Source: Candidatus Eiseniibacteriota bacterium (GTDB lineage: Bacteria > Orphanbacterota > Orphanbacteria > Orphanbacterales > Orphanbacteraceae). Taken from it: a DNA stretch of 64,000 bases. The notes under the pieces were generated by a model, which made no database searches, was not told the DNA's origin, and saw nothing but the letters and a program-made list of their open reading frames with translations. Shown piece by piece: positions 1 to 64,000 of the stretch. Both the position numbers and the translations under genes were made by a program. The DNA lies in contig JAJCZU010000004.1 in the NCBI GenBank assembly GCA_029262235.1, positions 620,001-684,000 on the forward strand. Direction: 5' to 3'. The number at the start of each line of letters is the position of its first letter. The first letter of the stretch is position 1.

Positions 1-667
1 CTTCGCGAAGCGCCTCGTTATACTTGTTCGTGAGTTCGATCTTCTCGAGCTTCGTCGTCATCGAGTCGACCAGGCTCTTCGCGAGCTTCAGCTGTTCGGC
101 GTCCGCATCCTCTTCTTCGAGAAGCGGAACATCGCCCATGCTGCGAAGCTCTTCGGGGTAGCGCAGCTTGTGCAGCAGAATGCCCGACTCATGCGGCGCG
201 ACGAGCACGATGTCTTCCCGGTCGCGGAGCACCACTTTCCCGACACCCACTTTTCCGGAGTCGAGCAGCGCGTTGCTGAGAAGCGAGTACGTTTTCGACG
301 CGATCTCGCCGTCGGGGCCCGCGAAGTACGGCGAACTGTACAGCGTGGGGTGAATTTCCTTCGCGTCGACGAAGCCTTCGATCTCGATGACCTTCGTGCT
401 CTTCAGCCGGATCTTTTCGAAATCTTCCGGTTCGATCGTCGCGTATGTGTCGGGTTCGTACTCGTAACCCTTGACGATCGCTTCGTTCTTCACGACCTCG
501 AGGCACTTCTTGCACTTCTTGTCGTAGCCGACCCTGCCGTTGCACTCCTTGTGGAGCTGATTGAAACGGATGGTCTGCGCGGTATCGACGGCGTTATAGA
601 TGCGAATCGGAATCGTGACGAGGGAAAAGCGGATATGGCCCTTCCAGATCGATCTCATAGCGGGCAT
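1..667 (-). CDS. ku: Ku protein, partial (C-terminus beyond window)
   Basis: Bacterial Ku, the homodimeric ring that binds double-strand DNA ends and recruits LigD for non-homologous end joining. About 222 residues are visible. The start MPAMRSIWKGHIRFSLVTIP is the typical Ku N-terminus, followed by a Cys cluster (CNGRVGYDKKCKKC) common in bacterial Ku and the motif YSSPYF. The ATG at 667 has an AGAGGAG ribosome site just upstream; a second ATG lies three codons later. The gene lies 65 nt downstream of ligD on the same strand, so the two probably form one operon. The C-terminal part, where LigD contact is expected, runs off the window. Confidence 0.95.
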   Translation of the reverse strand, partial: MPAMRSIWKGHIRFSLVTIPIRIYNAVDTAQTIRFNQLHKECNGRVGYDKKCKKCLEVVKNEAIVKGYEYEPDTYATIEPEDFEKIRLKSTKVIEIEGFVDAKEIHPTLYSSPYFAGPDGEIASKTYSLLSNALLDSGKVGVGKVVLRDREDIVLVAPHESGILLHKLRYPEELRSMGDVPLLEEEDADAEQLKLAKSLVDSMTTKLEKIELTNKYNEALRE

Positions 668-732
668 AGCATACTCCTCTTCTGAATACGGGTAGGATCC
701 CGCGTAAGTCTATATGTTGTCAAGATCAATCT

Positions 733-3066
733 CTATTCCCAGTCGGTCCGCATGCGCACGAAAACCGGTTCGCGCAAGGTTCCATTATCAGTTATCGACG
801 CGTAACGCACTTCACACGAGAGGGTGGGTTCGACCCAGACGCTGACCTTGTCGTCGACCGGTTTTTCCTTCACGGGGCGATCGATCGTGTCGAGTTCGTC
901 GAGGTCCCTGCGCACGGCTGCCAGCATCTTCCCGTCGAACCCGGTGCCTACTTTTCCCAGATACCGGAAACCGCCGTCGTCGTCCGGTTCCGCGATATGC
1001 AGTGCGCCGAACGTGTCCGCGCGATCGCCCGCGCCCTGCGTGTAGCCGATGATCACGCAGTCGATCAGGGAGCGCGACTTGATCTTGAGCCAGCTGTCCG
1101 ATCGTCGCCCCGGCTGGTACGAGCTCTTGCGCAGTTTCGCCACGATCCCCTCGAGCCCCATCTCCTTCGCGGCCTCGAAAAGGGCGTGCCCGTCCTCGAC
1201 CGCTTCGCTCAGTCGATACGGCGCCTCCTGGCTCGGGATGATGACGTCCTTCAGCCATTCGCGCCGTCGTTCGAGCGGTTCGTGCACGATCGCCCGCCCG
1301 TCGAGATAGAGGCAGTCGAATACGTATGCGATCGCGGGGTACTTTGAACGCACGCGCGCGATTCCTTTCTCCGTGCGCTGCTGCAGTCGCCGGATCACGT
1401 TCTTGAACACGGGGCGGCCGACTTCGTCGAGGCAGACGATTTCCGCGTCGAACAGTCCCGATGTCGCGCGAAGCGACTGCTGCGCGTTCAGCAGTTCGGG
1501 GAACTGGTCGGTGATGTCGCGCTGGTTTCGCGAGTGAATGGTCACGACGCCGTCGTCGATCGCGATGAGCGCGCGAATGCCGTCCCATTTCACTTCGTAC
1601 ATCCAGTCAGGCGACTCGGGCGGCTCCTTCACGAGCGTGCAGAGCATCGGTTCGACCGCCGTGCCGAGCCAGTCGATCTGGGGCGAGTCGACGCGTTCCA
1701 GCAGCCACTGGTTCTCTTTCGTCGCGTACATCCTGTACTCGCCCGTCAGTTCGGGGCTGCGAAGCTGAAAGTAGAACCCGTCCTTCTTCTGCTTCGTAAT
1801 CTCGTACTTGCCCGACGCGTAAATCCACATCATGCCGCCGCCGTACTCGCCTTTCGGAATTTCTCCCTGAAAGTGCAGGTACTCGATCGGATGATCCTCC
1901 ACCTTCACTGCCAGCCGTTTCATCCCGGGCTCGGGCGGCATCCCCTTCGGCACGGCCCACGACTCGAGCGTGCCGTCCTTTTCGAGGCGCAGGTCATAGT
2001 GAAGGCGCGACGCATGATGCCTGTGCACGACGAACGAATCGTTGTCGTCGTCGCCCTTGGCCGGTTTCGGTTCCGCGGTTTTGTCAAAGCGACGCTTCTT
2101 TTCGTACGAGTCGAGCTGCTCGGGGGTCTTGTAACTGCGCGACTTCGCTACTTTCTTCTTCGTCTTCTTCTTGATCTGCTGCGTGTGGAGGCCCGTGCGA
2201 TACGCCTCCATACCCTCCCACGCGTCGCCCTTCTCCTTCACGCGATCGAGCGCGGTATGCATGTTCCAAACGCGATGATCCTTGAGCGCCGCCAGCTCGT
2301 CCCACGGCAGCGGCATCGAAACGGCGGCGCCTTCGAGCGCGCGCAGGCTGTACGCGCAGACGATCGTCTGGCTCGGGCGATTGCGATAGATGTCGATCAG
2401 CACCTTGTCGGTGCGGTGGTTCTTCTGAATTTTGAGCGTCGTGTTCTTCGGATTCGCCTGCACGAACGGGCCGGCCATCGCCTTTGTTGCCTCGAAAACC
2501 TGGTCGTAGTCCCATTTCGGATCGATCGGGCAGACGATGTGAATCCCCTTGCGCCCGGTCGTCTTCGCGAACGCGTGATACCCGTAGCTTTCGAGGTGCT
2601 CTCGAAGCGCGAGCGCGAGTTCCACGACGTCGGGAAAAGGATAGCCGTCGGGCGGGTCGAGATCGAACACGAAGTAGTCGGGAAGATCCTGCTTCATCGT
2701 GCGGTACTGCATCTGGTGAAACTCGATGCTCGCGAGGTTCGCGATCCAGACGAGCGAAGCGTCATTGTTCGCGAGCATGTAGCGGATCGACTTCTCCTCG
2801 TTTCCGATCATGATGTCGTCGATCCAGTCGGGCGCCCAGTCAGGCTTGTTCTTCTGGAAGAACGTTTCGCCGTGAATGCCGTCGGGGAAGCGGATCAGGG
2901 AGAGGGGGCGATGCTTCGCGTGCGCCAGAAACGTGGGCGCGATCTGCAGGTAGTACTGCACGAGCTCGGCTTTGACGATGCCGTCTTCGGGCCAGAGCAC
3001 CTTTTCCAGGTTCGACAGCTCGAACTTGTGCTTGCCGATCTGGACCGCGTGTTTCTTCTTCGCCAT
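733..3066 (-). CDS. ligD: ATP-dependent DNA ligase LigD (Pol-PE-Lig)
   Basis: Multifunctional end-joining ligase, 777 aa. Domain order is polymerase/primase (about 10-285, catalytic Asp135 and Asp137 in DLD), a Lys-rich linker (about 295-345), 3'-phosphoesterase (about 345-455; His350, His356 and Asp358 in HRHHASRLHYD), then ATP-dependent ligase (about 470-777, adenylated Lys493 in EVKWDGIRAL). This is the mycobacterial order, not the PE-Lig-Pol order of Pseudomonas. All key residues I can check are present. It is followed by ku. There is no ribosome site; instead a TAGAAT hexamer ends 6 nt before the ATG, which suggests a leaderless message. Confidence 0.97.
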   Translation of the reverse strand: MAKKKHAVQIGKHKFELSNLEKVLWPEDGIVKAELVQYYLQIAPTFLAHAKHRPLSLIRFPDGIHGETFFQKNKPDWAPDWIDDIMIGNEEKSIRYMLANNDASLVWIANLASIEFHQMQYRTMKQDLPDYFVFDLDPPDGYPFPDVVELALALREHLESYGYHAFAKTTGRKGIHIVCPIDPKWDYDQVFEATKAMAGPFVQANPKNTTLKIQKNHRTDKVLIDIYRNRPSQTIVCAYSLRALEGAAVSMPLPWDELAALKDHRVWNMHTALDRVKEKGDAWEGMEAYRTGLHTQQIKKKTKKKVAKSRSYKTPEQLDSYEKKRRFDKTAEPKPAKGDDDNDSFVVHRHHASRLHYDLRLEKDGTLESWAVPKGMPPEPGMKRLAVKVEDHPIEYLHFQGEIPKGEYGGGMMWIYASGKYEITKQKKDGFYFQLRSPELTGEYRMYATKENQWLLERVDSPQIDWLGTAVEPMLCTLVKEPPESPDWMYEVKWDGIRALIAIDDGVVTIHSRNQRDITDQFPELLNAQQSLRATSGLFDAEIVCLDEVGRPVFKNVIRRLQQRTEKGIARVRSKYPAIAYVFDCLYLDGRAIVHEPLERRREWLKDVIIPSQEAPYRLSEAVEDGHALFEAAKEMGLEGIVAKLRKSSYQPGRRSDSWLKIKSRSLIDCVIIGYTQGAGDRADTFGALHIAEPDDDGGFRYLGKVGTGFDGKMLAAVRRDLDELDTIDRPVKEKPVDDKVSVWVEPTLSCEVRYASITDNGTLREPVFVRMRTDWE

Positions 3067-3072
3067 CCGATG

Positions 3073-3078
3073 ATTCTA
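3073..3078 (-). promoter_or_regulatory. -10 element of ligD-ku, start-proximal
   Basis: TAGAAT on the minus strand, separated from the ligD ATG by only six bases. If it is a real -10 hexamer, transcription begins at or next to the start codon. No -35 box is obvious. Confidence 0.4.
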
Positions 3079-3187
3079 TCATGCGGGCCGGATGCTTCGC
3101 CTCAATCGGCCACTTCGAAAGATCGGGCTGCGATCGGGGTGCAATCCGGCTGCGATCCTCGCGATCGGTTGCGAGCGCGTCACGAGA

Positions 3188-4129
3188 TCAGAAGAGCTCG
3201 CCCTGCACTCTCCTGTCGCACCGTGCCGGCTTTCTGGTCGCGATTCCGTGCGCCTCGAACGATTTTGCGAAACGCTCGGCGATTTCCACATTGAGCGCCT
3301 CTTCCGGTTGATGCAGCCAGAGAAAAACGGTGCCCAGGCCGCGGTCGAGCCACGAAGCGAGCCGCTCGCTCCAGGCATCCACGCGCGCGTAGTCGGTGGC
3401 GTGCAGGCGATTGCCGACGAAGCGCACGATCGCGCGCCCGGATGTCAGGCGCTGATGCAGTACGTCGCGCCGCCCGGCCACGTCGGTCAAAATCGCCGTC
3501 GTCCCCGTCTCTTCGAAGTGCGCGAACGTTTCACTGAGCAGCGAAGCGTTCTCCGGCACGAACCACTCTTCGTGCCGAAGCTCGACCGCGAGCGCGAGTT
3601 CCCCGCTCCAGCGATCGAGAAACGCGCGAAGCGTGCGGCGCTGCGACGGCGGAAATCCGGGGGGGAGCAGAATCCAGCTCGGGCCGAGCCGGTCGCCGAA
3701 TGCCGAGACCGCCCGCACGAAACGCTCCATGTCGGCCTCGGCGTTCAGTAGCTGGCGATGATGCGAGATCGCCTTCGGGATCTTCGGGCAGAATCGAAAG
3801 CGCGCCGGGGCCTGATCGCGCCATCGCGCAATGAGCTCTTCGCGCACGCCGTAGAACGTGGTGTTCAGTTCGATTGTATCGAAGCTCCTCGCATATTCCG
3901 GAAGCTGATCGCTCTGCTTCGTCTTCGGCGGATAGATCTTGCCGTGAAAGCCGCGGTCCGCCCAGCGCGGGCAGCCGAGAAGCACGCGTGCTTCGGCCCT
4001 GGCATCCCCGGCATCCGCGGCATCCGCGGCGGACTTTACCCGACCCGCGAGAAATCGCGCCGTGTCAGGGTGGTCCGCCGGCAGCGTGAAGTCGACGGCA
4101 TCGATGCTGGTGAGCTTTCCAAAGTCCAT
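3188..4129 (-). CDS. DUF72 family protein
   Basis: DUF72 (COG1801) TIM-barrel protein, 313 aa from the chosen start. Recognisable segments are LLGCPRWADRGFHGKIYPP near the N-terminus, SFDTIELNTTFYGV, and AVELRHEEWF in the second half. The family has no well-established reaction, so none is assigned. The reading frame is open upstream to 4273, but MDFGKL at 4129 is the better start because the longer version reaches almost to the divergent peptidase gene. There is no ribosome site; a TATACT hexamer ends 9 nt before the ATG. It lies upstream of ligD on the same strand with a 121-nt gap. Confidence 0.85.
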   Translation of the reverse strand: MDFGKLTSIDAVDFTLPADHPDTARFLAGRVKSAADAADAGDARAEARVLLGCPRWADRGFHGKIYPPKTKQSDQLPEYARSFDTIELNTTFYGVREELIARWRDQAPARFRFCPKIPKAISHHRQLLNAEADMERFVRAVSAFGDRLGPSWILLPPGFPPSQRRTLRAFLDRWSGELALAVELRHEEWFVPENASLLSETFAHFEETGTTAILTDVAGRRDVLHQRLTSGRAIVRFVGNRLHATDYARVDAWSERLASWLDRGLGTVFLWLHQPEEALNVEIAERFAKSFEAHGIATRKPARCDRRVQGELF

Positions 4130-4138
4130 GATGGCGTC

Positions 4139-4144
4139 AGTATA
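4139..4144 (-). promoter_or_regulatory. -10 element of the DUF72 gene, start-proximal
   Basis: TATACT on the minus strand, nine bases before the ATG at 4129. This is too close for a normal leader, so the message would be leaderless or nearly so. Confidence 0.4.
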
Positions 4145-4283
4145 GCGGAGAGCAGTCCCGGGCGGGGGCGAGAGGCCCGTGACGTGAACCGGCTTCCCGT
4201 CGTAGAATGAGTCCGGAATCGCCGGAATACCATCCCGCGCCGGCCTGGCCGACGCAGTACTTTCGGGAAGCAAGGAGTCTGTT

Positions 4284-7268
4284 ATGCCGTCCAGTTCGCG
4301 CGTTCGCGGGTCCGCGATCGTTCTCGCTGCGATTTTCTGTCTGTTCTCGCCGCTCTCTTATGCTGCATTTGCCGCGGGAGAAGCCGAGCCGCTGCTTTCG
4401 AACGTGCGGCAGCTTACGTACGAGGGGGAGCGGGCAGGGGAAGGATACTTTTCCAAAGACGGGAAGCATCTCGTCTTTCAGAGCGAACGGCTGCATGGCA
4501 ACCCGTTCTATCAGATCTACTCGCTCGACCTCGAAACCGGGGATGCGGTGCGCGTATCGCCCGGCATCGGGAAAACGACGTGCGCATTCTATCGCCCCGG
4601 CACGAACGACGTTTTGTTCGCATCAACGCATGGCGATCCCGATGCCGAAGCGAAGCAGCGCGAGGAGATCGCGTTTCGTGAGTCGGGCAAGACGCGCCGG
4701 TACAGCTGGGACTACGACGAGCACATGGATCTTTATGTCGCGGACCGCGACGGCTTCAACGTGCGGCGGCTGACCGATGCCCGCGGGTACGACGCCGAGG
4801 GCGCGTATTCACCCGACGGCAAACTCATCGTGTTCTGTTCACTTCGCGCCGCGTACTCGGCGGGGCCGGAGGGCCCTCCGGGGTGGAGTGAAGTCGACAA
4901 GATGCGTCTCGAGCAGGACCCGTCGTACTTCGGCGACCTCTATATAATGAACGCCGACGGCTCGAACGTGATGCGACTGACCGACACGCCCGGCTACGAC
5001 GGCGGGCCGTTCTTCTCGCCCGACGGCAAGCGCGTGATCTGGCGCCGCTTCGACGAGACCGGGGCGATCGCCGATATCTATTCCATGCTTACGAACGGGC
5101 AGGATGTCGTGCGACTGACGGACTTCGGCGCGATGTCGTGGGCGCCGTACTATCATCCTTCCGGCGAGTACGTGATCTTCACGGCGAACAAACACGGATT
5201 CGGCAACTTCGAACTGTTCATTGTCGACACGCCCGGCACGAAAGAGCCCGTGCGTGTGACGTTCACAGACGGCTTCGACGGCCTCCCCGTATTCGACCCG
5301 GCCGGAACGCGCCTCGCCTGGACCGCCGGACGCACGAGCGACGGCAAGTCGCAGCTCTTTCTCGCGAACTGGGACCATGACCGGGCGCTGGCCATGATTG
5401 CGAGAGCGCCCGCGCGCGGGAAGGGGGCGACTCCCTCCATCGATCGGGCGGAACTGCACACCAAGGTCGAATATCTCGCGTCAGACGAACTCGAAGGCCG
5501 CATGACCGGCTCGCCGGGCGCGCGCGACGCGGGCGACTATCTTGCAAGCGCGCTCGAGGCGATCGGCTTCGAACCGCTGCCCGGACTCGATGGGTATCGG
5601 CAGCGCTTCACGTACTCGTCCGGCGTCAGCGTGAGCCCCCGAAGCGCGCTCACGATCGCCATGGGCGAGGAATCGCGCGCGCTCGCTCTCGACCACGACT
5701 TCCGCCCGGTTTCGTTCAGCGAAAACGGCACGGCCGAAGGGGACGTCGTCTTCGCGGGCTACGGGCTCAGCGTTCCGGGTGGACTCGGAGAAGGGTACGA
5801 CTCCTACCGCGACCTCGACGTGCAGGACAAAATCGTTCTCGTACTCCGCGCGATTCCGGACGAAGTGGAAACGGAGCGCCGCCTGACGCTGAACCGCTAC
5901 GCCGGCCTCCGCTACAAGGCGCTCGCGGCGCGTGAAGCAGGCGCGAAGGCGCTGCTCGTCGTGAACGGTCCGTCGACGCAGGGGCTTTCGGATCTCGTGA
6001 CGTTGCGATCGGAAGTCAACGCGTCGACGAGCGGAATCGCGATCGCGTCGCTGCGGACGGAGATCGCGGAGAAGATGCTGCAGGCAGCCGGTTACGACCT
6101 GGCGGAAGTACAGGCGGAACTCGATCTCGAGAACCCTCATTTCGAGGGGAGCTTCGCGCTGGAAGGCGTAACCGCAAAGCTGCACGTCGAACTCGAGCGC
6201 GAACGGCAGGGCGACGACAATATCGTGGCGTGGCTTCCGGCTTCTCGAGACGGGAACGCGGCAGCCTCCTCCGGCGATGGCGATGGCGATGGCGATGGCG
6301 ATGGCGACGCCGGTAGCGCAAACAAGCCCGAGTACATCGTTCTCGGGGCTCATTACGATCACATCGGGCGCGGCGAGGTCGGCTCGCTCGCGCGTGAAGG
6401 CGAGCACGGCGAGATTCATAACGGCGCGGACGACAATGCGTCGGGCACGGCGGTCGTTCTCGAACTCGCGGAAGCGCTGGCGGCCAGGCGTGCGGAATCG
6501 CCCGATGACTTCAAGCGCGGCATCATCGTCGCGTTCTGGTCAGGCGAAGAACTCGGCCTCGTGGGCAGCGCGTTCTACGTCGAAAATCCGCCCGTCCCGA
6601 ACGATCAGGTCGCGGCGTACCTGAACTTCGATATGGTGGGGCGCCTGCGCGAAAACCAGCTCACGCTGCAGGGGCTCGGCTCGTCTTCGATCTGGAAGGG
6701 GCTTGCGGAAAAGAAAAACGTGGCCGCCGGTTTCCAGCTGAGCCTGCAGGACGATCCGTACCTGCCGACGGACGCGACATCGTTCTATACGCACGAAGTT
6801 CCGATCGTTCACTTCTTCACAGGGAGCCACGAAGAGTACAATCGGCCTGTCGACGACACGGAGACATTGAACTACGAAGGGATGGAGCGGATCGCGAAGT
6901 TCGCACTCGCGATGACCGAGGACCTTGTGCGCCGCGAAGACCGCCCCGACTATGCGAAAGTAGAGCGAAGCGATCGCGGCGGGGGGCGCACGGCGAATCT
7001 GCGCGCGTATCTCGGCACGATTCCGAACTACACGCAGGAAGGTGTGGACGGCGTCAAGCTCGATGCGGTCCGTCCCGGCGCGCCGGCGGATGACGCGGGC
7101 CTCAAGGGGGGCGATATCATCGTCGAACTCGCGGGCCAGCGCATCGCGAACATCTACGACTATACCTATGCGATCGAAGCGCTCAAGATCGGCGAAGAAA
7201 CGCCGGTTGCCGTGATGCGCGACGACGTGCGCATCGAACTGACCATCACACCAGGGAGTCGCGAATGA
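4284..7268 (+). CDS. Secreted TolB/M28/PDZ metallopeptidase
   Basis: Exported zinc aminopeptidase-like protein, 994 aa. Order: signal peptide (1-30); PD40/TolB-type beta-propeller (about 35-370, repeated YSPDGKLIVF-like strands); PA-like insert (about 430-620); M28 peptidase (about 640-870) with metal ligands in LGAHYDH (His690), GADDNASG (Asp716), SGEELG (Glu755/756) and VHFFTG; C-terminal PDZ domain (about 900-994). A Gly-Asp run (about residues 664-675) is encoded by a hexanucleotide repeat. AAGGAG precedes the ATG at a good distance. The stop overlaps the start of the next gene by 4 nt, so the two are probably co-translated. Confidence 0.93.
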   Translation: MPSSSRVRGSAIVLAAIFCLFSPLSYAAFAAGEAEPLLSNVRQLTYEGERAGEGYFSKDGKHLVFQSERLHGNPFYQIYSLDLETGDAVRVSPGIGKTTCAFYRPGTNDVLFASTHGDPDAEAKQREEIAFRESGKTRRYSWDYDEHMDLYVADRDGFNVRRLTDARGYDAEGAYSPDGKLIVFCSLRAAYSAGPEGPPGWSEVDKMRLEQDPSYFGDLYIMNADGSNVMRLTDTPGYDGGPFFSPDGKRVIWRRFDETGAIADIYSMLTNGQDVVRLTDFGAMSWAPYYHPSGEYVIFTANKHGFGNFELFIVDTPGTKEPVRVTFTDGFDGLPVFDPAGTRLAWTAGRTSDGKSQLFLANWDHDRALAMIARAPARGKGATPSIDRAELHTKVEYLASDELEGRMTGSPGARDAGDYLASALEAIGFEPLPGLDGYRQRFTYSSGVSVSPRSALTIAMGEESRALALDHDFRPVSFSENGTAEGDVVFAGYGLSVPGGLGEGYDSYRDLDVQDKIVLVLRAIPDEVETERRLTLNRYAGLRYKALAAREAGAKALLVVNGPSTQGLSDLVTLRSEVNASTSGIAIASLRTEIAEKMLQAAGYDLAEVQAELDLENPHFEGSFALEGVTAKLHVELERERQGDDNIVAWLPASRDGNAAASSGDGDGDGDGDGDAGSANKPEYIVLGAHYDHIGRGEVGSLAREGEHGEIHNGADDNASGTAVVLELAEALAARRAESPDDFKRGIIVAFWSGEELGLVGSAFYVENPPVPNDQVAAYLNFDMVGRLRENQLTLQGLGSSSIWKGLAEKKNVAAGFQLSLQDDPYLPTDATSFYTHEVPIVHFFTGSHEEYNRPVDDTETLNYEGMERIAKFALAMTEDLVRREDRPDYAKVERSDRGGGRTANLRAYLGTIPNYTQEGVDGVKLDAVRPGAPADDAGLKGGDIIVELAGQRIANIYDYTYAIEALKIGEETPVAVMRDDVRIELTITPGSRE
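6273..6308 (+). repeat. In-frame GGCGAT hexanucleotide tandem repeat
   Basis: Five exact copies of GGCGAT followed by GGCGAC, encoding alternating Gly-Asp in the linker just before the M28 domain. Changes in copy number would keep the frame. Confidence 0.9.
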
Positions 7269-8533
7269 GCTTGAACTCTGACACGAAACCGCACGCCGCT
7301 TCAATCGACTGGGAACGTATACGGAGCGCGTTTCCGGCGCTCACGGGCGACACCGTATTCATGGAGAACGCGGGGGGATCGCAGGTGCCGGCTATCGTGG
7401 CCGACGCTATCCGCGATTACATGCTGGGAAGCTATGTGCAGCTCGGTGCGGGGTACGCGCTTTCGCAGAAAGCGACAGATGTCGTCGCGCGCGCACACGC
7501 GTTTGCGAACGTGCTCATGAACGGCGACGCTTCGAAGAGCGAGGTCGTGCTCGGCCCGTCGTCCACGGTGCTCGTGCGCACGCTGGCCGAGGCATACGGC
7601 AGAACGCTCCCGCCCGGGAGCGAAATCGTGATCGCCGAGAACGGGCACGAGTCGAACATCGGGCCCTGGGTCGACCTCGAAGCAAGAGGCATGCAGGTGC
7701 GCTGGTGGAGGGCCGATCCCGAGTACAAGGCATGCACGATCGAGGGGCTGCGCCAGGTGATCAGCGGGAAGACCTCTATTGTCGCATTCCCGCACGTATC
7801 CAATCTGCTGGGCGAAGTCGTCGACGTGCCTGCGATCACGCAGATCGCGCACGAAGCGGGCGCGCGCGTCGTGGTTGACGGGGTCGCGTTCGCGCCGCAT
7901 CGCGCCATCGATGTAGCCGCCTGGAACGTCGACTGGTATTTCTACTCCGCCTATAAAGTATACGGCCCGCACATGGGCGCCCTTTACGGCACGCACGACG
8001 CGTTCGCCGGGCTTCCCGGCCCGAACCACTTCTTTATCGAAAACGATGACATTCCGTACAAGTTCGAACCGGGTGGAGTTTCGCACGAAGGGTGCGCGGG
8101 TCTTCTCGCGCTCGGTCAGTATCTTCGCTTTCTCTGCGGCGCGTCGCTGGAAGACGAAACGCCCTGCACCCGCGGCGATATCGAAGAGGCGTTCGAGGTG
8201 ATGACAGCATGCGAGACTGCGGCCCAGGAGCCCCTGATGGAGTACCTGCTCGGGCGTGACGACCTCACAATCATCGGGCCGGAGCACGCGAACCCGAGCC
8301 GCGTACCAACAATCAGCTTCCGCCATCGTACAATTGCTTCGCAGGAGGTCGCGAGCCGCCTCGACCCGACCGGCATTGCGATCCGGGCGGGGCACATGTA
8401 CGCGTACCGACTCTGCAAGGCTCTTTCGATTCCCGTCAAGGACGGCGTGGTTCGAATCAGCCTTGTCCACTACAACACGCCGGCCGAAGTCGCGCGCCTC
8501 ATCGCCGCACTCGACAAAGCTCTCGTGGACTGA
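7265..8533 (+). CDS. Class V aminotransferase / cysteine desulfurase-like protein
   Basis: PLP-dependent fold-type I enzyme of the cysteine desulfurase/SufS-like class, 422 aa. The pyridoxal lysine is Lys231 in SAYKVYGPHMG, and VVVDGVAFAPH supplies the Asp that pairs with the cofactor. ENAGGSQVP near residue 35 is the usual N-terminal motif. I do not see a SufS/IscS-type catalytic Cys loop, and no iron-sulfur assembly gene is adjacent, so the substrate is open. It starts inside the stop of the M28 peptidase gene (ATGA overlap) and is followed 92 nt later by an M24 peptidase, suggesting a role in peptide or amino acid breakdown. Confidence 0.88.
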   Translation: MSLNSDTKPHAASIDWERIRSAFPALTGDTVFMENAGGSQVPAIVADAIRDYMLGSYVQLGAGYALSQKATDVVARAHAFANVLMNGDASKSEVVLGPSSTVLVRTLAEAYGRTLPPGSEIVIAENGHESNIGPWVDLEARGMQVRWWRADPEYKACTIEGLRQVISGKTSIVAFPHVSNLLGEVVDVPAITQIAHEAGARVVVDGVAFAPHRAIDVAAWNVDWYFYSAYKVYGPHMGALYGTHDAFAGLPGPNHFFIENDDIPYKFEPGGVSHEGCAGLLALGQYLRFLCGASLEDETPCTRGDIEEAFEVMTACETAAQEPLMEYLLGRDDLTIIGPEHANPSRVPTISFRHRTIASQEVASRLDPTGIAIRAGHMYAYRLCKALSIPVKDGVVRISLVHYNTPAEVARLIAALDKALVD

Positions 8534-8625
8534 CCGCCGAGCGCAAGAACGTGCTCGCGGACTGACCGATGCGCTCAAAAATGTGCTCGCGGCCCATTCG
8601 CCGGAACCAACCAGGGAGAAAGCTC

Positions 8626-9804
8626 GTGATCGACGCTGCCCTCATGCAGAAACATCTCCGGTCGTTCGGTATGAACGGCTGGCTCCTCTACGATTTTCGC
8701 GGGAGCAACACGCTCGCGCGGCGCATTCTCAAGATCGACCCGAACAAACACTCCTCACGCCGCTGGTTCTATTTCGTTCCGCGCGACGGCGAGCCCGTGA
8801 AGATCGTGCATAAGATCGAGGCGGGCGCGCTCGACCATCTGCCGGGCGAGAAGAAGATCTATCTCGAGTGGGGCGAACTGGCGGACCGCATCAGCGAGAC
8901 GGTCTCGGGACACGGCAACATCGCGATGGAATACTCGCCGAACAATGCGATTCCCTACATTTCCATGGTCGACGCGGGGACGATCGAGCTCGTGCGCGCC
9001 GCCGGCGTCAACGTCGTTTCGTCGGGCGATCTCGTGCAGCTCTTCGAAGCCGTCTGGACGGACGCGATGTGGGAGATGCATTGCGAAGCGGACAAAGTGA
9101 CGCAGGCGGGGTTCGATCTCGGCTTCGGCATGATGCGCGATGCGGTTGCGGGCGGCGGCGAAACGACCGAAGTCACCGTACAGAACGCGATCGTCGCACA
9201 CTTCACGAAGCACGGCATGGTGACGGACCATGCTCCGATCGTGGCCGTCGGGCCCCACGCGGGGAACCCGCACTACGCGCCTTCACCCGAAACCGATACG
9301 AAGATCCGCAAGGGCGATTTCGTACTGATCGATCAATGGGCGAAGAAGGACCACCCCGACGGAGTTTTTTCGGATCTTACGAAGGTGGCCTGGGTCGGAA
9401 GCGAAGCGCCCGCGAAGCATCGGGAAGTCTTCGCGGTTGTGGCGGGCGCGCGGGACGCCGCGATTGCGCTCGTTCGTGAGCGGTTCGCCGCGGGTGAGCC
9501 CGTGCGCGGATTCGAAGTCGATCGGGCGGCAAGCGGCGTGATCCGCGACGCCGGCTACGGCGAATGGATCGCCCATCGCACGGGACACAGCATCGGGCGC
9601 GAGACGCACGGAAACGGCGCGAACATCGACGACCTCGAAACGCACGACGAACGACTGATTCTGCCGAGCACGTGCTTTTCGATCGAGCCCGGCATTTACA
9701 TGGAAGAGTTCGGCATTCGGAGCGAAGTGAACGTGTTCGTTGACGCCGGGGGCGAAGTGCACGTAACCGGCGGCCTGCAGACGGAGATCCTCACGCTGCT
9801 GTAA
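8626..9804 (+). CDS. M24 family metallopeptidase (Xaa-Pro aminopeptidase-like)
   Basis: Pita-bread-fold peptidase of the creatinase/aminopeptidase P class, 392 aa. The five metal ligands are Asp236 (LIDQW), Asp250 (FSDLTK), His321 (GHSIG), Glu354 (SIEPG) and Glu367 (RSEVN). The N-terminal part (1-160) is the creatinase-type domain. The GTG start at 8626 is preferred because AGGGAGA lies 6 nt upstream; the open frame reaches back to an ATG at 8569 without such a site. It follows the M28 peptidase and the class V aminotransferase on the same strand. No signal peptide, so probably cytoplasmic. Confidence 0.92.
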   Translation: MIDAALMQKHLRSFGMNGWLLYDFRGSNTLARRILKIDPNKHSSRRWFYFVPRDGEPVKIVHKIEAGALDHLPGEKKIYLEWGELADRISETVSGHGNIAMEYSPNNAIPYISMVDAGTIELVRAAGVNVVSSGDLVQLFEAVWTDAMWEMHCEADKVTQAGFDLGFGMMRDAVAGGGETTEVTVQNAIVAHFTKHGMVTDHAPIVAVGPHAGNPHYAPSPETDTKIRKGDFVLIDQWAKKDHPDGVFSDLTKVAWVGSEAPAKHREVFAVVAGARDAAIALVRERFAAGEPVRGFEVDRAASGVIRDAGYGEWIAHRTGHSIGRETHGNGANIDDLETHDERLILPSTCFSIEPGIYMEEFGIRSEVNVFVDAGGEVHVTGGLQTEILTLL

Positions 9805-9852
9805 CGGCGCGCGCCCCGCCGCGCCCCCGGCGATCCGATCCGCAGCCTGCGC

Positions 9853-10791
9853 CTACTTCTTTCCGTCGAGAACGTCGACCCCGCGTTCCGCCCACCAGCC
9901 GATGATATGCTTCCAGATCTCTTCGGCCGTTTCCGCATATACGAACAGGTCCCGGTCTTCGGGCGCAATCAATCCTTCACGCGCGAGGTGCTCGGCGCTG
10001 AACGTGCCGCGCCAGAAGTCCTCGCCCACGAGCACGACCGGAAGCGGTTCCATCGTGCGAGTCTGTACGAGAGTAAGCGCCTCGAACAGTTCGTCCAGCG
10101 TGCCGTAGCCGCCGGGAAAAGCCACCATCGCTTTCGCCCTCTTCAAAAAGTGCATCTTGCGCAGCGCGAAATACCTGAACTGAAAACAGAGCCCGGGCGT
10201 GATGAACGAGTTCGGGTACTGCTCCATCGGAAGCGTGATGTTGAGCCCCACGGATTTTGCGCCGACATCGCTCGCGCCGCGGTTTCCCGCTTCCATGATC
10301 CCCGGCCCCCCACCCGTCACGACAACGTAGTTGCACTGCCCGTCGAGCTGGCACGTCGTACTCACGAGCCGCGCAAAGTCGCGCGCTACGTCATAGTACT
10401 TCGCCTTCTTGATGACGCGTTTCGCCACCTCCAGCGCGAACTGGCACTCCTTGTCGTTCGGCCGTTCCGCAAGCGCGGCTTCGGCCTTCTCGAGTTTCTC
10501 CTCTGCGCATGCGGCTTCAATCACACGCGTTCCGCCGAACACAACCACAGTCGATTCGATTTCGTGCTCCTGAAGCAGCGTCTCGGGTTTGCGATATTCG
10601 AGCAGCAGGCGCGCGCCCCACATTTCGTCGCGCTGCAGATTCGCGAGATCCTCGTGTGCGGGAATATAGGACGGATCTTCCATGATGGCCCGTACGCGCG
10701 CCTCCGCCTCCGAATCACCCGGCGGAATGTGCAACTCTTCGACCGGCAGCGGTTCGGTGCGGCCTCCGTGCGGGGGTTTCTTCCTGCTCAT
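9853..10791 (-). CDS. LOG family protein (lysine decarboxylase-like)
   Basis: LOG-type Rossmann protein, 312 aa, with the family motifs VVTGGGPGIMEAGNRGA (about 157-173) and PGGYGTLDE (226-234). Related proteins release cytokinin-type bases or nucleotides (phosphoribohydrolase), but many members are only annotated by similarity. The N-terminal 80 residues are charged and longer than in minimal LOG proteins. GAAGGAG precedes the ATG. The gene is divergent from the ArsC-like selenoprotein gene, with 88 nt between the starts, and convergent with the M24 peptidase. Confidence 0.9.
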   Translation of the reverse strand: MSRKKPPHGGRTEPLPVEELHIPPGDSEAEARVRAIMEDPSYIPAHEDLANLQRDEMWGARLLLEYRKPETLLQEHEIESTVVVFGGTRVIEAACAEEKLEKAEAALAERPNDKECQFALEVAKRVIKKAKYYDVARDFARLVSTTCQLDGQCNYVVVTGGGPGIMEAGNRGASDVGAKSVGLNITLPMEQYPNSFITPGLCFQFRYFALRKMHFLKRAKAMVAFPGGYGTLDELFEALTLVQTRTMEPLPVVLVGEDFWRGTFSAEHLAREGLIAPEDRDLFVYAETAEEIWKHIIGWWAERGVDVLDGKK

Positions 10792-10817
10792 CTTCGCTCC
10801 TTCATCTCGCGGAATCG

Positions 10818-10846
10818 TTGCAACACCCGTTCGGGTTGACTATCAT
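10818..10846 (+). promoter_or_regulatory. Sigma70-type promoter of the ArsC-like selenoprotein
   Basis: TTGCAA at 10818-10823, a 17-nt spacer, and TATCAT at 10841-10846. This is the best -35/-10 pair I found in the window. The predicted leader is about 27 nt, with GGGGAGA before the ATG at 10880. Confidence 0.55.
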
Positions 10847-10879
10847 CACCCTATCTTCACTCAAACGGGGAGAAATGTC

Positions 10880-11221
10880 ATGGCGAAGAAAGTGGACTGG
10901 TACTACCACCGCAACGGCTGAACGTCCTGCGGCAAGTCCTCCAAGTTTATGGAGGGAAGTGATATCGAGGCGAAAGAAGTCGTGCCCGCCAGCAGAAAGC
11001 TCGGGAAATCGGACGCGGAATCGCTGTTCAAGAACGCCTCGCGCGTGATCGTCTGCAAGGGCAAAGCAGTCGAGGAGTGGAAGCCGAACGGGAAAGTGAA
11101 TGCGGACGGCGTCGCGAAAATGCTGGGGCCCACGGGCAACCTGCGGGCGCCGACGATTCGCAAGGGGAAGACGGTCGTTGTGGGCTTTAACGACGACGTG
11201 TTCGAAGAAGTTTTCGGTTAG
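10880..11221 (+). CDS. ArsC-family protein, predicted selenoprotein (TGA = Sec14)
   Basis: Small ArsC/Spx-like thioredoxin-fold protein, 113 residues if TGA at 10919-10921 is read as selenocysteine. Before it is MAKKVDWYYHRNG; after it, in the same frame, TSCGKSSKF and the rest of the domain to TAG at 11219-11221. The TGA sits exactly where ArsC-like proteins have the first Cys of CxxC, giving U-T-S-C with Cys17 as partner. Both halves look like one protein: LGKSDAESLF, VIVCKGK, and LRAPTIRKGKTVVVGFND carrying the cis-Pro. A 6-bp hairpin follows the TGA at SECIS distance. GGGGAGA and a sigma70-like promoter precede the ATG. Neighbouring genes use TGA as a normal stop, so the genetic code is not altered. 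The alternative is a pseudogene with a nonsense mutation, made unlikely by the position and the hairpin. Confidence 0.85.
10938..10955 (+). promoter_or_regulatory. Predicted bacterial SECIS hairpin
   Basis: CCTCCA (10938-10943) pairs perfectly with TGGAGG (10950-10955) around the loop AGTTTA. The loop has G at its second position and starts about 23 nt after the TGA, both matching bacterial SECIS elements bound by SelB. A U-G pair can extend the stem by one step. It lies inside the coding sequence. Confidence 0.7.
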
Positions 11222-12807
11222 CGCGCCGGGCGCGCCACACTGTGGTCGTGTCCGAAACGATCCGCGAATTCCTCGTCGTTCAGAAACGAGAGGAAGTTCA
11301 GGTAGGCGTCGCCGCCGAGGCGCACACTGCGCCAGCGGCCCACGCTGCCTGCGGGGAGCGGGCGCGCGGTGACTCCGGGGTCAGGATAGACGAGCAGATT
11401 GACCGCGTCGAAGATCTCTACCCCGCGCTGCACCAGGTATTCGACGGGCGCTCGCTTTTCATGCGCGATCATGCCGCGCGCGCCGAGTTTCATGTGAGCC
11501 ACGCGTTCGTCATTGATCCCGTGGAAATCGACGGTTTCCCACTTCGTGTAATAGGGGACGGCGCCGGCTCCGATAACGCAGATCACCGCGTCCTCCGGCA
11601 GCACACCCCGTTCAATGTTCTCCCGCAGAAGCAGTCCTTCGCGAATCCGCCGTTCGGCATACTGTTTCGCCACTCCCAGATTCGCGACGCCCGTGTTTTC
11701 GCGTGAGGTCTCGCCCCGCACCGTTCCGAACAGAGTCGTGCTGAACAGGAGAAGGGCGGCGACCCCGGCCGCTCCCGTCGCGAAGCGCGCCGGCAACGCT
11801 TCGGCGGCCACGGCGATTCCCCGCAATATCAGCCAGTAGGCATAGGGAAACAGGAAGACGAGAAACCGGAACTCGAAATGATCGCCGCCGATGTAGAACA
11901 GATAGGCGCCGTACGCGAGCACGAAGACGGTGTAGATCACGGCGCGCGCGGATCGCACCAGAAGCGCCGGGAGAAGCAGGAACGGCAGAAACCACCCGGC
12001 CATATAATCCGCATGAAACAGGCGGAAGTACTGCATCGACTGCGCGGGATAGAACCCGTTTACTTTCGCGTAGAACGTGTTCGGCAGCCAGTAACCGTAG
12101 TACGAATGGCGCCAGAGAAAGTGCGCCCCGACAAGCACGATCAGCGGCGCGCACCAGAGCGCGAAAGATAGAAGCGTTCGTTGTCTGCGCACGATGTCGA
12201 CGAGAAAGACAACGCCGAGGAGCGCCGCGAACAGAATGCCGTCGGGCCGTGTCAATGCCGCTGCGGCGAGAAGCAGTGATGAAGCGAACACGAACGCGCC
12301 CCCGTTTCGGCGCTCTGCGAGAAAGCGCTCGGTTGCCAGATAGATCAGGAGGGCGAACGGCATCGTGGCAAGTCCGCCCGTGTTCCACGCGGCGAAACTG
12401 CGGCTCGCCGCAAGCGTGGGCGCGAGAAAGAGCAGCGCGATCAGCAGGGGGGAGAGGCGCGTGTCTTCGCGCGCGCCATCGTGCGCGTCTTCGCTTTCGA
12501 CGTCGAACATCCGACGCGCAACGAGCACGAGAAGAGCGGCGCCGCACGCCACCCCGATCGCGTTCGACCAGAACTCGGGCGACAGCCCCGCGCGCATCAC
12601 GACGCTCATCAGCACGACCCAGAGAAAATTCGTGTAGCCCTCGACACGCTCGCCCGGATTCCAGACGAGACCCATGCCGTTCGCGAGATGTTCCGCATAT
12701 CGAAAGCTGATGAACGCGTCGTCACAGAGGAAGAAGAAGCGCCGGACGAACACGAAGAAGAGTGCGGCGGTCAGCACGAGAGAGAGGGCAGGAAGAATGC
12801 GCTTCAA
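11218..12807 (-). CDS. Polytopic membrane protein, GT-C glycosyltransferase-like
   Basis: Integral membrane protein of 529 aa with about ten hydrophobic segments and a C-terminal soluble part (about 400-529). The N-terminal region contains CDDAFISFRYAEHLANGMG and NPGERVEGYTNFLWV, the acidic first-loop pattern of lipid-linked GT-C glycosyltransferases such as arabinosyltransferase-like (AftB-like) proteins. The donor and acceptor are unknown. The start is TTG, with GGGAGA five nt before it. Its stop shares the bases TTAG with the stop of the convergent selenoprotein gene. The small membrane protein gene lies 25 nt upstream on the same strand. Confidence 0.75.
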   Translation of the reverse strand: MKRILPALSLVLTAALFFVFVRRFFFLCDDAFISFRYAEHLANGMGLVWNPGERVEGYTNFLWVVLMSVVMRAGLSPEFWSNAIGVACGAALLVLVARRMFDVESEDAHDGAREDTRLSPLLIALLFLAPTLAASRSFAAWNTGGLATMPFALLIYLATERFLAERRNGGAFVFASSLLLAAAALTRPDGILFAALLGVVFLVDIVRRQRTLLSFALWCAPLIVLVGAHFLWRHSYYGYWLPNTFYAKVNGFYPAQSMQYFRLFHADYMAGWFLPFLLLPALLVRSARAVIYTVFVLAYGAYLFYIGGDHFEFRFLVFLFPYAYWLILRGIAVAAEALPARFATGAAGVAALLLFSTTLFGTVRGETSRENTGVANLGVAKQYAERRIREGLLLRENIERGVLPEDAVICVIGAGAVPYYTKWETVDFHGINDERVAHMKLGARGMIAHEKRAPVEYLVQRGVEIFDAVNLLVYPDPGVTARPLPAGSVGRWRSVRLGGDAYLNFLSFLNDEEFADRFGHDHSVARPAR

Positions 12808-12832
12808 ATCAGTCTCCCGCAGACCGCTCGCG

Positions 12833-13249
12833 TTATCCGCGCGTTACGATGGAGTCGCCGAGGCGGCGTGAAGGAGCGGTCGCGTCCGGGTCCTCCTCGG
12901 GTTCCGGGCCGACGGGAGAAGCCCCTCCGCGCATGAGTCGAAGCGCGAACGGCGCGCGTTGCCGGCCGGACTTGCGAAAGGCGAGCGCGAACAGCGCCAT
13001 GCCCGCGAGTACCGCCAGCAGTATCGCGAAGATCATCCCGAGCAAAACGACGACAGCCCCGCCGAACGCGAAAAGCGGCGCGCTTCCGCGAAAACCACCC
13101 GGGTCTTCGGGGGCGTGATCGGAGTCCGGGGCGAAGGATTCGGCTTCCGGTTCCGGGCGAGCCCCTCCGTCGCGGAGGTACTGTTCCGCTGGCGTTCGAT
13201 AGGGAGAATGTCGTAAAGCCGATGAAATCGGGATGATGTTTTTCGACAT
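12833..13249 (-). CDS. Small membrane protein, unknown function
   Basis: Not recognised. 138 aa: a hydrophilic acidic N-terminal half rich in Pro and Glu (about 30-60), one long or two short membrane segments (about 62-90, with VVVLLGMIFAILLAV), a basic stretch, then an acidic tail. No catalytic motif. It precedes the GT-C-like gene by 25 nt and may be its accessory partner. A perfect TATAAT hexamer ends 9 nt before the ATG and there is no convincing ribosome site, which suggests a nearly leaderless transcript. Confidence 0.6.
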   Translation of the reverse strand: MSKNIIPISSALRHSPYRTPAEQYLRDGGARPEPEAESFAPDSDHAPEDPGGFRGSAPLFAFGGAVVVLLGMIFAILLAVLAGMALFALAFRKSGRQRAPFALRLMRGGASPVGPEPEEDPDATAPSRRLGDSIVTRG

Positions 13250-13258
13250 TGTGGATCC

Positions 13259-13264
13259 ATTATA
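13259..13264 (-). promoter_or_regulatory. -10 element of the 138-aa membrane protein gene
   Basis: TATAAT on the minus strand (context GCTATAATGG), nine bases before the ATG at 13249. It faces away from the M43 protease promoter 23 nt to its right. Confidence 0.5.
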
Positions 13265-13286
13265 GCAAGAAGAGCCTTCCGGCGTG

Positions 13287-13292
13287 TATAAT
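13287..13292 (+). promoter_or_regulatory. -10 element of the M43 protease gene
   Basis: TATAAT (context GTGTATAATGAAC), 64 nt upstream of the ATG at 13357. No TTGACA-like box at 16-18 nt. Confidence 0.5.
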
Positions 13293-13356
13293 GAACGGGT
13301 CTACCCGCATTCTCTCCCCCCGTAAGAGATCGAGTCGAACACAACAGGAGGCGCGC

Positions 13357-14673
13357 ATGTATCGCTTTGTCGGGGCATTTTTTTGCCTGGCCGCAATGGG
13401 AAACCCTGTTCTCGCACGGGCCGGGAGCGACCCGATTGTGGTGCACGGGCAGGAGTTCGAGAACACCACCGCATTTTATCAGTCAAACTTCTTCCAGGAT
13501 AACGGTCTCCGTTGCGGCACACGCATGGAAGGCCTCGTCGACAAGATGTCGGCATTCAACCCGGGTGACTGCGCGCTCAATTCCACGAACCCGCTTCCGG
13601 AGTATGACGCGGGCTACGTCTATACGATTGATGTCGTGGTTCACATCATTACGAATTTCGCGCAGACGGTGGGCAATGTGTCCGACTCGCTCATCTACAG
13701 CCAGATCGACGTGCTGAACGAAGACTTTCGGGGCCTGGCGGGGACGCCGGGGGAACTCGGCGCGGACGTCGGGATCGAGTTTCGGCTTGCGCCGTTCGAT
13801 CCGGACGGGAACCCGACGACGGGCATCACGCGCACGGCGAAGAGCACCTACTATCAGGAATCAGAAGCGTACTGGGACTCGCTTGCATGGGATCCGAGCC
13901 GCTATATGAATCTTTACTCGACCTCCGCCAGCGGGAACCTCGGCTACGTGCCGTTCCTGCCGCAGGAGGGTGGCGTCGGCTCGAACGCGGACCGCGTGGT
14001 CTGCTACTGGGAAGCGATGGGACGCCCGGGCCAGGGCGGTCCGCCGTACGATCAGGGGCGTACCGTTACGCATGAAGTCGGGCATTACCTCGGCCTCTGG
14101 CACACGTTCAGCAACGGCTGCGGTATTGCGGCGCCCCCGAGCTGCTACACGACCGGCGATCGCATCTGCGACACGGAGCGCGAATCCACGTCCCACTTCG
14201 GATGCCCGAGCACGACCTCGTGCAGCGACCCCGATCCGCTCGACAACTACATGAACTACACCGACGACACGTGCATGATGCGCTTCACGCCCGAGCAGGC
14301 GAACCGCATGCGGTGCACGCTCGAAAACTATCGCTTCGGGCTTATCGAAGCGGCCACGAACGTCGCCGACGCCACGACTCCGGCGCCTGTCGACGGCCGG
14401 CGGATGCTTCGCGCGAATCGTCCGAACCCGTTCAACCCGACGACCGAGATCTCGTTCTCGCTTCCGGCAGCCGGCCAGGCCACGCTGCGCATCGTGGATG
14501 TCACGGGTCGCCTCGTGCAGACGCTCGTCGACGGCGATCTGGCCGCGGGCACGCACCTCTACTCATGGCAGGGCACGAACGGCCAGGGCGACGAAGTCGC
14601 GAGCGGCGTCTATCTCTATCAGCTGATTACGAATGACGGGACGGAGACGAGGCGGATGGTGCTGACCCGGTAA
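13357..14673 (+). CDS. Secreted M43 (pappalysin-type) metalloprotease with FlgD-like C-terminal domain
   Basis: Secreted zinc endopeptidase, 438 aa. Signal peptide 1-22, a propeptide-like stretch, then the catalytic domain with HEVGHYLGLWH (His239, Glu240, His243) and a Cys-rich region after it ending in the Met-turn segment NYMNYTDDTCMMRF, as in pappalysin-type M43 enzymes. From about 355 (RPNPFNP) to the end is a FlgD-like beta-sandwich ending GVYLYQLITNDGTETRRMVL, the type of domain used as a C-terminal sorting or surface-anchoring tag. The frame is open back to 13249, but the ATG at 13357 has AGGAGG 6 nt before it and begins the signal peptide. It is convergent with the MBL-fold lipoprotein gene. 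Confidence 0.93.
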   Translation: MYRFVGAFFCLAAMGNPVLARAGSDPIVVHGQEFENTTAFYQSNFFQDNGLRCGTRMEGLVDKMSAFNPGDCALNSTNPLPEYDAGYVYTIDVVVHIITNFAQTVGNVSDSLIYSQIDVLNEDFRGLAGTPGELGADVGIEFRLAPFDPDGNPTTGITRTAKSTYYQESEAYWDSLAWDPSRYMNLYSTSASGNLGYVPFLPQEGGVGSNADRVVCYWEAMGRPGQGGPPYDQGRTVTHEVGHYLGLWHTFSNGCGIAAPPSCYTTGDRICDTERESTSHFGCPSTTSCSDPDPLDNYMNYTDDTCMMRFTPEQANRMRCTLENYRFGLIEAATNVADATTPAPVDGRRMLRANRPNPFNPTTEISFSLPAAGQATLRIVDVTGRLVQTLVDGDLAAGTHLYSWQGTNGQGDEVASGVYLYQLITNDGTETRRMVLTR

Positions 14674-14697
14674 CAGTAGCGAAGCGTCAGCGCGACT

Positions 14698-15666
14698 CTA
14701 ATCGAGAGAGATCCGCTCACCCTCTTCGGCGATACGGAAACCGCGGGAGATCACTTTCTTCCACGCGTCGCTTTTGGCGACCAGAGCGGGATTCGTGTGG
14801 TTCAAGTGGATGAAGCGGATCTTTTTCTTTTCCCGCTTCGAAAGCTTCGAGAACCGTTCCATGCTGTGCGTGATGAACGGGTGCGGGAAGTCGGACATAT
14901 CGCGCCCGGGGATTTCGCCGTTCTCGAAAAACGTGCCGTCGAGCAGCGCCACGTCCACCTTCTTGATCTCATCTTCGATGCGCACGCCGAGCTCGTCCCA
15001 CTCTTCCCACGAGTCGATATCGGGGATGAACAGCACGGAGCGTTTCGGACCTTCGATGCGATATCCGACGACTTCCGAGAATTCCTGCCGGTGCGGAACG
15101 ACGACCGGCGTCACCGTGATGTCGCCGCCGAGATGAACCGGCAGAGCCGCCTGGATGCGGTTGATCACGATGTTCTGATAATCGATCAGCTGCGACCACG
15201 GCCCGTTCAACTCGAGGAAGTTGGCCATGCGCGGCATCGCGTAGACCGGCACGAGCTCCGCCCCCATGACCTCGTGCCCGAGATGCACGAGCCCGGTATA
15301 ATGGCCGATGTGGGCGTGCGTCAGAAAGATGCCGTCGAGTACGTTCTCACGATCGCGGGGCGTTTCGCCGTCCGCTTTCGCGCTTTCCTTATGAAGGCGG
15401 TAGAGCTGTTCCGGGAAGGCCGGTGTGGCGTCGAAGAGCCAGCGGCGCCCGCCTGCAGGATCGATCAGGCCGAGTGAAGTCGGGAGCCGGCGTGCTTTCG
15501 GATCACTCCATGCGGTGTCATCGAAGCTGCCGGCCTGCGGCACGCCGCCGTCCTGGGCGATCCCGAGCACGTAGAGATACGGGCCGGTCGGTTCGCGTTC
15601 CGAACAACCTGCGTGCAGCACGGCCGCGAATGCGATACATAGTAAGAAGCGGATGTTCTTTTTCAC
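14698..15666 (-). CDS. MBL-fold metallohydrolase lipoprotein
   Basis: Lipoprotein with a metallo-beta-lactamase fold, about 322 aa. The signal sequence ends in a lipobox-like AVLHAGC. The zinc motif reads THAHIGHYTGL, that is HxHxGH, with Gly where HxHxDH normally has Asp; further ligands are likely in VVVPHRQEF, LFIPDID and IHLNHTNP. It resembles PqqB-like or PhnP-like MBL proteins, but no PQQ gene is adjacent, so no substrate is assigned. The start is uncertain: GTG at 15666, or GTG at 15684 or 15699, none with a good ribosome site. The frame stays open far upstream only because it is antisense to the rhodanese gene. Confidence 0.8.
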   Translation of the reverse strand: MKKNIRFLLCIAFAAVLHAGCSEREPTGPYLYVLGIAQDGGVPQAGSFDDTAWSDPKARRLPTSLGLIDPAGGRRWLFDATPAFPEQLYRLHKESAKADGETPRDRENVLDGIFLTHAHIGHYTGLVHLGHEVMGAELVPVYAMPRMANFLELNGPWSQLIDYQNIVINRIQAALPVHLGGDITVTPVVVPHRQEFSEVVGYRIEGPKRSVLFIPDIDSWEEWDELGVRIEDEIKKVDVALLDGTFFENGEIPGRDMSDFPHPFITHSMERFSKLSKREKKKIRFIHLNHTNPALVAKSDAWKKVISRGFRIAEEGERISLD

Positions 15667-15723
15667 AACTCGGAAGAGTAACACGGTATGAAGCGCCACC
15701 CTATGGGAATCGAGAGGATCGTA

Positions 15724-16290
15724 ATGAAGGGAATGCTGTACGGGATGGGGATCTTTCTGGCCTGCGCGCCGCTGGAGGCGTCGGACTGGGAGGGGCTCAA
15801 GCGCGAGATCCGCGAGAAGTTCCCGCGCGTGGACCAGGTCGAGACGGCCACGCTCGCGGAGTGGCTGGCCGACGAGGAGCGGGAGCCGCCGCTTCTTCTC
15901 GATGCCCGCGCGGAGAGCGAGTTTGCCGTCAGCCATCTTCCCGGCGCCGTCCGGGCACCCGATCTGAAGGCCGCGACGCGCGCGCTCGGTCCGCCGCCTG
16001 TTCGTGCGCCTGCGTCCGGGGCAGCGGCCTCCACCGACACTGCTGACTCCGGCGCCGCGCGTCCGATCATCGTCTACTGCTCGGTCGGGTATCGTTCGGC
16101 CCGGCTGGCCGATCAGCTGCGGGAGCGGGGGTACGAGGAAGTCTACAATCTCGAGGGCTCGCTCTTCGAATGGGCGAACGAAGGACACGCGGTGGTGCGA
16201 GGCGACTCGGTCGTGACGGACGTGCATCCTTACGATCGCGACTGGGGCCGCTTTCTCGACGCGCGCTTCTGGCCTAAGGAGTGGAAGTAG
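15724..16290 (+). CDS. Periplasmic rhodanese-like protein
   Basis: Single-domain rhodanese with a signal peptide, 188 aa. The active-site loop is VYCSVGYRSARLAD with Cys119, so it is probably competent for sulfur transfer, and LLDARAESEFAVSHLPGAV is the first rhodanese motif. The ATG at 15724 is preferred because GAGAGG lies 7 nt upstream; an ATG at 15688 is also in frame. It is divergent from the MBL lipoprotein gene, and its 3' end overlaps the convergent kinase gene by 17 nt. Confidence 0.85.
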   Translation: MKGMLYGMGIFLACAPLEASDWEGLKREIREKFPRVDQVETATLAEWLADEEREPPLLLDARAESEFAVSHLPGAVRAPDLKAATRALGPPPVRAPASGAAASTDTADSGAARPIIVYCSVGYRSARLADQLRERGYEEVYNLEGSLFEWANEGHAVVRGDSVVTDVHPYDRDWGRFLDARFWPKEWK

Positions 16291-18433
16291 CCGGACGATT
16301 CGCAAGAGCCACGGTCAGGTCCGCTTCGACCTCGGGCAGAATGGAGGCCATGTCCTGCTCGAGCTCTTCCATCCGCGCCGCGAACGCGGAGAAGCTTGCG
16401 GCGTCGACCCCCTCGTTCCGTATCCGCTCGCGCAGTTCCTTCGACCCGTCATTCTCCGCTTTCTCGTGAAAGCTCAATAACGCAATCGCTCCGGCGCCGA
16501 TGTGATCGCGCGCCTTCTGCCAGTCCCCTCGTTCGCCGGCGACCCTCGCCATCGCCCAGTGCGTGTATCCGAGCCGGGCGTCGGTCATGCCGTCGGGCCG
16601 GACCGCAAGCGCATCCTGAAGAAACGGTTCGGCATCGTCATGGCGGCCCATGCGAACGAGCATGCGGCCGTAGTCGTCCATGCACATGAGGCGATGAATA
16701 TCGAGTTCCGCCGGAAGGGCGGCGTACAGCGCGAGCGCCTTTTGAAACGCCGCTTCGGCCTCGTCCTGCCGACCCTGTGTGTTCAGCATGGCACCGTAGT
16801 GATAGTAGAGGCCCGCCTGATTGACCGATAGCGAGGAGTCTTCAGTCGATACTTGATCGTATAACGCAAACGCAGCACGATATTCGTCTTCCGCTTCCTC
16901 GACTCGCCCGTCCCGCCAGAGTGCGAACGCAAGCCCTCCTCTCGCGGCGGCCATGCACCAGGGAGGAACGGGATGGCGGCTTTCGTGCAGCAGATTCACC
17001 GATCGTTTGAAGTCTTCGATGCCGTCCGGGTTCGATTGAAACGTCTTGCTGAGTCCCACGATGTTGAGCAAAGCACTGACGTCCGTGTCTGGCGCTCCGA
17101 GCGCCGTGTGAAGCGCGGCCGCCCGCGCGGCTTCCTTCCCCGCGTCCTGCCATTTCCAGAGTCGTACGTACATGTAAGTAAGTCCCGTGCGCAGGTCCGC
17201 TTCGGTCGCCGGATCCTCGATCTCGTTGTCGATCCGCGCGGAAAGCGAGGACAGGATCTCGGTCAGACGAATTTCCTGGGCGCGTGACGCCGCTCCCGCG
17301 GGGGCGAGTGTCGACTCGAGAAATGACTGGATCTCTCTCGCGCGATCCGCCTCCCGTTCCGCTTTCTGATAGAGCACCGTCATGGTCCCGCCGAATCCGG
17401 CAAGCAGCGCAAAGAGTCCTGCAACGACCATGGTGGGGATCGGATTCCGGCGCACGACATGGATCATGCGCCCCCAGGGCGTCGGCGACTTGGCATCGAT
17501 CGTGTCACCGGCACGATAGCGGCGCAGATCCTGAAGAAACGCATCGGCACTCTGATAGCGCTCGTCGGGATCCTTCGCAAGCGTTTTCAGCAGGATCGCT
17601 TCGAGGTCGCGATCGATCGAAGCGTCGAGTTGACGGGGCGGCCGCGGATCCTCGTCCAGAATCTTGCGCAGGTTGTCGAGAAGGTTGCCGGAAAGATCGT
17701 AAGGAAGGTGTCCGGTCAGCAGCTCGTACGTGATGACGCCGAGGGAATAGATGTCACTGCGCACGTCGAGGCGAAGCACGCCGCTGCGAATCTGCTCGGG
17801 GCTCGCGTATGCGGGAGTACCCGCGAAGAGGCCGCTCTTCGTAAGCGGCCGGTTCGTATCGTCGTCGATCTTGCCGAGTCCGAAATCGAGCACGTGCGGC
17901 GCGCCGCTCGAGTCAACGAGTATGTTGGCGGGCTTCAGATCGCGATGGAGCACGCCGCGCTGATGCGCGTGCCTGAGACCTTCCGCGACGCGCGCGACCA
18001 TCGCGAGTATCTCGCCACGCGTAACCGGAGTTTCCTCGCTCGCCGCCCACTCCGTAATCGGGACACCGTCGATCCAGCGCATGACGAGATACGAGGAGTT
18101 CTTCTCGTGAAACGATGCGAGAATGGGAGCGATCGCCTCGTGCTCGAGGCGGGACGAGATTTCCGCTTCGCGTTCGAAACGAATCCGAGAGGCCGACGAA
18201 GCGTCAGCGCCGCCCAGGAGCCGTTTGATCGCGACGATCTGTTTCGAGCGCGTGTCTGCAGCGCGAAACACGATGCTCTGTCCTCCGCGCCCGACTTCCT
18301 CGAGCAGGTCGAAACGTCCTGCGCGTCCCAATGCCGCGCGCGATTCCGTCTTGCGGACAAGATCGAGCCACGTGTCGTCTTCGAATCCGAATCGGATCAG
18401 TTCACGCGCGATGTCTTTCGACGGTCCTTTCAC
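16274..18433 (-). CDS. Membrane Ser/Thr protein kinase with TPR repeats
   Basis: Hanks-type kinase, 719 aa. Gly-rich loop EVGRGGQSIVF (about 46-56), Lys70, catalytic HRDLKPANIL (Asp165), DFG 183-185, and the activation segment GTPAYASPEQ. One membrane segment (about 333-355) separates the cytoplasmic kinase from a C-terminal region (about 360-719) of TPR-like helices with repeats such as EAEAAFQKALALY. The GTG start overlaps the stop of the sigma factor gene by 4 nt (GTGA), so kinase translation is probably coupled to the sigma factor. Known ECF/kinase pairs suggest that phosphorylation controls the sigma factor; this is inference here. Confidence 0.93.
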   Translation of the reverse strand: MKGPSKDIARELIRFGFEDDTWLDLVRKTESRAALGRAGRFDLLEEVGRGGQSIVFRAADTRSKQIVAIKRLLGGADASSASRIRFEREAEISSRLEHEAIAPILASFHEKNSSYLVMRWIDGVPITEWAASEETPVTRGEILAMVARVAEGLRHAHQRGVLHRDLKPANILVDSSGAPHVLDFGLGKIDDDTNRPLTKSGLFAGTPAYASPEQIRSGVLRLDVRSDIYSLGVITYELLTGHLPYDLSGNLLDNLRKILDEDPRPPRQLDASIDRDLEAILLKTLAKDPDERYQSADAFLQDLRRYRAGDTIDAKSPTPWGRMIHVVRRNPIPTMVVAGLFALLAGFGGTMTVLYQKAEREADRAREIQSFLESTLAPAGAASRAQEIRLTEILSSLSARIDNEIEDPATEADLRTGLTYMYVRLWKWQDAGKEAARAAALHTALGAPDTDVSALLNIVGLSKTFQSNPDGIEDFKRSVNLLHESRHPVPPWCMAAARGGLAFALWRDGRVEEAEDEYRAAFALYDQVSTEDSSLSVNQAGLYYHYGAMLNTQGRQDEAEAAFQKALALYAALPAELDIHRLMCMDDYGRMLVRMGRHDDAEPFLQDALAVRPDGMTDARLGYTHWAMARVAGERGDWQKARDHIGAGAIALLSFHEKAENDGSKELRERIRNEGVDAASFSAFAARMEELEQDMASILPEVEADLTVALANRPATSTP

Positions 18434-19026
18434 TCGAACGTTTCCTCGTCTTCGATCTGCTGTGTGACGAGCGCGCGCACTTTGTCACGCACGCGCTGCT
18501 TCACCTTGTGCACGGCCGCTACCGTCATTCCCATGGAAGACGCGATTTCATCCGTCCCCTCTCCCCGCAGAAAGCGCTCGAACACGACCGTACTCTTCGG
18601 CTCCAGGGTAGGGCGGATCCTGCGCAGCGCGAGACGCAGGTGATGCTCCAGCCACTCTGTCTCCCAGATTTCGTCCGATCGATCCTCTGCGGCGGGCTCG
18701 CGGTGGGCCCCGTCTTTCATCTCTAGGAGCTCCTGCTTCCGAAATGGACGCGTCATCTGACGATGGATGGAACGGCGGACGGTTGTTGCGAGATAGCCCC
18801 GAAATCGCCCTTTCTCCGGCTGGTATTCGAAGCGGGGAAAAGCCCGATGCAGGTTCATCAGGACCATCTGGCGGACGTCTTCGGCATCGTCCCACTGGAG
18901 GCCGCGCGCGAGGCAGTAGCGCACGATCAGCTCGCCGTAGCGATTCTCGAACCGGAACCAGGCGTCCTGATCGTGAGGGTCGCGAAGTCGTGCCAGAAGT
19001 GAGGGCTCTGTGGTCTGCCAGTTCAT
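18430..19026 (-). CDS. ECF-type RNA polymerase sigma factor
   Basis: Sigma-70 family ECF factor, 198 aa. Region 2 spans about 20-95 (WFRFENRYGELIVRYCLARG, DDAEDVRQMVLMNLHRAF, YLATTVRRSIHRQ). Region 4 is near 140-190 (IASSMGMTVAAVHKVKQRVR), the helix-turn-helix for -35 recognition. No anti-sigma gene is adjacent; instead it is followed by a Ser/Thr kinase with a 4-nt overlap, the arrangement of kinase-linked ECF groups. The gene is divergent from the FG-GAP protein, which is a possible target. Confidence 0.92.
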   Translation of the reverse strand: MNWQTTEPSLLARLRDPHDQDAWFRFENRYGELIVRYCLARGLQWDDAEDVRQMVLMNLHRAFPRFEYQPEKGRFRGYLATTVRRSIHRQMTRPFRKQELLEMKDGAHREPAAEDRSDEIWETEWLEHHLRLALRRIRPTLEPKSTVVFERFLRGEGTDEIASSMGMTVAAVHKVKQRVRDKVRALVTQQIEDEETFE

Positions 19027-19251
19027 TGCGGTCGTTCAGTTTCGTAAAACGGCAAGGTGGATACGGGGACTATACGAACGGGAAACGAAGAGCGTCAAGA
19101 ATCGTCCTTTCTCCATAGATCGGGCGCCGGATCGGGGGCGACGGTGGAGAGACGCGCAAGAAAGATTGATCCATGTGTCCAATTCGCCCTGCGAAGGGGG
19201 CTAGGGAACGGTATGAGCAGCAGAAATCGGCAACAACAAAGGGGAACACAC

Positions 19252-20931
19252 ATGCAGAAACGACTCACACCGGCAGCAACGCTCGCGCCCCTGCTGGCCA
19301 TCGCCATGGCAGGAATCCTACTGACCGGAGCGAGTGCGACGGCTCAGTTCGTCGAGAGCGACGTCAACGTGCTGTATTCATGGGTCGGCGAGAACGCGAA
19401 CGACCGGTTCGGCCATGTCGTGCGACCGCTCGGCGATGTCGACGGAGACGGGACGACCGATATCGGAATCACGACGCCGTTCCTTTCGAGCGGGGGCGCC
19501 AACGCGGGAAAAGTCTACGTCATCTCCGGCGCCACCGGCGATACGATTCGGACACACCTCGGCGTGGCGGACACTTATTTCGGAAACGACCTGGCGGGGA
19601 TCGGTGACATTAACGGCGACTCACTGAGTGAGTACGCCGTGTCGGCACCCGGCACGAGCACGTATCTGTCGTTCACTGCGATCGGTGAAGTTTTTCTCTT
19701 CGACGGAGCGACCGGCGGACTCCTGCACACGTGGACCGGCGCCGCGCTCGGCGACGGCTTCGGATCGATTGTTGCCGGCGGCGGGATCGACACCGAAAAC
19801 GGAATCGGCGATATCGACGGGGACGGAACGAACGACATCATGATCGGCGCCAACCTGGCGGTTGCGAGTGGCACTCCTCGCGGCGCCGTGACCGTGTATT
19901 CGGGCGCGAGTCTGGACAGCGTGCTTTTTTATCGCACAGGGGGCGGGTTCGCATCACTCTTCGGATTCGGACTCGGCAGTCTCGGCGACATGAACGGGGA
20001 TGGATTCGCCGAGATCATCGTCGGAGCTCCGAACGCCGGCCCAGGCAGCATCGGTCGTGTCTATTTCTTCTCGGGGCTCACGAATACAATCTACCTCCCG
20101 ACGCTTACGAACAATACGACGGGCTCCTTCATGGGGTTCCTGTTCACGAAGGGGGTCGGTGATCTGAACGGCGACGGGACGACCGATCTGCTCGCGGCGG
20201 ACCTGACCGATACCGCGAACGGGGCGGGCGCGGGACGCATCTATCTCATGTCAGGAGTGGATCGCAGTATCATGTACGACATCAAAGGGGCGCCGGGTGA
20301 CGCGTTCGGCGTGGCGCGCGGCATCGGCGATATCGACGGCGACGGTTGCGACGACGTCGTGGCGACCGCGCTTTCGAACGATGACGCGGCACCCAACGCC
20401 GGGAAAGTATCGATCATTTCCGGAAAGACCGGCCTTACGCTGCGAACGGTGACCTGCAATCTCGATGGTGATGCGTTCGGCTTCTCCGCCGTCGGAGTCG
20501 GAGACGTGAGTGGGGACGGGATTCCGGACTTCATGATCTCTGCGAACAGGTACGACACAGGTGATGTCGATGCCGGACGCGTCTACCTGATCTCGGGCGC
20601 GACGGCGACGGGCGTCGATCACGGTGCGCTCGACGGCTACGGCGATTCGCGGGCCGGTTTCGCGCTCCACTCGATCCGCCCGAATCCTGCTGCGGGGCCG
20701 GCGACGATCCGCTTCAGCCTCCCGATCGCGACCGATATTGATCTGTCAGTCTACGACGTACGGGGCCGCCTGGTGCAGAAGCTCCGCACGGGAGTGACGG
20801 CACCCGGCGAACACGCAGTCGCCTGGAACGGGCGCACGCATGCGGGCGCAAGCGCCTCGTCGGGCATCTATTTCTTCAAACTCCGATCGCCGCAGTTCGA
20901 GGCGACCCGCAAGCTGATACTGAATCGCTGA
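19252..20931 (+). CDS. Secreted FG-GAP repeat protein with FlgD-like C-terminal domain
   Basis: Secreted integrin-type beta-propeller protein, 559 aa. Signal peptide 1-33, then about seven FG-GAP repeats carrying Ca-binding loops such as DVDGDGTTDIGI, DINGDSLSEYAV, DMNGDGFAEIIVGAP and DIDGDGCDDVV. The last 80 residues (SIRPNPAAGPATIRFSLP to the end) form a FlgD-like sandwich ending IYFFKLRSPQFEATRKLIL, as in the M43 and S8 proteases of this window. The frame is open to 19057, but MQKRLTPAATLAPLL at 19252 begins the signal peptide; an ATG at 19213 is an alternative. A strong terminator follows at 20991. Probably a surface adhesion or binding protein. Confidence 0.9.
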   Translation: MQKRLTPAATLAPLLAIAMAGILLTGASATAQFVESDVNVLYSWVGENANDRFGHVVRPLGDVDGDGTTDIGITTPFLSSGGANAGKVYVISGATGDTIRTHLGVADTYFGNDLAGIGDINGDSLSEYAVSAPGTSTYLSFTAIGEVFLFDGATGGLLHTWTGAALGDGFGSIVAGGGIDTENGIGDIDGDGTNDIMIGANLAVASGTPRGAVTVYSGASLDSVLFYRTGGGFASLFGFGLGSLGDMNGDGFAEIIVGAPNAGPGSIGRVYFFSGLTNTIYLPTLTNNTTGSFMGFLFTKGVGDLNGDGTTDLLAADLTDTANGAGAGRIYLMSGVDRSIMYDIKGAPGDAFGVARGIGDIDGDGCDDVVATALSNDDAAPNAGKVSIISGKTGLTLRTVTCNLDGDAFGFSAVGVGDVSGDGIPDFMISANRYDTGDVDAGRVYLISGATATGVDHGALDGYGDSRAGFALHSIRPNPAAGPATIRFSLPIATDIDLSVYDVRGRLVQKLRTGVTAPGEHAVAWNGRTHAGASASSGIYFFKLRSPQFEATRKLILNR

Positions 20932-20990
20932 GTAACCTTTCAGTGGGAGTCAGGCCCGCGAAACAGTAACGCCCAGGGTTCCTCGCCCCC

Positions 20991-21016
20991 GGCCCTCCTT
21001 CGGGAGGGCCTTTTTT
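20991..21016 (+). terminator. Rho-independent terminator after the FG-GAP gene
   Basis: GGCCCTCC and GGAGGGCC form an 8-bp perfect stem around a TTCG tetraloop, followed by six T. Classic intrinsic terminator. Confidence 0.95.
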
Positions 21017-21027
21017 CGTTCCACTCA

Positions 21028-21056
21028 TTGTCGCCATCACGCCCGGTTGGTACATT
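21028..21056 (+). promoter_or_regulatory. Possible promoter of the TonB receptor operon
   Basis: TTGTCG (21028-21033), a 17-nt spacer and TACATT (21051-21056), just after the terminator. The hexamers are imperfect. Confidence 0.35.
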
Positions 21057-21265
21057 GGGTGTAGCGAATCCTCACGCCTTTCACTCGCGTCGCCCCGGCC
21101 GGGTTTGCGCAATGCGCACAGATCCGGTCTCCCTCGCGCACGGCGGGGGTTCCACGACGATTCGCGGAAAAAACGAAAGGCTTGATCGAATACGGAACGG
21201 TCTTTGCGAAGATCTCGTTTCGAATTCGTTTCGTGACTAACCCCCGATCAGAGTTCGAGGAATCG

Positions 21266-23536
21266 ATGACCGATCCATTTTCCCGGGCAGCGATGGCTGC
21301 CCTCGTTCTTCTCATTCTGCTTCCGCTGGATGCCGGTGCCGGCGCGATCCGTGGCACCGTGCGCTCGAAAGACGCCGGGGATCCTCTCGCGCTCGTTTCC
21401 ATTTATGTCGAGGCGGCCCAGTATCGCGGAGGCGTGATCACGAAGGAAGACGGCAGCTACCAGATTACGGACCTGCCGCCCGGCACCACGAGGCTGCGGT
21501 TCGTGCACATCGGCTATGAAACGCGTCAGATCGAAGTGAGCATCGCGCCCGAAGTTTCGGTCGCGCCCGTTCTGCTCGACGTGCTGCTCGAACCGCAGAA
21601 CTACGTCGTCCCCGAAATCGAGGTCGAGAGCGACCGATACCGCAGGGAGAAGGAAGTCCAGACCGGGCTCGTGTCTCTCAAACGGAGCCAGATCGAAAAA
21701 CTCCCCTCGATCGGCGAGCCGGATCCCATTCGCATTCTCTACTATCTGCCCGGCGTGCAGGCCGCCTCCGACATTTCGACCGGCCTCTACGTTCGCGGCG
21801 GCGGCCCCGACCAGACGCTGATCCTGCTCGACCAGGTACCGGTCTACAATCCCACGCACGCGTTCGGCTTCTTCTCCACGTTCAACTCGGATGTGGTCGA
21901 AGACGTCGCGCTTTACAAGGGCGCGTATCCGGCGCGCTACGGCGGCAGGCTCGGCGCGGTGCTCGACGTGACCGGACGTGAAGGCGCGCGCGATTCGCTC
22001 CGCGGAAAAATGTCGCTCAGCGCGATTTCGTCCCGCCTCACGCTCGAAGGCCCCGCGGGTTCGGGGTCGTGGCTGCTGGCGGGGCGCCGCACGTATCTCG
22101 AACCGTTCCTGAACGCGGTGCGCAACGATTCGACCGAAATCCCTTCCTATTACTTCTACGATTTGAACGGGCGGTACACGTGGAATGGAACGAACAACGA
22201 CCGGTTCGTCGTGTCAGGCTACGGCGGGCGCGATGTTCTGAACCTCGTTCTCGACGAAGACACGTACTTCAGTATCCGGTGGGGGAACCGGGTCGCTTCG
22301 GCGCGGTACAATCGACTCATCAGGAATCGACTGCTCGCCACTCTGCAGACGTCGGTCAGCAATTACGAAAGCCGGACCGACGTCGTCGTGTTCACGACAC
22401 CGATCAGCTTCGAGAACGACCTGACCGATTTCTCGGTGAAGGGCGATCTTACGTGGGACGCCGGCATCGGGCATGAGCTGAGCGCGGGCATTCTCGCCTC
22501 GCAATACCGTTTCCGCTTCAAACAGGAATTCAACGAAGATCTCGTACTCGACTACGACGAAAAACCGTTCGACATTTCACTCTTCGCGGAAGACGACTGG
22601 CAGATCGGCTCGCGCACGACGATTCGCACAGGGATGCGCACGCGCTATTTCAGCGAAGGGGATCGCCTGCTCTGGGAGCCGCGCTTTGCGCTGAGCCACC
22701 AGCTCGGGAACGGTCTGCGTGCGAAGGCGGGGGGCGGCGTCTATCATCAGTACCTGCAGCTTGTGACCACGGAGGGATTTTCGGCGGGCGACTTCTTCCT
22801 GCCGATCGACGAGACCGCCGAGCCCGGGAAGTCGTACCAGGGCGTGCTCGGGCTCGAATACGAATGGGGCAATCCGTATCAGGTGGGAATCGAAGGGTAC
22901 TACACCGATCTTGCGGATCTCGTGATCTTCGACAACAAAGCGACGGTCGACGAAAACTCGTTCAATGCCGAGGACATCTTCGTTACCGAGGGCGAGGGAT
23001 ACGCGACCGGCGTCGAACTCTTCGCCCAGAAGCGCACGGGATCGGTGACCGGGTGGATCGGATACACGCTCGGCTGGACGCGGCGCAAGTTTGCGGAAGT
23101 GAACGGGGGCAAAGAGTATCCGCCGAAGTACGATCGCAGGAACGATATCAGTTTTGTCGCGAGCTACGAGCGTGGCAGGTACACCTACGGCATCAGCTTT
23201 CTGTTCGGCACCGGGCAGGCGTTCACGCCGACCTCCGCGCGCTACGGCGTGCGCGATCCCGCAACCGGCGACTATCCCGAATTCACGGACGGATTCTACC
23301 TTTCGTCAGACAAGAACAGCGCGCGGTTGCTGCCCTATCACCGCATGGATCTCAGCGTGCGGCGTGACTTCACGCTGATCGGACGTCCCGCGCAATGGTT
23401 CGTGCAGATCTTCAACGTCTACAACCGGCGGAACGAATGGTTCGTGCAGTACGATCCGGAAGACGCAAGCGCGGAACCTGAAATCGTAAAACAGCTGCCG
23501 ATCGTGCCGACATTCGGCATCAACTTCGAGTTTTAG
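21266..23536 (+). CDS. TonB-dependent outer-membrane receptor
   Basis: TonB-dependent receptor of the Bacteroidota type, 756 aa. Signal peptide 1-25; an N-terminal carboxypeptidase-regulatory-like domain (about 26-110, GTVRSKDAGDPLALVSIYVE, DGSYQITDLPPGTTRLRF); plug (about 120-240, LYVRGGGPDQTLILLDQVPVYNP); then a beta-barrel ending in the aromatic VPTFGINFEF. The ATG at 21266 is chosen because it has GAGG and a good signal peptide; the frame opens at 21182. A DUF4249 lipoprotein gene follows at once, the usual partner order. The ligand is unknown. Energy could come from the ExbB/ExbD/TonB-like operon near 62-64 kb. Confidence 0.93.
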   Translation: MTDPFSRAAMAALVLLILLPLDAGAGAIRGTVRSKDAGDPLALVSIYVEAAQYRGGVITKEDGSYQITDLPPGTTRLRFVHIGYETRQIEVSIAPEVSVAPVLLDVLLEPQNYVVPEIEVESDRYRREKEVQTGLVSLKRSQIEKLPSIGEPDPIRILYYLPGVQAASDISTGLYVRGGGPDQTLILLDQVPVYNPTHAFGFFSTFNSDVVEDVALYKGAYPARYGGRLGAVLDVTGREGARDSLRGKMSLSAISSRLTLEGPAGSGSWLLAGRRTYLEPFLNAVRNDSTEIPSYYFYDLNGRYTWNGTNNDRFVVSGYGGRDVLNLVLDEDTYFSIRWGNRVASARYNRLIRNRLLATLQTSVSNYESRTDVVVFTTPISFENDLTDFSVKGDLTWDAGIGHELSAGILASQYRFRFKQEFNEDLVLDYDEKPFDISLFAEDDWQIGSRTTIRTGMRTRYFSEGDRLLWEPRFALSHQLGNGLRAKAGGGVYHQYLQLVTTEGFSAGDFFLPIDETAEPGKSYQGVLGLEYEWGNPYQVGIEGYYTDLADLVIFDNKATVDENSFNAEDIFVTEGEGYATGVELFAQKRTGSVTGWIGYTLGWTRRKFAEVNGGKEYPPKYDRRNDISFVASYERGRYTYGISFLFGTGQAFTPTSARYGVRDPATGDYPEFTDGFYLSSDKNSARLLPYHRMDLSVRRDFTLIGRPAQWFVQIFNVYNRRNEWFVQYDPEDASAEPEIVKQLPIVPTFGINFEF

Positions 23537-23556
23537 GGGCCATGGTGAGGAATACG

Positions 23557-24510
23557 ATGATGACGAAATTGCGAAGCAACACGGCGATGGCGCTGCTGGC
23601 GGCGATGGCCCTGCCGGCGCTGCTGGTCGGGTGTTCGACCGATCGCGACCCGGGGGAGCTCTTCGGGCCGAGCGAGGAGGGGACGCTCGTGATCGACGCG
23701 GTCCTTCTCGTCGATCAGGCGTTGCCGACCATCATCCTGACGCGGGCACTGGCACCGGACGAACCGTTTTCGCTCGAGGCGGCCGGCGAGAGCGGCGCGT
23801 CGATCGTCATTCGCGAGGAAGGGGGGGCGGAAATCGTTTACGTCGAGTCGCGCGAGACGCTCGGCACGTACTTCCCCGATGTGCACGGGAGTATCGTGAA
23901 GCCGCTCACGAAGTACGACCTCTCCGTGATCGCGGCGGACGGTGACAGATTGAGCGCCACGACGACGACGCCCGCGCGGTTCGCGATCCCGCAATGGCTG
24001 CTGCTCGACGAAGACGGCGCCGGCGTCCGGCAGGAGCTCGCGCGGTTCCCCGAGACGGGCGAGAGTACGTATGTCCGCAACTCGCTCGTATTCTCGGACG
24101 GACTGCTCGAGGCTCGCTTCGATCGCCCGGACGTGCCGGCTTTTCACGTCGGGATCAGCTCACTCGATCTGGAATCGGATTTCGTGGTCGACCTCGACTT
24201 CCTCGACTCGCTCGACCTGGCCATGATCGAGCGCGCGGCTTCATCCCCGGCGCTCGCGGGCGAGGACGGAACGATTCGACTGCCCTGGTTCGCGATTTTC
24301 TTCCAGGGACGTTACAAGATCCGGATTCATGCGCTCGACGAGAACTGGTACGACTTCGTTCGCTCGACGCCTTACTTCAACGGCGGAGGATTCGGGACGA
24401 ATGCGGGCGAGGAGTTCGAACGGCCGATTTTTCATGTCGAAGGCGGGATCGGTCTGTTCGGATCGGCCGCGGTCGACTCGATCGGCCTGTTCGTGCTTCC
24501 GCGCGAGTAG
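23557..24510 (+). CDS. DUF4249 family lipoprotein
   Basis: Lipoprotein of 317 aa with a lipobox (ALPALLVGC), matching DUF4249 proteins that accompany TonB-dependent receptors. Typical features are an early VIDAVLLVDQALPTIILTRAL and a DLSVIAADGDRLSATTTTP strand pair. Its role is probably as a surface-exposed lid or binding partner of the receptor encoded just upstream. The ATG at 23557 has GAGG 6 nt before it; an ATG at 23542 is also in frame. It is convergent with the glycosidase-like lipoprotein gene, with 44 nt between stops. Confidence 0.8.
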   Translation: MMTKLRSNTAMALLAAMALPALLVGCSTDRDPGELFGPSEEGTLVIDAVLLVDQALPTIILTRALAPDEPFSLEAAGESGASIVIREEGGAEIVYVESRETLGTYFPDVHGSIVKPLTKYDLSVIAADGDRLSATTTTPARFAIPQWLLLDEDGAGVRQELARFPETGESTYVRNSLVFSDGLLEARFDRPDVPAFHVGISSLDLESDFVVDLDFLDSLDLAMIERAASSPALAGEDGTIRLPWFAIFFQGRYKIRIHALDENWYDFVRSTPYFNGGGFGTNAGEEFERPIFHVEGGIGLFGSAAVDSIGLFVLPRE

Positions 24511-24535
24511 CGCGGGTGCGCTCCGGTCGGGCGTG

Positions 24536-24568
24536 TCAGAACGAGTCGGACAACTCAGAACGAGTCGG
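24536..24568. repeat. 14-bp direct repeat around the 3' end of the glycosidase-like gene
   Basis: TCAGAACGAGTCGG occurs at 24536-24549 and again at 24555-24568. The second copy contains the last codons and stop of the minus-strand gene, so the end (Asp-Ser-Phe-stop) is duplicated just beyond the gene. Confidence 0.85.
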
Positions 24569-25916
24569 GGATGCCGTAGGGAACGCCGGTGTAGGAAAGC
24601 GGCGCCAGGTGCACCGCGGCTTCACTGCCGATGCCGGGCGGCGCAGAGAAGGCTTCCTCCGCGCCCGAAGCCGCGACACCCGCCTGAAAGATCGTTGTCC
24701 CGGTCACGATGTCGAGCCAGCGGAAGTCGTAGAGCCCGGGCGTGATCCCTTTCGCGCCGAGTTCGCCCGTGCGGTTCGACGCATAGAGCACGTATTCATC
24801 CGCGCCGTTCGACAGGCAGTATTCTGTAGCTCCGAACGCGAGATCGCTTCGCGGCGCCATGGCCGCGTAATTCGTCTGCTCCATGAAGTCGATCAGCACG
24901 CGGCAATCGGCGAGATCGCTCTCACTCGTTGTCAGAATGTCCCATCCCAGAACCATCACGTACGCCCCCGCCATTGCCGACGCCCAGTTCTTTGCGCGCG
25001 CGTTCGCGCCGTCCCCGTGCATGCCTGACTCGGACATGTTCAGGTTGTAGTCGCCGTCCGCAAGCGCATACGCGTTCGCCATCATCGTGTAGAGCTCGGC
25101 CGGCGTCGACTGCGGGGTCTGCACCGCGAACTGGTCGATGTTCGGGTCGTTCGCGAACTCGCTGAAGTCGATGCCCGTCTGCTTGTGCACGGCGACGACA
25201 TGGTCGAAATCGTCCGCACCCTTCACGATCGACGCCATGTACGAGATGCGCGCGGCGCTGAACGCTTCGGCATACTCTTCCGCAAGCACCCAGATGATAT
25301 TCTCGAGATGTTCGAATCGATTGACGATGCTCGCGACGAAGTACACTTCCTTGAGCGGAGGAAGGGAATCGGTTGCGGAGTTACATCCCCAGAGGCAGGC
25401 GCTGTCGTCATACAGAAAGAAATACACGACGATCCCCGCGGCATCCATCGCCTGGAACCATGTCTCCCACTGATCGAGAATGTCGGGGTCGAGTGCCTTC
25501 GCCTTGTCGGAATCGAGGAACGGGTTTTCCGTGGGGCCGCCGTCACCGCCGTCGGATCGAACGGCCTGCAGATAGATGCAGTTTCCACCCCACTGCGCGA
25601 GCTTGTCGATCAGCAGCAGCTGATCGCCGCTGCGCGTGCCGTCCGGGTTCCGCGTACCGCGATAGAGAAAGCCCTCGGGGTCGCCGGGGCCCGCCATGTA
25701 GAAGGTGCGCCCGTCGGCATACATGAGGTACGCGGGGTTGCCGGGATCGACGACGACCTGGTCCGGACCGGCCGTGGCTTGTGTAACAAGGGCGGGCGGT
25801 TTCGCAGGAACGCGCGGCGAACCCTGACTGCCCGGCGAGGCCGGATTCTCGCGGCCGCATCCGGCGCCGATCACAAGAGCGATCAACGAGATTAATACGT
25901 ATCGAATCGCGCGCAT
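24555..25916 (-). CDS. Glycoside hydrolase-like TIM-barrel lipoprotein
   Basis: Secreted lipoprotein, 453 aa, with lipobox VIGAGC near residue 20. After a short linker comes a putative TIM barrel: FYMAGPGDPEGFLYRG, WGGNCIYLQAVRSDGGDGG, VVYFFLYDD and NIIWVLAEEYAEAF resemble DUF4038/apiosidase-like glycoside hydrolases, and the last 90 residues resemble the associated collagen-binding-like beta-sandwich (YASNRTGELG, YDFRWLDIVTGT). Glu in LAEEY and in NMSESGMHG are candidate acid/base and nucleophile. The substrate is unknown. A TATAAT -10 lies about 75 nt upstream, and a 14-bp palindrome lies in the leader. Confidence 0.6.
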   Translation of the reverse strand: MRAIRYVLISLIALVIGAGCGRENPASPGSQGSPRVPAKPPALVTQATAGPDQVVVDPGNPAYLMYADGRTFYMAGPGDPEGFLYRGTRNPDGTRSGDQLLLIDKLAQWGGNCIYLQAVRSDGGDGGPTENPFLDSDKAKALDPDILDQWETWFQAMDAAGIVVYFFLYDDSACLWGCNSATDSLPPLKEVYFVASIVNRFEHLENIIWVLAEEYAEAFSAARISYMASIVKGADDFDHVVAVHKQTGIDFSEFANDPNIDQFAVQTPQSTPAELYTMMANAYALADGDYNLNMSESGMHGDGANARAKNWASAMAGAYVMVLGWDILTTSESDLADCRVLIDFMEQTNYAAMAPRSDLAFGATEYCLSNGADEYVLYASNRTGELGAKGITPGLYDFRWLDIVTGTTIFQAGVAASGAEEAFSAPPGIGSEAAVHLAPLSYTGVPYGIPDSF

Positions 25917-25927
25917 TCTTCTCCGAA

Positions 25928-25941
25928 ACAGATCAATCTGT
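25928..25941. promoter_or_regulatory. Palindrome in the leader of the glycosidase-like gene
   Basis: ACAGAT-CA-ATCTGT, a perfect inverted repeat 11 nt upstream of the ATG at 25916 and downstream of the -10. It could be an operator or a small translation-affecting hairpin. Confidence 0.35.
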
Positions 25942-25990
25942 GCTCAGGGGATTGCGAAACCGGGAGTCTGGCATATACGGGCAGTGCTTC

Positions 25991-25996
25991 ATTATA
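25991..25996 (-). promoter_or_regulatory. -10 element of the glycosidase-like lipoprotein gene
   Basis: TATAAT on the minus strand (context GCTATAATGAAG), 74 nt before the ATG. Confidence 0.5.
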
Positions 25997-26074
25997 GCAT
26001 GGAAAGACCGCGGGATAAGGCTGACGCGCAACGCTTGTGCGGAAGGGACTATCCGAAAGGCTTGCGCGCGGAGG

Positions 26075-27709
26075 CTACGGCGTGAACTCGAAATAGGTCG
26101 GCGTGCCGGGCCCGACGGGAAGCCCGAGCGCGAACACCCACACATAGAAGAGAATAACCCATCCGATCAGGAAAAAAATCGTGTACGGGATCATCGTGCT
26201 GATCAGCGTCCCGATGCCGAGCTTCTTGTCGTAGCGCGCGGCGAACGCGAGGATCAGTCCGAAGTAGCTCATCATCGGCGTGATGATGTTCGTGGTGCTG
26301 TCGCCGATACGATACGCGGCCTGAATCACCTCGGGGGCGTAGCCGACTTTCATGAGCATCGGGACGAAGATCGGGGCGGTCACGGCCCACTGGGCGCTTG
26401 CACTGCCGAGCATCAGGTTCACGAAGCCGCACATCAATATGAACGGCATAAAGATCAGCGAGTTGTCGAGCCCGATTGCGGTGATGGCGTCGGCGCCGAG
26501 AACCGCGAGGATCGAGCCGAGGTTCGTTTCGCGGAAGAACGCGACGAACTGGGCGGCGAAGAAAACGAGCACGATATAGAGGCCCATCGAGCTCATGCCG
26601 GCGGCCATGGCGTTGATCACGTCCCTGTCGTTCCGCATCGTGCCGACGGCCCGCCCGTACACGAAGCCGGGAACGAGAAAGAACACGAAGATCATCGCAA
26701 CGACCGACCGGAGGAACGGCGACGGCATGAGGCCGCCGGTTTCCGGATCGCGGAGAACGCCCCAACCGGGGAGCGAAGAGAGCAGCGGAATGCCGGGGCC
26801 CGCGCACCATATGAATAGAAACGCGATCCCGAGCGTGGCGAGTCCGGCGCGTGCGAGGCCGCGGCGCTCGTTCGGTTCGAGCGGGGCGAGCGACGGGTTC
26901 TTGTCGACCGAGTCGTCGGCGAGATCGTGATCGTACGGCCCGAGTCGCGGTTCGACGACTTTCGTAGTGACGAGCGTGCCGACAATCGTGATCAGAAACG
27001 TCGAAGCGATCATGAAGTACCAGTTGATGGCCGCGTGTACTTCGTAGTCGGGCGCGATGAAATGCGCCGCCTCTTCCGTGATGCCGGCAAGAAGTGGGTC
27101 GACCGTGCCGATCAGCAGATTCGCGCTGTACCCTCCGGACACTCCCGCGAATGCCGCGGCCAGTCCCGCGAGCGGATGCCGCCCGATGGCGTGAAAGATC
27201 GCCGCCCCGAGTGGAATGATGACCACGTAACCCATTTCCGACGCCGTGTTGCTGAGCACGCCGGCGAAGATCAGCACGACCGTCACGAGGTTCTTCGGCG
27301 CCGCGAGAATGAGCCCCCTGATCGCGGCCCCGAGCAGTCCCGAGCGTTCCGCGACCGCCACCCCGAGCAGAGCGACGAGCACGGTGCCGAGCGGGACAAA
27401 GCCCGTGAAGTTTCCGACGAGATTGGTGGTAATGTAACGGAGGCCGTCGCCGGACCACAGGCTGATTGCGCGAATCACGCCGTCGGGCGAGCGGCCGCGC
27501 ATCCCTTCGGGCCGCGGATCGACGACGGAGAGGCCGAAATGGCCCGCGATTCCGCTGATCACGAGAATGCCGAGCGCAAAGAGTGCGAAGAGCGTAACCG
27601 GATGCGGGAGAAGGTTGCCGAGCCACTCGACCGTTGTCAGAAACCGCGCGAACAGACCGCTGCTCGGTCGGTCCGTGCGTGTGTCCGTGGCGGGGCGCGG
27701 GTTCTCCAT
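26075..27709 (-). CDS. AbgT family transporter
   Basis: AbgT-family (p-aminobenzoyl-glutamate transporter-like) membrane protein, about 544 aa with 11-13 hydrophobic segments. Family signatures are NTASEMGYVVIIPLGAAIF, GTVDPLLAGITEEAA and RIGDSTTNIITPMMSYFG. Some members export sulfonamides, others take up aminobenzoyl-glutamate; this cannot be decided from sequence. MENPRP at 27709 is the working start, with an ATG at 27754 as an alternative; neither has a good ribosome site. The frame is open much further upstream only because it is antisense to the AIM24 gene. Divergent from the AIM24 gene. Confidence 0.9.
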   Translation of the reverse strand: MENPRPATDTRTDRPSSGLFARFLTTVEWLGNLLPHPVTLFALFALGILVISGIAGHFGLSVVDPRPEGMRGRSPDGVIRAISLWSGDGLRYITTNLVGNFTGFVPLGTVLVALLGVAVAERSGLLGAAIRGLILAAPKNLVTVVLIFAGVLSNTASEMGYVVIIPLGAAIFHAIGRHPLAGLAAAFAGVSGGYSANLLIGTVDPLLAGITEEAAHFIAPDYEVHAAINWYFMIASTFLITIVGTLVTTKVVEPRLGPYDHDLADDSVDKNPSLAPLEPNERRGLARAGLATLGIAFLFIWCAGPGIPLLSSLPGWGVLRDPETGGLMPSPFLRSVVAMIFVFFLVPGFVYGRAVGTMRNDRDVINAMAAGMSSMGLYIVLVFFAAQFVAFFRETNLGSILAVLGADAITAIGLDNSLIFMPFILMCGFVNLMLGSASAQWAVTAPIFVPMLMKVGYAPEVIQAAYRIGDSTTNIITPMMSYFGLILAFAARYDKKLGIGTLISTMIPYTIFFLIGWVILFYVWVFALGLPVGPGTPTYFEFTP

Positions 27710-27853
27710 GTCGTCGACTTTCCGGTTGGGTCTGCGGTAATTTTGACGGATCATCGGGGATGAGCTCGACCCAAGTCCAGTTTTTTCGAAACCGCGACCG
27801 ATCAGCGCGCGTAAACATGAGCACGTACGATCTTGCACCAGAGAGGATGAATC

Positions 27854-28645
27854 ATGAAGAGTCACGAAATCGATTATGAAATTGTGGGCGACGACATGCA
27901 GGTCGTCGAAGTGGAACTCGATCCGCAGGAGACCGTGATCGCCGAAGCCGGCGCGATGAACTGGCTCGAGGACGGGATCACATACGATGCGAAAATGGGA
28001 GACGGCTCGAAGCCGAATGAAGGCGTGCTCGGCACGCTTCTGAACGTCGGGAAACGCGTCCTTACGCGCGAGTCGATCTTCATGACGCACTTTACAAATT
28101 CGGGCTCGGGCAAAAGGCGCGTGGCGTTTGCGGCGCCTTATCCCGGCAAGATCATCCCGGTCGACCTCGCGACCATCGGCGGCGAGATCATCTGTCAGAA
28201 AGACGCGTTCCTCTGCGCCGCGCTCGGCACCGAAGTGAGCATCGCGTTCAACAAGCGTCTCGGCGCCGGCTTTTTCGGCGGCGAAGGGTTTATTCTGCAG
28301 CGCCTCCGCGGTGACGGCAAAGCGTTCATCCATGCCGGGGGGACCGTGCAGAAGCGCATGCTCAACAACGAAACTCTGCGCGTAGACACCGGTTGCCTCG
28401 CGGCGTTCAGCCCCGGCATCTCCTACGACATCGAAATGGTGAAGGGCCTCAAGTCGATGTTCTTCGGCGGCGAAGGGCTGTTCCTCGCGACCCTCAAGGG
28501 TACGGGCACGGTTTATCTCCAGAGTCTTCCGTTCTCCCGCCTGGCCGACAGAGTTCTCGCCAGTGCGCCGTCCGCTGGTGGCAAGCGTGTGGGCGAAGGA
28601 TCCGTTCTCGGTGCGCTCGGGGGCATGCTGGACGGGGACCGTTAG
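27854..28645 (+). CDS. AIM24/TIGR00266 family protein
   Basis: Beta-rich protein of the AIM24 (TIGR00266) family, 263 aa. The early segment [20 protein letters not shown] and the repeats [20 protein letters not shown] and [20 protein letters not shown] are diagnostic. No signal peptide or membrane segment. The bacterial function is unknown; the mitochondrial homologue supports inner-membrane organisation. AGAGAGGAT precedes the ATG. Confidence 0.92.
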
Positions 28646-28667
28646 CAAAGTACGGGGTAAAATCGTG

Positions 28668-28673
28668 TATACT
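28668..28673 (+). promoter_or_regulatory. -10 element of the Cys-rich/MbnP-like operon
   Basis: TATACT (context GTGTATACTGTG), 40 nt upstream of the TTG start at 28714. No clear -35. Confidence 0.4.
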
Positions 28674-28713
28674 GTGAGCCGGGCAGCATGAAACGCCCCG
28701 GGAGAAGCACGCT

Positions 28714-29250
28714 TTGCTAAGGTCGACCTCAGTCTGGATCCGGTGCGCGCGCTACTTTCTGCTCGCCTGGTTCCCGCTGCTTGCAGCGCTGCCGTTGCTC
28801 GGCACGCCCGGCACGCTGCCCGCGGGCGGTGGCGACCGGCAGGCAGATCGCTTCCCGTGCGAGACGCATCGCTGCGGGTGTACCGGATCCGCCTCATGCT
28901 GGGACGTATGCTGCTGCTACTCCCCGATTGCCATGGCGGCGTGGGCGCTTGATGCCGGCGTTTCCCTGCCGCCCGGCATGGAAGAGTACGCGGCTCTCGT
29001 CCCCGAGTCCGCCCCGAGGGTCGATCAAGCCTGCAGGACGTTGCTTGCCGCCCCCGGCGATCCCTTTCAGTGTAAAGGGGTTGCTCTCGGCCTCCTGTTC
29101 CATGCCCCCGCACTTGTGTTTGCCACGTCGGGGCCGAGCTTGCCCGCGCCGCGCATCTCCCGCTCTTCTCCGCGCACGACTCCGGTTCCCCTCTCGGCGC
29201 TCGATCTCGATCAACCCGATCCCCCGCCTCGCCGTTCCTCCGTCTCTTAG
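28714..29250 (+). CDS. Cys-rich membrane protein, putative metal-binding
   Basis: 178 aa, TTG start with GGGAGA upstream. An N-terminal hydrophobic segment (about 14-30) is followed by a Cys cluster of spacing CxxxxCxCxxxxxCxxxCCC (Cys49, 54, 56, 62, 66, 67, 68), then Cys107 and Cys120, a second hydrophobic segment (about 122-142) and a Pro/Ser/Arg tail. I recall similar short Cys-cluster proteins from Planctomycetes and FCB bacteria, but not a proven function. The cluster suits Cu(I) or another soft metal. The next two genes, MbnP-like and barrel-like, run in the same direction, so a metal-handling operon is the likely context. Confidence 0.6.
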   Translation: MLRSTSVWIRCARYFLLAWFPLLAALPLLGTPGTLPAGGGDRQADRFPCETHRCGCTGSASCWDVCCCYSPIAMAAWALDAGVSLPPGMEEYAALVPESAPRVDQACRTLLAAPGDPFQCKGVALGLLFHAPALVFATSGPSLPAPRISRSSPRTTPVPLSALDLDQPDPPPRRSSVS

Positions 29251-29301
29251 TTCACGTTTCAAAAGATCGATTGCCCGCATTTAAGAACACGGAGGAATAT
29301 C

Positions 29302-30138
29302 ATGTTTTCCAGAAGGAATATGCGCCGGTTTGCGCCGGCTTTTCTCGGTATTGTGCTCGGATTTTACGGCTGCGGCGATGACGACAATCCGTCTTCTCCC
29401 GACCCCGGCGAAGGCGACGTCGTACTGGCATTCGATGCCCGCGTAGACGACCAGGCATTCACGATGAATCAGATGATGTATACGAACGCATCGAGCAATG
29501 AATACGCGGTGAAGACGCTGCAGTTCATTGTTTCCGACTTCACACTGCACGCGCACGTTTCTCCAAAGAGCGCGCATGACGACGAGGGCGATTTCACGTC
29601 GGCTGCCGTTCACTACCGCGACGCCGCGGACCCGGCCACCCGCACGATGACGCTCACTGACGTCCCCGCGGGTGAGTACGACTTCGTCTCGTTCACGTTC
29701 GGTCTTGACGAGGAAGACAACCTCGATCCCGATCAGGGCGGCTCGCTTCCGCAAACCGATGACTACGAAGCGATGCGCTGGCCGGCCTCATGGGGCGGCG
29801 GCTATCATTATATGAAGTGCGAGGGAGACTTCGTCGATGCGAATGGCGACACGGTGACGTTTGCGGTGCATACCGGAAAGCGACAGGCCATGAACGACGG
29901 TACGTTCGGTACCGATGCCGCGCCCTCGCACCATTTTTTCGAAGTGACGGTGCCGATCGATCTCGAAGTGACGGACGGCGGCACGGCGGATCTTACGCTT
30001 GCGATGAACGTGAACGAATGGTTCCGGGATCCGGCCGCGTACGATTTCGACGTCTATCCCCGCATGGTCATGATGAATCTGGCAGCTCAGGCCCTTCTCA
30101 TGGGAAATGGCCCTGATGTATTCGATCCGACGCAGTAA
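29302..30138 (+). CDS. MbnP-like copper-binding lipoprotein
   Basis: Lipoprotein of 278 aa (lipobox ending at Cys24) resembling the MbnP family: an early VVLAFDARVDDQAFTMNQ strand, YTNASSNEYAVKTLQFIVSD, DVPAGEYDFVSFTFGLD, and a long mid-section with WGGGYHYMKCEG. MbnP proteins are periplasmic and bind copper, usually with the di-heme enzyme MbnH, which is absent here. His, Met and Trp residues are plentiful in the second half. ACGGAGGAAT precedes the ATG. The next gene starts 32 nt before this one ends. Confidence 0.8.
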   Translation: MFSRRNMRRFAPAFLGIVLGFYGCGDDDNPSSPDPGEGDVVLAFDARVDDQAFTMNQMMYTNASSNEYAVKTLQFIVSDFTLHAHVSPKSAHDDEGDFTSAAVHYRDAADPATRTMTLTDVPAGEYDFVSFTFGLDEEDNLDPDQGGSLPQTDDYEAMRWPASWGGGYHYMKCEGDFVDANGDTVTFAVHTGKRQAMNDGTFGTDAAPSHHFFEVTVPIDLEVTDGGTADLTLAMNVNEWFRDPAAYDFDVYPRMVMMNLAAQALLMGNGPDVFDPTQ

Positions 30139-31012
30139 GCGAAGGAGAAACAGACTCGCATTCCCGTCACTTGTGGCTGCGGGGGGAGGGGCTCTGCTCC
30201 TCCTGCCCGCGTTCGCCATCGCCGCCTGCGGCCTCGAAGGATGCCCCGCCGAGATTCCTGAGACCGGCGACCGCCGTATTCATGTCGAGCACGAAGTACG
30301 CGAGTTCTCGTATTCGGTTCTCGATACCGACGGAAACTACACTCGCTACCAGACGCGTTTCGAGTTCATCATGAGCGGGGGGGCGTGCGGCGTGTCCGTC
30401 CCTCTCGTTCATCTGCGCGACCGGGACGAGAACGCGACCGGCCTTTCGGGCGTTGTTCTGTTCGGGGAGCGGACCCTGGCATCGAGTCCGGCGGATGTGT
30501 TCGGCTACGGTTTCCAGCTCGAGTTGCCCGGAAGCGGGTCCGCGCGCATCAAGAGCGACCACGCGGAACTGCTGCCTTATATCTCGATGCGCTCGAAGAA
30601 AGCGGGCGCCACAATGTTTGCCATGACGGGCGTTCGCGTCGCGCTTCAAGAGGCCGATCCGATTCTCCAGCCGGAAGCCGGTGATACCATCACGCTGACG
30701 ATGTCGGCGGACAAGATCGCACATGGTGGCGGAGAGGAAATCCTCGTCGTGAATCCTCATGAGAGGTGGGAGATGACGGCCCGCATCGGCGTGAATTTCG
30801 GGGATCTGCACGGTACCAGACCCTCGTTTTATCTTCACGGTGACCGCGTGCTTCAGGGGGATCGCGAGGGCGACACGTTCGGGCACGCAGGAGTGATGCT
30901 GCGCATACCAGTAGGCACGCGGTGGAGCATCCGGCCCGTGGCAGAAGTGCCGTTCGGGGGACTGCGCCGTTTCGACTGGAACGCGGGAGTCGGTGTCAGG
31001 TTCTCGCACTGA
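30107..31012 (+). CDS. Exported outer-membrane-like protein of the MbnP-like operon
   Basis: Exported protein of about 301 aa, not assigned to a named family. It has a long basic N-region (RRSKRRRNRLAF), a hydrophobic signal segment, and the mature start CGLEGCP. The rest alternates in short amphipathic strands ending GGLRRFDWNAGVGVRFSH with an aromatic near the C-terminus, which suggests an outer-membrane beta-barrel (inference). It overlaps the MbnP-like gene by 32 nt; an ATG at 30116 is also possible. The overlap implies coupled translation and a shared role, possibly metal transfer across the outer membrane. Confidence 0.65.
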   Translation: MALMYSIRRSKRRRNRLAFPSLVAAGGGALLLLPAFAIAACGLEGCPAEIPETGDRRIHVEHEVREFSYSVLDTDGNYTRYQTRFEFIMSGGACGVSVPLVHLRDRDENATGLSGVVLFGERTLASSPADVFGYGFQLELPGSGSARIKSDHAELLPYISMRSKKAGATMFAMTGVRVALQEADPILQPEAGDTITLTMSADKIAHGGGEEILVVNPHERWEMTARIGVNFGDLHGTRPSFYLHGDRVLQGDREGDTFGHAGVMLRIPVGTRWSIRPVAEVPFGGLRRFDWNAGVGVRFSH

Positions 31013-31062
31013 CCGTTCCGAAGGATCGTGCCTCGTGCGTCGTACGTCGCTGCGAGAGACTG

Positions 31063-31632
31063 TTAGAGACCGAGGGCCTTCTCCATGCGCGCGATCGACT
31101 TCTGTTCGGCCTTGTTGATTCTGTCGCCGAGACCGAACAGGCCTCGCGTGGCGGCGGCAATCTCTCTCGCGCGCTTCAGCACTTCGTCGCGGAGGGCCGC
31201 CATTGCGGTTTCGGGTAACTCGGCCCGCAGCCCGCGCACGTAGTCTTCCCAGAGCTCGAGAAGCTGGTCGCCCGGGTCATCCTTCATCCACTTGACGAGC
31301 AGCGCGTAGCTCGGCTCGCCGGGATCGATGCCGGTTTCGGCCGCCGCTTCGAGGATCGCTTCGCGCTCGTCCTGCGTCAGGCGTCCGTCGGCCCACGCGA
31401 CTTCGATCAGCGGGATCAGGTTCAACGCTTCGTAGGTTTCGAGTGTGAAGCCGGACTTCATCAGCTGGTCGAGAACTGCATCGTCCTTGATCTGCATCGC
31501 GGCCGCGAGCGCTTCTTTTTCTTTTCGCGCGCGCGCTTTTTCGCGAAGCTGATCGAGCAGTTCCCGGTCGTGCTTCTGGAAGAATGATTCCTCCAGCGCT
31601 TTTCGCCGATCGTTGAGAATATTTCCGTCCAT
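31063..31632 (-). CDS. TerB-like protein
   Basis: All-alpha protein of 189 aa. The middle (about 55-120, NLIPLIEVAWADGRLTQDER, LEAAAETGIDPG) matches the TerB/tellurite-resistance-like helical domain with its acidic motif. The N-terminus is a charged probable coiled coil (FFQKHDRELLDQLREKARAR). No signal peptide. CAGGAG lies 7 nt before the ATG. No other ter genes are nearby, so a tellurite role cannot be claimed. Confidence 0.75.
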   Translation of the reverse strand: MDGNILNDRRKALEESFFQKHDRELLDQLREKARARKEKEALAAAMQIKDDAVLDQLMKSGFTLETYEALNLIPLIEVAWADGRLTQDEREAILEAAAETGIDPGEPSYALLVKWMKDDPGDQLLELWEDYVRGLRAELPETAMAALRDEVLKRAREIAAATRGLFGLGDRINKAEQKSIARMEKALGL

Positions 31633-31718
31633 CCGATTACTCCTGCGCTAAGTCGTAAACTCCGTTGTGACTATCATCTAGATCTTAGTCGGCGGGCCGT
31701 TTTGGTGCTACTGCGATT

Positions 31719-32645
31719 TCATCGTTTCGGGTAGAACGCGGCGAAGAGAAGCGTGAAAAGAACGGTGGCGAAGACGGTCAGCAGCCCGGATTCTGGGCCG
31801 AACGCGCCGCCCACGAGCAGCGGAGGGCCGGATGTAGACGCGCGCAGGAGCGCCCCGGAGCCCGCCGTGACGCCGCTGACCGAGAAGCCGTACAGGATGT
31901 CCTGCGACGCGTTCCAGCCGAAGTGCCACCCGATCGGGAGCCAGAGCGCGCCGGTTCGGATACGGGCGACGGCGAGCGCGACCCCGGCGGCCACCACTTC
32001 CAGAAACGCGATCGCGTTGAAGCCGGGATTCCACGCATGGAGAAGCGAGAAAAGCAGCGACGTCAGCAGAACCGCGAGCACCGTGGCACGGCCGGGGGAA
32101 AGACCCAGGATCCGAAGCTGCCGCAGATAGTGGAGGGGAAGTCCGCGTGAGAACACTTCCTCGAACGCGGCCGCGGGCAGAAGCACGATCCCGACCGACG
32201 CGGCGTAGGCCGGGAAGACCGAGAGGTCGCCCGCTTCGAACGTGGTCCAGCGGAAGAGGAACGCAACGAGGGGGACGAGAGAAAAGCTCGCGACGCCGAG
32301 AAGCAGTCCGGTTCCCGCATCGAAGAAAACGCGCCGCCTGCCGAAACCCGCGTCGGTCCAGGTGAGGCTTCCCCTTCGCACGAACGGTACGGTGGCCGCG
32401 ATCGCGCCCGCGAGCGAAAGCGTAAACACGATCAGCGAAACGAGGAAGTTCCGGTCGTCGCCCTCCGGGGCGTTTCCAGAAAGGCCGAGGAGCAGTGTCG
32501 CCCCGAGCGCAAAGAACGTCGTGAGCCCGAATGCGAGCAGCAGATACAGAACCGTGCCCGCGATCGGACGTGGCGGGCGTGGCGCTTCGTGTGTTCCAGG
32601 AGCTGTCGTTGTGTGCGGACTCGAGCCGGTACGGTCTGATGTCAT
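31719..32645 (-). CDS. CPBP family intramembrane glutamic endopeptidase
   Basis: Polytopic membrane protein, 308 aa, about eight membrane segments. The CPBP (Abi/CAAX-processing-like) motifs are present: EEVFSRG (Glu162, Glu163, Arg167), FSLLHAWNP (His203) and WHFGWN (His241, Asn245), which form the proposed intramembrane active site. In bacteria such enzymes process membrane peptides or give self-immunity; the substrate here is unknown. The first 28 residues are Pro/Thr-rich and cytoplasmic. Its 3' end is 86 nt from the TerB-like start on the same strand. Confidence 0.9.
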   Translation of the reverse strand: MTSDRTGSSPHTTTAPGTHEAPRPPRPIAGTVLYLLLAFGLTTFFALGATLLLGLSGNAPEGDDRNFLVSLIVFTLSLAGAIAATVPFVRRGSLTWTDAGFGRRRVFFDAGTGLLLGVASFSLVPLVAFLFRWTTFEAGDLSVFPAYAASVGIVLLPAAAFEEVFSRGLPLHYLRQLRILGLSPGRATVLAVLLTSLLFSLLHAWNPGFNAIAFLEVVAAGVALAVARIRTGALWLPIGWHFGWNASQDILYGFSVSGVTAGSGALLRASTSGPPLLVGGAFGPESGLLTVFATVLFTLLFAAFYPKR

Positions 32646-32722
32646 GCGTGCAAGGGTAGCAGATGCGGTGGCGGACCGAAACGGAAGGCCCGATCAGGCA
32701 GTGTCCCGGACACTCCTCCCGA

Positions 32723-33952
32723 TCAGAAGCTCACGCTGAGCTGCAGCGCGTCGACACGCGCGTCGTCTTCGAAGCCGGCCGCCCCGAACGACGTGATCTG
32801 CGTGCTCGCGCGGAGCGAAAGATCCGCATGCACGCGATACGCGGCGGCGATTTCGATCCGCTTGACCGGTTCGTCCCAGCGATGCCGGTCGCCGTTCGAA
32901 TCGGTGACGTGCTGGAACAGCATCTCTTCCCAGCGGGCCGCGATCGAGAGGCCCGTTGCCGGCGTTCCTTCGCATTCCACGAAGTAACCGGTGAGGTCGA
33001 GATTGCCCGTGAACGGCGTCTCGAAGCGGCTCCAGATCCATTCCGAGCGTACGGAAACGCGGGAGAAGATCAGCGACGCGTCGGCCCCCCCGATCCACTG
33101 ATCGTAGTCTTCCGACTGGGAGCCGTCCGTCAGAAACACGTTGACGTCGTCCGCGTGCGGGCTGCCCGTGCCTCCGGAAGCGCCGAGTCGCAGCATGGGA
33201 TCAGGAGACCAGCCGAAGCGGCCCATGACGCCCTTTTCGTCGTTCGTGTCATCGACGTACGGCAGCGGGGCGCCGGGCGCTCCCTGCGTGACCGCCGCGC
33301 GATACTCCCAGTCGCCTTTCGAACCCACGAGCCCCGCGCCGAGGTCGTAGCAGACGGCGTAGAGGACCGGCATCCCGCGGCGGAGAGAACCCGATGGATT
33401 GCCCGGGTATCCCAAGAACCCGGACTGCCCGTTTCCGCGAACCGCGAGCAGTTCGTCTATATTCGCCGGCGGTGTGCCGGGAAGATACGTGGTGTGGTAG
33501 CCCCATATCAATGGAATGCCCGCCAGCGATCGATGGGGATCGAACGCGTGCGCCACATAGTCGCCGAACGGATTCGGAATCTTGCCCGCTTGGGCGTAAA
33601 GCGCGCCATCACCGATCAGTTCATGCAGAACGAAGGCGGAGAAAGTCGTGAAGCTGTTTCGGAGCGCGTCATTGTACAGGAACTGGGCGACGACCTGCGT
33701 CTGCTCCTGCGGGGCGGCCTCGACGTACACGCGAAGAATGAGGGGATCGAACATCGTGTCGCCGCGGTTCAGGACGTTCAGGGGAACACCGGTCGTCTCG
33801 CCCTTGGCCGTGAGCTGCAGGTCTCCCCGCACGCGCACGCGATTCGCCGCGTCGGCATCGACAGGCCCCAGGGTCGCTGCCAGGGCCGCGGCCCCCAGTA
33901 TGCCTCGCTGAGCCAGTACCGTTAATCTCGATTGATTCCTGCGCATGTTCAT
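32723..33952 (-). CDS. Putative outer-membrane beta-barrel protein
   Basis: Exported protein of 409 aa, not recognised as a named family. Signal peptide about 1-35. The remainder is a chain of amphipathic strands rich in Gly, Tyr and Trp (GNLDLTGYFVECEG, SVRSEWIWSRFETPF, IEIAAAYRVHADLSLRAS) ending in VDALQLSVSF with C-terminal Phe, as outer-membrane barrels do. The segment YAQAGKIPNPFGDYVAHAFDPHRS is porin-like. Its start overlaps the end of the histidine kinase gene by 4 nt; that gene in turn abuts a cupredoxin gene. The three probably form one operon around copper or electron-donor sensing. Confidence 0.7.
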   Translation of the reverse strand: MNMRRNQSRLTVLAQRGILGAAALAATLGPVDADAANRVRVRGDLQLTAKGETTGVPLNVLNRGDTMFDPLILRVYVEAAPQEQTQVVAQFLYNDALRNSFTTFSAFVLHELIGDGALYAQAGKIPNPFGDYVAHAFDPHRSLAGIPLIWGYHTTYLPGTPPANIDELLAVRGNGQSGFLGYPGNPSGSLRRGMPVLYAVCYDLGAGLVGSKGDWEYRAAVTQGAPGAPLPYVDDTNDEKGVMGRFGWSPDPMLRLGASGGTGSPHADDVNVFLTDGSQSEDYDQWIGGADASLIFSRVSVRSEWIWSRFETPFTGNLDLTGYFVECEGTPATGLSIAARWEEMLFQHVTDSNGDRHRWDEPVKRIEIAAAYRVHADLSLRASTQITSFGAAGFEDDARVDALQLSVSF

Positions 33953-35751
33953 CCAATCATGAGCGGCGCACTGTCGGAGTCCGTTCCGCTGGCGCTGTCG
34001 TTCTCCATATCTTTCTGCGTATCGGCCGTTTCTGACGAAAGCTCGATCTGAAAACGAGTGCCTCCTCCTTCGCGGTCCTCGCTCCAGATACGCCCGCTGT
34101 GGTGCTGCACGATCCGGCGCGCGATCGCGAGTCCCATGCCGAGACCCGACGATCCGAACTCCTCCTCGCCGCTCGAATGATGGTCGATGGCGCCTCTTTC
34201 GTAGAAGCTCTCGAAGATGCGGATCCGGTCCTCGTCCGGGATGCCGATTCCGCTGTCTTCCACGACGAGCCGTGTGACCCCTTCCCGGTCCTCGGCCCGA
34301 ATCGCGATATGCCCGCCGTCCGGCGTATAGCGAATCGCGTTGCGTACCAGGGTGGTCACGGCTTCCCCGAGGAGCGTGAGGTCGCCGAAGAAGACACGCT
34401 CGGATGAGGACGGTTCGATCTGCAGTGTCAGTTCCCGTTTCCCCAGATAGTCACGCCAGTCCTGGGAGAAGCGCTCGAAGAGTTCGCGTGCGGTCAGCGG
34501 TTCGTGCTGTACCTCGCTCGCGTCGGAATCGAGTACCGCCATCATCGTGACGACACCCACGACGCGCTGCAGGCGCGAGACGCCCTTTTCGAGCGAAGGC
34601 ATGAGTTCGCGAATCGTCGGATGGAGATTTTTTACGTCGTCCATCGAAGCCTGAATGAGATCGACCGTTCCCTGAATGATCGTGGCCGGCGTACGAAGTT
34701 CGTGTGAAGCCAGCGTGATGAACCGCGATTTCATCTGTTCCAGCTCGCGAAGCGTCTTGATCTGTTCGTGCAGCGCGTAACGCATGTGTTCGAATCGATC
34801 GCCGAGATAGCCGAGTTCGTCCCCCGTGTCGATGCGAAGCTTCAGATCTTCCTCGTTCGCCTCGAGCCGCCGCGCCGCCTCGACAAGCTGGTCGATCGGG
34901 TTCGTAACGCGGCGCGTGATCCATCCGGCGAAGAAAAACGTGACGACGAGCATCAGAATCCCCGCGAGTCCGATTCGCGTCGTGAGCGTCGCTACGAATG
35001 CGCGGTCCGCGCTCGTGGATTTCTCGAGACGTACGAGGGCCGGCTCCGCTCCGGCAACACCCGGCAGTTCGCTCTGGATCGCGTTTCCGAGCGGCTCCCC
35101 TTCGGCGCGTGAGGACGCGATCACGTTCCCTTCGCTCAGGAAGGTCACGTCGCAGTTCGTGATGTCGCGAATCCGCGCGGCGAGAGCGTTGTCGAGCAGC
35201 TCGCCATGCCGAAGCACGCCCACGACCCGCTGGCCGACGAGGATCGGCATGGCCACGGTTTCGTAGAGCGCGCCGTTCGTCCACTGAATGCCGGTCGGGT
35301 TCTCGCCCCGGATCGCGGCGCGAATGTCCGGACTGTCGAGAAGCGAAATTCTGTCGAACGGGGGGGCGCAGCAGCGAACAAGCAGTTCACCGTCGGAGGC
35401 CGTCACTTCGAACAGGTCGCTGCCGAGCGCGTTGTGAAACTCTTCGCTCACCTGACGCATGGTCGCGCGGAACGTTTCGTCGTGCGCGATTCCGGGCTGC
35501 GCCAGCATCGCGAAGAACTTCGGGTCGCGCGCAACGACACGGGCCTTCGTCTTGAGATCCTCGCCGCGGGCGCTCAGATGGTCGAGAAGCACGCGCCGCG
35601 CCGTCTGCAACTGCTCATCGGTGCGCCGGTCGAGCTGTTCGCGGACCTGAAAGAACGTGATGAGGATTGCGGCGGCGGTCATGCAAAGCGCGGGTAGAAC
35701 CGCAACGCCAAGGATCTTGCGACCGAGCACGCGCGGGATCGCGGCCCGCAT
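33949..35751 (-). CDS. Membrane sensor histidine kinase
   Basis: Sensor kinase of 600 aa. TM1 (about 12-34), a periplasmic sensor (about 36-258) with the segment ELLVRCCAPPFDRISLLDSP carrying a vicinal Cys pair (Cys127, Cys128), TM2 (about 259-279), HAMP (about 280-335), HisKA with phosphorylated His350 in ASHELRTP, and HATPase with RNAIRYTP, DSGIGIP and GSSGLGMGLAIARR. The periplasmic part looks like a dCache/4-helix sensor. The Cys pair could bind metal or sense redox state, given the cupredoxin gene next door. No response regulator is adjacent. Its start overlaps the end of the cupredoxin gene by a base and its end overlaps the barrel gene by 4 nt. Confidence 0.9.
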   Translation of the reverse strand: MRAAIPRVLGRKILGVAVLPALCMTAAAILITFFQVREQLDRRTDEQLQTARRVLLDHLSARGEDLKTKARVVARDPKFFAMLAQPGIAHDETFRATMRQVSEEFHNALGSDLFEVTASDGELLVRCCAPPFDRISLLDSPDIRAAIRGENPTGIQWTNGALYETVAMPILVGQRVVGVLRHGELLDNALAARIRDITNCDVTFLSEGNVIASSRAEGEPLGNAIQSELPGVAGAEPALVRLEKSTSADRAFVATLTTRIGLAGILMLVVTFFFAGWITRRVTNPIDQLVEAARRLEANEEDLKLRIDTGDELGYLGDRFEHMRYALHEQIKTLRELEQMKSRFITLASHELRTPATIIQGTVDLIQASMDDVKNLHPTIRELMPSLEKGVSRLQRVVGVVTMMAVLDSDASEVQHEPLTARELFERFSQDWRDYLGKRELTLQIEPSSSERVFFGDLTLLGEAVTTLVRNAIRYTPDGGHIAIRAEDREGVTRLVVEDSGIGIPDEDRIRIFESFYERGAIDHHSSGEEEFGSSGLGMGLAIARRIVQHHSGRIWSEDREGGGTRFQIELSSETADTQKDMENDSASGTDSDSAPLMIG

Positions 35752-36440
35752 CAGATTTCGACCTCGATCTTCGTGGCGGCGGACGGGCTGACGTCGATCT
35801 CCTGCGACACGACCTCGAGGTCAGGGTGCCAGACCACGAGTCTGTAGCGTCCCGCCGGGACGGATGGAATGCGAAAGGCGCCGGTCTTTGTGTCGGGGCG
35901 TGCGAAGTAAGGATTCTGGAGAACGAGAATCGTTCCCTTCATATCAGAGTGTATGTCGCAGAAGACCTGCACGACGCCGGGGTCTTCGAATATCACGGAC
36001 TTCGACTTGCCCTTCGCGTAGCGGCCCAGATCGAACCGCTTGGCCGGTGAGTACGAAAAGACGTTGTGATAGTAGGGGTCCTCGTTCGGGAAACCGACTT
36101 CCTGGCCGGCGACGACAACGAGCACGGAGGGTTCGAAGGCCATGCCGCGCTGCGTGAGTTTCGGAGAGGCGGGAGGTGCGAGCGAGTGCGGCGCTTCGAC
36201 CGCTTCGAGATAGACCACGATCTCCTGGATCAGCGACATTCCCTCGGTGTCGTTCGAGGGGGCCGCAGTGTGGGCGACACCCGGATACGCGTTGATCCGG
36301 ATCGCATACGGAGGCTCGCTCACGACACGGACGGTACCCGTCAGAATGCCGACATCCGCCGCATCCGCCGGGTTCTGTCCCGGAAGCGCGGTCAATGAGG
36401 CCATCAGGAGCCCCGTGGTGATGTTCTGGAGTCTGCCCAA
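35751..36440 (-). CDS. Periplasmic cupredoxin-like protein
   Basis: Exported type 1 copper-like protein, about 229 aa, of the kind often annotated as methylamine utilisation protein. Ligand candidates are YYHNVFSYSPAKRF (His) and VFCDIHSDMKG (Cys, His, Met), which fit a blue-copper site. The last 50 residues (GAFRIPSVPAGRYRLVVWHP) are a carboxypeptidase-regulatory-like sandwich. The start is TTG at 36440 with GGAGAG 7 nt upstream; a TTG at 36461 is also possible. It heads a three-gene unit with the sensor kinase and the barrel protein, so it may present copper or electrons to the sensor. Confidence 0.8.
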   Translation of the reverse strand: MGRLQNITTGLLMASLTALPGQNPADAADVGILTGTVRVVSEPPYAIRINAYPGVAHTAAPSNDTEGMSLIQEIVVYLEAVEAPHSLAPPASPKLTQRGMAFEPSVLVVVAGQEVGFPNEDPYYHNVFSYSPAKRFDLGRYAKGKSKSVIFEDPGVVQVFCDIHSDMKGTILVLQNPYFARPDTKTGAFRIPSVPAGRYRLVVWHPDLEVVSQEIDVSPSAATKIEVEI

Positions 36441-36519
36441 CCTGTCTCTCTCCGGACCCAAGGGGAAACACTTACTCGTGTCCTCATATTCGGCCTGGAG
36501 GGCGGATTTCTTGAACGAA

Positions 36520-37437
36520 TCAGGGACGGGAGGGAGGAGGGTCCTCGACGTGCGCGCGACCTCCGGAGAGACCGAGCGCCTTGACGCGTGCCGGCACCGG
36601 ATTCAGCTCGCGGATCAGTCCGCACCAGGACAGCAGCTTGAGGCCGTAGTACGCGATGTCGATCTCCCACCAGTAGAACCCCTGGCGCGCCGACCCGGGG
36701 TAGTAGTGGTGATTATTGTGCCAGCCTTCGCCGAGGGTCAGGAGGGCGAGCCAGAAGTTGTTCCTGCTGTCGTCGCCGGTCTCGAAGCGCTGGCGTCCGA
36801 ACTGGTGCGAAAGCGAGTTGATCGTATACGTGCCGTGGTAGAGAACGATCGTCGAAACGAGGAAACCCCAGACGAACACCTGCCCGGCAGTTGACCCCCA
36901 CGAGGGGAGGAACCGCTCGATCAGAACACCGAGTCCGAGTACGAACGCGCCGAACAGCACGGGGACGATCATATGATACTTGTCGATGAACGTCAGCTCA
37001 GGGTAGCGTCGCAGATCCTTGACGAGGCGCGCAGGCGGGTCGTTGGACTCGGTCGTCATCACCCATCCCATGTGGCTCCACCAGAACCCGAGCTGTGCCG
37101 GCGAGTGCACGTCGTGTTCGTCGTCGGAATGGGCATGGTGATGCCTGTGATGAGACGCCCACCAGATCGGGCCCTTCTGCACGGCGCTTGCGCCTGCAAC
37201 CGCCATCACGAGTTGAAACCAGCGTGACGTCTTGAACGTTTTATGCGCGAAGTAGCGATGATAGAAGCCCGTGATCGCGAACATGCGAACGACGTAGAAC
37301 AGCACCGCAAGGGCGGCCGCCACCCAGGAGAATCCGACCCAGAAGACGGCAATCAGAGATACGTGCATGAATAGAAAGGGAATGCTGGCGCCCCAGTCCA
37401 CGTGGCGGTCTCTCGGCAGCTTCTGTTCGGGCGTCAT
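36520..37437 (-). CDS. Membrane fatty acid desaturase (acyl-CoA delta-9 type)
   Basis: Integral membrane di-iron desaturase, 305 aa, with the three His boxes HRYFAH, HHRHHH and HNNHH and four hydrophobic segments. It introduces a cis double bond into acyl chains. The segment WWASHHRHHHAHSDDEHDVHS and the C-terminal EGWHNNHHYYPGSARQGFYWWEIDIAYY (quoted in two parts of the family pattern) are typical of the delta-9 class. AGGAG lies 5 nt before the ATG at 37437; the frame opens at 37488. Divergent from the SRPBCC gene. Confidence 0.93.
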   Translation of the reverse strand: MTPEQKLPRDRHVDWGASIPFLFMHVSLIAVFWVGFSWVAAALAVLFYVVRMFAITGFYHRYFAHKTFKTSRWFQLVMAVAGASAVQKGPIWWASHHRHHHAHSDDEHDVHSPAQLGFWWSHMGWVMTTESNDPPARLVKDLRRYPELTFIDKYHMIVPVLFGAFVLGLGVLIERFLPSWGSTAGQVFVWGFLVSTIVLYHGTYTINSLSHQFGRQRFETGDDSRNNFWLALLTLGEGWHNNHHYYPGSARQGFYWWEIDIAYYGLKLLSWCGLIRELNPVPARVKALGLSGGRAHVEDPPPSRP

Positions 37438-37563
37438 ATCGCTCCTGCTCTGATCGGTGAAGTGGGGCTTGAACGGGTCCCGTTTCACAGTATATACGAG
37501 GATTTGCTAGAATTTTACAGTAGGAATTGCCTATCTCTCATAGGCTCAGACGAGGAAGATACC

Positions 37564-38028
37564 ATGTATGAATTGAAAACCGAGCAGGTGATTCCGCGCC
37601 CTCTGGACGAGGTGTTCGCGTTTTTCGCGGATGCGTCGAATCTGAGCCGCATTACGCCGCCCTGGCTCGATTTCCGAATCGTATCGGGAACTCCGATCCG
37701 GATGGAGGAGGGCCTGTTGATCGACTATCGGCTCAAGGTGCACGGGATACCGCTCCGCTGGCAGAGCGAGATCACGACCTGGGACCCGCCTCGTCGCTTC
37801 GTCGACGAGCAGCGGAAGGGGCCGTACAAGGTCTGGCACCATACGCACCGCTTCGAAGCGGCCGAAAACGGGACGCGGGTGATCGACGAGGTCCGGTATG
37901 ACGTTCCCGGGGGTCCCCTCATTCACAGGCTGATCGTGAAGCGGGATATTGCTAAGATCTTCCGGTATCGATTCCAGGCACTGGAAGAGCTTTTCGGGAG
38001 CGCGGAAAGCGGAACGAAGAGCGTCTGA
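37564..38028 (+). CDS. SRPBCC family protein
   Basis: START/Bet v1-like helix-grip protein of 154 aa: YELKTEQVIPRPLDEVFAFF, then NLSRITPPWLDFRIV and a C-terminal long helix (FRYRFQALEELFG). This subfamily is common beside NAD-dependent epimerases or alone; the ligand is unknown. GAGGAAG precedes the ATG at 37564, though the frame is open to 37402. Divergent from the desaturase gene, so a lipid-related role is possible but unproven. Confidence 0.87.
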   Translation: MYELKTEQVIPRPLDEVFAFFADASNLSRITPPWLDFRIVSGTPIRMEEGLLIDYRLKVHGIPLRWQSEITTWDPPRRFVDEQRKGPYKVWHHTHRFEAAENGTRVIDEVRYDVPGGPLIHRLIVKRDIAKIFRYRFQALEELFGSAESGTKSV

Positions 38029-38092
38029 GCGGGGTAAATACAACAGCTACGGCCTGCCCGTGCCGCCATTTATCGAAAGCGAGTCCATTCTG

Positions 38093-38560
38093 ATGAAATC
38101 ATTCCTGTTCCGATCACTCGGAATCGTCGGATTTTCGTTCGCCGTCGGCATCACCATGAACGCCACGCGGCCGACGCCGCTCGCATGGGCCGCGGATTCC
38201 GACTACGAAATCTATGACGATTGCGACGAAACGACCGAAACGGCCGAGCCGATGTCGATCGCCGATGTGCTCGCGCATCCCGACTACTACCTGCTGGTCG
38301 ACGCGCGCGAGCCGGATGCTTTCGCCGCCGGTTCCGCACCGGGCGCCGTCAATCTGCCTTACGATCCGCTGTTCTCCGTAGGCCAGGAGGAGATCGACGC
38401 GCTTCGCTCCCGGGCGGGCGACCGCAGTCTCGTCATTATCGGCGATCCCGAAACGGCGAAACTGCTCGCGGACGACCTGTTCTCCCAGGGCATGACATTC
38501 GTGAACTACCTGGAAGAGGGCGACCAGTGGACGAAACTCGTCGCGAAAGAGACCGAGTAA
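38093..38560 (+). CDS. Rhodanese-like protein lacking the catalytic Cys
   Basis: Exported rhodanese-like domain of 155 aa with a signal peptide (about 1-33). The first rhodanese motif is clear (YYLLVDAREPDAFAAGSAPG), but the active-site loop reads LVIIGDPETAKLLAD, with Gly-Asp where Cys is expected, so sulfur transfer is unlikely. It is followed 3 nt later by a MauE/DoxX gene and then by a DsbA-like gene, suggesting a periplasmic thiol or sulfur system in which this protein binds rather than catalyses. Confidence 0.8.
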   Translation: MKSFLFRSLGIVGFSFAVGITMNATRPTPLAWAADSDYEIYDDCDETTETAEPMSIADVLAHPDYYLLVDAREPDAFAAGSAPGAVNLPYDPLFSVGQEEIDALRSRAGDRSLVIIGDPETAKLLADDLFSQGMTFVNYLEEGDQWTKLVAKETE

Positions 38561-38563
38561 CCC

Positions 38564-39031
38564 ATGACCGCCGGAGGGGCGCTCGCACTCGTTTCCGTTC
38601 TGTTCCGACTCTACCTGGGCGCCGTGTTCGTCGTGGCCGGCTACGGGAAGATTCTGGAGCCGTTCGATTTCGCTCTTTCCGTCGCGACCTATCAAATTCT
38701 GCCGCTTTCTCTGATCAACCTGTTCGCGATTCTGCTGCCGTGGCTGGAACTGTTTACGGGAGTATTTCTGATCGTCGGTTTCTGGACGAAGGAGAACGCG
38801 TTTCTCGTGAGTATGATGATGGTCATGTTCACGGTGGCGCTCGGAATCGCGCTCAGTAAAGGACTGCAGATCAACTGCGGATGCTTCGCGTCAGGCGAGG
38901 CAGCCGTGGAAATCAGTTATCGAACCTTGTTGCGAGACATTACGTGGCTCGCGATGGGGCTTTTCGTCTGGAAATGCGACGACGGCCGCTTCGGGGTCGA
39001 TCGTTTTCTCGGGAGGCATCGACATGCGTAA
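38564..39031 (+). CDS. MauE/DoxX family membrane protein
   Basis: Four-helix membrane protein, 155 aa, of the MauE/DoxX class: LFRLYLGAVFVVAGYGKIL, LPWLELFTGVFLIVGF, and INCGCFASGE with the CxC pair typical of members that pass electrons to or from periplasmic thiols. MauE and relatives support disulfide formation in partner proteins. It sits between the degenerate rhodanese gene and the DsbA-like gene and overlaps the latter by 8 nt. Confidence 0.87.
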   Translation: MTAGGALALVSVLFRLYLGAVFVVAGYGKILEPFDFALSVATYQILPLSLINLFAILLPWLELFTGVFLIVGFWTKENAFLVSMMMVMFTVALGIALSKGLQINCGCFASGEAAVEISYRTLLRDITWLAMGLFVWKCDDGRFGVDRFLGRHRHA

Positions 39032-39881
39032 ATGGATTTCGACCGCGGCGCTCGCCGCCATTTTATTCGCACCCTTATCAAAGGCATTCGCGGCTGACGT
39101 GCCCTGGAATCTGATCGAAGGGGGCGACAAGCTTTCGAAGGGGCACAAGGCGGTCGTGGAGGAAGTGCTTCGCACCGCGAAGAGCTACGGGGCGTGCAAG
39201 GGAACGATTCTCGACTGCCTGACGACAGCGCCCGACGACAAGACCGCGCGCATGCTCGCAAACTTCGCCGTGCGTCGCGCCGAGTCGAACAAGGACGCGT
39301 CCGAGATTACCGAGTCGGTCGAGAACCGCCGGCTCTCCGCCTACCCGCCCGAAGTCTTCCAGCCGGTCATGGACGGCCTGACCGTGTCGGGGAATCCGAA
39401 GGCGCCGGTGAAAGTGCTGATCTACGCCGACTTCGAATGCCCGTACTGTCTCGTGGCGTCGACCGCGATTCGCAAGATCAGCCTCGAGCCTTCCTCTTCG
39501 GTTGCTTACTACTTCAAGAACTTCCCGCTCAAGTCGCACGAGCAGTCCGTTCCGGCCGCGCTCGCGTTTCTCGCCGCCACAAAGCAGGGGAAGGAATGGG
39601 AGATGCACGATCTGCTGTTCGAGAACCAGGACGATCTGACGCACGAGTCGTTCGTGGCCCGTGCGAAGAAGCTCGGGCTCGACGTGGCGAAGTTCGAGGC
39701 CGACATGAAAGACGCGGCGCTCGTCAGCCGGTTGCGGGCCGAGAAGATCGAGGGAATGGGATGCGGTGTGAAGAAGTCGCCCGGCGTTCTGATCAACGGA
39801 AAGCCGTATCTCGGACTCAAGACGGAAACGGAACTGCGCGATCGAATTCAGGAAGAGCTGCGTCTGATTGCGAAGGGGTAG
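39024..39881 (+). CDS. DsbA-family thiol:disulfide oxidoreductase
   Basis: Periplasmic thioredoxin-fold protein of 285 aa. Signal peptide 1-24; an extra N-terminal helical region (about 25-115) with Cys58 and Cys65; then a DsbA/DsbG-like domain with the active site CPYC (139-142) and cis-Pro in KKSPGVLINGKPY. It likely forms or isomerises disulfides in exported proteins. Translation is probably coupled to the MauE gene, which could keep it oxidised or reduced. Confidence 0.9.
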   Translation: MRKWISTAALAAILFAPLSKAFAADVPWNLIEGGDKLSKGHKAVVEEVLRTAKSYGACKGTILDCLTTAPDDKTARMLANFAVRRAESNKDASEITESVENRRLSAYPPEVFQPVMDGLTVSGNPKAPVKVLIYADFECPYCLVASTAIRKISLEPSSSVAYYFKNFPLKSHEQSVPAALAFLAATKQGKEWEMHDLLFENQDDLTHESFVARAKKLGLDVAKFEADMKDAALVSRLRAEKIEGMGCGVKKSPGVLINGKPYLGLKTETELRDRIQEELRLIAKG

Positions 39882-39898
39882 GAGCGCGTCCGGCGCTG

Positions 39899-40345
39899 CT
39901 ATTGCGGGGCGGAGGCGCTCGAGTCGGGGGCGGGAATCCGGCCCTCGCGATACGCTTCCCGGACGATCTCGTCGACCCGGCCGCGGAACTTCTCGAACAG
40001 CCCGGCCATGCCGCGCGGAATCGCGTTGACGTAATATTCGCGATGCATGATGCCGCGGTAGGTGACTTCGAACCGCGCCACATCCGCCCACGGAAACTCA
40101 CGCTCGCCGAGCGCCGCGATCGCCACGGTCTGATGCCCGGCTTCCCCCTGCTCCACCGAGTAGACGACCCCGACGGGCTCGCCCATCAGGCGAACGGCGT
40201 CCCCGGCGGTCAGCGAGTCGTTCGCGGGCATGGTGGCGTAATAGAGCGAAAGGGGCTCCGCCGACGGTTTCACGCCGGTTCGAACCAGCGAGCCGACGAT
40301 GAGCACCATCATGACGATTACGAATGTCTGCAACAGGACGCGCAC
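39899..40345 (-). CDS. Signal-anchored MCE/MlaD-like small protein
   Basis: 148 aa with an N-terminal membrane anchor (LLQTFVIVMMVLIVGSLV). The following strand pair LTAGDAVRLMGEPVGVVYSV matches the core of MCE (MlaD) domains, which form lipid-transfer rings, but the domain is short and no ABC genes of an Mla system are near. The C-terminal helix (EKFRGRVDEIVREAYREG) is charged. GTG start with GGGGAGA 8 nt upstream. The assignment is tentative. Confidence 0.5.
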   Translation of the reverse strand: MRVLLQTFVIVMMVLIVGSLVRTGVKPSAEPLSLYYATMPANDSLTAGDAVRLMGEPVGVVYSVEQGEAGHQTVAIAALGEREFPWADVARFEVTYRGIMHREYYVNAIPRGMAGLFEKFRGRVDEIVREAYREGRIPAPDSSASAPQ

Positions 40346-40474
40346 GGCGTAATTCTCCCCGGGGTCGGGCTGTCCCTTCTGACACTGTTTCCCGGCTCCG
40401 AGTCACAGGGTCTCCTGCCGGGATTGGCCAAAATGTCGCTTTTCTCACTCTGAAACCGCTGATAGACTGACGGA

Positions 40475-42223
40475 ATGAGTACATCCAGACAAGAACCGAA
40501 ACCCGCTCGCCTCGAAGATCTTTCCGAACCTGTTCGCCGCGCCGCGGTAGAGAAGCTCGGCTGGAAAAGCCTGATGCCGGTCCAGGAAGCGGCGATCCCG
40601 TACCTGCTCGAAGACCGGGAGATCATGGTCCAGTCGCGAACCGGCAGTGGCAAGACCGGGGCCTTCGTCATTCCCATTCTTGAAAAAATCGATCCCGGGC
40701 AGAAAGCCGTGCAGGCGCTCGTGCTCGTACCCACACGCGAACTCGCCCGGCAGGTCATGGGCGAGGCCGAGCAGCTCAGTGCGTTCAACGGCGTCCGTTC
40801 GGTTGCAGTTTACGGCGGCGTCGGATACGGGCCCCAGCTTGACGCGCTGCGTGGCGGTGCGCAGCTCGTGGTCGGTACGCCGGGACGAATTCTCGATCAC
40901 CTGATGCGGGGATCGATGAATCTCGACAGGATGCGGATGGTGGTTTTCGACGAAGCGGACCGCATGCTCTCGATGGGCTTCTTTCCCGACATGAAGGCGC
41001 TCAAAGAGTACCTGCCGCACGATATCAAAGCGTACATGTTTTCGGCCACGTATCCCCCTCGCGTCCTTTCGCTGTCGCGCCTGTTCATGAGCGATCCCGA
41101 GATGCTGAGTCTCTCCGCCGGTGTCGAGCACGTCGTCGAAACGGCCCACGTTTATTACTCGGTTCCGGGGATGGAGAAGGAACGCTGTCTCGTTCGCATC
41201 ATCGAAATCGAGAATCCGGACTCCGCCATCATTTTCTGCAATACGAAAGCCAACGCGAAGTTCGTGATGACCGTGCTCGCGCGGTTCGGTTACGACGCGG
41301 ACCTTCTGAGCGCCGACCTCACGCAGGGAGCGCGGGAGAAGGTACTGAAGAAGGTATACGACAAGCAGCTGCGTTTTCTCGTCGGCACCGACGTGGTTTC
41401 GCGCGGGATCGATATCGACAGCCTGTCGCACGTGATTCTCTTCGACTTTCCCGATGACCATGAGTCGTACATCCATCGTACTGGACGAACGGGACGCGCC
41501 GGCGCGAGCGGCGAAGCGATTTCGCTGGTCGACGTGCTCGAGAAGCTGGAACTGATGTCCGTTGCGAAGCGCTACGGGATCGAATTGGAGCAGCGGCCGC
41601 TGCCTGACGACGAAGAGGTGTCCCAGATCGTGAGCGAGCGTTCGATCGCCCTGCTCGAAGCGAAGCTCCGGAACCTCGACGCGGACGCGCGCGCCCGGGC
41701 GGAAAAAGTCGTTCCTCTCGCGCGCAAATTCGCCAACGGCGACGAAGAGCGGCGCGGCGATATCGCGATGCTGCTCGACGAGTACTACCAGAACGCCCAG
41801 CACGAAATGCCTCCGGATGACGCAGGCGCCGCCGGTGCGGGGCAGAAAAAACCCGCGGGTGGGAGACCTCCGGTTCCCGTCGAAGAAGAGAAGCTCCTGA
41901 AGCTGCTCGAAGTGAACCGGAAGCAGCTTGATAAACTCGTGCTCGAACGCATGAGACGGATGGTGCCTCTTACCGAGCGACTCGCCGAGGACGAAGACGA
42001 AGTCATCGTAATCGCGATGCTGATCGAAGAGTTCTATCAGGAAGCGCTGCACGCCCCGCCGCCGAAGAAGAAAAAGAAGCTCGACGTAATGCCGACGAGC
42101 GGAGGCCGTTCCTCGGGCGGGGGGGGGCGCGGCGGTGGCGGTCGCAGCAGCGGAGGACGCGGTGGCGGTGGACGTGACGGCGGGCGTTCCCGCGGGCGAT
42201 CCGGAGGACGCGGCCGGCCGTAG
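40475..42223 (+). CDS. DEAD-box RNA helicase with RGG-rich tail
   Basis: ATP-dependent RNA helicase, 582 aa. Motifs: Q motif (MPVQEAAIP), Walker A SRTGSGKT, PTREL, DEAD (159-162), SAT, and HRTGRTGR. The second RecA domain ends near 360. After it come two similar helical segments (about 385-440 and 465-520: LLDEYYQNAQ and LIEEFYQEAL), which look like an internal duplication, then a Lys run and a Gly/Arg/Ser tail (about 540-582) for RNA binding. A bidirectional terminator follows. Confidence 0.95.
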   Translation: MSTSRQEPKPARLEDLSEPVRRAAVEKLGWKSLMPVQEAAIPYLLEDREIMVQSRTGSGKTGAFVIPILEKIDPGQKAVQALVLVPTRELARQVMGEAEQLSAFNGVRSVAVYGGVGYGPQLDALRGGAQLVVGTPGRILDHLMRGSMNLDRMRMVVFDEADRMLSMGFFPDMKALKEYLPHDIKAYMFSATYPPRVLSLSRLFMSDPEMLSLSAGVEHVVETAHVYYSVPGMEKERCLVRIIEIENPDSAIIFCNTKANAKFVMTVLARFGYDADLLSADLTQGAREKVLKKVYDKQLRFLVGTDVVSRGIDIDSLSHVILFDFPDDHESYIHRTGRTGRAGASGEAISLVDVLEKLELMSVAKRYGIELEQRPLPDDEEVSQIVSERSIALLEAKLRNLDADARARAEKVVPLARKFANGDEERRGDIAMLLDEYYQNAQHEMPPDDAGAAGAGQKKPAGGRPPVPVEEEKLLKLLEVNRKQLDKLVLERMRRMVPLTERLAEDEDEVIVIAMLIEEFYQEALHAPPPKKKKKLDVMPTSGGRSSGGGGRGGGGRSSGGRGGGGRDGGRSRGRSGGRGRP

Positions 42224-42254
42224 CTTTCTCTTCAAGAAATACCAGACATAAAAT

Positions 42255-42284
42255 CGGCCCGGATCTCGTGTGAGACCCGGGCCG
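42255..42284. terminator. Bidirectional terminator between helicase and OmpA genes
   Basis: Arms 42255-42267 and 42272-42284 pair with one mismatch around a GTGT loop (core CGGCCCGG / CCGGGCCG). On the minus strand a TTTT run follows; on the plus strand a weaker GATTCGTTT follows. It can serve both convergent genes. Confidence 0.8.
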
Positions 42285-42315
42285 GATTCGTTTCATTCCT
42301 GGCGCGATCCGCGTA

Positions 42316-42975
42316 TCAGCCTTTCGAGGCGGCTTCCGCTTCCGCGATCAGTTCGTCGCTTGCCGTGAAGATCATCTCCACGCGACGGTTCAGCTGCTTG
42401 CCTTCGGGGGTATCGTTCGGCGCGACGGGATCCATCTCGCCTTTCCCTCTCATCGACATGCGATCGACCGTGACGCCCTTCGCCACCAGATAGCTGCGAA
42501 CCGAAGAGGCGCGCTGCTCGCTGAGCTTCAGGTTGTACTCATCGGAGCCGTCCGAATCGGTATGACCGACGACGAGAATGTTCGTCTTGTCCTTTTCCAT
42601 GAGGACGACGGACAGCTTGTCGAGCTCCGATTTGGCCGAGGGGCGAAGATCCGACTTGTTCACGTCGAACAGAATCCCGGAGTCCATCGTTACGACGATT
42701 CCTTCGTCCACGCGCTCGACCTTGGCGTTCGCGAGGGCATCGTCCATCTCTTTGGCCTGCTCGTCCATGTAATGGCCGACATGGGCGCCGACGGCGCCGC
42801 CGACTGCCGCCCCGGCGATGGTGCCGGCCGCAGTATTCCCCGAAGCCTTGCCGATCAGGCCGCCGAGCAGCGCTCCCGCGCCCGCGCCCAGGGTTCCACC
42901 CTTCTGCGTGCGCGTACAGCCGAACATGGCCATGACCAGAATGAATGCCATTCCAAATGTGGTTAATCTACGCAT
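42316..42975 (-). CDS. OmpA-family peptidoglycan-binding lipoprotein
   Basis: Lipoprotein of 219 aa: lipobox VMAMFGC; a Gly-rich glycine-zipper segment (about 28-70, GAGAGALLGGLIGKASG); then an OmpA C-terminal domain (about 95-205) with ILVVGHTDSDGSDEYNLKLS and LNRRVEMIF, which binds peptidoglycan diaminopimelate. It likely ties the outer membrane to the wall, similar to YiaD. GGGAGGGT precedes the ATG at 42975; the frame opens further upstream at 43068. Confidence 0.93.
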   Translation of the reverse strand: MRRLTTFGMAFILVMAMFGCTRTQKGGTLGAGAGALLGGLIGKASGNTAAGTIAGAAVGGAVGAHVGHYMDEQAKEMDDALANAKVERVDEGIVVTMDSGILFDVNKSDLRPSAKSELDKLSVVLMEKDKTNILVVGHTDSDGSDEYNLKLSEQRASSVRSYLVAKGVTVDRMSMRGKGEMDPVAPNDTPEGKQLNRRVEMIFTASDELIAEAEAASKG

Positions 42976-43115
42976 ATGACCCTCCCTTGGGTTAGTCCAC
43001 TTGATCCGGTCCACATAGTATCCAGTCCCCCGATCCCTTACAAGGCCCCGACCCTTCGAAAAGCTCAAAAAAGAGGCGGGTCGGGACGATAATCGAAATG
43101 GGAGGGGGACGCCTT

Positions 43116-43988
43116 ATGAGACTCGTTTCATGCGCCCGATGTCACACGCAATTCGATCTGAGCAGGTTCCACGGGGCCGGTTTCGACTGTTATTGCGGTG
43201 CCCGGGTTTCGAGTCAAGTGCCGCAATATCAAGAGGTTCCGGTCGAGCGATGCAGCTCGTGCGGCGCCTCGATCGCGGCAGACGCCGCCGAGTGCCATTT
43301 CTGCCGATCCGCGGTCGTGACCGACGAGCGCCGCCGCAGCCTGATCTGCCCCGATTGCTGCGCCCGGAACATCGACGGAGCCCGTTTCTGCAACCATTGC
43401 GGCGTTCCGTTCCGCCCCCAGCCCATCTGGGACGACGGGGACCGGGTCCCGTGTCCCGGGTGCAGCGGTAAAACCCGGCCACGCTCGATCAGCGAAATCC
43501 TCGTCCATGAATGCGGACAGTGCGAGGGCCTCTGGGTGCCGCTCGGGTCGCTCGAAAAGCTGATTCGCAAGGCGTGTCACGCGCTCAGCAGCCAGGACGA
43601 AGCCCCCGACTGCTCATTCCGCACCCCGTTCCCGCGCAAGGTGATCTATCGAAAGTGCCCGGTCTGCAGGAAGCAGATGGAGCGGACGAATTACGACCAC
43701 CGCTCCGGTGTCATAGTCGATCGGTGTCACGCGGACGGTACGTATCTCGACGTGGACGAGCTGCAGGCCATCGTTGCCTACGCGTACACGCGGGATCCCG
43801 AGCAGGGGGACCCGTACGAAGACATGCTCGGGAGGGAACGCATGCGGGAAGCGGCGCGCAGCGCGACCCATCTTCAGAAAATGAAAAAAGAGAGTGCGGA
43901 GCCCCGCACGCTCACCGGACAAGCCACATCTTTCGATTTCAGTTCGATCGGCAATCTGCTGGATCATCTGATCGATCACTTTCGCTGA
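43116..43988 (+). CDS. Multi-zinc-ribbon protein (zf-TFIIB)
   Basis: 290 aa with several CxxC pairs: CARCHTQ near the start, CSSCGA with CHFC, CPDCC with CNHCG, then CPGC with HECGQCEGLW and CPVC with DRCHADGTYLD, the last two being zf-TFIIB-type ribbons. No catalytic motif. AGGGGG upstream favours the ATG at 43116 over 43098. It ends 11 nt before the SPFH/GYF gene, so the two are probably one operon. A role in protein or membrane quality control is only a guess. Confidence 0.82.
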   Translation: MRLVSCARCHTQFDLSRFHGAGFDCYCGARVSSQVPQYQEVPVERCSSCGASIAADAAECHFCRSAVVTDERRRSLICPDCCARNIDGARFCNHCGVPFRPQPIWDDGDRVPCPGCSGKTRPRSISEILVHECGQCEGLWVPLGSLEKLIRKACHALSSQDEAPDCSFRTPFPRKVIYRKCPVCRKQMERTNYDHRSGVIVDRCHADGTYLDVDELQAIVAYAYTRDPEQGDPYEDMLGRERMREAARSATHLQKMKKESAEPRTLTGQATSFDFSSIGNLLDHLIDHFR

Positions 43989-43999
43989 GGAGGCCGGAC

Positions 44000-45103
44000 A
44001 TGAACTTCGTGCAGAAACTGCGAGGAGAATTCGTAGACATCATCGAGTGGGTGGACGATTCGCGCCACACGCTCGTCTGGCGCTTCCCCCGCTATCACAA
44101 CCAGATCAAGAACGGCGCGCAGCTGATCGTGCGCCCCGGCCAGGCCGCCGTGTTCGTGCACGAAGGAAAGGTGGCGGATCGATTCGAGCCGGGAACGCAC
44201 GTGTTGAAGACGAGCAACCTGCCGATTCTGAGCACGCTGAAGGGGTGGAAGCACGAGTTCGACAGCCCGTTCAAGGCCGAGATCTATTTCGTTACGACGC
44301 GCCAGATCACGGAGCTCAAGTGGGGAACTCCGAACCCGGTCATCCTGCGCGACCCCGATTTCGGCCCCGTAAGACTGCGCGCGTTCGGAGCCTACACTTT
44401 ACGTGCAAAAGATCCGGTTGCGCTGCTGAACGAGCTCGTCGGCACGGACTCGGAGTTCGACGCGGAGGAGATCGGGATTCTGCTTCGCTCCGTGATCAAC
44501 ACGACGTTCGCCGATCTCATCGCGGCGTCCGGTATCTGCGTTGTGGATCTCGCGTCGAACTACGGCGATCTCTCGCAGCGCCTGCGCGAGCAGGTCATGG
44601 CGAAGGTCGACGACGAATACGGGCTCGAGATTCCGCAGCTCTACATCGTGAACATTTCCGTGCCGGAAGAGCTGGAAGCGGCCATCGATTCGCGTTCCAG
44701 CATCGGCATGATCGGCGACCTCGACGCTTATCGCTCGTATCAGCTCGGGCGCTCGATCCCGGTTGCGGCCGAGAATCCGGCCGGCGCGCTCGGTGCGGCC
44801 GGTGTCGGAATCGGCATGGGCATGGCGTACGCCCAGGGTCTTCCGGGGGGCGCAGGGCCTGCACCGGGAACGCACGCGCCTCCGGCGATCGCGACCGCGT
44901 GGTACTACGCGGAAGGAAACAAGCCGGTCGGGCCGTTTGGTGAAAGCGATATAGCGCAACTGGTTGCGGCCGGGAAGCTTTCCGGAGCGACGCTCGTCTG
45001 GTCGTACGGAATGGACAACTGGACCCCGGCTTCGCTTGTTCCTGCGATGAATCGAGCGCTCGGAAGTGGGCCACCGCCGATCCCGGGCTCGCCGGGCGCC
45101 TGA
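44000..45103 (+). CDS. SPFH domain protein with C-terminal GYF_2 domain
   Basis: 367 aa. Residues about 20-240 form an SPFH domain of the type annotated as virion core protein-like (YdjI-like): LVWRFPRYHNQIKNGAQLIV, VFVHEGKVADRFEPGTHVL and LASNYGDLSQRLREQV. A Gly/Ala/Pro linker follows, then a GYF_2 domain (about 300-350, WYYAEGNKPVGPFGESDIAQL). There is no membrane segment. TGAGGAGG precedes the ATG at 44000; the frame is open to 43511 inside the zinc-ribbon gene. Confidence 0.9.
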   Translation: MNFVQKLRGEFVDIIEWVDDSRHTLVWRFPRYHNQIKNGAQLIVRPGQAAVFVHEGKVADRFEPGTHVLKTSNLPILSTLKGWKHEFDSPFKAEIYFVTTRQITELKWGTPNPVILRDPDFGPVRLRAFGAYTLRAKDPVALLNELVGTDSEFDAEEIGILLRSVINTTFADLIAASGICVVDLASNYGDLSQRLREQVMAKVDDEYGLEIPQLYIVNISVPEELEAAIDSRSSIGMIGDLDAYRSYQLGRSIPVAAENPAGALGAAGVGIGMGMAYAQGLPGGAGPAPGTHAPPAIATAWYYAEGNKPVGPFGESDIAQLVAAGKLSGATLVWSYGMDNWTPASLVPAMNRALGSGPPPIPGSPGA

Positions 45104-45210
45104 TACGCGCGCCCGCCCGGGGCCGTTCCTGCTTGCATCCACCGCGTAAACCGTCATAGGCTGGGGAAACAACCCCTGAGCCGAATCACGACGAACGTGG
45201 CGGTGACTTC

Positions 45211-47943
45211 ATGAGCGTAGCCTCCATCCTTGGGCTCGACCCCGAGCTATATCCCCTGCTCGATTCAACTCAGGACGGAATCGTGATCCTCGATCCCGCC
45301 CTCCGCATTCTGTTCGTCAGCGACTCGTTCCTTCGCATGACCGGCCGTGAGCGTGACGAATACATCCTCAAGACCCCGCCGTTTCCTCACTGGCCGCCCG
45401 AGATGGTGGACCGCTATATGGGCGCGTGGTGGAAGGACTGGGAGACGGATGCTCCGCGCGAGGCCCTTCTGCTGCGTGCCAACGGGAACCGCTTTCGCGC
45501 ACAGGTTCATTCATTTACGATTAAGGGAGATACGGGCGCTGCGATCGCCCATCTCGTCGCTTTCAAGGATCTGGATACGCCGAGCCGCGAGTTCGTTGAC
45601 ACACTGGAAACGAGATGGCGTCAGGTTCGTCTCATCGCTGATTCCGTTCCCGTCCTGCTCAGCTATGTCGATCAAAATTTTCACTACCGTTTTACGAATA
45701 AAGAACATGCGCGGGTGCTCGGCTACGACCCCAGTGGAATCGAGGGTCGCCATGTTCGCGATGTGCTCGGCCATGAGGCGTGGGGAAGGGCGAAGGATCG
45801 CCTGCAGAGGGCGCTGCAGGGAGAAACGGTAGAGTTTACGAGCGTCGTTCCGATGCCGGACGGCCGCTCTACCTACGCGCGCGGTACGTGTACGCCCGAT
45901 CGCGATTCCGAGGGCGTCGTGCATGGCGTGTTCGTGTCTGCGTTCGATGTAACGGAACTTCTCGCGGCCAAAGCGGCGAGCGAGGCGGCTACCGGGATCC
46001 TCGTCGCCACGAACCGCGCGGTGCGGGCCCTCTTCGAAAGCGGCAGCCGGCCGGATATCATCCATGAAGCGTTTACCGAGGTCGCGAAGAGCATCTACGC
46101 GGACCGCTTCTGCTTCTGCCGTATGGAGCCGACACCCGATGGCGGATTCAAAGCATCCAAACGTCGGGCGTGGGACGCGTCCGGCAGGACCGTCGAAGAT
46201 CTTCCGACGATGGATTTCCCTCCCGACTCGGGGATTCTCCGCAGCCTTCTCGGCGGCTATTCCGTGCAGAGAAGGCGTTCCGAGGCGAACAGGGAGGACG
46301 GCCTCGTCTTCGCGAAAATAGATGCGCTTTCCTTTATTACCGTTCCGATCTTTTTCGACGATCAACTCTGGGGGCTGCTCAAGTACGACGATATTCATAC
46401 CGAACGTACGTGGCAGCAGTCCGAGATCAAGGCGCTCGAGCTCGCGAGTCAGACCATCGGAGCGGCATTGCGGGACCGGGAATCGCAGGAGGAGATCCGG
46501 CGCATCACGCAGCGCTACAGGGATCTCACCGACAACGCGCCCTTCTGCATACACGAACTCGATCGCGACGGTCGCATTACTTCGATGAGCGAATGGGGAT
46601 ACCGTACGGTCGGGTGTTCGTCGGAAGCCGATGTGATCGGCCAGGGAATCACGGAGTGCGTGCATGAAGAAGATCAGAAGCTCTACGCGACCATGCTTTC
46701 GAAGGCGCTCACGGGTGAATATTGCGACTTCGAGTTCCGCATGCGTTCGGCCGACGGATTCATCGATGCCGAGACCACGATGATTCCGATTCGTGATGCC
46801 GGCGGGATCATCACGCACGTCATGGGCACGACCTCCGATATCAGCCGGCGCAAAACGGCAGAGCGCGAAGCGGCGATCATGCGCCAGCGCCTGGGTCGCG
46901 CGGAGTCTGCCAGTAACGTCATGCGCTGCTTCGTCGGACTGGATTCGTCCTGGAAATCAGTTCCCGCCCGACTTTGCAGGCTGCTCGGCTACACGCGCGA
47001 GGAAATGCTCCGGACCACGTGCGCCGCGCTCACGCATCCTGACGATCGGGAGTGCGAGGTCAGATTGATGGCCCCGGTCCTGAACCGGGAAGCGGACAGC
47101 TTCGAAATGGAAAAGCGTTTCATCCGCAAAGACGGCAAGTTCGTCTGGGTCTACCTGAGCGGAACCATGATGCGCGACGAACAGGGTCACGACGACCAAT
47201 GGCTCGCGTATATTCGCAACATCACTGCGGAGAAGGCGTCCGAGGAAGCGCTGCGAAAATCGAAACAGGACCTCCGTGATCTCGCCAAGCGACTCCAGAA
47301 CGTGCGGGAGGAGGACTTCACGCGCATATCGCGCGAAGTACACGACGAACTGGGCCAGTCGCTCACGGCGCTCAAGATGGACGTCGGCTGGATCGACAGG
47401 CGCCTCGAGGGAACCGAAGAGAGTCGCACGTTTCGCGAGAAACTCGACGGCATGTACGAGATGATCGATCGTACGATCGAGCACGTGCGCGAGATCTCGA
47501 CATCGCTCCGGCCCCCGATTCTCGATGATCTGGGAATCGTCGGCGCGCTCGAACAGCTCGTCGCGGACTTCTCGCGGCACACGCATTGCCGTTTCGAGAA
47601 CGGCCACGAGCTCGAAGTACTTTGCCCGACAAGGGATCAGGCCACCGCGATCTATCGGATCGTGCAGGAAGTGCTCACGAACATCACGCGGCACGCCAAT
47701 GCAACGGAGGTCGAGATCGTCGTCGATCGTTCGGCATCCGGCGGTATGCTGCTTACGATCCGCGACGACGGTGTCGGTTTCGACGAGACGACGCTGACGC
47801 AGAACGAGAAGCTCGGAATCGTGGGTATGCGGGAGCGGGCGGTCGTCTTCGGCGGCGAGATCCAGTTCGAATGCGCGCCCGGCGGTGGTACGCTGGTGTC
47901 GCTTCACATCCCCCTTCGCCAGAAAAGGAAGACTTCCCCATGA
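45211..47943 (+). CDS. Multi-PAS/GAF sensor histidine kinase (NarL-type)
   Basis: Cytoplasmic kinase, 910 aa. At least four PAS-type modules (about 10-125, 130-255, 430-555 and 570-690) with a GAF-like domain (about 260-420) between them; PAC segments such as VMGTTSDISRRKTAER. Then HisKA_3 with phosphorylated His711 in SREVHDELGQSLTALKMD, and HATPase with EVLTNITRHANATEV and GIVGMRERA. No membrane segments, so the signal is internal. The ATG of the response regulator overlaps its stop (ATGA). Confidence 0.93.
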   Translation: MSVASILGLDPELYPLLDSTQDGIVILDPALRILFVSDSFLRMTGRERDEYILKTPPFPHWPPEMVDRYMGAWWKDWETDAPREALLLRANGNRFRAQVHSFTIKGDTGAAIAHLVAFKDLDTPSREFVDTLETRWRQVRLIADSVPVLLSYVDQNFHYRFTNKEHARVLGYDPSGIEGRHVRDVLGHEAWGRAKDRLQRALQGETVEFTSVVPMPDGRSTYARGTCTPDRDSEGVVHGVFVSAFDVTELLAAKAASEAATGILVATNRAVRALFESGSRPDIIHEAFTEVAKSIYADRFCFCRMEPTPDGGFKASKRRAWDASGRTVEDLPTMDFPPDSGILRSLLGGYSVQRRRSEANREDGLVFAKIDALSFITVPIFFDDQLWGLLKYDDIHTERTWQQSEIKALELASQTIGAALRDRESQEEIRRITQRYRDLTDNAPFCIHELDRDGRITSMSEWGYRTVGCSSEADVIGQGITECVHEEDQKLYATMLSKALTGEYCDFEFRMRSADGFIDAETTMIPIRDAGGIITHVMGTTSDISRRKTAEREAAIMRQRLGRAESASNVMRCFVGLDSSWKSVPARLCRLLGYTREEMLRTTCAALTHPDDRECEVRLMAPVLNREADSFEMEKRFIRKDGKFVWVYLSGTMMRDEQGHDDQWLAYIRNITAEKASEEALRKSKQDLRDLAKRLQNVREEDFTRISREVHDELGQSLTALKMDVGWIDRRLEGTEESRTFREKLDGMYEMIDRTIEHVREISTSLRPPILDDLGIVGALEQLVADFSRHTHCRFENGHELEVLCPTRDQATAIYRIVQEVLTNITRHANATEVEIVVDRSASGGMLLTIRDDGVGFDETTLTQNEKLGIVGMRERAVVFGGEIQFECAPGGGTLVSLHIPLRQKRKTSP

Positions 47944-48575
47944 ACGTTCTGATTGTCGATGACCACGACATTGTTCGCCGAGGGATTCGCGACACGCTCA
48001 CGGACGCGTTCGGGGAGATCAGGTGCGGCGAGGCGCCCGATGTGCGGGGTGCCTGGGAAAATCTGGATGGCACCGAGTGGGATGCGATGATCCTCGACAT
48101 TTCTCTCGGCGGCGAAAGCGGTCTCGAATTTCTGAAGGATCTGCGCAAACGCGACGCGAACCTTCCGGTCCTCGTGCTGAGCATGTACCCCGAGCATCTG
48201 ATGGCACTGCGCGCCATCAAGGCCGGGGCCAACGGGTACCTTCGCAAAGACTCCGCCACGGCGGAACTGCCGCGTGCGATCCGCGAGATTCTCGAAGGAA
48301 ATTCGTATGTCAGCAAGGAGGTCACGTCGGAGATGGTGTCCCATATGACAGGCCATGCGAATCCCGCGCAGTCTTCCCTCGAGTCGCTTTCGCATCGTGA
48401 GTTTCAGGTCATGACCGCTCTCGCTTCCGGCCACACGTCGAAATCGATCGGGGAAGAACTGAAGATCAGCTCGAAAACAGTGAGCACGTATCGCGCGCGT
48501 ATCATGAAGAAGATGGGATTCGAGTCGAATGCGGATATCGTGCGGTTCGCCGTCGAAAAGGGGCTTATACAGTAG
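47940..48575 (+). CDS. NarL/FixJ-type response regulator
   Basis: 211 aa: receiver domain (1-120; phosphorylated Asp53 in MILDISLGG, acidic pair DDHD at 8-11, Lys in LRKDS) and a C-terminal LuxR-type helix-turn-helix (about 145-205, LSHREFQVMTALASGHTSKS, ISSKTVSTYRARIMKKM). It starts in the stop of the PAS kinase gene with a 4-nt overlap, so the two are a cognate pair. The targets are unknown. Confidence 0.95.
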   Translation: MNVLIVDDHDIVRRGIRDTLTDAFGEIRCGEAPDVRGAWENLDGTEWDAMILDISLGGESGLEFLKDLRKRDANLPVLVLSMYPEHLMALRAIKAGANGYLRKDSATAELPRAIREILEGNSYVSKEVTSEMVSHMTGHANPAQSSLESLSHREFQVMTALASGHTSKSIGEELKISSKTVSTYRARIMKKMGFESNADIVRFAVEKGLIQ

Positions 48576-48581
48576 CGGGCG

Positions 48582-49652
48582 CTACCACCCCGCGGGGAGT
48601 ATGAGCACGTACGCTTCGCTCAGTTCGGACTGGGACTGTTCATATGTGAGCACCAGGGCGCGCTGCCTGCCGCCGTGCTTGCCGTAGTACCAGTCAATTC
48701 CTTCCCAGTTGACGTCGCCGATATCCTCGGGCAGTACGTTGCTGAGGTCGAGAGGTTCGCCCCACGGCCTGCCCTCCGTGTCGAATCGCTGCAGCCATTT
48801 GAAGCAGTAGCGGAGCGGCTCCCCTGTTGAGGCATCACGCTCGAGGCACTCTTCGATCGAACCGGGCGAGGGTGCGATCGAGTACGAAGAACTCAGAAGT
48901 ACCAGAAACCCCCATTCGTCCCCGGGAGTATCGGGAAAGCGGTACCAGACGAAGTCCGGCGCCCGGAATCGCTGCGCGGCCGGCTCGTCTCCCGAAGCGG
49001 GATGGGGCACTTGCAGTTCGATTCGTCTTTCGTCGGGGCCCTCGCCCACGACGATTCCCCGCTCCCCCGATTCGATCCGATGCGTTACGATAATCGGGTT
49101 CATGGCGCTGCGCCCGGCGGCATCGCGGAGCGCGGGGGGGAGGCCTCCGAAGCTGGGATAACCGCCTTCCCAGAGAACGGCAACCTGCGAGCCGCCACGG
49201 GCGTCCCGACGGATCGCGAGCCCCTCGAGCCCGCGCCCGCCGGTCTCGGCGAGCGCTCCCGGGTATTCGGCGATGACGCCGTCCTCTCCCCAGAGCGCGC
49301 GCAGCCGTTCGGACAGGATCGCGACCCGGCCGTCGGCCAGTACGCCGATGGATTCCTGGTCGATCGCAACGGCTCCCTGATTCCAGGTGACCCGTTTCAG
49401 ATTTTCGGGGTGAAGTGGGATACGGAATCCTCGCGGACCGTCCGCTTCCGAGTCCGAGTCCGTGGTCGAGTCGGGCAGATCGTTTGGAATCGGGAAACGG
49501 TAGAACACACCCGCTTCTTCGTCTCCCACGATCAGAAGTTCGTCGTGCGAGCGGGCAATGCCGCTTGCCTCCTGAATCCCGATGATCGGGCGCTCGCCCG
49601 CGCATCCGGCGACCAGCAGACTGCAGAGGAGAATGACGACTCCGATTGGCAT
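48582..49652 (-). CDS. Lipoprotein, esterase/SdiA-like propeller (tentative)
   Basis: Exported lipoprotein of about 356 aa with lipobox SLLVAGC. The mature part begins IIGIQEASGIARSHDELLIVGDEEAGVFYRF, here quoted as two features: an ASGIA segment and a GDEEAGVF segment, as in SdiA-regulated or esterase-like phytase propellers. GRGLEGLAIRRDARGG is a further propeller-like strand. Two Cys late in the protein (ECLERD and RYCFKW) may form a disulfide. The function is not known. MPIGVVILL at 49652 is the working start; the frame opens at 49739. Convergent with the response regulator gene and divergent from the MacA-like gene. Confidence 0.55.
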   Translation of the reverse strand: MPIGVVILLCSLLVAGCAGERPIIGIQEASGIARSHDELLIVGDEEAGVFYRFPIPNDLPDSTTDSDSEADGPRGFRIPLHPENLKRVTWNQGAVAIDQESIGVLADGRVAILSERLRALWGEDGVIAEYPGALAETGGRGLEGLAIRRDARGGSQVAVLWEGGYPSFGGLPPALRDAAGRSAMNPIIVTHRIESGERGIVVGEGPDERRIELQVPHPASGDEPAAQRFRAPDFVWYRFPDTPGDEWGFLVLLSSSYSIAPSPGSIEECLERDASTGEPLRYCFKWLQRFDTEGRPWGEPLDLSNVLPEDIGDVNWEGIDWYYGKHGGRQRALVLTYEQSQSELSEAYVLILPAGW

Positions 49653-49738
49653 GCAAACAGTTTCCGGGACCGCAGCGGTCCCTGTCAAAGACGTTCTTCG
49701 CGCCGGCTGCCGGCCGCGGTCCTGGAAGGATCCTATCA

Positions 49739-51085
49739 ATGAAAGATGAGTCGAAGATGAGTTTCGGGCGGGCCGGGGCGTTGCTCACGCTCGCGGCGTT
49801 TGCCGCGGGATGCGGGAGCACGGAGGCGCCTGATCCGGTGTATCGGACCGTCGTGGTAGCGAATCGGGATATCGTTCTTACGGCCAGCGCCTCCGGCCAG
49901 ATCGAGCCCGTGACGACGGTCGAAGTGAAGTCGAAAGCTTCGGGCGAAGTGATCGACCTCGCGGTCGAAACGGGGAGCCGGGTCGCGGTCGGGGACATGC
50001 TCGTACACATCGACCGGCGCTCCCCGCGGAACGCCCTGCATCAGGCGGAAGCGGACTTCGAGGTCGGCAAGGCGAGCCTCGCGAACGCCGAGGCGGAACT
50101 CGAACGCTCCGAAAGGCTCTATGCGGACGGGTCGATCACGGAGCAGGCGTACGAAGCGTCGAAGCTCGCGGTCGCCGTCGAGAAAGCTTCGCTCATCCGC
50201 GCCCGCGCCGCTCTCGAAGACGCGCGCATGGCGTACGATGACACCGAGCTACGCTCACCCGTGGGCGGCGTCGTGATCGCCAGGAACGTCGAAGTAGGAA
50301 GCGTGATTTCGTCCGCCACGCGGGACGTCAGCGGCGGCACCGTTCTTCTCACGCTCGCGAATCTCGATACGGTGCAGGTGCGCGCCCTGATCGACGAAAC
50401 GGACATCGGCCGCATCGAGGCCGGGATGGCGGTCGAAATCAGCGTGAACGCGTACCCGAACCGCCGTTTCGAAGGAATCGTGGCGAAGATCGAACCTGTC
50501 GGCGAAACGGAACGGAGCGTGACGATGTTTCCCGCGCTCGTGCGGATCGTGAATACGGAAGGCTTTCTGCGGCCGGGGATGAGCGCGGAAGTCGCGTTCC
50601 ATCTCGGCCAGCGCCTCGACGTGGTGACCGTGCCGAATTCGGCGCTGCGTCAACCGCGCGACCTGCCGGCCACGCTCGCGTTTCTCGGAATCGAACCGGC
50701 GGACGGCAGCGACGGCGCGCTGAAGATGAGCGGCCCGGGCGGCGGACGCGGCCCGGGGAGCGGTGGTGCGGGGGGCGGGAGCCGGCGTGAAGGCGGAGGA
50801 CGTCCGCCTGGCGGCGCGCCCGGGGGCGAGAGCGCCGCAGCGCGAAACGGCGGGAAATCCGGCGGCGTCTCTTTCGTGTTCGTCAAGAAGGGCGCCGACA
50901 TCAAGCCCGTCGAGATCAAGACCGGCATGACGGATCTCGATTACACCGAGGTGATCGAAGGGGTGGCTCCGGGCGATTCCGTACTCGTGCTTCCGACGCC
51001 GGGGCTCATACGATCGCAGTCCGAATTCAACGAACGGATCCAGCGCCTGCGTGGGGGGGGACTCCCCGGACGCCGGTCGGGCTAG
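49739..51085 (+). CDS. MacA/HlyD-type periplasmic adaptor lipoprotein
   Basis: Membrane fusion protein, 448 aa, lipobox AAFAAGC. Biotinyl-lipoyl-like halves (TVEVKSKASGEVIDLAVETG and LRSPVGGVVIARNVEVG) flank a coiled-coil hairpin (about 95-165, with SERLYADGSITEQAYEASK), then a beta-barrel (VRALIDETDIGRIEAGMAVE). A Gly/Pro/Arg-rich insert (about 328-375) sits before the last domain and is unusual for the family. GGAAGGA precedes the ATG. The next gene, 9 nt on, is a MacB-type permease, so the pair forms an ABC efflux system. Confidence 0.92.
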   Translation: MKDESKMSFGRAGALLTLAAFAAGCGSTEAPDPVYRTVVVANRDIVLTASASGQIEPVTTVEVKSKASGEVIDLAVETGSRVAVGDMLVHIDRRSPRNALHQAEADFEVGKASLANAEAELERSERLYADGSITEQAYEASKLAVAVEKASLIRARAALEDARMAYDDTELRSPVGGVVIARNVEVGSVISSATRDVSGGTVLLTLANLDTVQVRALIDETDIGRIEAGMAVEISVNAYPNRRFEGIVAKIEPVGETERSVTMFPALVRIVNTEGFLRPGMSAEVAFHLGQRLDVVTVPNSALRQPRDLPATLAFLGIEPADGSDGALKMSGPGGGRGPGSGGAGGGSRREGGGRPPGGAPGGESAAARNGGKSGGVSFVFVKKGADIKPVEIKTGMTDLDYTEVIEGVAPGDSVLVLPTPGLIRSQSEFNERIQRLRGGGLPGRRSG

Positions 51086-51094
51086 GAGCGAATC

Positions 51095-52306
51095 ATGATT
51101 CTTCGCGAAATTCTGCGCGTCGCGCTTGCCGCGATCTGGTCGAACAAGATTCGTTCTCTGCTCACGATGCTCGGTATCGTAATCGGAGTCGCTTCCGTGA
51201 TTACGATGGTCGCGCTCGGCGAGGGCGCGCAGCAGCAGGTGCAGCGCCAGATGCAGCAGCTCGGCACGAGCAACCTTTCGATCTATCCGGGACAGTCGTA
51301 TCGTGGCGGACGCGCGGGCGAAGAGCGCACGGACCTGACCACGGATGACGCCGCCGCGCTCGCGGAGGCGAAGAGCATTGTTGAAGTCGTGCCCGAGCAG
51401 TCGCGTTCCCTGCAGATCAAGAAGAATGAAAAGAACGCGAATGTTGCGGTCGTCGGAACGACACCGAATTACTTTACGGTGCAAAGTTATGAGGTCGATT
51501 TCGGACGCGTTTTCACCGAGGCCGACAACGGCGGCCGCAAGCGGGTTGCCGTTCTCGGATCGATGGTTCCGATGATGCTCGAAACGGCGGCGCCCGCGCT
51601 TCTCGGGACACAGGTCTGGGTCGACGGTTCGCCCTTCGAAGTGATCGGCATACTGAAGGAGAAGGGGTCGGAAGGCTCCTGGCGGAACCGCGACGAAATG
51701 GTTTTTATCCCGATTCGCACGTCGGAGTTTCGTGTTTTCGGTACCGACCTGCTGAACTCGGTCACGATTCAGGCGGCTTCGCCCGGCCAGCTTACTCTCG
51801 CGACGATCGAGGCGGAGCAGATTCTGCGGCGTGAACACGGGATCAGACCGGGCGAGGAGAACGACTTTCGCGTCCGCAATCGAACCGAGTTTCTGAACAT
51901 GGCCGAAGAGATGAGCCGCACGTTTACCTATCTGCTCGGCGGCATCGCTGCCGTGAGCCTGCTCGTCGGCGGCATCGGGATCATGAACATCATGCTCGTA
52001 TCCGTTACGGAGCGCACGAGCGAGATCGGTCTTCGCAAAGCGCTCGGCGCGACGCCCGGCCACATTCTGCAGCAGTTCCTGCTCGAAGCCGTGGTGCTCT
52101 GCCTGCTGGGCGGGTTTCTGGGAATCATGCTGGGCGGATTCGGGTCGTTCGCGTTTTCGCACTGGGCGAACTGGGAGACCGTGGTCACGTTCGGGTCGAT
52201 CGTACTGGCCGTCGTGTTCAGCATTGCGGTCGGGGTCCTGTTCGGCATTCTTCCCGCAAAGCGCGCCGCGAGCCTCGAACCGATCGCGGCCCTTCGCCAC
52301 GAGTAG
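51095..52306 (+). CDS. MacB-like ABC transporter permease (no ATPase domain)
   Basis: FtsX/MacB-type permease, 403 aa: TM1 (about 20-43, LLTMLGIVIGVASVITMVAL), a periplasmic MacB_PCD domain (about 45-270) and three C-terminal TMs (about 283-395) with GIMNIMLVSVTERTSEIGLR and ILPAKRAASLEPIAALR. Such permeases act by transmitting ATPase motion to the periplasmic adaptor. No ABC ATPase gene lies next to it: the following gene is a protease, and the preceding gene beyond the adaptor is antisense. The ATPase must be encoded elsewhere. Confidence 0.92.
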   Translation: MILREILRVALAAIWSNKIRSLLTMLGIVIGVASVITMVALGEGAQQQVQRQMQQLGTSNLSIYPGQSYRGGRAGEERTDLTTDDAAALAEAKSIVEVVPEQSRSLQIKKNEKNANVAVVGTTPNYFTVQSYEVDFGRVFTEADNGGRKRVAVLGSMVPMMLETAAPALLGTQVWVDGSPFEVIGILKEKGSEGSWRNRDEMVFIPIRTSEFRVFGTDLLNSVTIQAASPGQLTLATIEAEQILRREHGIRPGEENDFRVRNRTEFLNMAEEMSRTFTYLLGGIAAVSLLVGGIGIMNIMLVSVTERTSEIGLRKALGATPGHILQQFLLEAVVLCLLGGFLGIMLGGFGSFAFSHWANWETVVTFGSIVLAVVFSIAVGVLFGILPAKRAASLEPIAALRHE

Positions 52307-52398
52307 CCCGGACGGCGGTGCCGGGCGGCCGGGGGGAGGGCGCGGTTCGCGGGGCTGGCCCGGGTGCGAACGCGGTATCCGTCGCGCGCTGAACGCGT

Positions 52399-52404
52399 TA
52401 TAAT
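52399..52404 (+). promoter_or_regulatory. -10 element of the subtilase gene
   Basis: TATAAT (context GTTATAATGAAAG), 59 nt before the ATG at 52464. No clear -35. Confidence 0.5.
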
Positions 52405-52463
52405 GAAAGCATCCCCCGACGCCCCGTATCCATGAACGCGCACTCACTAAACGAGGTTTCTCC

Positions 52464-54242
52464 ATGCGATCTGCCATTGCCTGGCTCCTGCTGTTCGCCG
52501 CGACTCTTTCCGCTGAAACCCCATGGCTCGAGAAGATCCATCCCGATCTGCTCGTCCGCGCCGACGAGCCCGCCATCTCCTGGCTCGTATTTCTGGAAGA
52601 TCAGTGGGAAGCGCCGCACGGAAAGACGTTTGCCTCGAAAGAGGAGCGGGGGCGTTTCGTGTTCGAGTCCCTGCGCGATCATGCGGCGCTGACTCAGGCG
52701 CCCTTGCGCGCGGTGCTGGATGACGCCGGCGTGGAGTACAAATCGTTCTGGGTGGCGAACATGATTCTGGTCGAAGGAGGAGGCGCGGCTCTGATGGAGC
52801 AGGTGGCGCAGCGCGCGGAAGTGCGCGGCCTCTATCGAAACGAGCAGGTGCATTTCGAGGGCGCATTCGCGCAGGCGGAACCGGCGCGTGAAGACGCGGA
52901 CAAGGGCGCGGCCGTCGAGTGGAATATCAATGCGGTGGGCGCGCCTTCGGTCTGGGCGGACGGGACATACGGGCAGGGCGCCACGATCGGCATGATCGAC
53001 ACCGGCTACGACTGGGACCATCCCGCGCTGATCGAAACATATCGCGGCACACAGTTCGGCTTTCCGGTCGATCACAACTACAACTGGCATGACGCCATCA
53101 CCGACTCGCTCGCGGGAGGGGTCTGCGGCTCCGACTCGCCGTTCCCGTGCGACGATCATGGTCATGGCACGCATACGGCAGGCACGATGGTCGGGGATGA
53201 TTTCGGCGCGAACCAGATCGGCGTTGCGCCCGGCGCGGAGTGGATCGGTTGCCGCTGCATGGACGAGGGCGACGGGACCCCGGGCACGTACGCGGACTGT
53301 CTGCAGTGGATGATCGCGCCGACCGATCTCGCCGGCAGTAATCCCGACCCGGCGAAAGCGCCCGACGTATTGAATAACTCGTGGAGCTGCCCGCCGTCAG
53401 AAGGATGCACGGACGTCAATGTTCTGAAGACGGTGGTCGATAACGTGCGGGCCGCGGGGATCGTCGTTGTCGTGAGCGCGGGAAATTCGGGGCCGAACTG
53501 CGAAACGGTCAATCGACCGATCGCGATCTACGACGGCTCGTTTTCGATCGGCGCGACCGACGCGAGTGAGAACATCGCCGGATTCAGCAGCCGTGGCGCC
53601 GTTTCGGTCGACAGCAGCGGACGCGCGAAGCCCGACATGTCGGCGCCGGGGGTCAATGTCCGGTCGTCGATTCCGGGCGGTTCCTACACTTCGCTGAGCG
53701 GTACGAGCATGGCGGGTCCGCACGTTGCCGGCGCCGTGGCTCTGCTGGTTTCGGCGAATCCCGGGCTGCGCGGCGACGTGGACGCGATCGAATCGATCCT
53801 GACCGGTACGGCGATTCCGAAAACCTCGGGGGAAACGTGTTCCGGCCTCCCCGGATCGTCGGTTCCGAACCACACGTTCGGCCACGGCATTCTCGACGTC
53901 TATGCGGCCTACCTCGACGCCCTGGGCCAGGCCGTCGGCGTGGACGGCGCCGGAACCGTTCCTGCCAGCCGCACGGTGCGCAACGAGCCGAACCCGTTCA
54001 ATCCGGCAACCGCGATTCACTTCACGCTCCCGGCTGCCGGGGCTGTCACGATGACCGTGTACGACGTGCGCGGCCGCGCCATTCGTACGCTGCTGGCGGG
54101 CGAATCGCTCGGCGCCGGGCCGCAGACGATTCGCTGGGACGGCATGATCGACGCGGAAACGGAAGCGCCCTCCGGTGTCTACTTCTACCGGATCGAGTCC
54201 GACGCGCTGCGTGTGAGCGGCCGGATGAATCTCGTGCGCTGA
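52464..54242 (+). CDS. Secreted S8 subtilisin-like protease with FlgD-like C-terminal domain
   Basis: Secreted serine protease, 592 aa. Signal peptide 1-19, an inhibitor-like propeptide (about 30-130), and the catalytic domain with Asp179 (MIDTGYDWDHP), His234 (HGHGTHTAGT) and Ser in LSGTSMAGPHVAGA (about residue 414). Several Cys pairs are likely disulfides. The last 80 residues (NEPNPFNPATAIHFTLPAAG to GVYFYRIESDALRVSGRMNL) form a FlgD-like tag. Start and signal peptide agree at 52464. The gene is convergent with the YciI gene, with stops directly adjacent. Confidence 0.94.
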   Translation: MRSAIAWLLLFAATLSAETPWLEKIHPDLLVRADEPAISWLVFLEDQWEAPHGKTFASKEERGRFVFESLRDHAALTQAPLRAVLDDAGVEYKSFWVANMILVEGGGAALMEQVAQRAEVRGLYRNEQVHFEGAFAQAEPAREDADKGAAVEWNINAVGAPSVWADGTYGQGATIGMIDTGYDWDHPALIETYRGTQFGFPVDHNYNWHDAITDSLAGGVCGSDSPFPCDDHGHGTHTAGTMVGDDFGANQIGVAPGAEWIGCRCMDEGDGTPGTYADCLQWMIAPTDLAGSNPDPAKAPDVLNNSWSCPPSEGCTDVNVLKTVVDNVRAAGIVVVVSAGNSGPNCETVNRPIAIYDGSFSIGATDASENIAGFSSRGAVSVDSSGRAKPDMSAPGVNVRSSIPGGSYTSLSGTSMAGPHVAGAVALLVSANPGLRGDVDAIESILTGTAIPKTSGETCSGLPGSSVPNHTFGHGILDVYAAYLDALGQAVGVDGAGTVPASRTVRNEPNPFNPATAIHFTLPAAGAVTMTVYDVRGRAIRTLLAGESLGAGPQTIRWDGMIDAETEAPSGVYFYRIESDALRVSGRMNLVR

Positions 54243-54752
54243 TCAGTGGTCGATCTTCGCGATCGTTTCATGGATCGCCGGGACCTTCATGATCGCGGCT
54301 GATCCGTACCACGGGTGGAGCTCCATCACGAGGCTTCCTGCCTGGATCGCGGGATCCGTCGCCGTCAACGCTTCCGCTTCTTCCAGAGTCTTCACGTCGA
54401 AAAGGTAGATGCCGCGCAGGTCCCCTCCGTCGAGAAACGGCCCCGCCAGAACGAGTTTCCCGATCTCCGCGAGCCGTCCGATATTCTCCATGTGCGCCTT
54501 CTGGAGCGCCTTGGATTCTTCGGGCGTGCGGTCGCGATTCGGGCCGGCCCTCAGGAACGCGAGAACGTACTGGCGCATGCCGTAGTCGTCCGCCCCCACT
54601 TCCGCCGCGAGTTTCTCGTCGAATGCAGGCTCGGTCGCAGGCGCCCCCGCCGGACTTTCGGCCCCTGCCGGACTTTCGGACAAAGCCACAGCCATCAAGG
54701 CCGCCGCGAGCACGACCGGGAAAATGTGAACCGTACGGATCGAAACTTTCAT
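54243..54752 (-). CDS. Exported YciI-like protein
   Basis: 169 aa with a signal peptide (about 1-30) and a YciI/ferredoxin-like alpha-beta domain: MRQYVLAFLRAGPNRDRTPEE, ENIGRLAEIGKLVLAGPFLD, and GIYLFDVKTLEEAEALTATDPA. YciI proteins are small dimers of uncertain enzymatic role; export is unusual for them. GAGGAGG lies before the ATG at 54752; the frame is open to 54917. Confidence 0.85.
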   Translation of the reverse strand: MKVSIRTVHIFPVVLAAALMAVALSESPAGAESPAGAPATEPAFDEKLAAEVGADDYGMRQYVLAFLRAGPNRDRTPEESKALQKAHMENIGRLAEIGKLVLAGPFLDGGDLRGIYLFDVKTLEEAEALTATDPAIQAGSLVMELHPWYGSAAIMKVPAIHETIAKIDH

Positions 54753-54907
54753 GGCACTCCTCCTCGATTTCCCATGTGTCTCAATCGAGAGGGTGACACA
54801 GGATGAAGCAAGCGTCCAGCCTCGGGGCGGCGGCTGGTCCATGCTATCCTTCACGGACGGTGCCCGCGAGGTCGGGCGCCGGGACGACCATGCGAGGGAG
54901 GTATACT

Positions 54908-55672
54908 TTGGATTCAAAGGAACGCTTTGCCGCGACCGCGGACTTCTATCACAGGAGCCGCCCTTCTTACCCGCCGGAATCGATCGACTGGATCATCAAA
55001 ACGACGTCAGTGCCCTCTTCGGGGCGCGTGCTCGATCTCGGCGCGGGAACGGGACTCTTCACGAGGCTCTGGCAGAAGCGCGGGTACGACGTGCTCGGCC
55101 TCGAGCCGAATGACGAAATGCGCGCCCTGGCCGAGAGCGAGGGGGGGCGGTATGCGAAAGGCTCGGGGGAGGAGACCGGACTCCCGGACGCCTCGTTCGA
55201 CGTCGCCGTCGCGGCGCAGGCGGCGCACTGGTTCGACCTGGACGCGGTCTTCGCGGAGATGCGACGCGTCGTGAAGCCGCCGCACTCTTTCGTGGCGCTC
55301 TGGAACATTCGCGCCGATGTCCCGTTCCTGCGCGAGTACAACGATCTCCTGGTCGAGTACTCGCACGAATATCGCGCATGGGGCGGTAAACTGTTGAGCG
55401 GCCGCACGATCGACGCGATCCGTGAACGCAGCGACGTGTGCGGCCTCGTCGAATCGAAGTTCCGCTACGAGCAGCGGCTCGACTACGACCTCTTTCACGG
55501 ACGCGCGTTTTCGAGCTCGTACGTCATCCACGGCATGAAGGACCAGGAAGGGTTCGCGCGGGAGCTCCGGGCCCTCTACGACCGCCACGAAGAGGGCGGC
55601 AGGGTCGTGATGCCGTACGATACGCTCGTTTTCGCCTGGCGGATCGGGCCGGCGTCCGCGCAATCGCATTGA
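54908..55672 (+). CDS. Class I SAM-dependent methyltransferase
   Basis: 254 aa. Motif I VLDLGAGTGLFTRLW, then LGLEPNDEM, GSGEETGLPDASFDVAVAAQ, and HWFDLDAVFAEMRRV: a methyltransferase_11-type Rossmann domain, with a C-terminal extension. The substrate is unknown; the RFAATADFYHRSRPSYP N-terminus is typical of a group of uncharacterised small-molecule methyltransferases. The start is TTG at 54908 with GAGGGAGG 6 nt upstream, or the ATG at 54890 in the same frame. Confidence 0.87.
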   Translation: MDSKERFAATADFYHRSRPSYPPESIDWIIKTTSVPSSGRVLDLGAGTGLFTRLWQKRGYDVLGLEPNDEMRALAESEGGRYAKGSGEETGLPDASFDVAVAAQAAHWFDLDAVFAEMRRVVKPPHSFVALWNIRADVPFLREYNDLLVEYSHEYRAWGGKLLSGRTIDAIRERSDVCGLVESKFRYEQRLDYDLFHGRAFSSSYVIHGMKDQEGFARELRALYDRHEEGGRVVMPYDTLVFAWRIGPASAQSH

Positions 55673-55734
55673 ACATTTTCGGGCAACGACTCGTCATTTA
55701 AGGTGAATTCCACATCTGAATCCGGGAGGCGATC

Positions 55735-56583
55735 ATGACGAAAAGCAGAACGGCAGGCGCGGGGATCGCGGCTCTGCTGCTGGCAGGGGCTCTGACGACG
55801 TTTGCGGGCGCCGCGAGCGGGGGCTACGGCGAAGGCTACGCGTTCGAAACGCGCGAGGGCGTTTCCGCGGGCGAAATCCGCATCGTAGATGCCGAAACGC
55901 AGAACGGCTTCATTCACGTGCAGTCCGGTGACGCGGACTCGGTCACCGTCGAAGTGACCGAGAGGGTGCGGAAGCACACGCATGAGGACGCCGAAGGCGT
56001 AGCGGACAAGGTCGACCTGACGATCGAAACCAGGGGCGACATTCTGGTCATCAAGATGGACAAGTCGAAGCTCAGCAAGAAAGAGAAGAGCGCCTATTCC
56101 GCGAGCTTCACGATCACGCTCCCGGCGTCGATGTCCGTCCGCGTCACGAGCTCGAACGGCGATGTCGAAGTGGCGAAAGTCGAGGGGTTCGTGCACGCCA
56201 CGACAACGAACGGCAATGTTCGCATGATGGGCTCGGGAGGCGACGCGGACCTTCGCACGACGAACGGCGATATTCACGCCGATTTCGCGGCCGGCGACGT
56301 TTCGATGAATACGACGAACGGCAGCATCATGCTGGCCGGCGTGCGGGGCGATGTGACAGGCCGCACGACGAACGGATCCATTCAGCTCGTCGTGGACGAA
56401 GAGAGCGATTTCCTTGTGGAAGCGACCACGACAAACGGCACGATCATTCCCGCCATCGACACGAAACGGTTCGTCTGGGAGGCGAACAGAAAGCAGACGC
56501 ATCTCGAAGGCGAGTACGGTTCGGGCAGGCATAAAGTGTCGCTGAAAACGACCAACGGTTCGGTGCGGATCGAGGAGATTTAA
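55735..56583 (+). CDS. Exported DUF4097-type beta-helix protein
   Basis: 282 aa with a signal peptide (about 1-27). The body (about 130-260) has repeated TTNG turns spaced about 17-22 residues (ATTTNGNV, RTTNGDI, NTTNGSI, RTTNGSI, TTTNGTI, KTTNGSV), giving a right-handed beta-helix or solenoid as in DUF4097/adhesin-like proteins. No catalytic motif. GGGAGGCG lies just before the ATG. Its 3' end overlaps the PP2C gene by 4 nt on the opposite strand. Confidence 0.85.
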   Translation: MTKSRTAGAGIAALLLAGALTTFAGAASGGYGEGYAFETREGVSAGEIRIVDAETQNGFIHVQSGDADSVTVEVTERVRKHTHEDAEGVADKVDLTIETRGDILVIKMDKSKLSKKEKSAYSASFTITLPASMSVRVTSSNGDVEVAKVEGFVHATTTNGNVRMMGSGGDADLRTTNGDIHADFAAGDVSMNTTNGSIMLAGVRGDVTGRTTNGSIQLVVDEESDFLVEATTTNGTIIPAIDTKRFVWEANRKQTHLEGEYGSGRHKVSLKTTNGSVRIEEI

Positions 56584-57323
56584 GAGGCGTTGCGCGCGAC
56601 GAGCACGGTGACGTTATCGGCCGCCTCGCGCGTGAGCGCGAGGGCGATCAGCTTGTCGCAGACTTCCTGTGCGGACTTTGACTGCGTTACGACCGCTCCC
56701 ATTTCGCTCTCGGCCACTTCGTTCGACAGGCCGTCTGAGCAGATGATGAGCGTGGCGCCCGCGACCCAGGCGCCGGTCGCGTCTTCCACGTCCACCTGCA
56801 GGGTTTCGCCGACGCCGACGGAGCGCGTGAGCAGGTGACGGGGGAAGCGGTGCAGCAGGGCTTCGTATTCGGGCATGCGCTCGGCTTCCGCCGCCAGCGT
56901 ATGGTCGTTCGTTACTTTGCGGATGGAATCGTTCTCGGCGATATAGGCAGAACTGTCGCCGACGTGGCCGATGATCAGCCGTCCGCTCGAAAGGAGCGCG
57001 GCCGTGCACGTTGTGCCCATGCCGTGCAGCGCGGGTTCTGACCGCGCGCGGTCGAAGATCTTCTGGTTCGCGCCTTCGACGGCCGCCTGAATCCACTGTT
57101 CAATGGCGGAGTCGTCCGTTTTCAGGAACGAGTCACGTATGCTTTCGACGGCGAGGCGCGAAGCGACTTCGCCCCCTGCCGCGCCGCCCATCCCGTCGGC
57201 AACGACGAGAAGCGTGCCGCCGCCCGGTTCCTCACGATGAAAAATACCGTTCGAGTCTTCGTTGTTTTCGCGGCGTTTTCCGACGTCGGTCTTCACCGCG
57301 ATATCGATGTCTGTTGGCTTCAT
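56580..57323 (-). CDS. PP2C-family Ser/Thr phosphatase
   Basis: 247 aa, of the Stp1/PrpC type. Metal-binding motifs are RRENNEDSNG, LLVVADGMGGAAGGEVAS, GHVGDSSAYI and CSDGLSN, and the C-terminal DNVTVLV. It removes phosphate from Ser/Thr residues and could oppose the Hanks kinase at 16.3-18.4 kb or other kinases. The ATG at 57323 has GGAAAGGG upstream; the frame opens at 57359. A TATGAT -10 element lies 50 nt upstream, so it is probably transcribed separately from the thioesterase gene. Confidence 0.93.
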   Translation of the reverse strand: MKPTDIDIAVKTDVGKRRENNEDSNGIFHREEPGGGTLLVVADGMGGAAGGEVASRLAVESIRDSFLKTDDSAIEQWIQAAVEGANQKIFDRARSEPALHGMGTTCTAALLSSGRLIIGHVGDSSAYIAENDSIRKVTNDHTLAAEAERMPEYEALLHRFPRHLLTRSVGVGETLQVDVEDATGAWVAGATLIICSDGLSNEVAESEMGAVVTQSKSAQEVCDKLIALALTREAADNVTVLVARNAS

Positions 57324-57373
57324 GAAGACCCTTTCCGGTCGACAGCGCTGATTCCACACTGCTTCACGCTCTA

Positions 57374-57379
57374 ATCATA
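57374..57379 (-). promoter_or_regulatory. -10 element of the PP2C gene
   Basis: TATGAT on the minus strand, in context TGGTATGATT. The predicted leader to the ATG at 57323 is about 44 nt. Confidence 0.4.
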
Positions 57380-57417
57380 CCATCGAACCGCCCGAAGATC
57401 AGCGGGGAACCCGGACT

Positions 57418-57855
57418 CTAATTCGTCGACGGTTTCGCCTCGATCGAACCGCCGCTGAGGTCCGTCATGATGGCCCGGATCTGCTGTGGTATCGGCGCGG
57501 AGCGTCCTGATTCGTAGTCGAAATAGACCAGGACCGATATCGCTTCCGCGATCAGGCGCCCGCTCTGCTTCTCGATCAGCCTGTGCTCGAAACAGAACGA
57601 ACTCGAGCCCATCCACGCCACGCGAATGCTCACCTGGATCACTTCACTTTCACGCGCCGGGCTGCGGTAGTTCAGTTCGGCGCGCGCAAGTATAAACGGG
57701 GCGGTCTCGAGTGACCGCCCCGGCTCAACGAGCTTCCAGAAGCTCATACGGGATTCTTCGATATACGTGTTGTAAACGGCGTTGTTCACGTGCCCCATCG
57801 GGTCGAGATCACGAAACCGTACGGGAACATCGAAGCTGTGACTGAACTCCGTCAC
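57418..57855 (-). CDS. Acyl-CoA thioesterase, 4HBT/YbgC type
   Basis: Hot-dog fold thioesterase of 145 aa: VRFRDLDPMGHVNNAVYNTYIEE is the 4HBT active-site segment with Asp and His, followed by APFILARAELNYRSPARESE. It cleaves acyl-CoA or related thioesters; the substrate is unknown. The GTG start directly follows the stop of the redoxin gene (TAAGTG) and there is no ribosome site, so translation probably depends on re-initiation after that gene. Confidence 0.9.
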   Translation of the reverse strand: MTEFSHSFDVPVRFRDLDPMGHVNNAVYNTYIEESRMSFWKLVEPGRSLETAPFILARAELNYRSPARESEVIQVSIRVAWMGSSSFCFEHRLIEKQSGRLIAEAISVLVYFDYESGRSAPIPQQIRAIMTDLSGGSIEAKPSTN

Positions 57856-58533
57856 TTACTTGGACGAGTATTTGACGCTGCAACCGTAGGGCTGCGTTTC
57901 GTTGATCTGAACCGGCTTTCCGTCGAGGCACTGATCGAGCGCGACTTTCACGTAGTTCACGTCTCCGAGGGTGCTCGGCGTCTTGTTGTTGTCGATGGCG
58001 CCCTGATAGAGCAGCTTGCCCGTGGGGGCGATCACGAACATGTGGGGCGTCGTCTTCGCGCCGTACATGCCGCCGACCCGACCGTCTTCGTCGATCAGGA
58101 CCGGGAAGTCCATGCCGTATTCCGTGCGCGCCTCGCGGTTCCGTTCGAGCCCGTTCCCCTGCTTGCCGGGTGCACCGGAGTTGATCGCGAACCAGACCAC
58201 GTCGCGCCCTTTGGTTTCGTTGTAGAGATCGATCATCGTGGTGTTGTGCAGGTGGTGCTTCAGGATATACGGGCAGTCGGGGTTGAACCACTCCAGCACG
58301 ACCGTTTTTCCGGCCGCGAGGTAGGTCTTCAGTTCGTGCTGCTTGCCGTCGGTATCGGTCAGCTTGAAATTGGGGGCGGGGGCGCCTACTTTGGCAGGCC
58401 CGGTGTAGGCCGTTTCGGCGGGCTTTTCATCGGTCCTGGCGGCCGCGTAGTCCGTGGCCCCCTTCTCGTACTGGCATCCGGTGGATACCGCGAGAAGCAG
58501 GAATGTAGCGATCAGGCTTGTCGTTCGAATCAT
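57856..58533 (-). CDS. Redoxin (AhpC/TSA-like) lipoprotein
   Basis: Lipoprotein of 225 aa (lipobox AVSTGC) with a thioredoxin-like fold: GAPAPNFKLTDTDGKQHELK, VVLEWFNPDCPYILKHH with a single active-site Cys followed by Pro-Tyr, and MFVIAPTGKLLYQGAID. There is no second Cys at CxxC distance, so it is a one-Cys peroxiredoxin-like or thiol-binding member. GGAG lies before the ATG at 58533; an ATG at 58545 is also possible. A TATACT promoter lies upstream and the thioesterase gene follows without a gap. Confidence 0.88.
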   Translation of the reverse strand: MIRTTSLIATFLLLAVSTGCQYEKGATDYAAARTDEKPAETAYTGPAKVGAPAPNFKLTDTDGKQHELKTYLAAGKTVVLEWFNPDCPYILKHHLHNTTMIDLYNETKGRDVVWFAINSGAPGKQGNGLERNREARTEYGMDFPVLIDEDGRVGGMYGAKTTPHMFVIAPTGKLLYQGAIDNNKTPSTLGDVNYVKVALDQCLDGKPVQINETQPYGCSVKYSSK

Positions 58534-58572
58534 CGTTTTCTCCATTTCGATCAGTTTCGATTGTCTCTCAAT

Positions 58573-58578
58573 AGTATA
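58573..58578 (-). promoter_or_regulatory. -10 element of the redoxin-thioesterase operon
   Basis: TATACT on the minus strand (context GGCTATACTATTG), 39 nt before the ATG at 58533. Confidence 0.4.
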
Positions 58579-58597
58579 GCCGCGGTACGGTCACGCG

Positions 58598-59395
58598 CTA
58601 GGGCCGGCTGTCGATCTGCGCGGGGGGTCTGTTCTTCCCTTCCCATACGAGAACCCCGGAGGCCCGTACATCGGTTCCTTCGGTCTCGAAGGGCACCACG
58701 AAGGCGGGGTCTTCGCTCCGCTCGTCATGATAAGGGGGGGCGAACGGGGAACTCGTCTCTGCCGGATAGAATACGATCGAGGACGCGTCTTCGTCACGCA
58801 CGATCATGCGGCCTCCGTCCCACGCCACCTGCGCCCCGCTTTCGGCCAGCGGCACGGGATAGCGCCCCGCGAGCCGCTGAAAGGCCCCTGCGGCCTCCCG
58901 TGGGACGCCCCGCGACGTTCCGACGGGAACACGGACCACGACTTCTTTCGCCCCGAACTCGCAGACCTCGTCGCAGACGACCCACTCCAGGGAGAGCCGG
59001 AACACGAGCGTGTCGACTCCGGCAGGGAGAGGATCGGGGAGGAGGCCGGGCAGGCGGAGCATGGTCTCTTCGAAATAGACGTGGTCGACGATATCCCCGG
59101 GAGAGACGATACGCTCGGGCGCCGGCCACTCGGCGTCGCCGAAGGTCGTGCCTGGAGGCGCCTCGACGACCGTGAACGTCATCGGCGAACCGGAATCGTT
59201 CTTTCCGTTCCAGTAGAGATGCCAGTTCGGGGCGATGGCGAAGTGAATGCCGAGTGTGAATGGCTCGCCGGGCTCGACAGGTCCGGGGGAGAAGAGCAGC
59301 GAGGGGGCTACCGGGCCGTTCACGAATGCGTCTTCCCGGCAGCCGAGAGTCGAAAACAGCAGGATTACAGGGATGATGATGCGTACCGTGCGCAC
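58598..59395 (-). CDS. DsbD N-terminal-domain-like lipoprotein
   Basis: 265 aa, lipobox LFSTLGC. The region 30-170 matches the DsbD/ScsB N-terminal disulfide-interchange domain: FTLGIHFAIAPNWHLYWNGK, WPAPERIV, and SLEWVVCDEVCEFG with the CxxxC pair that receives electrons. There is no membrane transporter domain, so it may act with another reductase or only sense redox state. GTG start with CGGAGA. The redoxin gene downstream has its own promoter. Confidence 0.85.
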   Translation of the reverse strand: MRTVRIIIPVILLFSTLGCREDAFVNGPVAPSLLFSPGPVEPGEPFTLGIHFAIAPNWHLYWNGKNDSGSPMTFTVVEAPPGTTFGDAEWPAPERIVSPGDIVDHVYFEETMLRLPGLLPDPLPAGVDTLVFRLSLEWVVCDEVCEFGAKEVVVRVPVGTSRGVPREAAGAFQRLAGRYPVPLAESGAQVAWDGGRMIVRDEDASSIVFYPAETSSPFAPPYHDERSEDPAFVVPFETEGTDVRASGVLVWEGKNRPPAQIDSRP

Positions 59396-59438
59396 GGATT
59401 CTCCGTTACAGGGGCGGTTGTTCTATCCCGGGGGAGGG

Positions 59439-60053
59439 TCAGGAAGCGAGCTGGAGTACCGACTTCACAAGGCGGGCGAGAGAGTCGGCTTCCATCTTCT
59501 TCATGACTTTAGCACGATGGGCTTCGACTGTCTTGTTGCTGATATTGAGCTCGTGCGCGATGTCTTTGTTCGACTTTCCCTGTACCACGAGGTCCATGAC
59601 TTCGCGCTCTCTGCGCGTCAGCTTCGCGATCCGCTGCAGCAGTTGTTCGCGCGCGTCGCGCTCCGTTCGATTGACATTGTCGATCGAAAGCGCCTTTTCG
59701 ATCCGGTCGAGGAGATCCTGGTCGACAAACGGCTTCTCCAGAAAGTCGAGCGCCCCGGTCTTCATGGCGTTTACGGCCATCGGCACGTCGGCGTGCCCCG
59801 AGATCACGATCGCCGGGACCGTGAGCCCCCGGCTCTGCAGGATCTGAAGGAGTTCGAGACCGCTGGTATCGGGCATGCGAACGTCGAGGATCAGGCAGCT
59901 GACCGGCATGGGGTCGCACGTGCGCGTCAGAAATTCATCCGCGCTCGAGAAAGTTTCCACCTGGTAGGATGCCGACTCGAGAAGCCATTTCAACGAACTG
60001 AGAATGCCCCGATCGTCGTCGACGATAAACACCGTCTTGTCCGGTTGTGTCAC
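59439..60053 (-). CDS. FixJ-type response regulator
   Basis: 204 aa: receiver with DDD at 12-14, phosphorylated Asp57 (LILDVRMPD) and Lys in LEKPF; C-terminal LuxR-type helix-turn-helix (KLTRREREVMDLVVQGKSNK, ISNKTVEAHRAKVMKKM). The GTG start at 60053 lies inside the kinase stop (GTGA, 4-nt overlap); a longer frame back to 60092 is less likely. It forms a pair with the PAS kinase. Confidence 0.93.
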   Translation of the reverse strand: MTQPDKTVFIVDDDRGILSSLKWLLESASYQVETFSSADEFLTRTCDPMPVSCLILDVRMPDTSGLELLQILQSRGLTVPAIVISGHADVPMAVNAMKTGALDFLEKPFVDQDLLDRIEKALSIDNVNRTERDAREQLLQRIAKLTRREREVMDLVVQGKSNKDIAHELNISNKTVEAHRAKVMKKMEADSLARLVKSVLQLAS

Positions 60054-61378
60054 CTTTTGATGTCTTTCTTTTCGACGGGCAGCACGAGACAAACGGACGC
60101 TCCCCTGGTCATTTCTCCGATTTCGAGGCGTCCGCCGTGGGACTCCGCAATCGTACGGGCAATGGCCATGCCGAGACCCATGCCTTCTTCTTTCGTCGAG
60201 TAGAACGGATCGTAGATCTGGCTGCGAACTGCCGGGGGGATCCCGGGGCCGTTATCTTCGACCGCGAGGGTCATTTCCCCTTCGCGCATTCTGGCGGAAA
60301 CACGGATGCGCCGATCCTCGCGCGGGAGCGATTGCAGCGCCTCCATCGAGTTTCGTATGAGATTCAGAACGATCTGCTGGATCTGCGTGCTGTCGACCAT
60401 GAGGTCCGGGAGGTCCGCGGGCACTTCCTCGAACAGCACGATCCCGTTGCTTCTGAGGTCGGGCTGACAAAGCGCGACCATTTCCGCAACGAGGCCATCG
60501 AGGCGATGCGGCGCGCGCACTGGCTCGCGTTTGCGGACGAACTGGCGGAGCTTGCGGATGATCGCGCTCGCGCGTTCCGCCTGCATCGCGATGTGATTCA
60601 TGGCTTCGAGGAGCGAGTGCTGCGGGAGGTCGTCGGATTCGATCCGCCGTACGCACCCTTTCGAATAGTTCATGATCGCCGTCAGCGGCTGGTTCAACTC
60701 GTGGGCGAGGGTCGTTGCCATCTCGCCCATCGTGCTGATCCGCGACATGTGGGCGAGTTCCGTCTGCAGTTTATGAATGCGCTCTTCGGCCCGGTAGCGT
60801 TGTTCGAGCTCGCTGTTGAGCTGCGCATTCGTGAGCTGAAGGCCGGCCGTACGCTCCGACACGCGGCGGTCGATTTCCTCGTAAGCTTCTGCTTCCGCCT
60901 TCGCAGCCGTGTGCTGGTCGGTAATGTCGAAGGCGCCCCCGGCGACCCCGATGATCTGATTGTGTTGATTGCGTACGGGACGGGCGGTGGCGCGGAAATG
61001 GTAGCCCGCGAACTTGAGCGCGAAGAAAACCTTTTCGCCCTGGCGTGCCCTCGCATGGACAGCGTCGGGCTCGGGATCATCCGGGCCGCTTCGAAAGACC
61101 TCCGCGACTTCCCTGCCGACAAGCGCATCCTCGCTGATTCCGAGAATGCGAAGGGCACCTCCGGCGACCCGCGCGATCTTCAGATCGAGATCGGTCTGCC
61201 AGAAGAGAGAGGGATGATCGGTAAGAAGAGAGACCCACTCCCGGTTCGTCTCTTCGATCGGCAGGCGGTCTGAAGTGGCAGGACCACCCGGGGATTGGAC
61301 AGCCTCGTCCGTTCGCCTTGTCTCCGAAGCAGGCGTAAGGGGTCCGCGACTGGGCTCGGTAGTTTTTATCTTGCTCAA
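60050..61378 (-). CDS. PAS sensor histidine kinase (FixL-like, soluble)
   Basis: About 442 aa. A PAS domain (about 45-165, SLFWQTDLDLKIARVAGGAL to GVAGGAFDITDQ), a coiled coil (about 165-215), HisKA with His in TLAHELNQPLTAIMNY, and HATPase (NLIRNSMEAL, DNGPGIPP, GLGMAIARTI). No membrane segments, so it senses an internal signal, possibly redox or oxygen; a heme is not proven. The TTG start at 61378 has GAGGAG 7 nt upstream, and TATAAT 26 nt before it. The FixJ-like regulator gene follows with an overlap. Confidence 0.88.
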   Translation of the reverse strand: MSKIKTTEPSRGPLTPASETRRTDEAVQSPGGPATSDRLPIEETNREWVSLLTDHPSLFWQTDLDLKIARVAGGALRILGISEDALVGREVAEVFRSGPDDPEPDAVHARARQGEKVFFALKFAGYHFRATARPVRNQHNQIIGVAGGAFDITDQHTAAKAEAEAYEEIDRRVSERTAGLQLTNAQLNSELEQRYRAEERIHKLQTELAHMSRISTMGEMATTLAHELNQPLTAIMNYSKGCVRRIESDDLPQHSLLEAMNHIAMQAERASAIIRKLRQFVRKREPVRAPHRLDGLVAEMVALCQPDLRSNGIVLFEEVPADLPDLMVDSTQIQQIVLNLIRNSMEALQSLPREDRRIRVSARMREGEMTLAVEDNGPGIPPAVRSQIYDPFYSTKEEGMGLGMAIARTIAESHGGRLEIGEMTRGASVCLVLPVEKKDIKR

Positions 61379-61721
61379 CGGGGTGCTCCTCGATCCGTTC
61401 GGCATTATAGCGCAAGTTTGTCCGTTTGTACGGTCCGCGCATGTCGGGTCTTTCTGACAAAGGGAAACCCGAACCACACGCAGATCCTGCTCAAAGGATC
61501 GGCCAATATCCGACATCATTGAGTAATGAGTACCCACCGTGTCAAGAAAGAATCGAGGGTTCGCCCTTGACCGGGAGAGCTTTGCCTGACAGGCCGGACA
61601 CTATAACACGTTGCATGAGTAGGGGTTAGAAAAAATATTCAGCAAAATCGGGCGCTCTTTGGCCGGTATGCCCGTGCGTCTGTTCGAACAGGATTCGTAT
61701 GGGCTCGATAGGAAAATCTTA
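61379..61721. other. Intergenic region left of the TonB-like operon
   Basis: 343 nt with no supported gene. It holds the promoter of the PAS kinase (TATAAT, 61404-61409), a 14-nt inverted repeat TCATT-GAGT-AATGA (61516-61529), and a 12-bp perfect palindrome CTGTTCGAACAG (61680-61691). Part of it (about 61605-61650) is more AT-rich than the surroundings. Confidence 0.6.
61404..61409 (-). promoter_or_regulatory. -10 element of the PAS kinase/FixJ operon
   Basis: TATAAT on the minus strand (context GCTATAATGCC), giving a leader of about 19 nt to the TTG at 61378. The ATG inside this hexamer is therefore probably not the start codon. Confidence 0.55.
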
Positions 61722-62744
61722 TCATTCCGGCGGAGTGAACAGGAACGGTGCCTTGAACGTAACGGCGCCTTCGGGGATCGCGGGGAACTTCCACCCCTGG
61801 ATCTGGCGGATCGCACAGGCCGAGAGCGCCGACGAGCGAACCGTGTCGTCCACGATGACCGCGTCGAGCACGTTCCCCGCGGGGGCCACCGTGATGGCCA
61901 CGACGAGCTTGCCGCGAAGCCCCGGTGACTTGTTCAGTTCGTTGTCGTAGCAGAACTGGATGCCCGCCGCGTACTTGCGCACCACCGCGAGCAGTGAAGC
62001 GTTCGAACGGTATTCGCCGGAAGCACCCGCACCACCGGCCGCGCCGGATACGTTCCCGGAACCGCCGCCGGACGAACTCGATGACCCGCCCCCGAGCACA
62101 TCACCGACCGATTCGATCGAAACCTGCGAACCGGCGAGCGCCGATGTCGTGCCCGCGAGGTCGACGCCTTCGGGACGACCGGCCGGCACGGCGCCGCTTT
62201 CGTTTCCTGATCGGGCGCCGCGCACCTGGCGGCGGCGCGTGGCACGCTCCGGTATTTCGTTTCCGCCGGACTTCGACGCCTGCAGTGAGCTCGAGAGATC
62301 CGCAAGCACGGCGTCGAGCGACCCCGTAACGTCCGCGAGCTTCCCGGCGACTTCTTCCTTCGCTTTCGCGCGCCCGAGCTGTCCTTTGGTCGGCGCCACC
62401 TGGTTCTCGTCGCGCAGCTTGCGCGCGCCCGGCTCTTTCAGTGCGGGATCCGGCGTCTCCGGTTTCGTCTCCGGCACGATCGCCTCTTCCTGCGGCGTGA
62501 TCGCCTGCGCCACAGGCACGGGCTTCGCGAGAACAACCGGCTTCGGCTTCTCGAGAATCAGCTTCGCGAAGCGCTCCGGAATGTTCTCGACGTCCGAAAC
62601 CGCGGTTTCGCGCGCGGGCGTCACGAGCAGCGCGATCAGGAGCAGAAGCCCCGCGATCGTGGCGATCGTGAGCGTGCGTTTATAGAGCGGATCGACCCCC
62701 GCCATGATGGGCTGACGATAAAGCTGTGGAATTGCGTGCGCCAT
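61722..62744 (-). CDS. TonB-like protein with AgmX/PglI-type C-terminal domain
   Basis: 340 aa. One N-terminal membrane anchor (about 24-43, TIATIAGLLLLIALLV), a periplasmic Pro/Lys-rich stretch (KPKPVVLAKPVPVAQA), a long Ser/Gly linker, and a C-terminal domain (about 245-338: VVRKYAAGIQFCYDNELNKS, LVVAITVAPAGNVLDAV, IRQIQGWKFPAIPEG) of the AgmX/PglI type related to TonB. It likely couples the proton-motive ExbB/ExbD complex to the outer membrane, such as the receptor at 21.3 kb. It follows two ExbD genes and one ExbB gene on the same strand. Confidence 0.85.
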   Translation of the reverse strand: MAHAIPQLYRQPIMAGVDPLYKRTLTIATIAGLLLLIALLVTPARETAVSDVENIPERFAKLILEKPKPVVLAKPVPVAQAITPQEEAIVPETKPETPDPALKEPGARKLRDENQVAPTKGQLGRAKAKEEVAGKLADVTGSLDAVLADLSSSLQASKSGGNEIPERATRRRQVRGARSGNESGAVPAGRPEGVDLAGTTSALAGSQVSIESVGDVLGGGSSSSSGGGSGNVSGAAGGAGASGEYRSNASLLAVVRKYAAGIQFCYDNELNKSPGLRGKLVVAITVAPAGNVLDAVIVDDTVRSSALSACAIRQIQGWKFPAIPEGAVTFKAPFLFTPPE

Positions 62745-62754
62745 GTCTGGTTCC

Positions 62755-63243
62755 TCAGGAGTTCTGAATGACAGCGAGCGAAATGTTGCCGTACCCGCTC
62801 TGCTGACAGGTGAACATCACTTTCTGCAGGACTTCGAACGGGATCTCGCGATCCCCCTGAATCGTAACCTGCCCGAGTTCGTCGACCGTTTCGCCCTTCG
62901 CCGCGGCGATATGCTCGCGCTTCTGCCAGGCGGCGTCGAGGCGCGCGGCGAGCGCCTCGATCAGCATACGGTCGCTCTGCATGAGCTGCGCGACCTGCGC
63001 GACCGGTTCGCCCCCGATCGTGAGATCGTTCTCGCTGATCGCCACGACGAGCGAAGACTCCGTGTTCTCCGTGCTTGTCGACTTCGGAAGCTCCACCCCG
63101 GGAGCCGGCGTCATGTTTTCGCCGTCCGCCACGAAGCTCTTCAGGAGAAACAGAAGGAGCACCGTGAGAATGTCCATCATCGATGTAATGCGGAGCTTCC
63201 CGGTCGGCTTCGCTCCGCGCTGCTTTCGTCTTCTTCTGCGCAT
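62755..63243 (-). CDS. ExbD/TolR family protein
   Basis: 162 aa with an N-terminal basic region (RRRRRKQRGAKP), one membrane segment (about 20-40, LRITSMMDILTVLLLFLLKS with the membrane Asp near 25) and a periplasmic domain containing RMLIEALAARLDAAWQ-like helices and FEVLQKVMFTCQQSGYGNIS. It is the second ExbD of the operon and ends 10 nt before the TonB-like gene start. Confidence 0.92.
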   Translation of the reverse strand: MRRRRRKQRGAKPTGKLRITSMMDILTVLLLFLLKSFVADGENMTPAPGVELPKSTSTENTESSLVVAISENDLTIGGEPVAQVAQLMQSDRMLIEALAARLDAAWQKREHIAAAKGETVDELGQVTIQGDREIPFEVLQKVMFTCQQSGYGNISLAVIQNS

Positions 63244-63257
63244 TCTCTTCTTCCGTT

Positions 63258-63770
63258 CTAGTTGCCCGCTCCGAGAAGCGAGATCTGGGGCATGCCGGCG
63301 TCGCGTACCGCGTCCATCACGCCCACGATGTCGTCGTAACGCGTCTGCTTGCGCGCGATGACCATGGCCTCTTCGTTTTCAGGATGCGCCGCCGCGATTC
63401 CCGCCAGCAGTTCCTGCAGCCTGGTCTCGGCGCTCGGCGCGCCGTCCTCCGCTGCCGGCACGACGCCACCCGCATCGGCCTTTGCCGTCTCGCGCGCGAT
63501 CACGGCCGTCTCGATCCCGCGCCCTTCGACAACGAACGCGTCGTCGCGAATCGTGACTGCGAGAAGAAGCGACTCCTTCGCGCCGGAGTTGTCCTGGGCA
63601 TCTTCCGCCGCCACTTCGGGGGGCAGGTTCATGCGTATGACGGAGATCTCCAGAAACACCGCCGACAGCAGCAGCATCGGGATCAGAACCACGAAGAGGT
63701 TCATGAGCGGCAGAATCTCGAGATCCGACTCGATCGCGTTTCCGAGGCCCATCCGTTTTTTGAACGCCAT
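63258..63770 (-). CDS. ExbD/TolR family protein
   Basis: 170 aa, one membrane segment (about 20-42, LPLMNLFVVLIPMLLLSAVF) and a periplasmic domain with VIARKQTRYDDIVGVMDAVR and the ending MPQISLLGAGN. The usual membrane Asp of ExbD is replaced here by Asn25 in LPLMNL; the other copy at 62755 keeps an Asp (SMMDIL). Two ExbD-like genes in a row are common in delta-type Gram-negatives. It lies between the ExbB-like gene and the second ExbD gene. Confidence 0.9.
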   Translation of the reverse strand: MAFKKRMGLGNAIESDLEILPLMNLFVVLIPMLLLSAVFLEISVIRMNLPPEVAAEDAQDNSGAKESLLLAVTIRDDAFVVEGRGIETAVIARETAKADAGGVVPAAEDGAPSAETRLQELLAGIAAAHPENEEAMVIARKQTRYDDIVGVMDAVRDAGMPQISLLGAGN

Positions 63771-63787
63771 CTGTTCGTCTCCCGCGC

Positions 63788-64000
63788 TTAGCGAAGCACG
63801 ACGCGGGAGTTTTCACTCTGCGCGCGCGCGGCCTGCGGTTCATGAGCAGGCGCCTGCGCCCGGCCGGACGTGTGGCTCGCAGCCTGGCCGGCGGACTCGC
63901 CGCCCGCAGTGTTCGCGAGAACCTGAATCAGGCGGTGGCTCATTTCATCGGCCTGTTCCACAATGCGCTCGACCTTGGCCACATAGAATGCATGCAGCAG
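63788..64000 (-). CDS. MotA/TolQ/ExbB proton channel protein, C-terminal part
   Basis: Only the last 70 residues are visible; the rest lies to the right of the window. LLHAFYVAKVERIVEQADEM fits the cytoplasmic end of ExbB/TolQ proteins, followed by a Ser/Ala/Gln-rich tail. The assignment rests mainly on position: directly before two ExbD genes and a TonB-like gene. Confidence 0.65.
   Translation of the reverse strand: MLHAFYVAKVERIVEQADEMSHRLIQVLANTAGGESAGQAASHTSGRAQAPAHEPQAARAQSENSRVVLR

Follow-up and report, generated by a model that had tools for sequence, protein, structure and literature searches.

The window (the whole 64,000-nt stretch of DNA that was analysed) contains a predicted selenoprotein gene. 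The features recognized at this locus are as follows:

10818-10846, plus strand: sigma-70-like promoter match (TTGCAA-17-TATCAT), weak evidence
10867-10872, plus strand: GGGGAG, a Shine-Dalgarno-like sequence located 7 nt 5' of the ATG, with AAGGAG at the matching place in the same-genus relative
10880-11221, plus strand: predicted selenoprotein gene, ATG to TAG, 113 aa including Sec, family ArsC_rel_Se_1 / NF041106 (from the translation, the NCBIfam score and relatives)
10919-10921, plus strand: in-frame UGA, predicted selenocysteine residue 14, position 1 of UxxC
10928-10930, plus strand: TGC, Cys17, the putative resolving cysteine of U-T-S-C (from the translation)
10937-10956, plus strand: predicted bacterial SECIS hairpin, 7 bp, 6-nt loop AGUUUA, G10945 at loop position 2, 22 nt after the UGA (from folds, conservation and compensatory changes)
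11144-11152, plus strand: R89-A90-P91, within the cis-Pro segment L-R-[AS]-P that the family conserves (no variation at R89 or P91; predicted to be cis on the basis of the family fold)

The sequence-only reading had proposed that the frame continues through the TGA without a shift, and all of its coordinates proved correct: between the ATG at 10880 and the TAG at 11219-11221 the TGA is the sole interruption. Translation with UGA as Sec yields MAKKVDWYYHRNG-U-TSC-GKSSKFMEGSDIEAKEVV...GPTGNLRAPTIRKGKTVVVGFNDDVFEEVFG (113 residues), in which the TGA occupies the first Cys position of the active-site motif, again as proposed. The expectation that standard gene calling would miss or truncate the gene was also borne out, since the plain ORF list contained just a 90-aa fragment starting at ATG 10949. 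Residues invariant in the family alignment include W7, R11, G13, U14, G61, G83, G86, R89, P91 and G102, and Cys17 is nearly invariant. One relative from Krumholzibacteriia (L039:3170-3514) reads U-T-S-S, i.e. Ser takes the place of the resolving Cys, and retains both the UGA and the hairpin.

Both flanking genes are on the minus strand: a LOG-like gene (9853-10791) diverges from the selenoprotein gene and a membrane glycosyltransferase-like gene (11218-12807; weak matches only) converges on it, so that the selenoprotein gene appears to form a transcription unit of its own. A search of its surroundings for an ars operon or a conserved neighbour detected neither, and the neighbours vary between lineages. 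Two further genes lie less than 5 kb from it, with no link shown: a cysteine-desulfurase-like gene (7265-8533, plus strand), which scores over the TIGR01976 cut-off, and a gene with a rhodanese domain (15688-16290, plus strand).

A contig scan of other genomes identified 17 relatives belonging to Pseudomonadales, Deltaproteobacteria/Myxococcales, Phycisphaerae and Krumholzibacteriia, and including one Gemmatimonadetes MAG. All 17 carry TGA at the matching codon. The same UGA is shared by a same-genus MAG (93% protein identity) and 16 more distant loci, which excludes its origin by chance or error; in particular, the presence of the codon in the near relative dismisses the point sequencing error that had been considered at the outset. 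Comparison with the same-genus copy revealed 0, 0 and 1 differences at codon positions 1, 2 and 3 before the TGA, and 3, 3 and 32 after it. Elsewhere in the window TGA is an ordinary stop, ending 51 of the 81 long stop-to-stop frames (both strands, not only genes).

It could still be argued that the UGA is a sequencing error, a pseudogene mutation or a true stop, and that translation begins anew at ATG 10949, from which the 90-aa frame is indeed open. However, this frame is devoid of the active site, and its ATG lies inside the hairpin, in the loop and the first bases of the 3' arm. Moreover, the UGA and the N-terminal residues are conserved across phyla, substitutions on both sides of the TGA follow a third-position pattern, and the SECIS element covaries (see below). 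We consider this explanation extremely improbable.

The distribution of the codon was also analysed in a broad survey of 386 genomes, in which 17 genomes scored above the NF041106 cut-off, 16 of them with one TGA and one (in G141) with Cys. The phylum of G141 contributed 80 copies above the cut-off (69 with TGA and 11 open). In the copies read, the UGA was always found at this site and the open copies had Cys codons (the open copy L103 was left out). Homologues carry UGA or Cys at residue 14, so that the alignment check suggested by the sequence-only reading was passed. In the tree, the Cys form L042 nests among Sec forms, though at no well-defined branch, a placement consistent with a Sec-to-Cys change.

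The hairpin proposed at 10938-10955 (a perfect 6-bp stem with G at loop position 2, about 23 nt after the TGA) was found, its loop (10944-10949) lying at a distance of 22 nt. The six perfect pairs are extended by U10937-G10956, which adds a seventh. The isolated 25-mer folds with -9.9 kcal/mol (z = -2.98; 0 of 200 shuffles as low). In longer windows around the hairpin the MFE was not beyond that of shuffles, and the argument therefore rests on conservation and not on energy. The bacterial SECIS model (PMC13188914) comprises (i) a loop of 3-9 nt and an upper stem of 4-16 bp, (ii) G in loop position 1 or 2, (iii) a UGA-loop distance of 16-37 nt, and (iv) an MFE of -7.5 kcal/mol or lower. Loop and stem size, the loop G, the spacing and the MFE of the window hairpin all fall within these limits.

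In the 17 sequences whose register agrees with that of the window hairpin, pairing is kept in 95% of pair cells, four of the seven pairs have changed on both sides, and the covariation score was reached by none of 500 shuffles, a count that overstates independence because the sequences are related. In a second set (n = 14) the register is shifted by one position and the loop has 3 nt; here 88% of cells are paired and double changes occur in six of the eight pairs. The loop G is the third base of a codon (AAG, GAG, GGG, AGG or GCG) and was present in 33 of 33 sequences, versus about 16 expected from codon use, although the probability is not literal in this set of related sequences. No qualifying hairpin was found in the Cys form above the cut-off in the 386-genome survey (L042), and the helix in this register was present in none of the seven Cys sequences checked.

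The sequence-only reading implied that the host has selenocysteine machinery, and a search of its genome identified selA, selB, selC and selD. The tRNA-Sec (anticodon TCA) scored 70.7 bits against a cut-off of 47, while selA, selB and selD each exceeded their curated cut-offs. One host selD carries its own UGA, in the context ...RTCG-U-AAK, and at least two selenoproteins are therefore expected from this host. There are two host SelD genes above the cut-off (L018:1501-2424 and L019:1501-2457). One has an in-frame UGA where SelD usually carries Sec; the other is placed inside an open frame of 1018 residues and is possibly a fusion.

In the 386-genome survey (host excluded), selA was detected in 14 and tRNA-Sec in 13 of the 15 UGA genomes, and both were absent from the one Cys genome above the cut-off. 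In the second phylum (that of G141), selA was found in 24 of 25 UGA genomes versus 3 of 11 Cys genomes. The relative G001 contains the UGA, and neither selA nor tRNA-Sec was found in its genome (82% complete, 830 contigs); in G031, tRNA-Sec was not found with stricter filters. The family can serve as a clean test set provided by nature: the SECIS element and the machinery accompany the Sec forms, whereas Cys forms mostly have neither.

Two situations among the selA-positive genomes with Cys forms deserve separate mention. G429 contains two family copies (L103 and L104), one with UGA and the other with an open frame, which makes it a candidate intermediate of Sec/Cys exchange. In G519 and G652 (L088 and L113) Cys forms occur with selA still in the genome; loss of the machinery is therefore not a prerequisite for replacement by Cys.

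With the frame, the family, the machinery of the host and the conservation of the RNA element demonstrated, we conclude, with a probability of about 0.94, that the gene encodes a selenoprotein with SECIS-directed Sec14. As to the insertion step, we infer that SelB with Sec-tRNA(Sec) would bind the hairpin located 22 nt past the UGA, so that 10919-10921 would be decoded as Sec14.

The usual hairpin is absent from about twenty UGA-containing relatives in the phylum of G141 (e.g. L081, L090, L097, L104, L110, L114). In this lineage 45% of cells in the proximal register are paired, which is no better than slid controls. A different element was recognized there:

L081, L089-L091, L096-L102, L104-L112 and L114, columns 47-67 (counting starts at the U of UGA): distal 8-bp hairpin with G in the loop (from covariation)

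The distal loop, C-G-[UG]-G-A, begins 51 nt past the UGA and has G at position 2 in all 20 sequences. In 18 distinct sequences 95% of cells are paired and seven of the eight pairs show double changes; none of 500 shuffles reached the score (again among related sequences). RNAalifold predicted this helix alone. Both members of the pair at columns 48-66 are third codon positions, and C-G (8) alternates there with G-C (6), a pattern left unexplained by constraint on the protein. A helix scan for a common lower helix joining the UGA and the distal hairpin found none.

In the window gene and most relatives the proximal SECIS lies 22-23 nt after the UGA. We regard the distal hairpin as a probable SECIS that has been relocated, and lean towards the view that it would function well outside the accepted 16-37 nt, the position of the SECIS not being fixed in this family. 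The 2026 review (PMC13188914) states that some putative SECIS elements fail the model. If the distal reading is true, SelB or the ribosome of these bacteria tolerates a long spacer; if the hairpin works, the published spacing rule is too narrow and finders using it miss genes. This SECIS-like hairpin is more novel than the gene itself.

The window protein matched NF041106 ('ArsC family (seleno)protein') with 105 bits against a cut-off of 85, residues 5-108 aligning with profile positions 1-107, and the first position of its UxxC motif holds the conserved TGA-encoded residue 14, followed by T-S-C. In contrast, it scored 14.2 bits with PF03960 (ArsC), below the gathering score of 24, and TIGR00014 was not among its NCBIfam matches. 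A profile built from 21 members ranked Spx and Spx-like ArsC proteins highest of the solved structures (E about 2e-8), followed by YffB and glutaredoxins. The AlphaFold model (pLDDT 90, pTM 0.81) shows a confident Trx/ArsC fold, and Foldseek found Spx/YffB-type structures closest in the PDB, with scores so modest (best E 0.002, TM about 0.55) that a detailed comparison of active sites is weak. As a name for the fold and the family, 'ArsC-family' is correct. The earlier description of the protein as ArsC-type stands to this extent, with the L-R-[AS]-P segment in place; it does not extend to Pfam ArsC, and among solved structures those of the Spx/YffB type are nearest.

The proximity to Spx suggests that the protein could be an Spx/MgsR-type RNA polymerase-binding regulator, in which the Sec-Cys pair would act as a redox switch. 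Spx is the closest solved structure by both profile and fold, and the N-terminal UxxC aligns to its CxxC. However, the TIGR01617 (Spx/MgsR) score was 17.5 bits against a curated cut-off of 75.05, the window protein reads RAP at the position where Spx has RRP, and no polymerase-contact residue was seen as conserved. Such a regulator is, in our opinion, very unlikely.

The family name suggests another activity, i.e. that of a selenium-dependent arsenate reductase in which Sec14 would attack arsenate like Cys12 of R773-type ArsC. The name is used for such proteins in the Sargasso Sea and GOS papers (PMC1088965, PMC2398784), and R89 is invariant beside the cis-Pro. Nevertheless, the sub-gathering Pfam ArsC score, together with the Spx/YffB type of the closest solved relatives, means that arsenate reduction should not be inferred; Pfam ArsC, moreover, had no match in the host genome at E 0.001. 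The genome also already carries a thioredoxin-type ArsC elsewhere:

L068:1009-2646 (G000 C4, about 1217.2-1218.8 kb): ArsC-ACR3 fusion, about 0.59 Mb from the selenoprotein gene on the same contig

The fusion is a single frame of 545 aa with both domains matched, the ArsC part scoring under its own curated cut-off, as expected of a fused domain, and it is located downstream of ArsR-like and aquaporin-like genes (read from translations). The name 'arsenate reductase' is doubtful because of this separate fusion and because the neighbours of the selenoprotein gene, which lies outside any ars operon, are not conserved across lineages. A selenium-dependent arsenate reductase is improbable, and the main role of the protein is unlikely to be the reduction of arsenate.

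We favour instead a thiol oxidoreductase that contains Sec and belongs, within the thioredoxin fold, to the ArsC/Spx/YffB branch. A general thiol/selenol reductase role is probable for it, with selenol/thiol reduction via Sec14 and Cys17 as the most likely activity. We also infer the redox chemistry and the substrate: the substrate would be oxidised, probably a disulfide or the like, and would be attacked by the Sec14 selenol, after which Cys17 would resolve the selenenyl-sulfide, by analogy with UxxC thioredoxin/glutaredoxin-type reductases.

The window gene is a further member of an already catalogued selenoprotein family, to which it adds a lineage, and is a clear example of truncation by ordinary callers. 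The available text of PMC1088965, PMC2398784 and PMC13188914 claims no experimental function for the family. The closest counterpart is the 'Arsenate reductase-like protein, NF041106, UxxC' listed in the 2026 review (PMC13188914), which cites PMC2398784: the full-length match above the cut-off, the UxxC motif and the length are shared, and the window protein differs in its new host lineage and in nothing of substance. 'Arsenate reductase 2' (cd03032, UxxC), for which the 2008 GOS study (PMC2398784) reports 42 Sec sequences, shares the motif and fold class, the likeness being by description and not by GOS sequences. The UxxS 'arsenate reductase' selenoproteins (TIGR00014 type) of the Sargasso Sea (PMC1088965) share the ArsC superfamily and Sec at the first active-site position, whereas the motif of the window protein ends in Cys, not Ser, and TIGR00014 is unmatched. 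Finally, Spx and YffB (PDB 1z3e, 7f75, 1rw1), which both profile and fold rank nearest among solved structures, have an active site with Cys at the corresponding position; the window protein differs from them in having Sec for Cys, a shorter middle region and a score far under the Spx cut-off.
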